Notes under the pieces: generated by a model
The model's database searches: none
What the model was told of the DNA's origin: nothing
The model's input: only the letters and a program-made list of their open reading frames with translations
Shown: piece after piece, positions 1 through 40,000 of the stretch
Layout: each line of letters starts with the position of its first letter
How positions within the stretch are numbered: the first letter of the stretch is position 1
Virus record (IMG/VR): IMGVR_UViG_3300002137_000205
Span: 1 to 40,000 of that record
Length of the DNA stretch: 40,000 bases
Direction: 5' to 3' (one strand)
Origin: a virus
Position numbers and translations under genes: made by a program

Positions 1-938
1 GTATTCATGTGGCTCAACACCTCCAGCACCTGCGTGTTGATCTTCCAAGGAGTCGCTTGTATAGCGTTCACACTGTCCATGACATCACTAAGGTCTGTTG
101 CATCTAGCTTGGCAGCTTCAGAGGCTCGAACCTTCGCCAATGAGAGGTTATGCAACCGCTGATTGAGGTAGCCACCGTCACTCACTGAGGTCCACGGAAC
201 AGGAGGTACAACCATCGGATAGTGGAAGGGCATCAACAAAGAGTCCATAACATCTGCTTGCGCCAGCATTAGGTCGAGCGTCGCTGTGCCTCTGATGTAC
301 GCCTGTTTCTTCTTAGCCCCGCGCTGAACAACTCTCTCGAAGAGTCCTGTGGCATCACAGAAGCTCTGCACCAAGACAGCACCTGTACACACCAGGCTCT
401 GAGCTGTCCACTTGAGTCCCTCGAACTCAGCGGATCGCATGGTGGCTCGTAGCACTGCTCGACTGTACTTATGGCTGGTAGTCTTGGCTATCTGCTTCTC
501 CACCTTAGTGGCTAGCCCTATGTTGGCCTCCTTGAACTGTGCATACTCAGCCACCTCCATGACCTGTCGTGCCACACGGGTACACAGAGAGGTGTAATGC
601 ACCTTCTCCTGCAAGGCATGGTCTAGCATCACCCTGCCTGTGATGAACGCTAATTGATCACTCTGTAGTAGGAGCACATGCTGCAATGCTGCTGACTTAC
701 GAGTGATCTTCGACTGATCGTATACCCACTGATCTATGGCATCCGCAGTGAGTCTTACACAACCTCTGAGTGAGGCTCGGGCAGAGGAGGAGCCATCCAC
801 TAGCCCTCGACTCTCTACTCTCTTGACGCAGGCATCCTGCGCTACCGCTACTGCTTCCTCTTCTAGTTGAATCTCTCTCGCTAATAGCTTTGGGTGGCTA
901 TCTACCACCTCCTGATAAGTCAGGTCTGCTACTGTCAT
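1..938 (-). CDS. T7-type RNA polymerase, 5' part (window-edge copy)
   Basis: This is the first 312 codons of the same RNA polymerase gene that occupies 37528-39999; the frame opens at the ATG on the complement of 936-938 and runs off the left edge. It differs from the other copy at 239-240 (AA against GG), which changes a Ser and a Leu codon synonymously. The start is supported by AAAGG about 9 nt upstream, and the upstream region (939-1071) carries the promoters. It is a partial gene only because the window starts here. I read it as the same gene seen again after one turn of a circular or redundant genome, not a second polymerase. Confidence 0.9.
   Translation of the reverse strand, partial: MTVADLTYQEVVDSHPKLLAREIQLEEEAVAVAQDACVKRVESRGLVDGSSSARASLRGCVRLTADAIDQWVYDQSKITRKSAALQHVLLLQSDQLAFITGRVMLDHALQEKVHYTSLCTRVARQVMEVAEYAQFKEANIGLATKVEKQIAKTTSHKYSRAVLRATMRSAEFEGLKWTAQSLVCTGAVLVQSFCDATGLFERVVQRGAKKKQAYIRGTATLDLMLAQADVMDSLLMPFHYPMVVPPVPWTSVSDGGYLNQRLHNLSLAKVRASEAAKLDATDLSDVMDSVNAIQATPWKINTQVLEVLSHMN
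1..938. repeat. Terminal direct repeat, left copy (overlap of genome ends)
   Basis: Bases 1-938 match 39062-39999 with two adjacent mismatches at 239-240. The implied unit length is 39,061 bp. The repeat lies inside the RNA polymerase gene and ends exactly at its start codon, because the window ends there. This fits wrap-around of a circular or circularly permuted genome better than a T7-style terminal repeat, which would normally lie outside genes. Confidence 0.9.
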
Positions 939-942
939 ATGT

Positions 943-952
943 GTATACACCT
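943..952. promoter_or_regulatory. Palindromic GTGTATACAC site before RNA polymerase
   Basis: A perfect 10-bp palindrome immediately upstream of the RNA polymerase start codon, overlapping its leader. It is one of seven YGTATACR sites seen in the window, six of them between genes (943, 2625, 4296, 5188, 5664, 37512). It may be an operator. No protein binding it can be assigned from sequence. Confidence 0.35.
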
Positions 953-993
953 TTGTGAACCTAAAGGAACGCACCAGCAGGTGACTACTGATG

Positions 994-1023
994 CTTAGAG
1001 ACTGTTGTATCTATCTATCTCAA
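994..1023 (-). promoter_or_regulatory. Candidate host sigma70-type promoter before RNA polymerase
   Basis: On the complement strand TTGAGA (1023-1018) is followed by 18 nt and then TCTAAG (999-994), 5/6 and 4/6 matches to the -35 and -10 consensus. It would let host polymerase start transcription of the phage polymerase gene. The -35 hexamer overlaps the right arm of the inverted repeat around the phage-type promoter, so the two promoters could interfere. Found by eye; only moderately convincing. Confidence 0.35.
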
Positions 1024-1056
1024 AGGGTCTTGCTATCTATAGTTCGACCTTTTGAG
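1019..1056 (-). promoter_or_regulatory. SP6-like phage RNA polymerase promoter inside an inverted repeat
   Basis: The complement strand reads AGGTCGAACTATAG (1050-1037), which matches the SP6 promoter core AGGTGACACTATAG at 11 of 14 positions with identical spacing, so the start would be the G opposite 1037. The core is framed by CTCAAAAGGTC and GACCCTTTGAG, an 11-bp inverted repeat with one mismatch. It faces the RNA polymerase gene 99 nt away and follows the end of the integrase gene. Related sequences at 3304-3330 and 3486-3525 face the other way. The promoter role is inferred from the SP6 match and the position. Confidence 0.7.
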
Positions 1057-1071
1057 CTTTATCGTTATGAA

Positions 1072-2199
1072 TCAAGCACTTGGGAGAATTCCCACTTGGG
1101 CTAGAATGGTGCTCAAAACGGAGGCAGCAGCCTGCCTTTCTTGGGCATAGTCGTACACGTTATAGTGCCTATCCGTCACACCTGCTGGTGAGTGGTTGAG
1201 GAAGCGAGCACGATCTTCATGCCCTACTCCATACTTAGCCAGCAGTGTGCCAGCGGTACGTCTGAGGTCATGCGGTGTCGTGTGCGTTATCTTCGCTTGG
1301 ACGCACAGCCTCTTGAGTGCTCCTCGTGTCGCTTCCTTTTTACACTTCAACACTCTACCTGTACCTATGCCTATGTGATCCACCAAGCACTGAGGTAGGT
1401 ACACAACATGTGCTCTGCCATTCTTAGTACGCTCTGCTGGAATCAACCAGGTAGAGCCACTCAGTTCTTCGTAGCGCATTCCATCCACTTCACCGCTGCG
1501 ACACCCTGTCGCTAGCATTAGCTGTATAGCCAGCTTGACATCATCCATCGCCTCGGATGCTTTGAGTGCCACTGCGAGTTTCTCTAGTTGATCTTCTGCT
1601 AGATAACGGGACTGGGGTATCTCCTTATATCTCCGCAGGCCTAACGCGGGATTGAACTCGATGTAGTCACGCTCTAGCAGCCATCGACAGAAGCTCGACA
1701 GCACAGACTGATAGCGATTAGCCTGGGCGGGAGTGCCTGACATTGAGTCTAATAGATGCCTGACAGAGCGAGGTGTGATGTCCTCCAGCGAGTCGAATTG
1801 ACTCAATGTGATATCACACATGGAGTTGTATAGCTTTGCACTACTATCTGCTAGTCCTTCTACATGGCTACACTGATAGTCATACACCAAGTCTCTCAAC
1901 GACCTCTCTCTGTCAACCTCTGTAACGCGCACACGAGGCATTCTAGCTCTAACCTTGGTGATTCGTTTAGTTGTCTCTATGCGTTGCTCACAGAGCCTCC
2001 TAGCGGCCTCTACGTTGATGTCTGGATATGTCCCCAGCCGCCTCCTGATCTTGCGGGATGCTTCGTGGTAGACATGGTACAATTCGATGCGGCCCGTGGG
2101 CTTAACCTGCACCGTGAAGCCCTTGGTGACCTCATCGGTGATGTAGTAGCGTTTCTCTGCTGGCTTCAGACTCTCTAAACTCTCTGCTGTAATCTTCAT
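1072..2199 (-). CDS. int: Tyrosine-type integrase
   Basis: A 375-residue site-specific recombinase that would insert the phage into, and help excise it from, the host chromosome. The N-terminal ~75 residues look like the arm-site DNA-binding domain of P4-type integrases (GFTVQVKPTGR, RRLGTYP), then a core-binding helical domain (about 100-180) and the catalytic domain. Visible catalytic residues are R234 (TGCRSGE), K259, H310-x-x-R313 (HDLRR), H336 and Y346 (RHYN), so the enzyme looks intact. GAGGTG lies 5 nt before the ATG. The start overlaps the stop of the 59-codon gene at 2196-2375, and the attP site lies just beyond that gene. Length is normal for the family. Confidence 0.95.
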   Translation of the reverse strand: MKITAESLESLKPAEKRYYITDEVTKGFTVQVKPTGRIELYHVYHEASRKIRRRLGTYPDINVEAARRLCEQRIETTKRITKVRARMPRVRVTEVDRERSLRDLVYDYQCSHVEGLADSSAKLYNSMCDITLSQFDSLEDITPRSVRHLLDSMSGTPAQANRYQSVLSSFCRWLLERDYIEFNPALGLRRYKEIPQSRYLAEDQLEKLAVALKASEAMDDVKLAIQLMLATGCRSGEVDGMRYEELSGSTWLIPAERTKNGRAHVVYLPQCLVDHIGIGTGRVLKCKKEATRGALKRLCVQAKITHTTPHDLRRTAGTLLAKYGVGHEDRARFLNHSPAGVTDRHYNVYDYAQERQAAASVLSTILAQVGILPSA

Positions 2200-2375
2200 A
2201 CGACACCTCGATGCTGGTCAGTGGATTGGGCGTACCTAGCGATTTGACGCAACGTGCGCCCAGTATCAATCGCTATGGATCGCCACTGGTCCCGCTCCCT
2301 GTTGGCCTTCTCTACTTCAATGATCAACTGCTCTACTTCTAACCGTTTGTAATGTAGCTTTTCTTCTGTGGTCAT
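2196..2375 (-). CDS. Small coiled-coil protein coupled to integrase; possible excision factor
   Basis: A 59-residue ORF whose TGA overlaps the integrase ATG in an ATGA arrangement, so the two are probably translated together. GAGGAG sits 8 nt before the start. The sequence (MTTEEKLHYKRLEVEQL...) is rich in charged residues with heptad-like spacing, suggesting a short coiled coil followed by a basic tail. I recognise no family. Its place between attP and integrase is where recombination directionality factors often lie, but it lacks an obvious winged-helix signature, so that role is only a guess. Confidence 0.65.
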   Translation of the reverse strand: MTTEEKLHYKRLEVEQLIIEVEKANRERDQWRSIAIDTGRTLRQIARYAQSTDQHRGVV

Positions 2376-2485
2376 ACATACTCTCCTCGTTGTGTCTAAA
2401 TTGGCACATGCGTATTCACATTAGTGCGACTGCGGATTCCTGTCAACATTCCGACACGCTCAGTGCCGTAGAGATTCAGGGCCAA

Positions 2486-2531
2486 ACTGTTAATCAATGG
2501 GTCGCTGGTTCGAGCCCAGCAGGCGGAGCCA
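2486..2531 (+). other. attP: Putative attP: 3' half of a tRNA-Asn(GUU) gene
   Basis: Bases 2487-2531 fold as positions 32-76 of a tRNA: anticodon loop CTGTTAA with GTT at 2489-2491, variable loop GGGTC, T arm GCTGG-TTCGAGC-CCAGC (2504-2520), acceptor strand AGGCGGA (2521-2527), discriminator G and CCA (2529-2531). The 5' half is absent: bases 2482-2485 do not pair with the 39-43 strand. This is the usual form of an attP core that restores the tRNA after integration, with exchange in or near the anticodon loop. It implies a host tRNA-Asn whose 5' acceptor strand is TCCGCCT. It lies 287 bp from the integrase start. Confidence 0.85.
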
Positions 2532-2637
2532 TTTTCCTTTAGCAAACAAGCACTTAGACTTGTTCCCACCTTGTCAGATAACACCTTGTGTCCACTTGTG
2601 TCCAAGGTGTAGCCACGCTTCCATGCGTATACATCAC

Positions 2638-3027
2638 TCATCTCTTGGTCCTAGCATCGACTGCTGGCCGAAACTTGGGAGCCTTCTCAGAGCCGTCTAC
2701 AATGGCACAGAACGTCTTCATCACTGCTCTACCTTCTGGAGTCAGATAGATCACACGATAGCGTGGATCGTCATCATCTATTCGCAGAGCAACAAAGCGT
2801 TTACCCGTTGCTGCGGAGCCGAACCCTTTCGCGTTCCTGCTCACAAAGCTCTGGCTCCCCTTCATCTGCTCTGCCAGTTGCTGCATATGCACTCCCGCCT
2901 CCGGTAGATGGTACAGTGTGAGCAGCATCTGCACTTGCTGCACTTCCAAGCGCGGCTTGCTGGTTGCTGCTCTCAGGTATTCTAGCCCCGCGATCAACGA
3001 GGCTTGGTTCTCCTTTGCTTTCATCAT
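2638..3027 (-). CDS. MarR-like winged-helix regulator
   Basis: A 129-residue protein with the shape of a MarR-family repressor: an N-terminal helix, a helix-turn-helix around residues 45-75 (MQQLAEQMKGSQSFVSRNAKG), and a wing followed by YLTPEGRAVM, which resembles the MarR 'LT..G' segment. GGTGGAGGA precedes two tandem ATG codons. It is leftward, between attP and the promoter-rich region 3197-3661, where a lysogeny regulator would be expected. No CI-like repressor is visible in the window, so this is the best candidate for the lysis-lysogeny switch, but that role is inferred from position only. Confidence 0.7.
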   Translation of the reverse strand: MMKAKENQASLIAGLEYLRAATSKPRLEVQQVQMLLTLYHLPEAGVHMQQLAEQMKGSQSFVSRNAKGFGSAATGKRFVALRIDDDDPRYRVIYLTPEGRAVMKTFCAIVDGSEKAPKFRPAVDARTKR

Positions 3028-3303
3028 TCCTCCACCTGCCTAATGTAATGAACACATCCCAGCAGTATCGTTTAGTTAAGAGGGAGTAGTGTATCACCCT
3101 CTTGCCGTCCGTAAAGTCATCTGGATGCCTCTGTGCGAGAGGTAATCTAGACTTAGTGGTGCTCCTGACTAATACATTCCTTACGATTTCAATCATATCG
3201 CCTTGCTCCTAATTATTGTTAACGCGACTCCGTTCTATCGCGCACTGGGTCTCTGTTGACTCAGTAGTGGTACAACCAAACTAACTACCTACACCTCCTT
3301 CGG

Positions 3304-3330
3304 CTCAAAAGGTCGAATATAGTAAGCAGG
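3304..3330 (+). promoter_or_regulatory. Phage-type promoter candidate 2, rightward
   Basis: Carries CTCAAAAGGTCGAATATAG, the same left half as the SP6-like promoter at 1019-1056 but one base shorter before TATAG and on the opposite strand. It lacks the right arm of the inverted repeat. It points toward the terminase and virion genes starting at 5746, across the leftward small genes. Confidence 0.5.
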
Positions 3331-3485
3331 GAAGCGCCGAGCTATTATTACAACACTGGCTGTCCCTTAAATAGAGGGAAAACCCTACATTTGCTCTACT
3401 TGTTTCTATACTTAGCACTGCGTCCTCCCAGTTTACTCTACTTATATTTGACGATGCTCTACAGCCCTTTGGTAGCAAGGGTTAG

Positions 3486-3525
3486 CCAAAAGGTCGAATA
3501 TAATAATAGCAAGACCCTTTGAGAT
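3486..3525 (+). promoter_or_regulatory. Phage-type promoter candidate 3, rightward, with inverted repeat
   Basis: CCAAAAGGTCGAATATAAT is followed by AATAGCAAGACCCTTTGAG, so both arms of the inverted repeat seen at 1019-1056 are kept while the centre differs. A TATAAT hexamer at 3500-3505 might also serve host polymerase. It may be a phage promoter, an operator for a dimeric protein, or both. Confidence 0.5.
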
Positions 3526-3622
3526 AATAGAGACATAGGGACTCAGAGCGTCTGTAGTGAGGATCATAGAGACTCTCTTAGACTCTGAGCGTATGCAGAA
3601 AAGATCAAAGAGAGTCTAACAA

Positions 3623-3646
3623 GAGGGAGGGCAGCAGCCCCTCCTC
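3623..3646 (-). terminator. Imperfect hairpin after the 70-codon gene
   Basis: GAGGGAGGGC and GCCCCTCCTC pair around an AGCA loop with two mismatches. Read leftward the stem is followed by TTGTT, a weak T-tract. It lies 15 nt past the stop of the gene at 3662-3874, so it may end the small leftward operon before the promoter region. Confidence 0.4.
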
Positions 3647-3661
3647 CCACCACCAAGACTC

Positions 3662-3874
3662 TCAAGACTCACTACCATACCTATACGCTATAGGACGCTT
3701 AGTGGTGGGAGACAGTCTGTGAGTGTCAGGGTTCCAGGTATACTCTACTTGTCCCTCTGTTGGCTCATTACACGCGCCTCTACTCCAACCATCGGGTATG
3801 CGGGAGTCTAGTAGTGACATACCGTCACTGATTGACATTCCGTTGCTGATTAGGCCTGCTATTGGGTGTGACAT
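3662..3874 (-). CDS. Hypothetical small protein (70 aa)
   Basis: An ORF of 70 residues beginning MSHPIAGLISNGMSISDGM with AGAGG 9 nt before the ATG. I recognise no family. The N-terminal third is small-residue rich with an ISNGMSISDGMS repeat, and the rest is polar with several Pro and Tyr; no transmembrane segment is evident. One CTCTACTTG copy (3743-3751) lies inside the coding region. It is the last gene of the leftward small-gene cluster and is followed by a hairpin. Confidence 0.5.
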   Translation of the reverse strand: MSHPIAGLISNGMSISDGMSLLDSRIPDGWSRGACNEPTEGQVEYTWNPDTHRLSPTTKRPIAYRYGSES

Positions 3875-3907
3875 GATGTGTTGCCTCTTTAGTTAGTTAA
3901 AAGTGCT

Positions 3908-4045
3908 CTACTTGTTTCTATACCTGCGTTCTCGCAGAACTGACATACAGATAATCAGGCTGCAAACTGCTATCACGCACCATGACCAGGTGTGTGCTAG
4001 ATCCAGTAGTGGCTCTAGTGATTGTGCTGTCGTGATTGTGCTCAT
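3908..4045 (-). CDS. Membrane microprotein (45 aa)
   Basis: A 45-residue ORF with AGAGAGGT 6 nt before the ATG. It has a polar N-terminus (MSTITTAQSLEPLLDLAHTW), one hydrophobic segment (WCVIAVCSLIICMSVL, about residues 22-37) and a basic tail (RERRYRNK), which predicts a single-pass inner-membrane protein with the basic end in the cytoplasm. No family is recognised. Its stop codon lies inside a GCTCTACTTG repeat copy. Single-span proteins in early phage regions often act on the host envelope or block superinfection, but nothing here shows that directly. Confidence 0.5.
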   Translation of the reverse strand: MSTITTAQSLEPLLDLAHTWSWCVIAVCSLIICMSVLRERRYRNK

Positions 4046-4090
4046 TGTGCTACCTCTCTTGGTTGGACATGCTCAATATGGTATGTGCTG

Positions 4091-4183
4091 GCTCTACTTG
4101 TTTTGCTCTACTTGTTTTCGTCTATTTGCTCTACTTGTTTTCGTCTATTTGCTCTACTTGTTTTCGTCTATTTGCTCTACTTG
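4091..4183. repeat. Tandem 23-bp iteron array built on GCTCTACTTG
   Basis: GCTCTACTTG starts at 4091, 4105, 4128, 4151 and 4174. The three middle copies belong to identical 23-bp units (4105-4127, 4128-4150, 4151-4173) continuing TTTTCGTCTATTT; the first is shortened to 14 bp and the last diverges into TTTCTATAG. More copies of the 9-mer CTCTACTTG are scattered at about 3394, 3743 and 3906. The even 23-bp spacing (about two helical turns) suggests protein binding on one face. It could be a replication origin, an operator array or a recombination site. Confidence 0.85.
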
Positions 4184-4222
4184 TTTCTATAGCTAGCAGC
4201 CGGCGGGAGCTGGTCCACTACC

Positions 4223-4244
4223 AATAAAGCCCCAATGAAGGGGC
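4223..4244 (-). terminator. Rho-independent terminator of the small leftward operon
   Basis: GCCCC (4229-4233) and GGGGC (4240-4244) form a 5-bp stem with a six-base loop, and read leftward the stem is followed by TTTATT. It lies about 90 nt past the stop of the gene at 4335-4514, so it should end the leftward unit that begins near 5430. The G/C stem and T-rich tail are clear, though the stem is short. Confidence 0.6.
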
Positions 4245-4250
4245 GCCAGA

Positions 4251-4292
4251 GTGCTATTGGCTACACATAAAGTACTATTGGCTACACTTAAA
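4251..4292. repeat. Two tandem 21-bp direct repeats
   Basis: Units 4251-4271 and 4272-4292 share CTATTGGCTACAC and differ at two positions. They sit between the terminator at 4223-4244 and a GTGTATACGC site at 4296-4305. Two adjacent copies two helical turns long suggest a protein-binding site. No function can be assigned. Confidence 0.6.
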
Positions 4293-4334
4293 ACAGTGTA
4301 TACGCTTCTAGTGGATTGTTTTTTACTCCTATTA

Positions 4335-4514
4335 TTAGCGGTTCACGTATCTAGCTACAATATTGAACGAATCAAATAGCAGGTATTCAGGAACTGGCAT
4401 AGTGCTTCCGTGAAACGCATTGATTCGCTCCTGTATAGCGTTATATCGCTCAATGTCACGTGCGTGCCACTGTGTTCCGAATGTTTCGTAGTTCTCGGGT
4501 ATTAGGTCTCTCAT
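4335..4514 (-). CDS. Hypothetical small protein (59 aa)
   Basis: A 59-residue ORF starting MRDLIPENYETFGTQWHARD with a strong AGGAGG 7-8 nt before the ATG. It is soluble and mixed charge with a helical middle (RDIERYNAIQERINAF). No family is recognised. It starts just past the stop of the 61-residue gene at 4516-4701, so the two are very likely co-transcribed, and the terminator at 4223-4244 follows. Confidence 0.6.
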   Translation of the reverse strand: MRDLIPENYETFGTQWHARDIERYNAIQERINAFHGSTMPVPEYLLFDSFNIVARYVNR

Positions 4515-4515
4515 G

Positions 4516-4701
4516 CTAGTCCTCCTGATTAAATCCTACTTTGTTTGCTAAAGAGCGCTCATCGGGTCTCTTATGATCGAGTGCTCGCTCTGTGTTGATG
4601 AGGTGTAACGCTTCCATGTGTTGGATACCATAGTACTCGGCGAATGCGCTTACACTTAGAAAGTCATTGAACCAACTTATGTATAGGTCTCGGTTAGTCA
4701 T
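4516..4701 (-). CDS. Hypothetical small protein (61 aa)
   Basis: A 61-residue ORF (MTNRDLYISWFNDFLSVSAFAEYYGIQHMEAL...) with AGGAG 9 nt before the ATG. The segment FLSVSAFAEYYGIQHMEALHLI has the spacing of a helix-turn-helix (a 'S.ae.yGi...ea..li' pattern as in small phage regulators), but this is a weak likeness. It sits in the tightly packed leftward cluster 4335-5124 and is probably translated from the same message as its neighbours. Confidence 0.6.
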   Translation of the reverse strand: MTNRDLYISWFNDFLSVSAFAEYYGIQHMEALHLINTERALDHKRPDERSLANKVGFNQED

Positions 4702-4729
4702 TGTTCTGCACTCCTCGTTGCGTTAGTGA

Positions 4730-5038
4730 TTAGGCTTCTTCGTCGTCATTTTCCCAGTCGGCTAAATCTTCGTTAGCCAAACACCATAGTTCTACAGCTA
4801 GCGACACATAAAACACTGCCATACTGCGCCATGATCCTTCGGTGGGGGGTGCTGGGACCTCTCCGTATGCTTCCTCTATATAGTCGAAGATCTCGGCGCC
4901 GTGATCGTTCATTGTTTCTGCTGCTATGTGATACGTAACAGCCGGCATGTATGCTCCGGAGGCACATCCTCCTTGATTGATAGCTGCTATGTCATAAGGT
5001 GTAACGTCTTGAATAATAAAGGCTGGTTGATTGTTCAT
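4730..5038 (-). CDS. Hypothetical acidic protein (102 aa)
   Basis: A 102-residue acidic protein (MNNQPAFIIQDVTPYDIAAINQGGCASGAYMPAVTYHIAAETM...), ending in an acidic tail (ADWENDDEEA). The central part has one run that could be a helix (SMAVFYVSLAVELWCLA). No family is recognised. Its ATG overlaps the TGA of the 29-residue membrane gene (5035-5124), so translation is probably coupled. Small acidic proteins in early regions of podoviruses are often host-takeover or DNA-mimic proteins; that is only context. Confidence 0.6.
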   Translation of the reverse strand: MNNQPAFIIQDVTPYDIAAINQGGCASGAYMPAVTYHIAAETMNDHGAEIFDYIEEAYGEVPAPPTEGSWRSMAVFYVSLAVELWCLANEDLADWENDDEEA

Positions 5039-5124
5039 AGTGCTTCTCCCATAAGTAGCATATACGTCATAACTGAAGACATTGTGAAAACTAGTAGCAT
5101 TCCTGTTAGATCGTTATTGTTCAT
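5035..5124 (-). CDS. Membrane microprotein (29 aa)
   Basis: The frame is open back to a TTG at 5223, but the only good ribosome site is AGGAG 9 nt before the ATG at 5124, giving a 29-residue protein, MNNNDLTGMLLVFTMSSVMT followed by YMLLMGEAL. Nearly all of it is one hydrophobic span. It overlaps the next gene by ATGA. The function is unknown; the reading as a single-pass membrane peptide rests on composition. Confidence 0.5.
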   Translation of the reverse strand: MNNNDLTGMLLVFTMSSVMTYMLLMGEAL

Positions 5125-5244
5125 AATGTCGCGCTCCTGATTGAGGGTGTTTCTAACGAGATGCAACCATATCAACTGAATGCCTATATGTATACGCATA
5201 CGCCCAGGTATAGCTAGACTCAATAGTTATAAGGAAAGGTGCGC

Positions 5245-5430
5245 TTATAACCTTAATGATACGCGTCGATGGTACGCCCGTGCACGTTCAAATAGCCGCC
5301 TCAAATAAGGGTATCGCCGCGGCGCTCGCTTGGTCGCAAAGTATCGGTCGATGGTAGGCGTGTGTCTGCCATATTGGCAATGTGTCCGACACTTTGAACA
5401 ACACTTAGCCTGTACAACCCTTGCCACCAC
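5245..5430 (-). CDS. Basic Cys-rich small protein (61 aa), possible zinc-binding
   Basis: A 61-residue ORF starting at GTG with AAAGG close upstream. It has a cluster of four cysteines (AKCCSKCRTHCQYG, about residues 8-20) and a strongly basic C-terminal half (RAPRRYPYLRRLFERARAYHRR). This could be a zinc knuckle with a nucleic-acid-binding tail, but no family is recognised. It is the first gene of the leftward cluster. The unusual start codon and the high Arg content, which can arise by chance, keep confidence low. Confidence 0.4.
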   Translation of the reverse strand: MVARVVQAKCCSKCRTHCQYGRHTPTIDRYFATKRAPRRYPYLRRLFERARAYHRRVSLRL

Positions 5431-5745
5431 TACCTTTCAAGCGCACAAGGGACTGACAGACTATCAATGGGCTTTATGATCTACCTACCCCACCCCCCCT
5501 TCACACAGATTGGGCGGAAGGGTTGCGTAGTAGTCCATCACAAATTTTACTCCCAGATTCATTCAGGGTTGTAGCGACACCTCTCAACCTTACCAGCACC
5601 TTCTTCTGACCTCTCTGCTGCCCTTCTGTGGGCTTTTAGACGGAGTCATCTTAAGATGCCCTTGCGTATACACATAGACCTCTTAGACGGCCTGTGAGAG
5701 CGTCAGGGCGCATAACGAATAACCAAGCCACTGGAGGCTAACCTT
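5431..5745. other. Intergenic region before the small terminase gene
   Basis: No gene is visible. It includes a C-run (around 5487-5500), a weak hairpin GCCC-TTCTGT-GGGC followed by TTTT (about 5619-5636, rightward), a GCGTATACAC site at 5664-5673, and the ribosome site GGAGG of the terminase gene. The start of the rightward virion operon, and possibly the packaging recognition site that small terminases read near their own gene, would lie here. Confidence 0.4.
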
Positions 5746-6366
5746 ATGGAACCTGCTATACCTAAAGACAACGATCCCTTTCTTGAAGAGGGCCACCGAT
5801 ATGCCTCCATGCCTGACATCTGGGCTGCTGAACCTATCGAGAAGGGCTACGCCACGCCTGCTTATGACAGCTTGAAGAACCAGTGGCAGGTGTTCATCAT
5901 TTCGTATCTCAAGTGTAACGATAAGAGACAAGCGGCTATTGAGGCTGGCTATAAGCCTGCCACTGCTGCTCATCGTGGATGGACGCTTGCAAGACGGCCC
6001 GACATCATCGAGGCCATTAAGGAACTGGTGAACAGAGAGATGCTTCATGCGGAGCAGCAGCGTTGTCAGGTTATTGTGCGCCTCACTGCTGACAGCATGG
6101 TGAGCCTAGAAGACCTCACTGAGTGGTCTGAAGAAGACCAGCGGTTCAAGTTGAAGGCTGCTAGGGATGTGGCTCCTGCTTACAGGCGATCCATTGGGTT
6201 AGCCTCAATGAGTCGTGAAGGATTCCCAGTGTTTAACAACACGGCACAGAACGCATCAAGAAAGCTGCTAGCCAGCTACATGAAGTGGGACAGAGAGGAA
6301 GCCCATGCAGCTCCTCCCATCACCTTTGACTTCTCAGGCCTGAAAGGAACGCCTGATAGCGAATAA
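5746..6366 (+). CDS. terS: Terminase small subunit
   Basis: A 206-residue protein that should recognise the packaging site and hand DNA to the large subunit. Residues about 45-95 carry the helix-turn-helix pattern of the Terminase_2 small-subunit family (KRQAAIEAGYKPATAAHRGW, then RRPDIIEAIKEL), followed by a longer helical region. GGAGG lies 8 nt before the ATG. It is the first gene of the rightward operon, two genes before the large subunit, as in many podoviruses but unlike T7, where the terminase genes lie at the far end. The C-terminal part is less typical. Confidence 0.85.
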   Translation: MEPAIPKDNDPFLEEGHRYASMPDIWAAEPIEKGYATPAYDSLKNQWQVFIISYLKCNDKRQAAIEAGYKPATAAHRGWTLARRPDIIEAIKELVNREMLHAEQQRCQVIVRLTADSMVSLEDLTEWSEEDQRFKLKAARDVAPAYRRSIGLASMSREGFPVFNNTAQNASRKLLASYMKWDREEAHAAPPITFDFSGLKGTPDSE

Positions 6367-6387
6367 ACAACATACGAGGATATACGA

Positions 6388-7008
6388 ATGAAACTAATAC
6401 TAACGATATGTGCCATAGCCCTCTTGGCAGGGTGCAGCAACCAAGCTGCTAAAGACTATTATGCGGCTGTCAGTGTGAGCAGTCAGTCCCTGTCGAACAC
6501 ACAGGTTGCAAAGGTTGCGGCTTTGGCTGACATGGCCTCAAAGGGTGATGCTTCAACGCAGGCTGCTGCTGTTATGGCTCTTGCTCTGATGCCTTCACCT
6601 GTGATCCAACCTGCTTACATTGAGTCAGAAGCCCTGTCGTACACTAAGGCTCTAGCAGCGCCAGTGGCGGCTATTGGGGCATTGTGGATACAGAGTGATC
6701 TTAGCCGTGACTTGAACGATAGCAACAACAAGACAGCTCAAGCTCAGATTAGTGCTAACTCAGCGGATCAGCAAGCTTTGCTGGGTACGATAGCGACAGG
6801 CAACACAGCGTCAGGTGCTGCATTAGACACGGCCATTGGTGGCATCATAGATGTCAGTGGTATGGGCTTTAATGCTGTCGAAACACTACAGCTAGACTCT
6901 AATGATCTAGTGAGTGATTTGTCTGAGACACTACAGCCCATCATCACACCTGTTGTGGAGATAGTGCCTGTTGAGATAGTGCCTGTGATTATTACACCCA
7001 CGCTGTAG
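6388..7008 (+). CDS. Phage lipoprotein between the terminase genes
   Basis: A 206-residue secreted lipoprotein. A basic-hydrophobic signal (MKLILTICAIALLAGCSNQ) ends in the lipobox LAGC, so Cys16 would be lipidated. A small-residue-rich helical body follows (AAAVMALALMP), then a hydrophobic stretch APVAAIGALWIQ (about residues 90-103) and a Val/Pro/Ile-rich C-terminus with a repeated VEIVPV. GAGGAT precedes the start. It might act in superinfection exclusion, as Llp-type lipoproteins do, or in lysis; it does not look like an Rz1, which is shorter and Pro-rich. No family is firmly recognised. Confidence 0.7.
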   Translation: MKLILTICAIALLAGCSNQAAKDYYAAVSVSSQSLSNTQVAKVAALADMASKGDASTQAAAVMALALMPSPVIQPAYIESEALSYTKALAAPVAAIGALWIQSDLSRDLNDSNNKTAQAQISANSADQQALLGTIATGNTASGAALDTAIGGIIDVSGMGFNAVETLQLDSNDLVSDLSETLQPIITPVVEIVPVEIVPVIITPTL

Positions 7009-7038
7009 CGTTAGTCTTTATAGATACGAGGATACCCT

Positions 7039-8574
7039 ATGTCCCGATTTGCGGGAGCACCTGTGGTAGTCCGTTACGAACCTTCCCCTACTGGCTTGCA
7101 ACTCCATCGAAGTGACGCTGATACGCGCCTAGTGATGGGTCCAGTTGGTAGTGGGAAGTCCACTATGATGATCAATGAGCTGATTATGCTCGCTGTGCTG
7201 CAATGTCCCGATAAGTGGAACCAGCGTACATCTAAGTGGCTTATCGTGCGTGAGACTTACCCACAGCTAAGAAACACAGTGTTTGAGTCATTCAAGATGT
7301 GGCTTAGACCTAATGGCACAACAGTGAGGTACACCGAGAGCGCACCGATGCGTATCCGGTGGACTGACCGACTAGCAGATGGAACCAAGATGAACGCAGA
7401 GTTCATATTCTTGGCTGTCAGCAAGCCAGAAGATTACGAGAACGTGAAGAGTTTTGAAATAACAGGAGCATTCATCAACGAAGCGGGTGCAATGGATCAC
7501 GATGTGATCAGCGTGGTGAACAGCCGTATAGGTCGTTTCCCGCCACCTGTCGATGCGGTGGATGAGGACAACCCCATCACCCAGACGGCCTTACTAATCG
7601 ACTCCAACCCACCTGATGAGGAGAGTTGGATGGCAGGTATCTTCAAGACCGTCCCGAAGCATTGGGAGGTGTGGAGGCAACCACCTGCTGTGCTGCCTGA
7701 TCCTAAAACAGAGGACGGTTGGAAGCTCAATCCCAAAGGTGAGAACTTTAAGTATCTAGGTGTAGGACCACAGAAGTATTACCTAGACAAAGTAAGTGCT
7801 ATGACGAGAGAGCAGATAAGAGTGCTCTTTGAAGGTAACTTCGGTGTTACCAGTCATGGTAAGGCTGTCTACAGGAGGCAGTACAACGATGACCAGCACG
7901 TTGCCAACAGCAAGTTGAAAGCTGTCAAGTCTCAGAAGATATACTTCGGATGGGACTTTGGTAAAGGTGGTGAGGCATTCACTATTGCCCAAGTCACCAG
8001 GACAGGACAGTTGCGCGTCCTAGCGTCCCTCGTTGCTGACAATATTGGCCTCCATGACTTCGCTAAGAACATGGTGAGGCCGTATTTGGAGAAGCACTAC
8101 CCGAAGAAGGACTGGCCCATGAAGATGATCATCAGTATTGGTGATCCATCCGGTAAGGGCTCACACGGTCTCTCTAAGGACACTCTCAACTACTTCGATG
8201 TGCTGAACAATTCTAAGGATGGCATCTTTGGTGACTGGTTCACCACTAGACCCGCCAAGTCCAACCACATCGAGCTACGAGTGAACGCTGTTCGTTACTT
8301 CCTGACCAATTCGACACCCACAGGTGGTCCATCCTTCCAGCTCAACAGGGAGTGTGGAATCTTACGAAGAGGCTTCAATGCGGGGTACGCCTACAAGCGT
8401 ATGCAAGTGAGTGGTGAGGCTCGTTATCGCGACAAGCCCGACAAGAACGACTTCAGCCACCCACACGACACGGTTCAATACATCGCATTGGAAGCACACC
8501 CGAAGTACAACGAGCTACTGAAGCACACCAGCTTTGTGACACGGGAGGTTGTGGATTCCATCATAAACTACTAG
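7039..8574 (+). CDS. terL: Terminase large subunit
   Basis: A 511-residue packaging motor. The N-terminal ATPase has Walker A GPVGSGKS (34-41), a Walker B-like AFINEAG (near 150) and a following coupling region (LIDSNPPDEES). The C-terminal nuclease domain has YFGWDFGKGG (near 305), GDPSGKGS and NDFSHPHDTVQYIALE with the expected acidic residues. GAGGATACCCT precedes the ATG. Length is normal. It works with the product of 5746-6366 and docks on the portal encoded next. Confidence 0.93.
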   Translation: MSRFAGAPVVVRYEPSPTGLQLHRSDADTRLVMGPVGSGKSTMMINELIMLAVLQCPDKWNQRTSKWLIVRETYPQLRNTVFESFKMWLRPNGTTVRYTESAPMRIRWTDRLADGTKMNAEFIFLAVSKPEDYENVKSFEITGAFINEAGAMDHDVISVVNSRIGRFPPPVDAVDEDNPITQTALLIDSNPPDEESWMAGIFKTVPKHWEVWRQPPAVLPDPKTEDGWKLNPKGENFKYLGVGPQKYYLDKVSAMTREQIRVLFEGNFGVTSHGKAVYRRQYNDDQHVANSKLKAVKSQKIYFGWDFGKGGEAFTIAQVTRTGQLRVLASLVADNIGLHDFAKNMVRPYLEKHYPKKDWPMKMIISIGDPSGKGSHGLSKDTLNYFDVLNNSKDGIFGDWFTTRPAKSNHIELRVNAVRYFLTNSTPTGGPSFQLNRECGILRRGFNAGYAYKRMQVSGEARYRDKPDKNDFSHPHDTVQYIALEAHPKYNELLKHTSFVTREVVDSIINY

Positions 8575-8583
8575 GACAGCCAC

Positions 8584-10893
8584 ATGAATGAAAAGCAATC
8601 GTATGATCTGGAGATGGCTAGGGACACAGACCCTGATGACCGATCTCCGAATCAGAATGCCGCTATACGAAGGTCTGACGTAGGAGGAATGCTTGATACA
8701 GAACGCCAAGCAGCCACTGCTGAACGCAGAGCCTCTGGTGTGGACGATAGACTGGTCCGTAGCTACCAACTCTATGAAGGGCTCAGAGACAGCCAAGGCA
8801 GAGAGACATGGGAGACAGGCACATCTTCTCCCGTCACAGGAAGCCGAGCCTACACCAACATCGTCAGGCAGATTACGAACGACGGTGCTGCCCAGATTGG
8901 TGACCTACTGTTCCCCAATGACGATAGGAACTATGGATTAAAGCCTGTCAGGGTCACCATGCCTCCTATAGCCCTTGAGAACGCTCCTGCCATAGATTCT
9001 AAGGGCAAACAGTTGGTAGATGAGGAAGGACAGCCCTTAACGAACCTACAAGCGCACACGCGGCGCGTACAGCGGTCTAAAAAGAAGACAGAACGCATGT
9101 TCACGAAGCTTGATGGTGCGCTGATACAGGCTCGCTACCCTACGAAGGCCCGTGAAGTTATTAAGCATGGTGCTATCTACGGTGCTGGCATCATAAAGGG
9201 TCCAATACCCACCAAAGACCGAAAAGGACGTTGGGTTAAGAAGGGCAAAGCTTACGGATTAAACACAGATCAACCATTGACACCAGATGCCAAGGTTGTG
9301 AACCCGATGGACTTCTACCCAGACTCCACAGCGATCAATATCGAAGATTGTAGATACACATGGGAGCGCATTGCGCTTCAGCCAGCAGATTTAGAGAAGG
9401 CAGTGAACAGTTTGGGCTATGACGCTGATGCGGTTGCCCGAATCCTCTCTGCGGGTGCTATTCATACCTCCGTAGACGGTGGGGACGTAGTGGATGAAGC
9501 GAAAGCACCTACGAACTCAGAAGGCCGTCAAACAGGGCGATACCTAGCCTGGGAGCGACATGGAACACTCAAGCGCGAGCAGCTAGAAGACCTTGGTGTC
9601 CAGCCACCCGCAGGAGACAGGGTGTACTTTAATGCCATTGTCACCATGTGCAACTCAGAGATTCTAAAGGCTGTCATAGTCGAGTATGAATCTGACGAGT
9701 GTTTGTACAGCGTGTACTGCTGGGATGAAGACCCTCTCAACATCTTTGGCTATGGCATCCCTTGGCTCATGCAGGACCAGCAGGCCAGCTATGTCGCTTC
9801 GTGGCGCATGGCATTGGACAACGGTGGTTTGTCTGCAGCGCCTCAAGTCCTTATTGATCGCACAATGATTACACCCGCTGATGGCAAGTGGCAGATGCAT
9901 GGTGGTAAGGAGTGGTTCATAAAGGAGAACACCTTTGAGGTAGGCAGCAAGAATCCTCCGTTCCAAGTCGTGCAGATCACTCAGAACCTAAAAGAGATAT
10001 TCACGATGATGGATCGGAGCGTCACTGACGCTTACGAGATCACAGGTGTAACGCGAGTTGATAACGCCTCGCAAGGATTAGACAACGCCCCAGTAACATT
10101 AGGTGCAACGCAGATACTGCAGAACAACACCAGTGTCTCCAGACGCGCCCAGGCTAGACGCTGGGACGATAGGATCACACTAGGCCTCGTCACACGCTTC
10201 TACGACTACTTCATGCAGTTTGAAGACGATGATGACATCAAAGCTAACATGGAAGTGGAACCTCGTGGAGCCACTGTACTGCTCGCTAAAGAACTCACAG
10301 CCACTAACACCATTCAGCTCTATCAGATGACCTCTGGTGGTCAAGCAGAGGGCAGTAAGGGCATAGAGATACTCAGAGGCCTTGAGGCCAGTATGCAGAT
10401 ACCCTCTGGCACATATGTTGAAACCAAGGAAGAGACTGAAGCAAGGATGCAGCAGCAGCAAGAGGCAGCAGCAGAAGGAGAAGCACCTGATCCTATGTTT
10501 GCACTGGAAGAACGCAAAGTAGAAGTGATGGAAGCCGAGATTGAACTGAAGATGGCGCGTGACAAGCTCGCAGAGCTGATAGCCACGCATAAAGCAGAGA
10601 TGGATTCCTCTCGTTTCCAACTGGAGGATGCTATCGCCTCTTCCAACCTAGACGATAAGACGCAAACACGAGTTGATGCCTACCATTCACGAATGGAAGA
10701 ACTCAATCACAAGCGTGAGTCTGACATGGCTAAGTTCGCGCTGTCTAACAAGACCACTCGCGACATGGCGGCTGCGAAGCTGAACAATGATGGTGACCTC
10801 AAACGAAGGGAAGCAGACATTAAGCAGCGAGAAGTGGCTAACAAGGAACGTGAGCTGTCGTACAAGGAGCGCACTGGAAACCAAGGAATATGA
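8584..10893 (+). CDS. Portal (head-tail connector) protein
   Basis: A 769-residue protein forming the ring through which DNA enters and leaves the head. The N-terminal 550 residues look like a podovirus head-tail connector (TGSRAYTNIVRQITNDGAAQ, NPMDFYPDSTAI, YGIPWLMQDQQASYVASWRM). The C-terminal ~150 residues are strongly helical and charged (QQQQEAAAEGEA to the end) and read as a long coiled coil or barrel. It is longer than T7 gp8 (about 536 residues), the excess being that C-terminal region. It directly follows the large terminase gene. Confidence 0.88.
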   Translation: MNEKQSYDLEMARDTDPDDRSPNQNAAIRRSDVGGMLDTERQAATAERRASGVDDRLVRSYQLYEGLRDSQGRETWETGTSSPVTGSRAYTNIVRQITNDGAAQIGDLLFPNDDRNYGLKPVRVTMPPIALENAPAIDSKGKQLVDEEGQPLTNLQAHTRRVQRSKKKTERMFTKLDGALIQARYPTKAREVIKHGAIYGAGIIKGPIPTKDRKGRWVKKGKAYGLNTDQPLTPDAKVVNPMDFYPDSTAINIEDCRYTWERIALQPADLEKAVNSLGYDADAVARILSAGAIHTSVDGGDVVDEAKAPTNSEGRQTGRYLAWERHGTLKREQLEDLGVQPPAGDRVYFNAIVTMCNSEILKAVIVEYESDECLYSVYCWDEDPLNIFGYGIPWLMQDQQASYVASWRMALDNGGLSAAPQVLIDRTMITPADGKWQMHGGKEWFIKENTFEVGSKNPPFQVVQITQNLKEIFTMMDRSVTDAYEITGVTRVDNASQGLDNAPVTLGATQILQNNTSVSRRAQARRWDDRITLGLVTRFYDYFMQFEDDDDIKANMEVEPRGATVLLAKELTATNTIQLYQMTSGGQAEGSKGIEILRGLEASMQIPSGTYVETKEETEARMQQQQEAAAEGEAPDPMFALEERKVEVMEAEIELKMARDKLAELIATHKAEMDSSRFQLEDAIASSNLDDKTQTRVDAYHSRMEELNHKRESDMAKFALSNKTTRDMAAAKLNNDGDLKRREADIKQREVANKERELSYKERTGNQGI

Positions 10894-11078
10894 CTTCCTA
10901 CGACTACGCCACGCTGGTGATAGAACTGCAGGCTGAGATAGACCGCAAGATTAAAGAGTTCGAGCATAGATGCTACGACTTGGCTTCCAGTGATGAAGCC
11001 ACATTCTCAGCCAGAACAAGAAGACTGCAACTCATAGCGGTTCGTGACTTACTCGACGGTAAGGCTAGGACGCTCTGA
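10890..11078 (+). CDS. Hypothetical small helical protein (62 aa)
   Basis: A 62-residue ORF whose ATG overlaps the portal TGA. The sequence (MTSYDYATLVIELQAEIDRK..., ARTRRLQLIAVRDLLDGKAR) predicts two helices. It is not a recognised family. Its place between portal and scaffold suggests a minor head or assembly role, and coupled translation with the portal is likely. Confidence 0.6.
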   Translation: MTSYDYATLVIELQAEIDRKIKEFEHRCYDLASSDEATFSARTRRLQLIAVRDLLDGKARTL

Positions 11079-11125
11079 CATTAACACCTCTCCTCCACGG
11101 ACGAGAGACTAACGAGGGTTTCACG

Positions 11126-11974
11126 ATGAACAACAATACTCAACAGGAAGGACAATCTGACTACGACACCGAGTGGGAACTTGATACAGACGACCCACAA
11201 ACATCATCCGTAGACAATGAGTTTGACCAACAGTCTTCAAATGGGGATACCGTACCCTCAGATGGAGCTTCTGATGCACAAGGTGGAGCGACCTCACAAC
11301 GATCTAATCAAAACTCTGCGGAGAGTGATGATGGTGGTTTGTGGGCGAATGCAACACCGGAGCAGCAGGATGCGTACAGACGCGCAGAGAATGAAAGAGT
11401 GTCTGCAAACAACAGGGCGAAACTCAATGCTGACAAGTTAGCAGAGCGTGGTCGTGAGCTGAAAGCACTTCGAGAAAGAACTCTCGAACTGGAAGAAGCT
11501 GGACGGCAACCTACAGAGTTTGAAGCCGAGCATGAAGTGTACGCTAAGAACATAGAAGATATGATTGAGCGTAAGCTTCAGACCCGCCTACCCCCTGTGG
11601 AGGAACCACAAGAGATAGATCAAGCGCAGCAAGAACAACAGACGTTCGATGCGATCACTTCTGCACACCCCAACGCGGGTCACTTGTATAAATCTCAGGA
11701 ACTCCAAGAATTCTTGTCCGATGACCCTGTTTTTAAACACGGTGGTCGCGCAGTGTTATTCAGTGAAGCCCTGCACAGCAACGATCCAGCGGATGTAATA
11801 GCCGCACTGGATCACTACAAAAACAACCACTCTGCAAGCCCACAGCGCAAAGCTGGTGGATTAGAGAACATGCAAGGTGCGCCATCAAGAGGTGGCAAGC
11901 CCGACATGCGAACGCTAAACCAGATGTCCAGCGACGAGCAGTACGCTGCAGAGTGGGACTTAGATGATGATTAA
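11126..11974 (+). CDS. Capsid assembly scaffold protein
   Basis: A 282-residue, very acidic, low-complexity protein just before the capsid gene. The N-terminal 90 residues are Asp/Ser/Gln-rich and look disordered, residues about 95-140 predict a coiled coil (ENERVSANNRAKLNADKLAE), and the C-terminus mixes basic residues with WDLDDD. This matches the usual shape of T7 gp9-like scaffolds, which fill the procapsid and are lost before packaging. CGAGGG precedes the ATG. The assignment rests on composition and position more than on conserved motifs. Confidence 0.8.
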   Translation: MNNNTQQEGQSDYDTEWELDTDDPQTSSVDNEFDQQSSNGDTVPSDGASDAQGGATSQRSNQNSAESDDGGLWANATPEQQDAYRRAENERVSANNRAKLNADKLAERGRELKALRERTLELEEAGRQPTEFEAEHEVYAKNIEDMIERKLQTRLPPVEEPQEIDQAQQEQQTFDAITSAHPNAGHLYKSQELQEFLSDDPVFKHGGRAVLFSEALHSNDPADVIAALDHYKNNHSASPQRKAGGLENMQGAPSRGGKPDMRTLNQMSSDEQYAAEWDLDDD

Positions 11975-11985
11975 AGGAATATAGT

Positions 11986-13011
11986 ATGGCCGATCCAACT
12001 CCCTATACAGACAGTGTTACCATAAATGGTGCAGTACAGAACTGGGGAACCATAGCAGCCAAGCTGGAAAAGCAAGCTCTCAAGCATGCCCAACCTACGC
12101 TTGTACTCTCGATGGGCGCGAAGAAATTCAGCATGCCCCAAAACAGCACGAAGACACTGCGTTGCCGCAGGAATGTTCCTTATGCAGCAGCTACGACAGC
12201 TCTGACTGAAGGTTCAGCGCCCTCGGCTACTGCACACACTTATGTAGAGGTTGACTTAGCTCTGCAGCAGTATGGTGCATTCACTCGCGTCACTGACGTT
12301 CTTGTCGATCTGCACACCACTCCGGTACTGAGCGATATTAACATGCTCAATGCAGAACAGGCTGCTAAGACGAAGGAAGCTCTTCTTTGGGGCATTCTCA
12401 AAGGCGCAACCGTGACTTACTGGTCAGGTGGTACTTCTACAGCGACTGTTGACGAGAAGCTCACCCTGGCGCTCCAGCACAAAGCTGTGCGTACACTCAA
12501 TGCGAACAAGGCGAAGAAATTCACCTCTATCGTCACGGGTGGCGTGAAGCAAGGAACCTTGCCTGTTGAAGCCAGCTTCATCGCTTTCGCACACACGGAT
12601 CAGGAAGTTGACATCCGCAGCATGGTTGGATTTGTTCCAGTGTCCCGCTACGGAAGCCAGAAGCCTGTCCATGAAATGGAGCTAGGTACTGTTGACTCAG
12701 TGCGGTACGTCCTGTCTGCAGACCTCTCTCCTGCTCAAGCAGGCGGTGCTGTAGTTGGTTCCACTGGCATGATTTCCGATGACAGCACCAACATAGATGT
12801 CTACTCCACAATCTTCGTGGGAATGGACGCTTATGGCTGTCTAAACCTCGCTGGTAAAGGCGTATTCACGCCTGTTGTAGTGCCAGTAGGAACTCCATCA
12901 GTATCTGACCCGCTGGGCCAGAAGGGTTCCGTTGGCTGGAAGATGTACTCAGCAGAGATGGTCCTGAATTCAGACTGGATTGTTGTTGTTGAGAGTGGCG
13001 CTACTGATTAA
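11986..13011 (+). CDS. Major capsid protein, N4-gp56-type
   Basis: A 341-residue protein that should build the icosahedral shell. The pattern RCRRNVPYAAATTALTEGSAP, then LALQQYGAFTRVTDVLVDLH and a helix with EQAAKTKEALLW is that of the N4-gp56 family of HK97-fold capsid proteins rather than T7 gp10. AAAGGA precedes the ATG and a terminator follows 19 nt after the stop, as after T7 gene 10. That family match is from memory of the conserved 'LTEG...QYG...D' layout. Confidence 0.85.
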   Translation: MADPTPYTDSVTINGAVQNWGTIAAKLEKQALKHAQPTLVLSMGAKKFSMPQNSTKTLRCRRNVPYAAATTALTEGSAPSATAHTYVEVDLALQQYGAFTRVTDVLVDLHTTPVLSDINMLNAEQAAKTKEALLWGILKGATVTYWSGGTSTATVDEKLTLALQHKAVRTLNANKAKKFTSIVTGGVKQGTLPVEASFIAFAHTDQEVDIRSMVGFVPVSRYGSQKPVHEMELGTVDSVRYVLSADLSPAQAGGAVVGSTGMISDDSTNIDVYSTIFVGMDAYGCLNLAGKGVFTPVVVPVGTPSVSDPLGQKGSVGWKMYSAEMVLNSDWIVVVESGATD

Positions 13012-13030
13012 CAAGTAGTAACACTTTGTC

Positions 13031-13060
13031 GGAGGCTCCCATTCGGGAGTCTCCTTCTTT
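13031..13060 (+). terminator. Terminator after the capsid gene
   Basis: GGAGGCTCCC (13031-13040) and GGGAGTCTCC (13045-13054) form a 10-bp stem with one G-U pair and an ATTC loop, followed by TTCTTT. It probably reduces but does not stop transcription into the tail genes, as the T7 T-phi terminator does downstream of gene 10, so that capsid protein is made in excess. Confidence 0.85.
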
Positions 13061-13078
13061 ATCACACGAGGAATTATT

Positions 13079-13531
13079 ATGAGCACAACCAAAACAAAAG
13101 ACCTCAATCAGAACTCTATATACGAAGCGTCAAGCTCAGAGATAAGAGATTACGGACTATCAGAGTGCGGCATTGAGTTTGAAAAAGACGCTTCTAGGGA
13201 CACCATGATAACGGATGTCGTAGAAGCTATGGGCTGGATGCTGAAAGACAGAGAAGCAGGAGCCACGCATGTAGAAGTCCACATCGCCAGAGAGCAAGGC
13301 GTGACAGGTAACTTTCCGTATCGCGGAGGGGCTAATGGAGAGATGTTTTCCATTAAACGTGGAGAAGACGTGATTATCCCAATGAAATATTACGAAGCAA
13401 TACGATCTTCACAGAACAGGGCTGGTTTCACACTAGCAACACTCAAAGACATGGGTGAGGAAGACCCAAGTGAGAAGCGCATACAAAGCTCTGGTCTTCC
13501 CATAAGCATCCTTCGCTTCATCACAAAGTAA
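13079..13531 (+). CDS. Hypothetical virion-region protein (150 aa)
   Basis: A 150-residue protein between the capsid and tail-adaptor genes with CGAGGA upstream. Residues about 50-110 read as a mixed alpha-beta domain (GATHVEVHIAREQGVTGNF, RGEDVIIPMKYYEAI), and the N-terminus is polar. I recognise no family by name. Its position suggests a head completion or decoration protein. Confidence 0.7.
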   Translation: MSTTKTKDLNQNSIYEASSSEIRDYGLSECGIEFEKDASRDTMITDVVEAMGWMLKDREAGATHVEVHIAREQGVTGNFPYRGGANGEMFSIKRGEDVIIPMKYYEAIRSSQNRAGFTLATLKDMGEEDPSEKRIQSSGLPISILRFITK

Positions 13532-13540
13532 GGAACACAT

Positions 13541-14182
13541 ATGAACTACCTTCAACTGGTCAACGACTTTATGGTCGAAACCAATATGGAAGATCAGATT
13601 GCCACTGTGATTGGTCAAATAGATGACGGGCTCAAGGCCACAACATGGGTCAAGGACGCATGGATACAGATACAACGTGCAGAGCGTTGGTCTTTCATGT
13701 GGTCTGAGGGTAGCTTTCCAACAGTAGCCAACCAGGCCGTCTATTCACTCGCTAATCAAAATAGGGTCAACGGTGACTCCGTGGACATCTATAGCTACCG
13801 GATACCCGCCAGTAAGCGTTTCATAACGCCTATTGATCTGAATTTGGTACGCTTTGAAGACAACACAGGGTCGCCCACAAGGGTCGCTGAGTACCCAGAC
13901 GGGTCGATTAGGCTGTCACCCGTTCCAGACGCGATACACACTGTCAAGTTCGACCTTTGGGCTGCGCCTGTAGTTCTCGCATCCGACTTGGACGTACCTT
14001 CAATGCCTCCGCAGTGGCACAAGGTTATTGTGTGGAGGTCTATTGTCAACTACGCCAGGGAACAAGGGAAAGAGTGGACAGGCCTTTACACAGCGGCCAC
14101 CCGTGAGTTCAACCATATGTATGCAGATATGCAGAGACAATATCTGCCACCAATGGGTCGAAAGGTTCCACTGACAAGATGA
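13541..14182 (+). CDS. Tail tubular protein A-like adaptor
   Basis: A 213-residue protein resembling the adaptor (tail tubular A, T7 gp11 / P22 gp4-like) that sits under the portal. It has an N-terminal helical segment (MNYLQLVNDFMVETNMEDQI, WVKDAWIQIQRAERWSFMW), a beta-rich middle, and a helical end (WRSIVNYAREQGKEWTGLYT), which is the usual layout. The neighbouring tail-hub gene follows after 10 nt. AAGGA lies before the ATG. Confidence 0.78.
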   Translation: MNYLQLVNDFMVETNMEDQIATVIGQIDDGLKATTWVKDAWIQIQRAERWSFMWSEGSFPTVANQAVYSLANQNRVNGDSVDIYSYRIPASKRFITPIDLNLVRFEDNTGSPTRVAEYPDGSIRLSPVPDAIHTVKFDLWAAPVVLASDLDVPSMPPQWHKVIVWRSIVNYAREQGKEWTGLYTAATREFNHMYADMQRQYLPPMGRKVPLTR

Positions 14183-14192
14183 AGGTAACAGA

Positions 14193-16271
14193 ATGGCGAA
14201 TACATATGTATCTCTGGATGGAGGCTTAGACTTAGTAACTCCACCAATAGAAGCAAAGGGTGGCAAGTGCGTTGAAGCACTCAATGTTTATGAATCAGTG
14301 AAAGGTGGCTATACAACCCTATTAGGCTACGAAGAATTTGATGGTAGACCTGCACCTTCTAAAGCCACTTACTACCACATATACGGCTCATCCGTTGCGG
14401 GAACACCTGCGGAGCTGGCTGTTGGAGCTACTCTATCCATAGGGACATTCACGACCACTATTGTTGCAAACCAGTATGACGGAGCAGGAGATGTTGTTCT
14501 CATTGGTTCAGAGTCTTCCGGTGACACTCCTGACACCACTGACTACCCAGTGACCGTAACAATCGGTGCAGGCACGTTCTTGGTCAACACCTTAGTGCCT
14601 CTTGGACGGCCTTCTCAGTCTTGGGAAACTGGCACATACACCAGCTACCTAGACGAAGCACATGACCTAAGAAGGGCGGCTATCGCACCACCAACGGGCA
14701 CTGGACCTATCACAGGTGTAGCGCAAATCAATGGTGAGGTATTGGCATGGCGAAATGTCACTGGGACAGGAAGCGTAGCGTATAAAGCGTCATCTTCTGG
14801 GTGGCAAGCAATCCCTTATGCTGAAATATATGAAGTAGACATATCTGCTGGCACAGTCGCTACGGTAGGGGCCGTTTGTAACTCTGGCGCGATAGTGATA
14901 CTAGGCGTTTACGATTACAAGGCTACTCCAACATCCACGCCTGATACAACTAAGAGAGTATACACAGTAAAACGTGTATCGGGCGCAGTACCTACTAGCT
15001 TCACTAATGACGTTGGGGCTGTCAATCATGGCTCCGTACTAGGTCAAGTTGCGTGGCACCCTGTTGCTGTAGCGGGCTCCGTGTCGTACATCAACCACAA
15101 CTTTTATGGCGGGTCGAGCACCTACAATACCTATTTCGGTGATGGTGTAAATGTCCCGATGTGGTACTCCACTGCTGACAATGTTATATCACCTATCGCT
15201 ACAGATTATAGAGTGTTATCGGAGGTTGCTAGCTATGTTGTAGCGTTCAATAGCCGCCTCTTTATGAGCACCACTGGTGGTACGTTTATAACGTCTGTTG
15301 CGGGATCACCAGAGATTCTTGATGGCACTTTGGGGTCAGCAGAAGTTGGTGTTGGAGACACGATAACAGGGTTCGCCAAAACCTCATCTACTACACTGGC
15401 GATATTCACGACTCATTCAACTTGGGGCTTAACAGGTAAGGACTCTAGCGACTGGGACCTCCAGTTGATCAGTCAGAACAGTGGAGCTAGAGCAGGGTGT
15501 ATAGCCCAAACTGATGATGTCTTCTCGTCTGATGATAGAGGCATAGCAAAGCTTTCGAGAACGCAGACACTCGGTGGATTCGCTGCCGCGACAATCACTG
15601 ATGATGTACAGCCGCGTTTTCAAGGTCTGAATCAGAACGCTACATGCGCCACTACTCTTCGCTCTCTAAATCAGATGCGTTTCTTCTATGGCGGATCGTG
15701 CCTGATAGCAAGCCAAATCAGCTACAACGCCAACGGCAAGGATAGCGTTCGGTTTGGTATAACAGAAGCTTCCTACCCAGTGGGAGTTAGCAATATAAGC
15801 ACAGAGGAAGACCTTTCAGGACTAGAGAGGACTTTCTTTGGTGGTGACGATGGAAATGTCTACCAGATGGACTCTGGTAACAACCATAACGGCATCGCTA
15901 TGGAGGCCACAGTGACCCTCCAGCACAATCATTTCGGCACACCTACCACAAAGAAGAGATTCATGGGAGTGGGGCTAGAAGCAGTAGTACGAGCGCCTAC
16001 TGAATTCGAGTTCTATTACACGATGAATGATGCTCGCAAGACATTTAATAGAGGCAAGGCTGTTTTCGTTGGTGGCGATTCTAGGTGGGACACTGCCGAA
16101 TTTGATGTCGCGCTGTTTGGTGCGAGCACTTTAACGAGAGACAAGATAACACTCAAGGGTACTGGATATAACATTCAGTTCTCATTCTATAGAAAAGCGA
16201 CTCAGGAGCCACAAGCGACCTTAACGGGGTACACGCTTCGGTACAAAGAGCGCGGATTGGAAGCATTATAA
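14193..16271 (+). CDS. Tail hub / nozzle protein (T7 gp12 or P22 gp10 type)
   Basis: A 692-residue, beta-rich protein with repeated short Gly/Thr/Ser strands, consistent with the propeller-like nozzle at the end of short tails. Recognisable parts are a start with GGLDLVTPPIEAKGGKCVEA and the segment FTTHSTWGLTGKDSSDWDLQ with following RAGCIAQTDDVFSSDDRG, typical of podovirus tail hubs. It follows the adaptor gene and abuts the tailspike gene with no gap. I cannot say from sequence alone which of the two named proteins is closer. Confidence 0.75.
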   Translation: MANTYVSLDGGLDLVTPPIEAKGGKCVEALNVYESVKGGYTTLLGYEEFDGRPAPSKATYYHIYGSSVAGTPAELAVGATLSIGTFTTTIVANQYDGAGDVVLIGSESSGDTPDTTDYPVTVTIGAGTFLVNTLVPLGRPSQSWETGTYTSYLDEAHDLRRAAIAPPTGTGPITGVAQINGEVLAWRNVTGTGSVAYKASSSGWQAIPYAEIYEVDISAGTVATVGAVCNSGAIVILGVYDYKATPTSTPDTTKRVYTVKRVSGAVPTSFTNDVGAVNHGSVLGQVAWHPVAVAGSVSYINHNFYGGSSTYNTYFGDGVNVPMWYSTADNVISPIATDYRVLSEVASYVVAFNSRLFMSTTGGTFITSVAGSPEILDGTLGSAEVGVGDTITGFAKTSSTTLAIFTTHSTWGLTGKDSSDWDLQLISQNSGARAGCIAQTDDVFSSDDRGIAKLSRTQTLGGFAAATITDDVQPRFQGLNQNATCATTLRSLNQMRFFYGGSCLIASQISYNANGKDSVRFGITEASYPVGVSNISTEEDLSGLERTFFGGDDGNVYQMDSGNNHNGIAMEATVTLQHNHFGTPTTKKRFMGVGLEAVVRAPTEFEFYYTMNDARKTFNRGKAVFVGGDSRWDTAEFDVALFGASTLTRDKITLKGTGYNIQFSFYRKATQEPQATLTGYTLRYKERGLEAL

Positions 16272-18707
16272 ATGGCTAACTTATTTGACGTATACAAAGT
16301 CTTCAGACCTGGGACTACCATCCTGTCTGATGACTTCAACTCATTCCAGTCGGCTCTGGTTGGAGCATTTCAAAAGCTAGGCACTACTCGTGCTGACAAC
16401 CTCACAGGTGTCGAAGAGCCCTTCTCAGTGGGAACACCTACAGCAGCCACCCATGCAGTTCGCAAAGACTATTACGAATCTAGCGTAGACGCATTGTCTG
16501 CAGCGGCTGTTGCTGGAGAGTTAGCCTCCCAAGTTGCTGCTGCTGATGGTAGTGCTACAGACTCTGCTAACTCCGCTACAGCGTCTGCTAGCTCTGCGGC
16601 TGACTCGTTAGGCTACTACCAAGCAGCCCAAGCGTTAGACACCATAATGCCGTCTGGAACCACCAACTCAACGATGCGTTACAACGGCTCGAATTGGGCC
16701 GAGACAGACAAGCTTCAAATAGATTCTGCTGGAGTCGTTACTGCAACTGCTGGCCTTCGCAGCACAGGCGCAGGTGCTGGTAGCTTCCGAGCGGGTAGTA
16801 GTGCTGGAGCAACTACGCAGGGCGTAAACGCTGTCGCTGTAGGTGAATCAGCAGGCAACACAGGGCAACTTGATGGCGCTGTAGCCGTGGGCTACTGTTC
16901 TGGTTGCGATACTCAGGGTTCATTTTCTGTAGCTTTAGGATACAACGCAGGAACAACTGCGATGGGGTTACAATCTGTTGCCATAGGTAACAACGCAGGA
17001 CATACAGGCCAAGGCAATAACGGCATAATCATCTCCTCCAAAGGTATTGCAGTAGACGACAGCACTGACGGTCACATCCACATAGCCAGTGATGAAGCCT
17101 CTTTAGATTATACAAATGCGGATGGTTGGTCTGCTACTGATACTGTTGGCAGTTTTGCCCTTAGAGTTGACGGCTGGTTGGCACAGTTTCCTGCTGGAAG
17201 ACCTATTTTTATTGTTGGCACTGGGCAAAGCAATAGCACTGGCCGTGGCCCTAACGTATCTGTTACAACGAATACAAATGTTAAAGACTGGGCTTCTGAT
17301 GGGTCTGGAGGCGCACAAACTTGGAGAACACCAAATACAGAAACCGCAACTGTCAAAGCTGACTATTCCGCTGCCGCAGATTACATTGGGTACAAAGAAG
17401 GCCAATTTGGAAACATCCATATTTCAATGGCTAACTTTATTGCCCAAAGATCGGGACGAACAGTATATGTTCTACAGGTTGGCAGGGACGGTGCGCCTTC
17501 TACTTACTGGAACCCAGCAACACAACCCGCTGGTCAGGCCACATATACGACATTAAAAAACGCGATGACGGCTGTTCTGGCTACTACTGAGTTGACTACT
17601 TGGAACATAGACAAGCCTGACATTCTTAATATTATGCAAGGCGAATCTGACGCTGGTGGTTTGCTCGCTTTGTCCCCCACTAGCCCCACTCTAAGTGGAG
17701 ATACATGGGGGGATAACTGGCTAAGTTACATGAAAAACGCCAGCACTAATTGGTTTGCAGAAAACCATACCAGAGTGTTTGTTTATGACGTTAGTGACAC
17801 TGCGAACTGGGGGCCAACATCTCAGGCAAACGCACCGTGGAGATGGAATGGCGTTAGCGCACTTGTTGAAAAAGGCGGAAACTTTTTTGAATACGTAAAC
17901 TCAGTAGGTATTCCAGTGGGTGCTGGTGTGGAAGAAGTGCATTTCTCAGGCGTAGGATCTAACCTTCAAGGGGAGATAGGAGCGAAAATTGCACTGGGTG
18001 AAATTAGCTCGCCAAATCCTGTCAATAATGGCTGGGATATTGTTGATGGTACTGCACCCGCAGGAATGCCCTATACGCTTAAAAATCAAAACAGGACAGC
18101 ATATCAAAGTGATGGCATTACTGTTTCTAGAGTGGCAGGAAATGTAGAGATTGATGCGACTGAAACAAAGATAACGACTGTCTCAGGGACTTTAGAGGCT
18201 GATATTGCCGTTACAACTGGAGATAGAAATTCAATCGTTGCAACAGACGCACTTGGAAACTTAAAAAGAGGAACTCCTACTTATACGGGAGTAAAGGTCT
18301 GGACGGGAACGACAGTGGCAACTCCGTCAGCCTCAAATTCTATTGTTATCGGCACTTTTCCTATGCTCTACACAGACACAGAGCGGTGGACTGGGATTGC
18401 GACTCTTGAGTCTTTAGAAATTAATCCGTCAGGGTACAGTACACCTTCAATAACTGCCCAATGGACACTAAATATATTTCCTGTCAACGCTTTTGGTGTA
18501 TTGCAAATTATATCAGCAACACTCGGCTTGCCGTTTGGCCACGACCCCGCACAGGGGGCGCATAACCCACAAAGCCCTCCCATGCTGTCTATTGCCGCTG
18601 GTGGCACTTTAGCAAATGGATTGCAGCTTACGGTCACGGGCCAAATAAACTCTGGCACTACAAAGCACAGGCTAACTTATGTGTACAACGATATAAGCGG
18701 TATTTAA
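16272..18707 (+). CDS. Tailspike with YadA-like repeats and SGNH esterase domain
   Basis: An 811-residue receptor-binding protein. Residues 1-80 look like a T7 gp17-type tail-attachment domain (TRADNLTGVEEPFSVGTPTA), followed by an Ala/Ser-rich helical neck. About 190-260 carries YadA-head-like repeats (NAVAVGESAGN, GSFSVALGYNAG, QSVAIGNNAG). From about 310 an SGNH/sialate-O-acetylesterase domain follows, with GTGQSNSTGRG (nucleophile Ser), QGESD and EEVHFSG (His). It probably removes O-acetyl groups from host polysaccharide during adsorption. From about 17100 to the end base composition is AT-richer than in neighbours, suggesting a transferred module. Confidence 0.82.
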   Translation: MANLFDVYKVFRPGTTILSDDFNSFQSALVGAFQKLGTTRADNLTGVEEPFSVGTPTAATHAVRKDYYESSVDALSAAAVAGELASQVAAADGSATDSANSATASASSAADSLGYYQAAQALDTIMPSGTTNSTMRYNGSNWAETDKLQIDSAGVVTATAGLRSTGAGAGSFRAGSSAGATTQGVNAVAVGESAGNTGQLDGAVAVGYCSGCDTQGSFSVALGYNAGTTAMGLQSVAIGNNAGHTGQGNNGIIISSKGIAVDDSTDGHIHIASDEASLDYTNADGWSATDTVGSFALRVDGWLAQFPAGRPIFIVGTGQSNSTGRGPNVSVTTNTNVKDWASDGSGGAQTWRTPNTETATVKADYSAAADYIGYKEGQFGNIHISMANFIAQRSGRTVYVLQVGRDGAPSTYWNPATQPAGQATYTTLKNAMTAVLATTELTTWNIDKPDILNIMQGESDAGGLLALSPTSPTLSGDTWGDNWLSYMKNASTNWFAENHTRVFVYDVSDTANWGPTSQANAPWRWNGVSALVEKGGNFFEYVNSVGIPVGAGVEEVHFSGVGSNLQGEIGAKIALGEISSPNPVNNGWDIVDGTAPAGMPYTLKNQNRTAYQSDGITVSRVAGNVEIDATETKITTVSGTLEADIAVTTGDRNSIVATDALGNLKRGTPTYTGVKVWTGTTVATPSASNSIVIGTFPMLYTDTERWTGIATLESLEINPSGYSTPSITAQWTLNIFPVNAFGVLQIISATLGLPFGHDPAQGAHNPQSPPMLSIAAGGTLANGLQLTVTGQINSGTTKHRLTYVYNDISGI

Positions 18708-19118
18708 GTGGGCATCGCTACAGCCATTGTAGGCTCACTTATAGACCCTATATCAGACCTCCTTTCTGAGTTCATCGTGGACAAGGATAAGCAAGCAGAA
18801 ATATCGTACAAGATAGCTACGATGGCTGAACAGAACGCTCACGCGCAAGTGATAGCCCAGCTTGAGATTAACAAGGCTGAGGCCTCCAGCGAGTCTCTTT
18901 TTAAGGGCGGCTGGAGGCCTGCCTGCGGCTGGCTCACTGTATTCGCGCTAGGCATCAACTACGTTGTGATACCAATGGCTGGACCCGTTGTAGAGGCTTA
19001 CACGCCTATCAGCATGGAGCCATTGGATATGACTGTGATGCTCCCGCTGCTAATGGGTATGTTAGGGCTCACTGGCGCTCGTACTATAGAGAAGACAAAA
19101 GGAGTGGCATCACGATGA
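18708..19118 (+). CDS. Holin-like protein (GTA_holin_3TM type)
   Basis: A 136-residue membrane protein starting at a GTG directly after the tailspike stop, so likely translated by coupling. An N-terminal amphipathic helical part is followed by GGWRPACGWLTVFALGINYVV and a second hydrophobic region (TVMLPLLMGMLGLTGARTI). The 'WRP..gW' motif with two to three membrane spans is typical of the GTA_holin_3TM family, whose members are thought to release endolysin by opening the inner membrane. A basic C-terminus (EKTKGVASR) fits. Confidence 0.75.
   Translation: MGIATAIVGSLIDPISDLLSEFIVDKDKQAEISYKIATMAEQNAHAQVIAQLEINKAEASSESLFKGGWRPACGWLTVFALGINYVVIPMAGPVVEAYTPISMEPLDMTVMLPLLMGMLGLTGARTIEKTKGVASR
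19074..19094 (+). promoter_or_regulatory. Possible internal phage-type promoter
   Basis: CGCTCGTACTATAG inside the end of the 18708-19118 gene matches the SP6-like site at 1037-1050 in 11 of 14 positions and keeps the ACTATAGA start region. It would raise transcription of the next holin and the ejection genes. It overlaps coding sequence and could be chance. Confidence 0.25.
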
Positions 19119-19134
19119 ATACAGGTGATCCCAA

Positions 19135-19347
19135 ATGACGGCCATATCGCACACAGGAAAGGCAATGGAGAATGCAGTAATAACTACGCAGCCACTGGTA
19201 TACGGCGTAGCGGCTGGAACCTTTTTAGGCCTGCAACTGAACGAGTGGATAATGATGGGTACTGGCGTTCTATTGATTATGAACATAGGGCTTGCGTCAG
19301 CGAGAATCTACCAAGGCTTGAAGGAGAAAAAGAATGATAGCGACTGA
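19135..19347 (+). CDS. T7 gp17.5-like class II holin
   Basis: A 70-residue protein with a hydrophobic segment (PLVYGVAAGTFLGL), the turn LQLNEW, a second hydrophobic segment (IMMGTGVLLIMNIGLA) and a charged tail (KEKKNDSD). The FLGLQLNEW motif matches FFGLSLNEW of T7 gp17.5, and the two-span layout with a Lys-rich end agrees. It should form the inner-membrane lesion that frees the endolysin. AGGTGA lies before the ATG. The gene overlaps the next by 14 nt. A frame-shifted ORF at 19125-19337 is a shadow. Confidence 0.88.
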   Translation: MTAISHTGKAMENAVITTQPLVYGVAAGTFLGLQLNEWIMMGTGVLLIMNIGLASARIYQGLKEKKNDSD

Positions 19348-20272
19348 GGAAACAACCGAAAAAGAAAAACCTCTGAATCTCATTGACAGCGGATCGCCTA
19401 TACAAAAGGTGGCAACTCAATCAGATAACTCCGGTGTTCTTACCAAGGACAGTTCAGAGTTGTACACGGTTGATGAGAGCACCGACACAGTAAAGGGTCA
19501 GCTCGACAACTACACGGACTTCGACACGCCCCTTATGAAGCGCATCGCGCAACAGGGCATCGACCAAGCTGCAGGACGAGGCCTAACCAACAGCAGCATC
19601 GCTGGAGGTAACGCCATCGGCAAGGTTTTAGATAAGGCAGGCGAGTGGGCTACCACAGACGCTGGAGCCTACAACAGCCGAAAGACCGAATCTCTTCGAT
19701 CAGCAACCAGTGTGTACGGCATTGACGAGTCTGCGGATGCTAGCAGGTATGGGGCAGATAAGTCCCTGGAAGGTACGCAGATTTCTGCAGACGCATCAAA
19801 GTATGGGTCTGACAAATCTCTGGAAGGGACACAGATTTCTGCAGAGGCCTCGATGTACGGGTCTGACAAACAACTGGAGGGAACAATAGCCCAAGCCAAC
19901 GCGACCGTATCAGCAGCCAGTATCGCTGGTGCTGCTAGGGTAGCGGCAGAAAACATCGCTGCGTCTTCTAATCAGAAGATAGAAGCCTCCAGAGCTGCCA
20001 CAGCGGTAGAGCAGTCTAAGGCAGAAGTCCTGTTGAAAGTACTGGATATTAAATCGCAAACAGATGCAGCAGCCATCAAGGTAACGACAGATGCGGCTGC
20101 GGCTGGCAAAGACGCTTATAACTCAGGGCTAACTGCCGCTGGAAATCAGTTCACAGCAGGCGTGGCGAGCATAGATATAACTGCTTCACCTAAAAGTCAA
20201 CAAGAGCAATTTGATAGACTGACAGATACTTATAACATTGAGCTGGAAGCACTCGAAAATCTGAAACTGTAA
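19334..20272 (+). CDS. Ala/Ser-rich repeat protein, probably virion-associated
   Basis: A 312-residue protein. The N-terminal 60 residues are polar; residues about 65-115 carry the pattern FDTPLMKRIAQQGIDQAAGRGLTNSSIAGG seen in many podovirus virion proteins; about 139-192 holds three 18-residue repeats (YGADKSLEGTQISADASK and variants); and the rest is a long Ala-rich helix. It follows the holin gene and precedes the ejection-type genes. It may be an internal or tail component. I do not recognise a formal family name. Confidence 0.65.
   Translation: MIATEETTEKEKPLNLIDSGSPIQKVATQSDNSGVLTKDSSELYTVDESTDTVKGQLDNYTDFDTPLMKRIAQQGIDQAAGRGLTNSSIAGGNAIGKVLDKAGEWATTDAGAYNSRKTESLRSATSVYGIDESADASRYGADKSLEGTQISADASKYGSDKSLEGTQISAEASMYGSDKQLEGTIAQANATVSAASIAGAARVAAENIAASSNQKIEASRAATAVEQSKAEVLLKVLDIKSQTDAAAIKVTTDAAAAGKDAYNSGLTAAGNQFTAGVASIDITASPKSQQEQFDRLTDTYNIELEALENLKL
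19748..19909 (+). repeat. Three in-frame 54-bp repeats in the 19334-20272 gene
   Basis: Units 19748-19801, 19802-19855 and 19856-19909 each encode 18 residues beginning YG-x-DK-x-LEGT. The first two are nearly identical in protein; the third diverges after LEGT. They probably arose by slippage or duplication, and extend a helical or coiled segment of the protein. Confidence 0.8.
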
Positions 20273-20281
20273 GGCCATCCA

Positions 20282-20761
20282 ATGAGCAATAAATACATGC
20301 TAGCGGTGGCGCATCCCTCCCAGGTAGAGGACATATGCAATCTCGCCATCAAGGCGTTCCAAGAGGGTCCAGAAGACTCCTCACATCTCTCAGTAGCAAA
20401 AGTAAGGGGCGTAGTAGCTTCCATCGTTAAGGACTCCCACCAGCTCTCTGTGGTCGCTATGGTCGAAGGTAAGCCAAAGGGTTTGATACTAGGCCATGTG
20501 GATGAACATGCCTACTGTGACGGCTTGGTGGCTTCTGACCTGTGCATCTATGTGGCTCCCTCGCTAAGAGGGACTGACGCTGCGAAGGACTTGGTGAAGG
20601 TCTACGCTGACTGGTGTGGTCGCATTCCGAATCTTATAGGCTCGACACTTGGTGTCAGCAAGATCAACCACACCACTCCATATATGGAAAAGCTGTTCCG
20701 TGATAATGGTTACAGTAAATCCGGTTTAACGTACATCAAGACGGGACACACTAATGTCTAA
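20282..20761 (+). CDS. GNAT-family acetyltransferase-like protein
   Basis: A 159-residue protein with the GNAT layout: an N-terminal region with helices, a strand GKPKGLILGHVDEH, then DLCIYVAPSLRGTDAAKDLV, in which the strand followed by RGTDAA matches the acetyl-CoA pyrophosphate-binding loop (R/Q-x-x-G-x-A/G), then HTTPYMEKLFRDNGYSKSG near the end. A virion-gene location is seen for such proteins in several podoviruses, and the substrate is unknown. It overlaps the following gene by 8 nt. Confidence 0.75.
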   Translation: MSNKYMLAVAHPSQVEDICNLAIKAFQEGPEDSSHLSVAKVRGVVASIVKDSHQLSVVAMVEGKPKGLILGHVDEHAYCDGLVASDLCIYVAPSLRGTDAAKDLVKVYADWCGRIPNLIGSTLGVSKINHTTPYMEKLFRDNGYSKSGLTYIKTGHTNV

Positions 20762-21455
20762 TCCATTAAAGAAAGCTATGAAGAAAGTTAAGAAAGTGTT
20801 TAAGAAAGTTGTGAAGGTTGTGAAGGAGGTTGTGAAGAGCAAGATATTTAAGATCATTGTCATAGCTGTCGCTATCTACTTCACTGCGGGGGCAATCGCA
20901 GGGGCTATGGCTCCTGCAGCGGGTGCAACGGCAGGACTAAACTCAGTTGCCATAGCACCCACGGCATTGGCGGGTGGTGGAATGTCTGCTGGAACAGTCG
21001 CTAGCGCGGCAGCTAGTGGCTACACTGCAATAGGCACAGGAGCAGTCGCAGCCAACGCAGCCGCCGCAGGCACAGGCATCATGGGTACATTAGCGGCACT
21101 GACTCCAGCCCAAGCCGCTCTCGCTAGTGGCGCAATGACAACGGGTGGCGCTTTCATGTCCACCTACGCCCAGGGTGAAGCAGCCAAGGAAGAAGAGAAG
21201 AGAATAGAGAAGTTACGGAAGGAGAAGGAGCGCAACAGTGAGACAGAGCTAAACGTCTACGACAGATTTTACGGAGACAAGGAACAACGCGCAGGCCGCG
21301 TTAAGACTGATGCCTCCGGTAACACCATCTATGACGAAGCGCCTATCACTAGCTTGTCCAACGTAGAGCAACTGGGTGGCGATAAGTATTACGACAATTC
21401 GACTAATACCTATAGTCAGCGATCCGCACAACAGAAGAAGGTAGACAAGGCATGA
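20754..21455 (+). CDS. Lys-rich membrane-active internal virion protein
   Basis: A 233-residue protein. The first ~35 residues are a run of Lys/Val heptads (KKAMKKVKKVFKKVVKVVKE) that makes an amphipathic, cationic helix like a membrane-active peptide, followed by a hydrophobic span (IFKIIVIAVAIYFTAGAIAGA), a Gly/Ala-rich stretch to about residue 140, and a charged C-terminal half. This shape fits a component that leaves the head and forms part of a DNA-ejection channel. No family name can be assigned. Confidence 0.7.
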   Translation: MSNPLKKAMKKVKKVFKKVVKVVKEVVKSKIFKIIVIAVAIYFTAGAIAGAMAPAAGATAGLNSVAIAPTALAGGGMSAGTVASAAASGYTAIGTGAVAANAAAAGTGIMGTLAALTPAQAALASGAMTTGGAFMSTYAQGEAAKEEEKRIEKLRKEKERNSETELNVYDRFYGDKEQRAGRVKTDASGNTIYDEAPITSLSNVEQLGGDKYYDNSTNTYSQRSAQQKKVDKA

Positions 21456-22051
21456 GCTTAGTACAACGGATCGCAGAGCAGCAGGGAGCACAGTCCCAGC
21501 AGCACACTAGCATGGTGGCCGCAAGAGCCGAAGAGGACGGCAAGCCTAACGCTGTCAACGATGCTGCCAATCGGAGAAAAGGGTACTCAGACGCTGTTGT
21601 GGGTGCTCCTGACCAAGAGATTCAAGACGAGCCTGCAGAGCCTGAAGAACAGGAGATGTTCACGCAGGCAGAGCGCCAGATGGCTGAGATTATATACGGA
21701 CCCAAAGCGTCTGATTCAATCATCAATGCTGTGAAGGGTGCTCAAGATGTGGTTGCTGGAGTTGGCAAGATGGCGCGTGAAGTGGTTAGGCAGCTACAGG
21801 AGCGTGTTCCTGATATGTCTGAAGACACTATCTTTGCGCTCGGCGAGACAGCAGTAGAACAGATTGTTGACCTCGTAGAATCCTCTGATGCCAACATCAA
21901 TCTAAGCGAAGATCAGATGGCTGAAGCACTTAGTATCGGTGTGACGCACTGGATGAAGGACAACCCAGGTGAAGTGGATAGCAAGGAAGCGTACCTCATG
22001 GGTGACGCGCCGGAGCAGTTAGAGCCACAACCACCAATTCAAGGAATGTAG
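21452..22051 (+). CDS. Hypothetical internal virion-type protein (199 aa)
   Basis: A 199-residue acidic, helical protein (MSLVQRIAEQQGAQSQQHTS...) with a disordered N-terminal third and helices in residues about 70-185. It overlaps its predecessor by ATGA-type coupling and is followed after 2 nt by the next ejection-type gene. Its position within the run 20754-25552 suggests a minor core or ejection component. No conserved family is recognised. Confidence 0.7.
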   Translation: MSLVQRIAEQQGAQSQQHTSMVAARAEEDGKPNAVNDAANRRKGYSDAVVGAPDQEIQDEPAEPEEQEMFTQAERQMAEIIYGPKASDSIINAVKGAQDVVAGVGKMAREVVRQLQERVPDMSEDTIFALGETAVEQIVDLVESSDANINLSEDQMAEALSIGVTHWMKDNPGEVDSKEAYLMGDAPEQLEPQPPIQGM

Positions 22052-22053
22052 AC

Positions 22054-23256
22054 ATGGCTAATTGGAGTGCTATAGGCGCGTTAGGTGAAGCAGCGAAAGC
22101 ATCAGGCGATTACTTTGGTGTGCTGGCTGTAGAGAAGACAAGAACACAGAGACTCGCAGAGGCCAGAGCAGAGCAGTTGGAAGACGCAGCTACTGCTAGG
22201 ACGCAACAGCTAGAAGACATTGATGCTAGACAAAAGTACGACAAAACTGTCTACGAAGGCAAAAGAGAAGACACCACTAAAGATGAAGTGGCAGGAGAGC
22301 TACGCAGAGCTGCTATTGCAGCTAAAACTACTGAGCGTAATAACGATGCTGCGAAAGTAGAGTGGAATCGACAGCGCGGCATAACTTCTGGTGAGTGGTC
22401 GCATTCTTCTGGCAAGACCCTAGTAAAAGGGGACATTCGGCTTGAGATGTTTACCAATAAAGACGGTGAGGTTATGTACAGAGAGGCAACTCGTAACGCT
22501 GAAGGCACAGTAGTGCCTGCCTCTAGTGGAGAAGTTGATTCCTCACTCGCTGTGGACTCTGTGGATGCACAGCAGAAGGACAGTCAGTCCCTAGCTGGAT
22601 TTGTAGACCCAGATGATAGTAGCAAGGATATAACTGTATTCGGTGGCACTCTAGCACTCCGCAAGCAGACAGCAAAAGAAGCTTTGGAGGAAATGGACGC
22701 TATTCTCTACGACCCCGATGACCCTTACGACATGCGTTCTGGGAAAGCAGGGTGGGATCATGTGATGGTGGGCGGTGTAACTAACTCACTCGCCTCCGCA
22801 AAAGGTCAGAAGTTTACATCTGCGGCGGGTAGGGTTAGAGAAGCCTTCCTCCGTACAGCGACAGGAGCAGCAGCCCCTGAAACGGAGGTAGGTTCATACA
22901 AGGCTATGTACACACCCCAATGGGGAGATCACCCAGAAACTGTAGCTATGAAGATGGATGCATCCAAAAGGCAGATCGAAGCTATGCACAGCTTGGCGCA
23001 ACGGTTGAATGAAACAGGGGAAACCATGTCAGAGGAAGACGCTAATCTTCATTGGAGGATGAGTGCTAAACAGATTGCTGAAGAGTCAGGACTATCCGCA
23101 CATATGAAAGGATTGGAGGAAGCTAAATCGTCGGAGGCAGGTAAGAACAATATGGTACAGGACGAGCGTGGCAACTACGTCCCGCCACCAAGAGCAACAG
23201 CGGCCACACTGGAAGGTGTTGATGATTACATGAATGGCGTAGTAGGAGGTAGGTAG
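22054..23256 (+). CDS. Coiled-coil internal virion-type protein (400 aa)
   Basis: A 400-residue protein whose first 110 residues are a long, highly charged Ala/Arg/Glu helix (RTQRLAEARAEQLEDAATAR) that should form a coiled coil; the rest is mixed. It resembles internal core proteins of short-tailed phages in composition and position, between the 199-residue and the 764-residue genes. No catalytic motif is visible. Confidence 0.7.
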   Translation: MANWSAIGALGEAAKASGDYFGVLAVEKTRTQRLAEARAEQLEDAATARTQQLEDIDARQKYDKTVYEGKREDTTKDEVAGELRRAAIAAKTTERNNDAAKVEWNRQRGITSGEWSHSSGKTLVKGDIRLEMFTNKDGEVMYREATRNAEGTVVPASSGEVDSSLAVDSVDAQQKDSQSLAGFVDPDDSSKDITVFGGTLALRKQTAKEALEEMDAILYDPDDPYDMRSGKAGWDHVMVGGVTNSLASAKGQKFTSAAGRVREAFLRTATGAAAPETEVGSYKAMYTPQWGDHPETVAMKMDASKRQIEAMHSLAQRLNETGETMSEEDANLHWRMSAKQIAEESGLSAHMKGLEEAKSSEAGKNNMVQDERGNYVPPPRATAATLEGVDDYMNGVVGGR

Positions 23257-23257
23257 T

Positions 23258-25552
23258 ATGGGCTATACAGTCGCGCAGCTTCACGCTGGAATAAAAAAGG
23301 CTCACTCTGAAGGTAACTTGGACATGGCGCGAAAGCTCTCTGCTATGGCTATGCAGCAAGAGAAGGAGGCTGAAAACACCACAGGCCTCAGCGCAGAGGA
23401 CCAAGAGCTTTTCGGCTCCACCACTGACAGCCCTGTACTCGGTGACGGCAAGATGAACCAGTTCGTAACGGGCATGGGTAGAGGAACACAGAATATAGTC
23501 GAAGGTGCTAAAGACCTCTATCTGAGAACTCAGGGATTAAACGCTGTAGGTGGTAGAACACAAGACCAAGAAGATTCACTTGATGGTTTTAATCGCAGGG
23601 CTGACGAAGAACGCGCACTGTATGAGAGAGGCTTTGGTGATAGCGGCTGGGCAACAGCAGGCGAGATAACGGGCGAAGTCCTCCCATCCGTTGTTGGTGG
23701 CATGGGCATAAACGCGGCTGTCAAAGGCACACGCATGGCAGCTCGTACTGGCCTTACGGCTATGGCTGAAGGTGGTGCTACAGAGTTCGTCATCAGGCGT
23801 GGTGACTTGGAGGATCGTGCAAAGGCTGCGGGCATAGGAGCCGTCACAGCAGGCATAGCTGACAAGGCCATAGGAGGTCTCGTTAATAAGGCAGGCAGGA
23901 ACAGAGTAGACCGCGAAGTCGCCGAGCTGGAGAACGCCAATAGAGTAGACATAGAGGATGGTGCTAACCCGATGGGTCTTACGGCTGAAGGGCAGCGCAG
24001 GAAGGCTATGGCAGAAAGAGATGGTGGATTCAAGTTGGACGCTGCTGATGCAGAGCGTCACGATATAGCCCTTCGCGAACGAGAAGCTTTACAAACTGCT
24101 GGCTCACCTGAATACCTAAAACTAAGAGCGCAGCAACAGAGTGATGTTACAGCTAGGGCTAACGAGTTTAACCCAGAAGGTTACAAGTACGACATCGAAA
24201 CGCCCAATGCAGGTAAGGACGGCGTTGAACAAGGTAGTGTGGATTTTGTTGAAACACTGAGGACACTACGGACAGGTGCAAAGACCAAGGTGAACGAAGC
24301 TTATGATTCGTGGAGGAAGTCTCACGGCTCCAATACGCTGATCGACACTGACGGTTTCAGAGCCATTATCAATGCTGAGATGAAGTCTATTCGCCAAGGA
24401 CAGAAGGGGTTAAAGAAAGACCTAGAAGAGATCATGGAGAAGCATGGCATTCGGGTCAATGTCGAAGGCAAGTCTAGCATGACGGACAGAATAGGAAGCA
24501 TGGATGGTGACTTCATTAACACTATGCCCAAAGGACAGAAGAGCCAGCCCATCTCTATTGATACTGTTGAGGAGATAATACAAGACATCAACTCTTTGTA
24601 CAAAGCGGGTGACGGCCCCTCTAATAGAGTGGCAGGTCAGATCAAGACGCGCCTGGATGATTGGGCAGTTGATAGCTTTGGTGACATTTCTAATCTCCCA
24701 CCGACACACCCCGTTCGACTCGGTAAGGAAGCTCGCGAGCTTGCAAGAGACACCTATAAGATGTGGGACGATAAGACCCTGATAGGTAAGCTCACTAAAC
24801 TAGGTGTCAACGGCGAGTCACTGGTAACAACTCCTTTGGCTAGCATTAACTCTATATTGAAGAAAGGTAACTCAGAGAAAGTTCGTGAGTTGAAAGAGGT
24901 TATGCAAGGCAACCCGCAGTTAAAGGCCGCGTGGGATGGGATCGTAAACTCTAAGCGAATGGAACTGATGGCGGCTGCTCTCAAGGCCAATTCAAAAGAG
25001 TTCAGCCACAAGGCCTACTCAGCTAAGTTCTACGAATTGGATGCCAACATGCGTAAGGCACTATGGGGCGCCGAAGCTCTCGACATGGCTAAGTCTTTAC
25101 GGGCTTGGAGTTTAAGGAACGTGAAGCCCGATGCGGCGGCGCGACTCAACAACTCCGGTACAGCAGAGTCTATAAGTGGCGCTCAACAGGTAGGAGCACT
25201 CGTTGTAGCAGGCAAGTTCGGCATCCCACTTCAGATGATTGCCCCAGTGCTACGCTTCATAAAGGGACAGTCGAAGAATGCAGAGCTTGAGAAGGCAGCG
25301 AGGGCTCTCAGTGACGGAAGCTTGCCTCCACGTTCTGTGGCTGAAGCGAGAGAGGAACTCAGAAAGGAGATTGGCGAACGACACGACATGCTGGACGCTA
25401 ACCCTGATCTGATAGACACCATTATTGACGAACTGGGTAAGGCTGCGCGTGTGGGTGTAAGAGCTACGGCTAGAGTCTCTCTGACTCCTGATGGACAGGA
25501 AGATGCAGAAGCTAGAGCGAGTAAGCTAAGAGCAGGAAGAGTGGCAAGGTGA
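23258..25552 (+). CDS. Large internal virion (ejection) protein
   Basis: A 764-residue protein, the largest of the internal set. A helical N-terminus is followed by Gly/Ala-rich stretches around residues 130-210 (GEVLPSVVGGMGINAAVKGT, IGAVTAGIADKAIGGLVN) that could insert in membranes, then a long soluble helical part. A lytic transglycosylase motif such as that in T7 gp16 is not seen. It is shorter than T7 gp16 (about 1318 residues). Its stop overlaps the endolysin start. The ejection role is inferred from size, position and composition. Confidence 0.75.
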   Translation: MGYTVAQLHAGIKKAHSEGNLDMARKLSAMAMQQEKEAENTTGLSAEDQELFGSTTDSPVLGDGKMNQFVTGMGRGTQNIVEGAKDLYLRTQGLNAVGGRTQDQEDSLDGFNRRADEERALYERGFGDSGWATAGEITGEVLPSVVGGMGINAAVKGTRMAARTGLTAMAEGGATEFVIRRGDLEDRAKAAGIGAVTAGIADKAIGGLVNKAGRNRVDREVAELENANRVDIEDGANPMGLTAEGQRRKAMAERDGGFKLDAADAERHDIALREREALQTAGSPEYLKLRAQQQSDVTARANEFNPEGYKYDIETPNAGKDGVEQGSVDFVETLRTLRTGAKTKVNEAYDSWRKSHGSNTLIDTDGFRAIINAEMKSIRQGQKGLKKDLEEIMEKHGIRVNVEGKSSMTDRIGSMDGDFINTMPKGQKSQPISIDTVEEIIQDINSLYKAGDGPSNRVAGQIKTRLDDWAVDSFGDISNLPPTHPVRLGKEARELARDTYKMWDDKTLIGKLTKLGVNGESLVTTPLASINSILKKGNSEKVRELKEVMQGNPQLKAAWDGIVNSKRMELMAAALKANSKEFSHKAYSAKFYELDANMRKALWGAEALDMAKSLRAWSLRNVKPDAAARLNNSGTAESISGAQQVGALVVAGKFGIPLQMIAPVLRFIKGQSKNAELEKAARALSDGSLPPRSVAEAREELRKEIGERHDMLDANPDLIDTIIDELGKAARVGVRATARVSLTPDGQEDAEARASKLRAGRVAR

Positions 25553-26007
25553 TCTACTACGGTCACGCAGCCATCGCTGCTGTCTCTCAGTCGCTAGGTC
25601 GTTGTTTGACCTACGCTGAGTGCCGCGTGATTGAAGAGGAAGGCTTTGTTGATGGAGACTACTGGGACACCAAGGGAATCCTAACGTCCGGTGTGGGTCA
25701 GACAGGCAAGTGGAGGGATAAGTCATTCGATGAAACCTTCCAAGCCCACGCGGATCGCGCTAGGTCTAGGCTACCTGACTTTGATGACTACCATGAGCTG
25801 TTACAGGCCGAGCTGATTCAGAGTGAGTATCGCGGTGACCTGGGGCAGAGCCCTACAGCTATGAGGCTACTCCGCGAAGGCAAGCATGAAGCTTCCGCTG
25901 ATGAGTTCCTCAACAATCGTGAGTACCTCAATCCAGAAACCTCAACAGGCATTAAGGCTCGAATGAGAGCCACATCAGAGGCCATCAGAGAACACAGACT
26001 CACATAG
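25549..26007 (+). CDS. GH24-type endolysin (lysozyme)
   Basis: A 152-residue muramidase-like protein. E31, D40 and T46 (EEEGFVDGDYWDTKGILTSG) reproduce the spacing of the T4 lysozyme catalytic residues E11, D20 and T26, followed by GVGQTG. The later segment SEYRGDLGQSPTAMRLLREG resembles the C-terminal lobe of phage GH24 enzymes. It starts at a GTG overlapping the preceding TGA, so it is translationally coupled. No signal peptide is seen, so it should depend on the holins for export. It is the last gene before the bidirectional terminator. Confidence 0.85.
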   Translation: MIYYGHAAIAAVSQSLGRCLTYAECRVIEEEGFVDGDYWDTKGILTSGVGQTGKWRDKSFDETFQAHADRARSRLPDFDDYHELLQAELIQSEYRGDLGQSPTAMRLLREGKHEASADEFLNNREYLNPETSTGIKARMRATSEAIREHRLT

Positions 26008-26058
26008 GGTCAACGCTTTGCCTGCAGCAGTTCCTCGGCTGCTGTGGGCTCTTTAACA

Positions 26059-26100
26059 AAAAAGACAGATCATTGCATAACCGCTCTGATCTGTCTTTTT
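26059..26100. terminator. Bidirectional terminator between the two arms
   Basis: AAAAAGACAGATCA (26059-26072) and TGATCTGTCTTTTT (26087-26100) form a 14-bp perfect stem with a 14-nt loop. The A-tract on one side and the T-tract on the other make it effective in both directions. It separates the rightward virion operon from the leftward replication operon. Confidence 0.92.
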
Positions 26101-26109
26101 GCTCATCAA

Positions 26110-26310
26110 CTAATCAACCAGTGGCTCCTTACCACTGCGTACTCTAATCCAGCAGTTCTTATAGAACTCACCCATTAAGTACCTGTTGTACCAAAGCAGG
26201 GCTAGGGGTATTACAACGGGAGATAGCAGAACTCCCGCGACACCTAGTGTCCTTACATACAAACTCTTCATTACTGCTTTAATCTTCATCTTCATCTTCT
26301 TCTTCCTCAT
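26110..26310 (-). CDS. Small basic single-span membrane protein (up to 66 aa)
   Basis: The last leftward gene before the terminator. The frame opens at 26310 with MRKKKMKMKIKAVMKSLYVR, followed by one hydrophobic span (VLLSPVVIPLALLW, about 27-41) and a polar end. The start is uncertain: several ATG codons (26310, 26295, 26289, 26271) are possible, and the first lies inside the acidic tail of the preceding gene. A single-span protein with a basic cytoplasmic N-terminus could be a spanin or holin accessory, but there is no recognisable motif. Confidence 0.5.
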   Translation of the reverse strand: MRKKKMKMKIKAVMKSLYVRTLGVAGVLLSPVVIPLALLWYNRYLMGEFYKNCWIRVRSGKEPLVD

Positions 26311-26533
26311 CTTGGTTACCTACTTCCAGCCACCACTGCATCAACAAGTCCTCGCTATCACCCATCACAGTCAGTCCCTCTGGGAAGGCGCTGCTGATGA
26401 TCAGGCTGCAAGTCTTAGGTGCAGAAGCGTCTGGAATGATTGCTAGTATTGTTCCTGAGTGTATTGCTCCGAGCCCCTCTTTCATCCTGATCCACATTAG
26501 CGGGCTGATACATAGATCAGGAATCTTCACCAT
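26279..26533 (-). CDS. Hypothetical small protein with polyacidic tail (84 aa)
   Basis: An 84-residue protein starting MVKIPDLCISPLMWIRMKEG; its ATG overlaps the TGA of the 32-residue gene at 26527-26625, so I prefer it to the longer reading from 26584. The beta-strand-like centre (AIHSGTILAIIPDA, TCSLIISSAF, GLTVMGDSEDLLMQWW) resembles small FlbD-like proteins in outline only. The end is polyacidic (DEEEEDEDED). No function can be assigned. Confidence 0.5.
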   Translation of the reverse strand: MVKIPDLCISPLMWIRMKEGLGAIHSGTILAIIPDASAPKTCSLIISSAFPEGLTVMGDSEDLLMQWWLEVGNQDEEEEDEDED

Positions 26534-26625
26534 AGGTGTGGACCAAATAGCCACGCTAGTACAAACAGCGTTAGAACAAGCCACACACCAGAGTTATGCG
26601 CTAGTTGAATTCCCTCTATAGTCAT
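26527..26625 (-). CDS. Membrane microprotein (32 aa)
   Basis: A 32-residue ORF, MTIEGIQLAHNSGVWLVLTL followed by FVLAWLFGPHLW, with AAGGAG 8 nt before the ATG and an overlap with the stop of the diphosphohydrolase gene. Almost all of residues 12-28 is one hydrophobic span. It is coupled to genes on both sides (overlap with the next ATG), so it is likely expressed. The function is unknown. Confidence 0.55.
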   Translation of the reverse strand: MTIEGIQLAHNSGVWLVLTLFVLAWLFGPHLW

Positions 26626-27251
26626 TCGCTTCTCTCCTTGTGATAGCTGTTAAGGACATCTGCGACACCACCCGTAGCTGGAGGGCGGTCATCCACAAGT
26701 TGCCCACCCGCCATGCAATCCAAAAGAATAGCGCAGCCAGCCATAGCAGCAGCAATGTGATGAACACCGCTGTCAGCAGTGCTATCTTCGCCGTCAAGAT
26801 ACAGAGCCAAATGGCGGTGTATAGCACCGAGGTATGTAGACACAGACACCTTTTCCGATCGGTAGTTAAAGGGTCCATACTTTGCTTCTCCATCTCCTAA
26901 CGCTACAGCTAGGTGGGCAAGTGCCACTGGTGGGATTAAGTGCATTGGGGCTTTCAGTGCGCCTATACGTTTCTTCGGGTTGCCTTCGGTCTTCGCCCTG
27001 TGAGCCGCTATGGCCTCGTCAGGCGTTATCGGAACAAACTTAGCGGATGTCCTGCCCTTGAAGTAGCCCTCCCACGGCTTCTGTTCAACGCCTACATAGG
27101 CATCACGGCTAGCAGAAGCATCGTTGAATACCTTGTCTGCAAGGTAGGCTTCCTCCTCTTGGTGAGCTGTCCAGTTGATCCCTACATAGCGGTTACAACG
27201 TGTGGAGTCCCACTCTTCTTTAGTCACGTCATTAAGTCTTCCGGTGTCCAT
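26622..27251 (-). CDS. dATP/dGTP diphosphohydrolase-like protein
   Basis: A 209-residue protein (start at 27251, with AGGAGGT 6 nt upstream, preferred over 27308). The C-terminal 110 residues carry the pattern KAPMHLIPPVALAHLAVALG, then EAKYGPFNYR, HRHLALYLDGEDSTADSGVHH and AMAGCAILLDCM, typical of a phage family annotated as dATP/dGTP diphosphohydrolase (DUF5664-like, all-alpha MazG-related). It could trim nucleotides or feed the phage pool. No PurZ-like partner, which would indicate a modified-base (Z) genome, is seen. The N-terminal 95 residues are not recognised. Confidence 0.75.
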   Translation of the reverse strand: MDTGRLNDVTKEEWDSTRCNRYVGINWTAHQEEEAYLADKVFNDASASRDAYVGVEQKPWEGYFKGRTSAKFVPITPDEAIAAHRAKTEGNPKKRIGALKAPMHLIPPVALAHLAVALGDGEAKYGPFNYRSEKVSVSTYLGAIHRHLALYLDGEDSTADSGVHHIAAAMAGCAILLDCMAGGQLVDDRPPATGGVADVLNSYHKERSE

Positions 27252-27997
27252 AAGATCACCTCCTCTTTTATCTGGTTGTAGTGCTGGCTGGTTAGAATCT
27301 TGGCGCACCTCGCTTGAACCAGCGCGTCCTCTTCGCTAAGTCCTTTGCTTGCATAGGCATCGAGCACGATGTCCCATAGCTCATCGGCATCTGCCTGCAG
27401 CACCTCCTGTGCGTAGTCGCTTTGCTTGCCAACACCCTTGGCGCCACCGTAGCCATCTGTTGAGTCACCACAGATTGTTTGCCAGCATAGAAACTGGTTG
27501 GCCTCTAGTGGTGTGATGTCTATCAGGCCCACTTCGGGACGGTGTGGTGCGTAGAGTCTGCCTGGTACAGTGCGAAGGTCTTTGTCCTCGCTGATGATGA
27601 TGGTGTCGCCATAAGGCCTATCAGGGTGCGTGTGAAGGATGCCAAGAACGTCATCACCCTCTAAGCCATACCAGAGGTGAGTCTCAAAGTTTTTAATAAG
27701 GTAATCTTTCAGATCCCCAAGATAAGTTGGACGAGCATCTGCACCAGCAGCTCTGTTATCCTTGTATGTAGGTAACACACCGTTCCTAAAGTTCGACTCG
27801 CGGCACGATAGAGCCATGACAGAACGGCTTGCTCCAAACTCACTCTCCCAATCCAGTATCATCTGATGAGCATCATCTTCAGCGTCCATAAGATGCCCCA
27901 ATATCCTACCGAATGCTGTCTTCGGTTCGTGACGAGCAGCACACCGGAACGCTACAATGTCTGCATCAACTAATAGCGTCTTAGTGGACTTGTTCAT
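27224..27997 (-). CDS. 5'-3' exonuclease (T7 gp6-type, FEN family)
   Basis: A 257-residue nuclease from the ATG at 27997, which has GGAGGAGGG upstream. Visible FEN-type acidic clusters are LLVDADIVAF at the start, LEGDDVLG, SEDKDL and GDSTDGYGGAKGVGK, the last being the helical metal- and DNA-binding region. It should remove RNA primers and degrade host DNA during replication and recombination. It overlaps the 50-residue gene upstream by 17 nt and the next gene by 28 nt. The predicted catalytic acids are all present. Confidence 0.9.
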   Translation of the reverse strand: MNKSTKTLLVDADIVAFRCAARHEPKTAFGRILGHLMDAEDDAHQMILDWESEFGASRSVMALSCRESNFRNGVLPTYKDNRAAGADARPTYLGDLKDYLIKNFETHLWYGLEGDDVLGILHTHPDRPYGDTIIISEDKDLRTVPGRLYAPHRPEVGLIDITPLEANQFLCWQTICGDSTDGYGGAKGVGKQSDYAQEVLQADADELWDIVLDAYASKGLSEEDALVQARCAKILTSQHYNQIKEEVILWTPEDLMT

Positions 27998-28133
27998 TGT
28001 CTGGCCCTCCTCCAACTAACGCAGCGAGAGCTTCTAGGATTAACACCTCTTGGTCGTAGGCTTCTTTAGCCTTTACCTTTGCCACTGCCAGCAAAAGAAT
28101 CAGCTCAAGCATTTTGTCTGTTTCATCACTCAT
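27981..28133 (-). CDS. Hypothetical small helical protein (50 aa)
   Basis: A 50-residue ORF, MSDETDKMLELILLLAVAKV continuing KAKEAYDQEVLILEALAALV, predicted mostly helical and amphipathic. Its start context (GGTATAAACCATGAGTGA) is also found at the start of the gene at 32941-33174, within a longer similar stretch. It lies within a tight leftward run and overlaps the exonuclease start. No family is recognised. Confidence 0.6.
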   Translation of the reverse strand: MSDETDKMLELILLLAVAKVKAKEAYDQEVLILEALAALVGGGPDNEQVH

Positions 28134-28318
28134 GGTTTATACCTCCTCTTCGCGTACTCCCTAGAGGCTAGTTGTACAACCTCCATGACCTCACCATCAT
28201 CATCAATGAACAACACGATCCTCTCGTCACTGCGATCTGCTTTACGCTGACTGACGCAGTAGGGAACTTCTAGCAGTCGATGACACTCCTCCTTTGTTGC
28301 CGGCGCTGTCTTGCTCAT
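28130..28318 (-). CDS. Hypothetical small protein (62 aa)
   Basis: A 62-residue ORF (MSKTAPATKEECHRLLEVPY...) with GAGGAGGG upstream; its ATG overlaps the lipase TGA and its TGA overlaps the next ATG. The centre (ERIVLFIDDDGEVMEVVQLA) reads as a small alpha-beta unit. No family is recognised. Position between lipase and exonuclease gives no clear hint of function. Confidence 0.6.
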   Translation of the reverse strand: MSKTAPATKEECHRLLEVPYCVSQRKADRSDERIVLFIDDDGEVMEVVQLASREYAKRRYKP

Positions 28319-29034
28319 AGTCCCTCCTCCAGCCACTCGACATAGTGTTCAATGTCGTGCCGCTTAAAAAGCTTACCGAAGTCGCAGAGCACCTCTGCCG
28401 TTGAGGGATTCACCTGTAGTGTTCCTTTTGTGTCGATGTAGTACAGGTCACCTCCATGCGTCTGGAAGCCACGAAGTGGAAGAAGCGACACTACGTCACT
28501 GCCGTCATCCCAGCGCCTCCACTGGCAGGCATCCTCCACCTCTTCAACGAAGGCCTTGCCGCCAACCCGTGGTGCAGCAAACGTAGTGAGTAGTTCTGGC
28601 TTGAATGCCGCTGCAGCGATTGTTGCAACGGCTCCTCCTATTGAGTGACCACAGAACACCCACGGCTTACAAACGCCTCGCTCCGATGCCTGCGTGTACT
28701 GAATCGTGGTGATGGCTTTATAGACTTGCGGTGACATCTCTGCCCACGCCTCATAGAAGTCCCTGTTGAGTCTGTAGGGATTGCCACGGACAGGCGTGAA
28801 GTAACGCTTAACAGCCTTGAAGACATCTCGCCAGGTCATATCAGAACCTGAGTGACAGCCACGGAAGACAGCGAAGTTATGCGTGTGACTTTCGCCAACG
28901 AATACTTCCCAGTCGTGGTTCTCTCCGAAAGCGTGGATGTAATCATCCAGCATGAAATCCATGCGCCGCTGTGTTTCTTCGTAGCCTGCACTGCACAGGC
29001 GTGACGCTAAGTAATCAATCCTCATCTGGTTCAT
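28315..29034 (-). CDS. Class 3 lipase-like alpha/beta hydrolase
   Basis: A 239-residue protein with features of the Lipase_3 family: FRGCHSGSD (residues 58-65), where the family has FRGT, the nucleophile elbow GHSIGGAVA (129-137, Ser131), a probable acid Asp180 in DDGSDVVSLLP, and a probable His at 226 or 230 (HDIEHY). AAAGGA precedes the ATG. There is no signal peptide or membrane anchor, so it would act inside the cell, on lipid, lysophospholipid or an unknown ester. The gene lies in the replication arm next to a methyltransferase, not in the lysis cassette, which is unusual. Confidence 0.82.
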   Translation of the reverse strand: MNQMRIDYLASRLCSAGYEETQRRMDFMLDDYIHAFGENHDWEVFVGESHTHNFAVFRGCHSGSDMTWRDVFKAVKRYFTPVRGNPYRLNRDFYEAWAEMSPQVYKAITTIQYTQASERGVCKPWVFCGHSIGGAVATIAAAAFKPELLTTFAAPRVGGKAFVEEVEDACQWRRWDDGSDVVSLLPLRGFQTHGGDLYYIDTKGTLQVNPSTAEVLCDFGKLFKRHDIEHYVEWLEEGL

Positions 29035-29078
29035 GCGTATTCCTTTAAGTAAGTGTTATCGCTTTCATTCAGGCGCAG
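29032..29078. repeat. 47-bp direct repeat, lipase-side copy
   Basis: Ends at the lipase ATG (29032-29034) and includes its ribosome-binding site and the last codons of the methyltransferase. It matches 29955-30001 at 39 of 47 positions without gaps, the first 15 leftward bases being identical. Confidence 0.85.
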
Positions 29079-29847
29079 TTGCAAACTCCTCATTCAATAC
29101 CCGCCAAGCCTTTGCTGCCGTCTGCGGCACTACTCCGTTCCCCAGCAGCCTAATTCTGTCCACCCGGTTGGCACACCCATCAACCACTCGACCCACGCTG
29201 GGTTCAGGTGGCCAGCACATTCCTTCCTGCCCCCCGCCCTGTTCACCACCACTGTTGTTAGTGATTCCTGAGTTCCTTTCTTGGTTGGGTCGCTCCTGTC
29301 CTGATAGCCCAGCCTTGCCTCGTGTGCTGATGGAGTCGGCCACAGGTGATCCCATTCCCCCTTCGCTATCTCTAAGAGATTCTTTGGCCCCGTAGTGTTG
29401 GCACTCTTGTTGGGAGCTTCCGGCGCTGTGGTTGGTGTTGGCATGTGCCATGATGTACACGCGCTTTCTCTGGTGAGGTGCGCCAACTTCAGTCGCGCTG
29501 AATATTCCCCACGCCGTTTTATAACCAAGGCTTTCCAAGTCGCTAATGACTTCTCGCAATCCGAGACTGATGTGTCCTTCAACGTTCTCGAAGAAGCAGC
29601 GAACAGGTCGCACTGATTCGATAATGTCTGCGATGTAAGGCCAGAGGTGGCGGGGATCATCTGTACCAGCTCGCTTCCCTGCGGCGCTAAACGGCTGACA
29701 TGGGTATCCGCCAGTAAGGAGGTCAACTCGGCCTCGAAAAGGCTCCACTGGGAGGGTCTTAAGGTTCGACCAAATACATGACGGAGCCAGCTTTCCCTCT
29801 TCCATCTTTGCAACCAGGTTCGCAATGGCGAAGGCTTCGATCTCCAC
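29065..29847 (-). CDS. C5-cytosine DNA methyltransferase, start region anomalous
   Basis: From the GTG at 29847 this gives 260 residues with motif IV GGYPCQPFSAAGKRAG (catalytic Cys50), ENVEG, the QxRxR motif (APHQRKRVYIMA) and a C-terminal LGNGVVPQTAAKAW. But motif I, which binds SAM, is encoded upstream in the same frame as SLCTGYGGIERGLELAG, so the true protein begins near 29955. No ATG, GTG or TTG exists in frame there: the ribosome site AGAGGA leads to an ATG at 29957 that is out of frame and followed at once by TAG. It would methylate cytosine to protect phage DNA from restriction. The start may be non-canonical, or the gene may be slightly broken or misread. Confidence 0.8.
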   Translation of the reverse strand: MEIEAFAIANLVAKMEEGKLAPSCIWSNLKTLPVEPFRGRVDLLTGGYPCQPFSAAGKRAGTDDPRHLWPYIADIIESVRPVRCFFENVEGHISLGLREVISDLESLGYKTAWGIFSATEVGAPHQRKRVYIMAHANTNHSAGSSQQECQHYGAKESLRDSEGGMGSPVADSISTRGKAGLSGQERPNQERNSGITNNSGGEQGGGQEGMCWPPEPSVGRVVDGCANRVDRIRLLGNGVVPQTAAKAWRVLNEEFATAPE

Positions 29848-29954
29848 ATGAGCGAGGACATCAAGCTGCTCTCCAGCAAGCTCAAGTCCTCTTTCGATGC
29901 CACCGTATCCCGTGCAAAGCGAGAGTGTAGTGAGTGAGTGATTGGGATTATCTA

Positions 29955-30001
29955 CATGCGTGTTCCTCTAATTAATTGTATTCACATTCATTCAGGCGCA
30001 G
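29955..30001. repeat. 47-bp direct repeat, polymerase-side copy
   Basis: The partner of 29032-29078, located between the end of the DNA polymerase gene and the methyltransferase. It ends in an ATG (29955-29957) with AGAGGA upstream, a duplicate of the lipase initiation region. The two copies bracket the 0.9-kb methyltransferase gene. Confidence 0.85.
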
Positions 30002-30013
30002 GAATGCCCAGCG

Positions 30014-32062
30014 TTAATGGGTCTCTGCCCAGTTGTTGCCGATGTGAGCCTCGCCTTCTATCAGCACCTTCAGCTTGAAGAATTCACCAGCAGATGTCAT
30101 AGCCCTGCAGGATTCATCTGCCACGATCTGTGGCATCCCATCTGCATCCCTGACTTCTACCTGCCACTCATCATGCACGTTAGCGACAAACTCATAGTCT
30201 GCGTTGGGTGTCATGCCAAGCTCTTGCAGCCTATCGTCTAAGATGCACAGCGACTTCTTCATTATCACCGCACCAGCAGATTGGAAGAGTGCATTGAGAG
30301 CACTGTGAACACTGCGGATGTTGACGTACCTACCGTCTAAGCCTTTCAGTCTCCCTCTGTCTGTGGCTGCTTTCTTCACAGCCTTCTCCAACGAGGCAAG
30401 CGCAGGTAGGTTCTTCTTCAACGCGTTGCGGCTCTTGCGTCCGTTACCTAGTAGAGTCCCCGAAGGTTCTTTCCCGTGGTACGCAAGGTAGGCCTCACGA
30501 TAGTGGACACCCGATAGGTCAACTCCACATCCGTAGAGGTACGAGTAGACCCACGTTTTGCCACACGCACGAGCCGCTGAATGAACTTTGCTGGAGTGGT
30601 CCCTAGCATCGTTAGTGATGCCGATGGCTTGAAGGTTGACCCAGTGGGCATCACCACTAACAACCTCTTGTGCATACCTTCCTTCGTCATAAGCTGCCAG
30701 ATAGTGACCCATGACCCGCAGCTCGATTCCCGCAGCATCAGCACCAACAAGCTTCCATCCTTTCTGCACTGTATAAAGCTCGCGGAACTCCGCACCGTAG
30801 GGCGATCCAACTGCTGGAGTCTGTGCAACATTCGGACCGCTGTGTGTGCAGCGTCCTGTTCCCGCTCCGTTAGTTTGTACGCGCCCGTGTATTCGTCCAT
30901 CATCTCTAATCTTCCTCAGTATTCCCTGTGACCCTGCAGCGAGCTGACCCAAGCGTTTCGATACGATTAGGTACTCTCTGATAGCGGGTACACAGGGATA
31001 GCTTAGTGTGCTGAGTATCTCGTCAGTGCAAGAGGGCAAGCCATCCGGTGTCATGACCTCTGGCTCCCAGCCGTACAGCACTTGTAGCCTGTTCGCTATC
31101 TGATCAGTGGATCCAGCGTTGAAGGTCTTACATGAGGTCTTGGTGTAGGGTGCTCCCTTTGTCTCGAACCTGACCTTGTTCTTAACCTTGGGACACCTGT
31201 AGCCTTTAGCCAGTTGTTCCTCATTGGTGCAAACGTATTCGTCTGTACCCTTGATGCAGGAATACGTTGGCTTGATGTTGCTTCTACCATCAGGCTCGTA
31301 CCAGGTAGGGATCATCGCTTGTATTTCAGCTTCTAGGTCTGTCCTTCTTAGCAGCAGTGTTTGATGAAGCCTCGCTGCCTTAGCGACATCCACCTTAAAG
31401 CCGAAACGCTCCTGCCTGTCGATGATGGTTTTGAACTGATGCTCTAAGTCCAAGCAGGACTCACTACATCGTTTGGCTGCTAGAACTTTGTACAGCTCTA
31501 CAGTTACGATCACATCTTGAACGCAGTAGTCATCCATGCGCTCTGTCCATCCAACAGTCTTCCAAGCTTGGCTCACCGTTAAACCTGGCTCGCACTCAGA
31601 GCGAGGGTCGTAGTCCTCCTTGTGATTGCCTAGCCTTAGTCCCCACGCCTTGAGACTGTGTGAACCGATGATGCCTCCCACTTTCTCTGGCACTACAGAA
31701 GTAGTCTTGCCATTCACCCAGTAGCCACGATTGCGAGCTGCAAAGTCATCACGCTTAAGCTCAGTGAATATCACTGCTGACATCACTATCGAATCAAGCC
31801 GCTTGGGTTTTTTGGTCAAATTCCAATCAGGGTAAAGCTTGTCTAAGACTAGATAGTCGAAGCCAATGCCATTGTGAGCCAGCAGTTCATCTGCGTTACT
31901 GAGAGTCTCCACTCCATCAGCAACAGTGCTTACAGCGTTGTAGTTATTGTTGTTGTAACGCTGCACACCTAGCTCTGGCCTATCCGTGTCGAAGAGGTGT
32001 AGACAGTGGATGGTGGTCACATCATCAAGCAAGCCATCTGTCTCCAAGTCAAATATAAGCAT
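30014..32062 (-). CDS. DNA polymerase, PolA family with 3'-5' exonuclease
   Basis: A 682-residue T7 gp5-type polymerase (T7: 704). The exonuclease domain has DLETDG at residues 5-10 (D5, E7), AHNGIGFDY (62-70) and YCVQDVIVTVELY. The polymerase domain shows VGADAAGIELRVMGHYL (motif A, near 437), the O-helix-like RACGKTWVYSYLYG and VHDEWQVEV (motif C, near 630). GAGGTGTC lies upstream of the ATG. It should replicate the phage genome together with the primase-helicase, SSB and exonuclease of the same arm. Confidence 0.95.
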   Translation of the reverse strand: MLIFDLETDGLLDDVTTIHCLHLFDTDRPELGVQRYNNNNYNAVSTVADGVETLSNADELLAHNGIGFDYLVLDKLYPDWNLTKKPKRLDSIVMSAVIFTELKRDDFAARNRGYWVNGKTTSVVPEKVGGIIGSHSLKAWGLRLGNHKEDYDPRSECEPGLTVSQAWKTVGWTERMDDYCVQDVIVTVELYKVLAAKRCSESCLDLEHQFKTIIDRQERFGFKVDVAKAARLHQTLLLRRTDLEAEIQAMIPTWYEPDGRSNIKPTYSCIKGTDEYVCTNEEQLAKGYRCPKVKNKVRFETKGAPYTKTSCKTFNAGSTDQIANRLQVLYGWEPEVMTPDGLPSCTDEILSTLSYPCVPAIREYLIVSKRLGQLAAGSQGILRKIRDDGRIHGRVQTNGAGTGRCTHSGPNVAQTPAVGSPYGAEFRELYTVQKGWKLVGADAAGIELRVMGHYLAAYDEGRYAQEVVSGDAHWVNLQAIGITNDARDHSSKVHSAARACGKTWVYSYLYGCGVDLSGVHYREAYLAYHGKEPSGTLLGNGRKSRNALKKNLPALASLEKAVKKAATDRGRLKGLDGRYVNIRSVHSALNALFQSAGAVIMKKSLCILDDRLQELGMTPNADYEFVANVHDEWQVEVRDADGMPQIVADESCRAMTSAGEFFKLKVLIEGEAHIGNNWAETH

Positions 32063-32074
32063 GACACCTCCTCG

Positions 32075-32362
32075 TTATTTAATAGGGTTCCTACGTTCAC
32101 CGCTTGCTGTGTACTTGGACTGCAGGCCTAGTGCTCTTATTGTTCTATTGCGTATAGCGACGTTGCCATCATGCCAATCCCGCATCGTCTTCTGTTCCAT
32201 ATCGGGGTGCGCTGTGAGCCAACTGATGTAATCGCTCAACTCCGTCTGAATGATGTCGATCACCTCTTTCGCTATCGCTGAGTCGTCCTCCGCAGTGGTC
32301 TGCTGGTACTGCCTGTTGTGTTCTTCTGTGAGAGCTTGCTGGTGCGCTTTATCCTTTTTCAT
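32075..32362 (-). CDS. Hypothetical helical protein (95 aa)
   Basis: A 95-residue ORF if it starts at the ATG of MKKDKAHQQALTEEHNRQYQ, preferred because GGGGA lies 6-8 nt upstream; earlier ATG codons at 32395 and 32371 are possible. It is charged and helical (EVIDIIQTELSDYISWLTAH). No family is recognised. It is directly upstream of the DNA polymerase gene with a 12-nt gap. Confidence 0.55.
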   Translation of the reverse strand: MKKDKAHQQALTEEHNRQYQQTTAEDDSAIAKEVIDIIQTELSDYISWLTAHPDMEQKTMRDWHDGNVAIRNRTIRALGLQSKYTASGERRNPIK

Positions 32363-32438
32363 ACAATTCCCCATTGTTCCATCCAATCGACACATGCTCT
32401 TGATAGGTAGCTAAATAGTGATTCTATCGACGTAATAT

Positions 32439-32975
32439 TCAGTCCCACAAACTCTCATAGTATTTGCCGAACAAACGAAACCCATTGGTGATCCGTTCTT
32501 GATAGGAGGTAAGTCCTTCTGAATTATCCTTACCTAAGTAGAACTGATCTTCCCATCCGTTGTGTTTACTTTTAAATGAAAACAGCATCTCGGTTAGTAC
32601 CCAGTCCCATGCTTCAAAATGAAACTCGTCCACTTCACCTTTGCTAGTGTCTGCTACAGTGCCAATCAAGCGTTCTGGCCGGTCATCGTCAGATACGACA
32701 GGCGCACCGTGGTGGGTGTCACGGAGTTGTTCTAGCATTGGCACAACGATGTGTGCCAGTGTAGCGTCCATAGACCACGTATCCCAGGGGTCAATACGGA
32801 CACTGACCTTCGCATCATTAGTCCAGCCAAGTGCATATAACCAATTATGGTAAAATCTATGCTTAGGGTAGTTTCCTATTTTAACTTTCATATTCTTTTC
32901 TAGTTCCTCTAGGAGTTCTTTCAATTCACGGTGCTCTACATCAGTGCAGATGGCATAGTCCTTTGGCTTGCTCAT
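32439..32975 (-). CDS. Conserved phage hypothetical protein (178 aa)
   Basis: A 178-residue protein with the pattern VRIDPWDTWSMDATLAHIVV and later HFEAWDWVLTEMLFSF, which I recall in many phage hypothetical proteins of similar length. No catalytic role is known to me. The first 40 residues are helical and charged. It overlaps the end of the upstream gene by 35 nt. About 80 nt with no obvious gene separate it from the next one leftward. Confidence 0.7.
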   Translation of the reverse strand: MSKPKDYAICTDVEHRELKELLEELEKNMKVKIGNYPKHRFYHNWLYALGWTNDAKVSVRIDPWDTWSMDATLAHIVVPMLEQLRDTHHGAPVVSDDDRPERLIGTVADTSKGEVDEFHFEAWDWVLTEMLFSFKSKHNGWEDQFYLGKDNSEGLTSYQERITNGFRLFGKYYESLWD

Positions 32976-33174
32976 ACATCAGCGTATTAGCTCTGCCTGC
33001 CCAGTTCGCTAGGTCACGCTGTAGTCTGTACATTGTTTCTGTGTCGCCACCATCCATCGCCAAGGACTGCCCCTCGTCGAGCATGGCAGTCAGCGCAAGG
33101 TTTTCTCTTTCCAAGATGCCTATATACTTAGCTACAACCTCTTTCAATAGTTTCTGACTTGAAGTGTCACTCAT
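32941..33174 (-). CDS. Hypothetical small protein (77 aa)
   Basis: A 77-residue ORF (MSDTSSQKLLKEVVAKYIGI...) that is largely helical. It shares its start context and about 30 upstream bases with the gene at 27981-28133, and its N-terminus (MSD...K.L) is loosely like that protein, hinting at distant duplication. It is part of a leftward run of overlapping small genes. The function is unknown. Confidence 0.6.
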   Translation of the reverse strand: MSDTSSQKLLKEVVAKYIGILERENLALTAMLDEGQSLAMDGGDTETMYRLQRDLANWAGRANTLMYEQAKGLCHLH

Positions 33175-33319
33175 GGTTTATACCCCCTCGTTCGCGCACT
33201 CCCTCGAAGTATGTGATTAGTGCGCCAACCATCTCCGCATTCTTAAGCTCAAGCTGGTCTACGCGCTCCCGTAGTTCCTTTATTTCCTCGACTAACCGAT
33301 CCCGCCGCTCATTGCTCAT
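33167..33319 (-). CDS. Small coiled-coil protein (50 aa)
   Basis: A 50-residue ORF with GGAGA before the ATG and clear heptads (RLVEEIKELRERVDQLELKN, about residues 8-27), followed by a short tail. It overlaps the next gene by 8 nt and its start overlaps the previous stop. Predicted to form a coiled-coil dimer. No family is recognised. Confidence 0.6.
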   Translation of the reverse strand: MSNERRDRLVEEIKELRERVDQLELKNAEMVGALITYFEGVRERGGINHE

Positions 33320-33531
33320 AGACTTTCTCCTGTGTAAACACTCAAGACAATATCACTAATGTCAGGGACTGGGTTCTGCCCCTCTTCTCTTGCGAAATTG
33401 ATTAAGTCAGAAATAGGTCGGTTAATAGAAAAGACCCGACTGCTATGCCGAGTTACAAAATCATCAGCTGATACCTGCCTGTATCCTGTAATTGTAGCCA
33501 CGATTTTTAGCGGTTCCTCACTCATCATCAT
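33316..33531 (-). CDS. Hypothetical small protein (about 71 aa)
   Basis: A 69-71-residue ORF starting at one of three tandem ATG codons after GGGGG. The body (EEPLKIVATITGYRQVSADD, RPISDLINFAREEG) is soluble and mixed. The stop overlaps the next start. No known family is seen. Confidence 0.55.
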   Translation of the reverse strand: MMMSEEPLKIVATITGYRQVSADDFVTRHSSRVFSINRPISDLINFAREEGQNPVPDISDIVLSVYTGESL

Positions 33532-33736
33532 CCCCCATATGCTTTTCCCAAAGTGCTGGAGTCATGCCTGTCATAATGAACTCACGCTGATTGGCATCTA
33601 GGGTGGGGAATGCGTTCTGTATAAGCATCCCATCCTGCCACTGGGCATGTGCGACTTTGAAAGCTTCAGAGGTTAAATTGATTACCATCTCGGTGGCTTC
33701 CCCCGTAATGGCGAACCTTCCATGTAGTGTTATCAT
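33518..33736 (-). CDS. Conserved small phage protein (72 aa)
   Basis: A 72-residue protein with the conserved pattern WQDGMLIQNAFPTLDANQRE followed by FIMTGMTPALWEKHMGDDDE, which I recognise as a recurrent phage hypothetical (WQxGxLIQxAFPxLxxxxREFIxTGxTxxxWxxxF). Its function is not known to me. It overlaps both neighbours, so is very likely co-translated. Confidence 0.7.
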   Translation of the reverse strand: MITLHGRFAITGEATEMVINLTSEAFKVAHAQWQDGMLIQNAFPTLDANQREFIMTGMTPALWEKHMGDDDE

Positions 33737-34023
33737 TGCTCCTCCTCATAACGCTCATGCCTATCGTTCTCTATTTCGTTGAGTCGCTGCTGTAGGCTTT
33801 CAACTTCACAAGCGGTCATCTTGGGTAGCTGATCTACCTCTTGAGCCTCCACGGTTGGTTGGTTCTCAAGGTAGACCCCTTCTATGTCCAGCCCACCCGC
33901 CCAGTCCACAAGAGGCTCTGCGGGTGATGTCCAATACTCAACGATTACGTCATGCTCCTCGCCGTCAATCTCAGCAAAGGTAGAACACTCTATTACGCCA
34001 TACTTCACTCTGTGAGAGCCCAT
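33733..34023 (-). CDS. Hypothetical acidic protein (96 aa)
   Basis: A 96-residue ORF starting MGSHRVKYGVIECSTFAEID; the ATG at 34023 is preferred because GGAGGAG is 2-8 nt away, while the upstream ATG at 34050 lies inside the primase-helicase gene. A beta-rich N-terminal half is followed by a coiled-coil end (ACEVESLQQRLNEIENDRHE). No family is recognised. Confidence 0.6.
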   Translation of the reverse strand: MGSHRVKYGVIECSTFAEIDGEEHDVIVEYWTSPAEPLVDWAGGLDIEGVYLENQPTVEAQEVDQLPKMTACEVESLQQRLNEIENDRHERYEEEQ

Positions 34024-34037
34024 AGCTCCTCCTCCAA

Positions 34038-35714
34038 TTAGAATGGGCAATCGTCTGATGATGACGGCCCACCGTTCAGTGTCTCTTCGTATCGCTCGAT
34101 CTCATGTGGCATCAGTTCATACTGCCTCCCAGTGTTAGCGTCATAGCCCATCAGAACGGTGCAGCCAGTTGCCTGACCCGTGTAACGGTCTTTAACGATT
34201 CTCAGAGTGGTGACAGTTTTCACGAAGCCATCATCAGCCTGGGTGTTCCGCTCGAAGGCGATCATGTAGTGACCCCACTGGGCGATAGAGCGTGACCCTT
34301 TGAAATGTCTAGCCATCACCCTGCCTCCTTCTTCGTGAGGCTTACCGTCAGGTGTTGCTAGGTGACTGACCACATACAGATTGATCGACAGCTCTTGGCA
34401 GATAGAAGACATCTCTTCTGTCATCGCCTCGATAGCCTTACGCTCATCCTCAGCATGGGCTACCAGGGCAGTAATGTGGTCAATCCAGAAGTGCTTAACT
34501 CCCTGTGTGGTTAGCCACCGGATGTTGTCCTTTATGCTGTCCCAGTCCTTAGCACCGAAATGGTCATACAGGTCTGGGTCGTACAGTTCGCACAGGTCAT
34601 CGACAGCAGCATCTAAGTCTTCAGCCGTGTAGTTGCCTGCATCCGGTGGCAGGTGAAACATCTTGCCTGCCAGCTTCCCAGCCATCCTCTTGCCCGTTTC
34701 TATGACGGGTTGTTCTAGCAGGAACACTGCACTCTTCTCACCGCACTTAACGTCCTCTACGAACTGCTGTAAGCACCAGTCTGTCTTACCCACACCAACA
34801 CCAGCGCCGATGAAGTACAGCTCACCTGAGCGTCTACCGTAGGTCAGAGCGTTGAGCTGTGGCATACACCAAGGCAAGCCCCACTCCACTACCTTCTTCA
34901 TCTCCTCCTTCAAGGATGAAAGCTTTACCAGCCCGTCTGGACTCCACGCCTGTGCAGAGAAGATGGCAGAGATAACCTCTCGGCTTCTCCCCGCCTTCAG
35001 CATCTCGTTGGCATCGTTCAGGGCTAGCGTTGCAATCTTGACGCGCTCATCAAATAGCTTGCTAACTTCCTTCGCTGCTTCTCGTCCTGGTTCATCCTGA
35101 TCAAACATTAAGATGACTTCAGGGAACGAGTTGATGTAGTCACGGCTTCTGCCACACACATCGACAGCAGACTTTGTCCCATTAGGTAGGCTGACCACTG
35201 GATACTTGTTGTCTTGTATCTGACTGACACTCAACGCATCCATCTCGCCTTCCGTGATGATCAGCTTCCTGCTACTACCACTGGGCCAGACATCTTGGAA
35301 GACAAGGCCTGCCTGCCTCGTATCACCCACATAGCGGAAGTCTTTATTCGCCATCCGTACCTTGGCGGCAACAGCACTGCCATCTTGATTCGGGACGCGA
35401 ACAATGTGAGCCTTCTTAGGTATCCAATCCTTTTCGTCACTGGACTTGACGAAGTATTCACCGACTGTGTAGCGCATCTTGCGACAGGTTTCCTCGGTGA
35501 TGCCTCGCTTGGGAATCGCTTGATACTCACCGAGTTCAGGCAGCTTCATTGATTTGGTGCGTGGCGTAGCCTTAGTGGCATCGTAGTCAGAGCCTGCTCT
35601 CTCCCAGTGGCCGCAGCCGTGGGTGAAGCAGTGTGCTCCTCCGTCCACATACCTTGCTAAGTTGTCAGCAGAGCCGCACTGGTCGCAGGGTTCGTGATGA
35701 GAGAAGTCCGACAC
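34038..35714 (-). CDS. Primase-helicase (T7 gp4-type)
   Basis: A 558-residue bifunctional protein (T7 gp4: 566). The zinc-binding domain has C10-x2-C13 and C29 with H32/C34; the TOPRIM primase core has EGEMDALS (E155) and MFDQDEPG (D205, D207); the DnaB-like helicase has Walker A GAGVGVGKT (303-311), the Walker B-type WIDHITALV, and VVSHLATP and KGSRSIAQW later. It should prime and unwind at the replication fork with the polymerase and SSB of the same arm. It lies 3 nt from the HTH gene upstream. Confidence 0.95.
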   Translation of the reverse strand: MSDFSHHEPCDQCGSADNLARYVDGGAHCFTHGCGHWERAGSDYDATKATPRTKSMKLPELGEYQAIPKRGITEETCRKMRYTVGEYFVKSSDEKDWIPKKAHIVRVPNQDGSAVAAKVRMANKDFRYVGDTRQAGLVFQDVWPSGSSRKLIITEGEMDALSVSQIQDNKYPVVSLPNGTKSAVDVCGRSRDYINSFPEVILMFDQDEPGREAAKEVSKLFDERVKIATLALNDANEMLKAGRSREVISAIFSAQAWSPDGLVKLSSLKEEMKKVVEWGLPWCMPQLNALTYGRRSGELYFIGAGVGVGKTDWCLQQFVEDVKCGEKSAVFLLEQPVIETGKRMAGKLAGKMFHLPPDAGNYTAEDLDAAVDDLCELYDPDLYDHFGAKDWDSIKDNIRWLTTQGVKHFWIDHITALVAHAEDERKAIEAMTEEMSSICQELSINLYVVSHLATPDGKPHEEGGRVMARHFKGSRSIAQWGHYMIAFERNTQADDGFVKTVTTLRIVKDRYTGQATGCTVLMGYDANTGRQYELMPHEIERYEETLNGGPSSSDDCPF

Positions 35715-35716
35715 AT

Positions 35717-35947
35717 TTACGCTCCTCGTCTGCGTAGGCTGTACACAGCGTACTGGGCTCTGATCCCATGTTGAAAAGTCTTAGTGATAGGCCACCCTTT
35801 GAGCTTTAAACGATGCACTACATTGGCTACTTGGCCTATACCGTACAGGCCAGCCGCTTCGATGTGAGTGATGTCACGACTCTTTAAATGAGTCAGGATG
35901 ATGTCTGCTTGTGAGCCTTCTTTGGGCTTCTGCTTAGTCTTACGCAT
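35717..35947 (-). CDS. Small helix-turn-helix protein (76 aa)
   Basis: A 76-residue basic protein with the pattern QADIILTHLKSRDITHIEAA, GLYGIGQVANVVHRLKLKGW and a C-terminal wing (AQYAVYSLRRRG), which resembles small phage winged-helix (HTH_39-like) proteins. It probably binds DNA as a regulator or replication helper. It sits between the T7-lysozyme-like gene (overlap of 8 nt) and the primase-helicase gene. Confidence 0.7.
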   Translation of the reverse strand: MRKTKQKPKEGSQADIILTHLKSRDITHIEAAGLYGIGQVANVVHRLKLKGWPITKTFQHGIRAQYAVYSLRRRGA

Positions 35948-36362
35948 TGAGATAATCCTCGTGTTCTATGACGGGGTTAATGCCCCGAAACAGTTCTCTG
36001 TAGAATGTTGGTTGGGCCTTGGGATACAGTGAACCCATGTGCCTAACGATGGTTTGCAACGCGACCAGTTGATCCGTTGAGTAATACTTAGTGGGCTTAC
36101 TCTCCTCATCCAGACCACCTTCCAAGACAATCACGATTGAAGTTCTACCGTATCGAGGTATGAAGTCTCCTCTCTGCTCACAGGCAACTGGGCGCAGCAC
36201 CTCACCATCACCACAGATGTAGTAGTGACAGCCAAGGTCGAGGCCACCGGATGCTGACCGCTGTGCAATAAGATCAGCCAGCGCACCAGTGTCCTGCATC
36301 GTCATCGTGCTCATTATTATTATTCGAGTGACTTCATCCTCATTAAGATTGGCTCTTTTCAT
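35940..36362 (-). CDS. T7-lysozyme-like protein lacking zinc ligands
   Basis: A 140-residue homologue of T7 gp3.5, which is both a cell-wall amidase and an inhibitor of the phage RNA polymerase. Similarity is clear at LDLGCHYYICGDGEV and TSIVIVLEGGLDEESKP. The amidase residues are not conserved: at the position of zinc ligand H17 there is M17, at Y46 a Cys (C45), and the C-terminal segment YRELFRGINPVIEHEDYL has neither the His122 nor the Cys130 equivalent. It is therefore probably catalytically dead, leaving the polymerase-regulating role. Its ATG overlaps the HNH stop, and the polymerase gene is in the same arm. Confidence 0.8.
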   Translation of the reverse strand: MKRANLNEDEVTRIIIMSTMTMQDTGALADLIAQRSASGGLDLGCHYYICGDGEVLRPVACEQRGDFIPRYGRTSIVIVLEGGLDEESKPTKYYSTDQLVALQTIVRHMGSLYPKAQPTFYRELFRGINPVIEHEDYLNA

Positions 36363-36763
36363 GTAGCCTCCTTTTTACGAGCAGCTCTCTCCGCTGCCGT
36401 TTTCCAAGCGTGGTCCGTGGTGCAAAGCACTTGTAGATTCTCAGGCTCACAGAAAAGCCTCTCAACGAAACCAGGCAGATCGCTGTAAGCCTTCAAACTC
36501 CCAGCAGGCACGATGTGGTCCACAGCTACATTCTTAGCCTCGAACCATCCCTTACACTCTGCACACTGATACTCGAAGGTGTGCTTACCTGCAGCGCCTC
36601 TAGGTTTAAGTCGTCTAGCGTTGGCGAGTGCAGCGTATTTCGATGGGTAGCGCATACTTGCGCCTCGAAGAGCGGAGCGGATGAAAGACCAGTATCGGGC
36701 TTCCGTCCACTTACCTGCCGCTCGCGTTCTCGCTACACGCTGTTTAGAAGTCTTCGTTGTCAT
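36359..36763 (-). CDS. HNH endonuclease
   Basis: A 134-residue nuclease starting at MTTKTSKQRVARTRAAGKWT, whose ATG overlaps the last 20 nt of the SSB gene. It has YQCAECKGWFEAKNVAVDHI: the CxxC zinc pair, then the HNH core (VDHIVPAGS), and the later CEPENLQVLC and CTTDHAW segments. In this position T7 encodes endonuclease I (gp3), which resolves junctions; here an HNH protein takes its place. The function is likely recombination or DNA degradation. Confidence 0.82.
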   Translation of the reverse strand: MTTKTSKQRVARTRAAGKWTEARYWSFIRSALRGASMRYPSKYAALANARRLKPRGAAGKHTFEYQCAECKGWFEAKNVAVDHIVPAGSLKAYSDLPGFVERLFCEPENLQVLCTTDHAWKTAAERAARKKEAT

Positions 36764-37469
36764 CTGCAAGTTCCTGTTCTGCAGAGAGGTCACCCGCTTC
36801 TGGCAGCTCGTCTTCTTCAGACTCTTCGGGAGCTTCATAGCCGCCTTCGTGTGCGGTGAAGCTAGAGCCTGCTGGCGTATCTCGTGTCACCAGTTCCATT
36901 ATTTGTGCTGCACAGAGTCGCATTGAAACTCCAGCGCGTCCTATCCCAGGGGCGCAGTACGGGTTAAGCTCTGCTTCCAAATTGACAAGGCTTCCTTCGT
37001 CGATCTTCCCCGCTTTCTTGCCCATCTGCGCTGCCTTTGCATCAAACAATGGAAGCTTGAATGTCCACTCCTGCCCTTCTTTCTTGCCGAATCGAAAGAC
37101 ACCCTTTGCTGGGCGTTTGAAGAAAACCATCAAACGACCAGTAGGCTCGTTATCCTCGTACTCATCAGATATTGGGCTGGACAAAATGATGGTAGGAATC
37201 TGTGACAATAGAGTAGCCTTCTTCTTACCTCCTGCTTCTTCCGCAGCATCTTTGAGAGCCTGTATGCCCTCATCAAAACCAGCCTGTGCTGCTGCGTTGA
37301 CTTTCTCTATGAATGCACCGACACCTTCGTCTGCTGGGTCAAGGATCAAATGCGCTTTGTATTCCAGCTTATCGTTGTATAAATCTGGAACAGATAGTGC
37401 AGGGAAAGGGCCGAGCAGTCCTGTGGGACTTACTATCATTTCGTTCTTAACATACTTAGATTGAGCCAT
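36744..37469 (-). CDS. Single-stranded DNA-binding protein (T7 gp2.5-type)
   Basis: A 241-residue protein (T7 gp2.5: 232). The N-terminal ~200 residues read as the OB-fold domain (GLLGPFPALSVPDLYNDKLE, GRLMVFFKRPAKGVFRFGKK, ELNPYCAPGIGRAGVSMRL), followed by an acidic tail ending DDNEDF; a terminal Phe after acidic residues is what T7 gp2.5 uses to contact polymerase and helicase. GAGGAAGAAG lies upstream of the ATG. The tail is encoded in DNA that is also the start of the HNH gene. Confidence 0.9.
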   Translation of the reverse strand: MAQSKYVKNEMIVSPTGLLGPFPALSVPDLYNDKLEYKAHLILDPADEGVGAFIEKVNAAAQAGFDEGIQALKDAAEEAGGKKKATLLSQIPTIILSSPISDEYEDNEPTGRLMVFFKRPAKGVFRFGKKEGQEWTFKLPLFDAKAAQMGKKAGKIDEGSLVNLEAELNPYCAPGIGRAGVSMRLCAAQIMELVTRDTPAGSSFTAHEGGYEAPEESEEDELPEAGDLSAEQELADDNEDF

Positions 37470-37497
37470 ATTCTTCTTCCTCGTTTAGGTCTATTCG

Positions 37498-37521
37498 ATA
37501 CGCTTAGATAAGCGTATACAC
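37498..37521. promoter_or_regulatory. Perfect inverted repeat with YGTATACR site before SSB
   Basis: ATACGCTTA (37498-37506) and TAAGCGTAT (37509-37517) form a perfect 9-bp inverted repeat with a 2-bp centre, overlapped by GCGTATACAC (37512-37521). It lies between the RNA polymerase stop and the SSB ATG. It could be an operator or an RNA processing hairpin; there is no T-tract, so it is not an ordinary terminator. Confidence 0.5.
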
Positions 37522-37527
37522 TTATAT

Positions 37528-39999
37528 CTATGCAAAGAAATACAGGCTGTCTCGGACAGCTTCTATCTCTAAAGTAGATTGGTCGGGTGGTGGTTCTATC
37601 AGTGCAAAGGTATCCGCACTGACCTGTTGTCTGACTTGATGCCAGAGGTCATCCAGCATGTTGCCAGAGTACATCGCTATGAAGCACTCACGCAGTATTT
37701 CGTTCAGCATCCCTGTGTTACAAGCATGTGTGCCGAATGAGTCATGGATCATAGCGAAGTCTTTGATGCCATTGTCCACACAGTTGTTCACTGTGATCAT
37801 TAGGTGGCAGGCATCTTGGCTGTGAACGAAGTTAGGAGCGATACTACTTATCTGCCGACCAGCGTGAAGGCTACTCCCTTGCGTTTCGATTGACATAACC
37901 TGACGCTTGCCGCCCCACGTTATCCTCACCTCCGTGGTTTCCATCGAGCGATAGTTCTGGAACACAGTGAAACCTATCGCTGTCTCCCAATGAATGGCAA
38001 GGCCTGCTTTACTGGTCACTCTGGCGACATGCTTCAGCCAGTTCATGGCAGTGTCGGCTGCTGCTAGTTCCTCTCCAATCGCCCGTTGAACTTTAGGAGC
38101 TAACCACACAGCAGCCTCGAAAGTCTGACACTCGAAGGGCTCTATGTCCCCTTTGTCTGTCAGCTTGTTTGTCCACTTGCTGATCTGTCCTACTACTCCT
38201 CGGCTCGTTACACCGTAGGGCTTAGTCATCACTGGCTGCTTCACAATGTCCCTTCTCAGTCGTGTTGACCAAGCAGTGGCTAGATCACCACAAGAGGAGG
38301 CTACCGCCTGTTTCACACTGTCCAGAACAACCGTGTAGACATCAGCAGGAGTGTCACCTGTCTGCACCACGTTCACCGCTCTGGCAGTAGGCTCATCCAA
38401 AAGCATCGCAGCGTAATGCTGCAGACCACTAGCAGAGCCGTCCATTGCAATAGGGAGGTGCGAAACAAAGCTATCACCTTGCTTCATGTATCCAGCCCAC
38501 TCGAAGCACACGGCAAGGAAGCAGAAGGGCTTGTCAGCATCCTGCCACTGAGTGTTGACGAGTGGTTGTTCAGCACACTTAACGATCCAGTCGGACGCTA
38601 GCAGGGTCCACAGCTCTCTATCCGCTAGGCTCACCTTGTCGTTGCCATAGACGTTGGCAGCATGAATAGCTAACCAGCGAGCACCTGTCTCTCCTAGTGG
38701 CAATCCTCTTGCAAACTTGAGCAGCGATTTTCCTGCATCATTTCCTTGAGGGTTGACCGTCCCAAGGCCTGCCGCTGGGTAGATTCTGGAGCGAAAGTCT
38801 AGCGTGTGAGGAAAGTAGATAGCATCTTCGTCCTTGAAGCGTTCACCTACCTTGATCTGCTGCTGCTGTACGAGCCTCTTGCTGGCCCACTTGGTACGCT
38901 CATGGTAGACATGCTTGGCCCCCGCTGACCACTCTTCTAGCTGTACCAGGTTAGCAGGGCATAGCTTCCACGCTGTCCACTCTTCCTTTGGCATATCAGG
39001 CCAAGGCTTGATAGGCAGCTCCGGTTGCTGGCTAGCCGCTACACCCGCACCGCCACCACTCGTATTCATGTGGCTCAACACCTCCAGCACCTGCGTGTTG
39101 ATCTTCCAAGGAGTCGCTTGTATAGCGTTCACACTGTCCATGACATCACTAAGGTCTGTTGCATCTAGCTTGGCAGCTTCAGAGGCTCGAACCTTCGCCA
39201 ATGAGAGGTTATGCAACCGCTGATTGAGGTAGCCACCGTCACTCACTGAGGTCCACGGAACAGGAGGTACAACCATCGGATAGTGGAAGGGCATCAACAG
39301 GGAGTCCATAACATCTGCTTGCGCCAGCATTAGGTCGAGCGTCGCTGTGCCTCTGATGTACGCCTGTTTCTTCTTAGCCCCGCGCTGAACAACTCTCTCG
39401 AAGAGTCCTGTGGCATCACAGAAGCTCTGCACCAAGACAGCACCTGTACACACCAGGCTCTGAGCTGTCCACTTGAGTCCCTCGAACTCAGCGGATCGCA
39501 TGGTGGCTCGTAGCACTGCTCGACTGTACTTATGGCTGGTAGTCTTGGCTATCTGCTTCTCCACCTTAGTGGCTAGCCCTATGTTGGCCTCCTTGAACTG
39601 TGCATACTCAGCCACCTCCATGACCTGTCGTGCCACACGGGTACACAGAGAGGTGTAATGCACCTTCTCCTGCAAGGCATGGTCTAGCATCACCCTGCCT
39701 GTGATGAACGCTAATTGATCACTCTGTAGTAGGAGCACATGCTGCAATGCTGCTGACTTACGAGTGATCTTCGACTGATCGTATACCCACTGATCTATGG
39801 CATCCGCAGTGAGTCTTACACAACCTCTGAGTGAGGCTCGGGCAGAGGAGGAGCCATCCACTAGCCCTCGACTCTCTACTCTCTTGACGCAGGCATCCTG
39901 CGCTACCGCTACTGCTTCCTCTTCTAGTTGAATCTCTCTCGCTAATAGCTTTGGGTGGCTATCTACCACCTCCTGATAAGTCAGGTCTGCTACTGTCAT
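37528..39999 (-). CDS. T7-type single-subunit RNA polymerase
   Basis: An 823-residue phage RNA polymerase (T7: 883). Motif A is AMDGSASGLQHYAAML (D near 519), motif B RDIVKQPVMTKPYG (K near 585, Y near 595), and motif C IHDSFGTH (D near 752); SSIAPNFVHSQDACHL also matches the family. The C-terminus YFFA parallels the FAFA end of T7. The segment matching the specificity loop, about 30 residues before SIAPNFVHSQD, differs from T7, in line with SP6-like rather than T7-like promoters here. It should transcribe both arms. Another copy of its first 312 codons occurs at 1-938. Confidence 0.96.
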   Translation of the reverse strand: MTVADLTYQEVVDSHPKLLAREIQLEEEAVAVAQDACVKRVESRGLVDGSSSARASLRGCVRLTADAIDQWVYDQSKITRKSAALQHVLLLQSDQLAFITGRVMLDHALQEKVHYTSLCTRVARQVMEVAEYAQFKEANIGLATKVEKQIAKTTSHKYSRAVLRATMRSAEFEGLKWTAQSLVCTGAVLVQSFCDATGLFERVVQRGAKKKQAYIRGTATLDLMLAQADVMDSLLMPFHYPMVVPPVPWTSVSDGGYLNQRLHNLSLAKVRASEAAKLDATDLSDVMDSVNAIQATPWKINTQVLEVLSHMNTSGGGAGVAASQQPELPIKPWPDMPKEEWTAWKLCPANLVQLEEWSAGAKHVYHERTKWASKRLVQQQQIKVGERFKDEDAIYFPHTLDFRSRIYPAAGLGTVNPQGNDAGKSLLKFARGLPLGETGARWLAIHAANVYGNDKVSLADRELWTLLASDWIVKCAEQPLVNTQWQDADKPFCFLAVCFEWAGYMKQGDSFVSHLPIAMDGSASGLQHYAAMLLDEPTARAVNVVQTGDTPADVYTVVLDSVKQAVASSCGDLATAWSTRLRRDIVKQPVMTKPYGVTSRGVVGQISKWTNKLTDKGDIEPFECQTFEAAVWLAPKVQRAIGEELAAADTAMNWLKHVARVTSKAGLAIHWETAIGFTVFQNYRSMETTEVRITWGGKRQVMSIETQGSSLHAGRQISSIAPNFVHSQDACHLMITVNNCVDNGIKDFAMIHDSFGTHACNTGMLNEILRECFIAMYSGNMLDDLWHQVRQQVSADTFALIEPPPDQSTLEIEAVRDSLYFFA
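39062..39999. repeat. Terminal direct repeat, right copy (overlap of genome ends)
   Basis: Identical to 1-938 except for GG in place of AA (39300-39301). The final base of the window (40000) is G where 939 is A, but one base past the match cannot show whether the sequence truly diverges. See the left copy for interpretation. Confidence 0.9.
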
Positions 40000-40000
40000 G

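Follow-up and report, generated by a model that had tools for sequence, protein, structure and literature searches.

The gp3.5-like protein encoded in the window, the whole 40,000-nucleotide stretch analysed here, has the fold of T7 lysozyme and none of the residues of its zinc amidase site. With a probability of roughly three in four, it is a natural separation-of-function T7 lysozyme, its amidase site decayed and the protein kept for restraint of the phage RNA polymerase (RNAP). In T7, gp3.5 combines amidase activity with inhibition of the phage RNAP, to which it binds partly through its N-terminal tail. To our knowledge, these two functions have previously been separated only by laboratory mutants.

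Bases 1-938 of the window are repeated at 39062-39999 with two mismatches, a direct terminal redundancy of 938 bases at 99.8% identity. Because the record is terminally redundant, it very probably represents an entire T7-like phage genome, circularly read and about 39.06 kb long. The RNAP gene crosses the ends of the record and, as a result of the redundancy, its 5' end is repeated at 3-1010. The features of the window are:

1072..2199, minus strand: tyrosine integrase, upstream of the RNAP gene (PHROG 1, E 7e-55)
2638..3027, minus strand: MarR-like transcriptional regulator, adjoining the integrase (PHROG 9665, E 1e-9; MarR_2, E 0.007)
25549..26007, plus strand: GH24-like lysozyme, 152 aa, candidate dedicated wall hydrolase, either endolysin or virion lysozyme (Pfam Phage_lysozyme, E 0.016; E31-D40-T46 spacing)
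34038..35714, minus strand: T7 gp4-like primase/helicase (PHROG 239, E 6e-154)
35717..35947, minus strand: winged-helix (HTH_39) protein, 76 aa, overlapping the end of the gp3.5-like gene (PF14090, E 5e-11)
35940..36362, minus strand: gp3.5-like protein, 140 aa, T7-lysozyme fold without zinc ligands or catalytic Tyr/Lys (sequence searches, alignments, AlphaFold2 model)
36359..36838, minus strand: HNH endonuclease, with a 4-base overlap with the start of the gp3.5-like gene (PHROG 1985, E 5e-26)
36367..36371, minus strand: Shine-Dalgarno sequence GGAGG of the gp3.5-like gene (sequence)
36744..37469, minus strand: gp2.5-like ssDNA-binding protein, SSB (PHROG 112, E 9e-12)
37528..39999, minus strand: T7-type single-subunit RNA polymerase, proposed partner of the gp3.5-like protein (PF00940, E 8e-106; PHROG 414, E 2e-216)

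The early and replication block on the minus strand runs RNAP, gp2.5-like SSB, HNH endonuclease, gp3.5-like gene, HTH_39 protein, primase/helicase, DNA polymerase and exonuclease. At the gp3.5-like gene this matches the T7 order of RNAP, SSB, nuclease, gp3.5 and primase/helicase, and the T7-type RNAP is encoded in the same genome. The integrase and regulator upstream of the RNAP are an arrangement known from temperate T7-like phages such as LUZ100 (PMC10134795). This integrase/MarR module is flanked by 53-base inverted elements that are 87% identical (1006-1058 and 3484-3535), possibly an operator, promoter or att-related pair. A 39-base exact direct repeat with a 7-base spacer is present at 4102-4186, in the region preceding the late genes. 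The reading frame at 26622-27308 on the minus strand matches PHROG 2252 (E 2e-42), whose label reads 'endolysin; inhibits RNA polymerase'. This reading frame was rejected as a second gp3.5, the Pfam match being to the N-terminal domain of dATP/dGTP diphosphohydrolase (PF18909). The PHROG 2252 label seems to be an error that would misdirect automatic annotation.

The open reading frame at 35940-36362, reported in a preliminary description, starts with ATG on the minus strand and encodes 140 aa. It has start and stop overlaps with both neighbouring genes and a good Shine-Dalgarno sequence. The encoded protein matches the PHROG 822 amidase at E 7e-12 and T7 lysozyme (1ARO/1LBA) at E 1e-3 as a single sequence and at E 2e-57 with a family profile. 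The PF01510 search that had been proposed gave Amidase_2 at E 6e-5, under the curated cut-off (23.7 versus 26 bits). The AlphaFold2 model has a mean pLDDT of 91.5 and a pTM of 0.86. With this model, the top two PDB matches in Foldseek are 1LBA (E 8e-10, TM 0.81) and 1ARO_L (TM 0.83), the free T7 lysozyme and its RNAP-bound form, respectively. Both fold-defining segments of T7 gp3.5 quoted in the preliminary description are present, and the invariant structural positions T21, H46, I49, G53, G65, G82, G83 and Q98 are retained. The protein is a homologue of T7 gp3.5; the sequence similarity is well above chance, and the modelled fold match is the decisive support.

In T7 lysozyme, the zinc site is formed by H17, H122 and C130, with Y46 and K128 catalytic (numbered as T7 without Met), and T7 gp3.5 is an active amidase. 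In the window protein, read against this site without a gap, all three ligands are replaced (H17 by M17, H122 by Y121 and C130 by N129), as are both catalytic residues (Y46 by C45 and K128 by G127). The absence of the zinc ligands and catalytic Tyr noted in the preliminary description is thus borne out, no zinc or catalytic position being occupied in any of the alignments made. Further near-invariant positions of the family are also lost (H35, R51, R59 and N72). Ligands that had merely shifted would have left a conserved alternative site among the remaining His and Cys residues (C45, C50, C61, H46, H107 and H134). Such a site was considered and rejected, since the nearest orthologue, from the phage of locus L228, is without any Cys and has its single nearby His displaced by one position. 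The Y46F mutant of T7 lysozyme has no amidase activity, according to a statement cited in PMC8124813. As this change alone abolishes the T7 amidase, the loss of all five residues makes catalysis implausible, and it is close to certain from the residues present that the amidase has been lost from the window protein.

A single-sequence search of IMG/VR with the window protein gave no match, and its relatives were instead reached via the RNAP and via alignments. The L228 orthologue came from a targeted scan in which the RNAPs of the window, L187 and L003 served as queries; the L228 RNAP is 51% identical to that of the window. At 40% identity its gp3.5 is the nearest orthologue found, and it lacks the same five residues, with M at the Y46 position and the helix after strand 1 also lost. 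The N-termini are alike (MKRANLNEDEV in the window, MRRAKLDPDEV in L228). Between the two gp3.5 genes, fourfold sites are saturated (0.76) and 44% of residues are identical, the same pattern being seen for the SSB and RNAP. Selection on the zinc-free protein is supported for this pair. RNAP trees group the window, L228, L187 and L003 with full support. L187, the next in the tree, has H, F, S, G and S at the five site positions, and gp3.5 is absent from L003, L244, L270 and many other T7-like phages. In the three gp3.5-less relatives L003, L244 and L270, an HTH_39-like stretch is fused to an endonuclease VII-like protein (L003 10678-11199, L244 3442-3963 and L270 2960-3505); the window and L187 encode it instead as a gene of its own following gp3.5.

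Most homologues in the first locus set have the residues HYHKC at the five site positions (121 of 154), the rest including variants and clear losses. Alignment A3 and scans gave 42 loci with 28 distinct zinc-free proteins of about 123 aa, and further ones appeared in later scans. This large clade, here called Lysobacterales-type, comes from IMG/VR contigs, from genomes of Stenotrophomonas maltophilia, S. sepilia, Dyella silvatica and Rhodanobacter sp., and from one MAG, with prophages of Stenotrophomonas, Dyella and Rhodanobacter among them. H17 is mostly C, T or L in these proteins, Y46 is replaced by V (V/C), and a deletion of the C-terminal part takes out H122, K128 and C130 along with the whole C-terminal wall of the cleft. 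An AlphaFold2 model of one member, L046, nevertheless matches 1LBA (pLDDT 91.1, TM 0.83). Pairwise dN/dS (Nei-Gojobori) is 0.03-0.3 among close pairs, the higher ratios being between distant pairs, where synonymous sites are near saturation. The clade proteins are shown to be under purifying selection.

Other losses are found in two lineages of marine T7-like phages. The gp3.5 homologues of contigs L102, L104 and L110 are without the C-terminal zinc half. Pelagiphage HTVC019P has Y46F and H122C, and L092 and L105 are likewise altered. HTVC168P, a relative of HTVC019P, retains four of the five residues (H, Y, H and C), with the Lys changed (K128A). In the RNAP trees, the Lysobacterales-type sequences form a second group and the marine ones are placed elsewhere. 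A common origin of zinc loss for the L102/L104/L110 clade with either of the other groups is rejected (p 2e-48 and 6e-5), while a single origin for the window group and the Lysobacterales-type clade is not (AU p 0.28). There have therefore been at least two independent site losses, with different lesions, and three to five are more likely. The marine proteins of L102, L104 and L110 represent an independent route to the zinc-free state.

The proposal that the amidase has been lost while the fold is kept beside the RNAP is strongly supported for the window, and it extends to the L228 orthologue, the large clade and the marine lineages. Regulation of the RNAP is assigned as the probable retained function because it is the one other established function of gp3.5 and because R3 is kept in the window and L228, where the basic N-terminal tails begin MKRANL and MRRAKL. 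The N-terminal tail, including residue 3, governs inhibition of RNAP by gp3.5, and gp3.5 homologues from several T7-like phages inhibit phage RNAPs (PMC10138996). In the large clade the tail is shorter, with the pattern [MVL][RK]LK, and is basic with no R at position 3. The end of the RNAP gene lies 1.3-2.2 kb upstream on the same strand in all 37 of the clade loci with upstream DNA. Binding and inhibition or regulation of the RNAP would best account for what has been kept. The absence of gp3.5 from L003, L244, L270 and many other T7-like phages counts against this reading; a brake of this kind must therefore be dispensable.

The retained role might instead lie in replication or packaging through another partner (the primase/helicase, the HTH_39 protein or terminase), not in direct inhibition of RNAP, although we regard this as unlikely. 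The gp3.5-like gene is within the replication cluster and overlaps the HTH_39 gene, which is its neighbour in L187 as well as in the window. T7 gp3.5 reportedly affects replication and packaging, which would favour such a role, but these effects are understood to run through the RNAP. The RNAP is also the constant upstream neighbour in the large clade, but the primase is nearly as constant a neighbour, and so linkage alone does not separate the two as partners.

It is similarly improbable that the protein is a peptidoglycan-binding pseudo-amidase like the non-catalytic animal peptidoglycan recognition proteins (PGRPs), having lost zinc but still binding peptidoglycan or muropeptides, for example in timing lysis or sensing wall turnover. 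Non-catalytic PGRPs share the fold and are among the Foldseek matches of the window model, and loss of zinc with retention of peptidoglycan binding is an established route in the superfamily (PMC8124813). However, even those PGRPs that lack catalysis invariably have the catalytic Tyr (PMC8124813), and this reading is disfavoured because that cleft residue is lost here, being C45 in the window, M in L228 and V/C in the large clade. Against it also are the loss of the helix after strand 1 in L228, the wholly missing C-terminal wall of the cleft in the large clade, and the lack of an export signal apparent from the window protein sequence. A decaying remnant, made redundant when another endolysin arrived and drifting towards loss, would fit the absence of gp3.5 in the neighbouring lineages and the several different ways in which the catalytic site decays, but it is hard to reconcile with the open frame, strong Shine-Dalgarno sequence and high-confidence fold, the 40% identity to L228 despite saturated synonymous sites, the dN/dS of 0.03-0.3 among the closer zinc-free relatives and the persistence of the gene at a single RNAP-adjacent locus across dozens of phages, and has little probability.

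Whole records behind the loci, from near-complete phages, were surveyed for hydrolases. A GH24 lysozyme over the Pfam cut-off is present in 11 of 14 site-lost phages and in 1 of 16 site-intact phages (Fisher p 9e-5, not corrected for kinship). The positive site-lost phages are L187, 8 of the 10 Lysobacterales-type records, L104 and HTVC019P, and the sole site-intact carrier is HTVC168P, the close relative of site-losing HTVC019P. Among independent pairs, site loss and GH24 agree in 2, disagree in 0 and tie in 1, which is not significant alone, and few independent events underlie the association between site loss and a separate endolysin. Three site-lost phages have no GH24 over the cut-off. 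L228 has a homologue of the window GH24-like protein, 50% identical to it. The L217 phage has a second amidase with an intact zinc site, which adjoins the terminase gene in the lysis region (L306 4632-5066, minus strand). In L037, an ORF adjoining the terminase gene has a lysozyme-like E-S-R stretch and no Pfam or PDB match. The genome of the L217 phage thus encodes the fold twice, in diverged form: once in the intact amidase and once in a zinc-free gp3.5-like gene next to the RNAP. HTVC168P apart, no other hydrolase of the families tried was found in the site-intact phages. Searches for GH19, GH108 and two M15 peptidase families as other endolysins found little, the GH19 search having no control that gave a signal.

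The window genome had been credited with its own GH24 endolysin and holins. The protein at 25549-26007 is GH24-like, with E31, D40 and T46 at the spacing of T4 lysozyme, but its Pfam E-value is only 0.016; the holins were not confirmed. The GH24-like protein aligns with the beginning of PHROG 37474, a profile of 2087 positions, and the start of its gene overlaps the end of the ORF for a 764-aa internal virion protein. Its role could be that of a virion lysozyme and not of the endolysin.

We infer that the new endolysin came first and site decay second. With a separate lysozyme available for wall breakage, the gp3.5 amidase would become redundant and its site could then decay completely. Selection would keep the fold, the N-terminal tail and the RNAP-adjacent position, as the protein would still bind and restrain its own RNAP, and it may help to switch the RNAP from middle transcription towards replication and packaging. 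On balance, gp3.5 proteins without the amidase would be dedicated regulators of the phage RNAP, a class that has emerged repeatedly, in several lineages, once lysis had passed to a separate endolysin. A special link of the brake to lysogeny, suggested in the preliminary description, is not supported. An association of zinc loss with lysogeny was discarded, since T7-like phages with an integrase commonly have an intact site (35 integrase-hit loci with an intact gp3.5 site versus 8 with any variant site); site loss tracks a separate endolysin.

No prior description of an amidase-free gp3.5 class was found in the open-access literature, the scope of the search, and the natural separation-of-function variant is apparently undescribed there. 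Evolution seems to have separated the two functions of T7 lysozyme itself, more than once, with the result under purifying selection. Zinc-free gp3.5 thus makes it possible to ask directly which of the two functions is needed by phages. If the proposed reading is true, polymerase control is the conserved, selected role of gp3.5 and lysozyme activity the dispensable one. In T7-type expression systems, where amidase toxicity is a stated problem (PMC10138996), such proteins may serve as RNAP brakes that are non-lytic and so probably less toxic. Annotations that name zinc-free proteins amidase or lysozyme would need to be corrected.

Among known systems, the Amidase_2 endolysins (PF01510, PHROG 822) have superfamily and fold in common with the window protein, but theirs is a zinc amidase chemistry that the window sequence cannot support. 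The non-catalytic PGRPs (PGRP-SA, -LC and -LE) have a T7-lysozyme-like fold with zinc ligands lost, as here, yet these animal immune receptors keep the Tyr and the binding cleft, whereas in the window protein the Tyr and cleft positions are lost. LUZ100, S2B and HTVC019P are T7-like phages that have an integrase and carry gp3.5 in the position seen in the window. Unlike the window protein, gp3.5 of LUZ100 and S2B has a complete site; that of HTVC019P shows partial loss (Y46F, H122C), and the record annotation is simply lysozyme. T7 gp3.5 (1LBA, 1ARO chain L) shares with the window protein its fold, length and N-terminal tail with R3, and in both genomes the gene lies downstream of the RNAP, with a nuclease gene before it and the primase after it. 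T7 gp3.5 has the full site and is an active amidase, whereas the window protein, at about 22% identity, has all five residues replaced.
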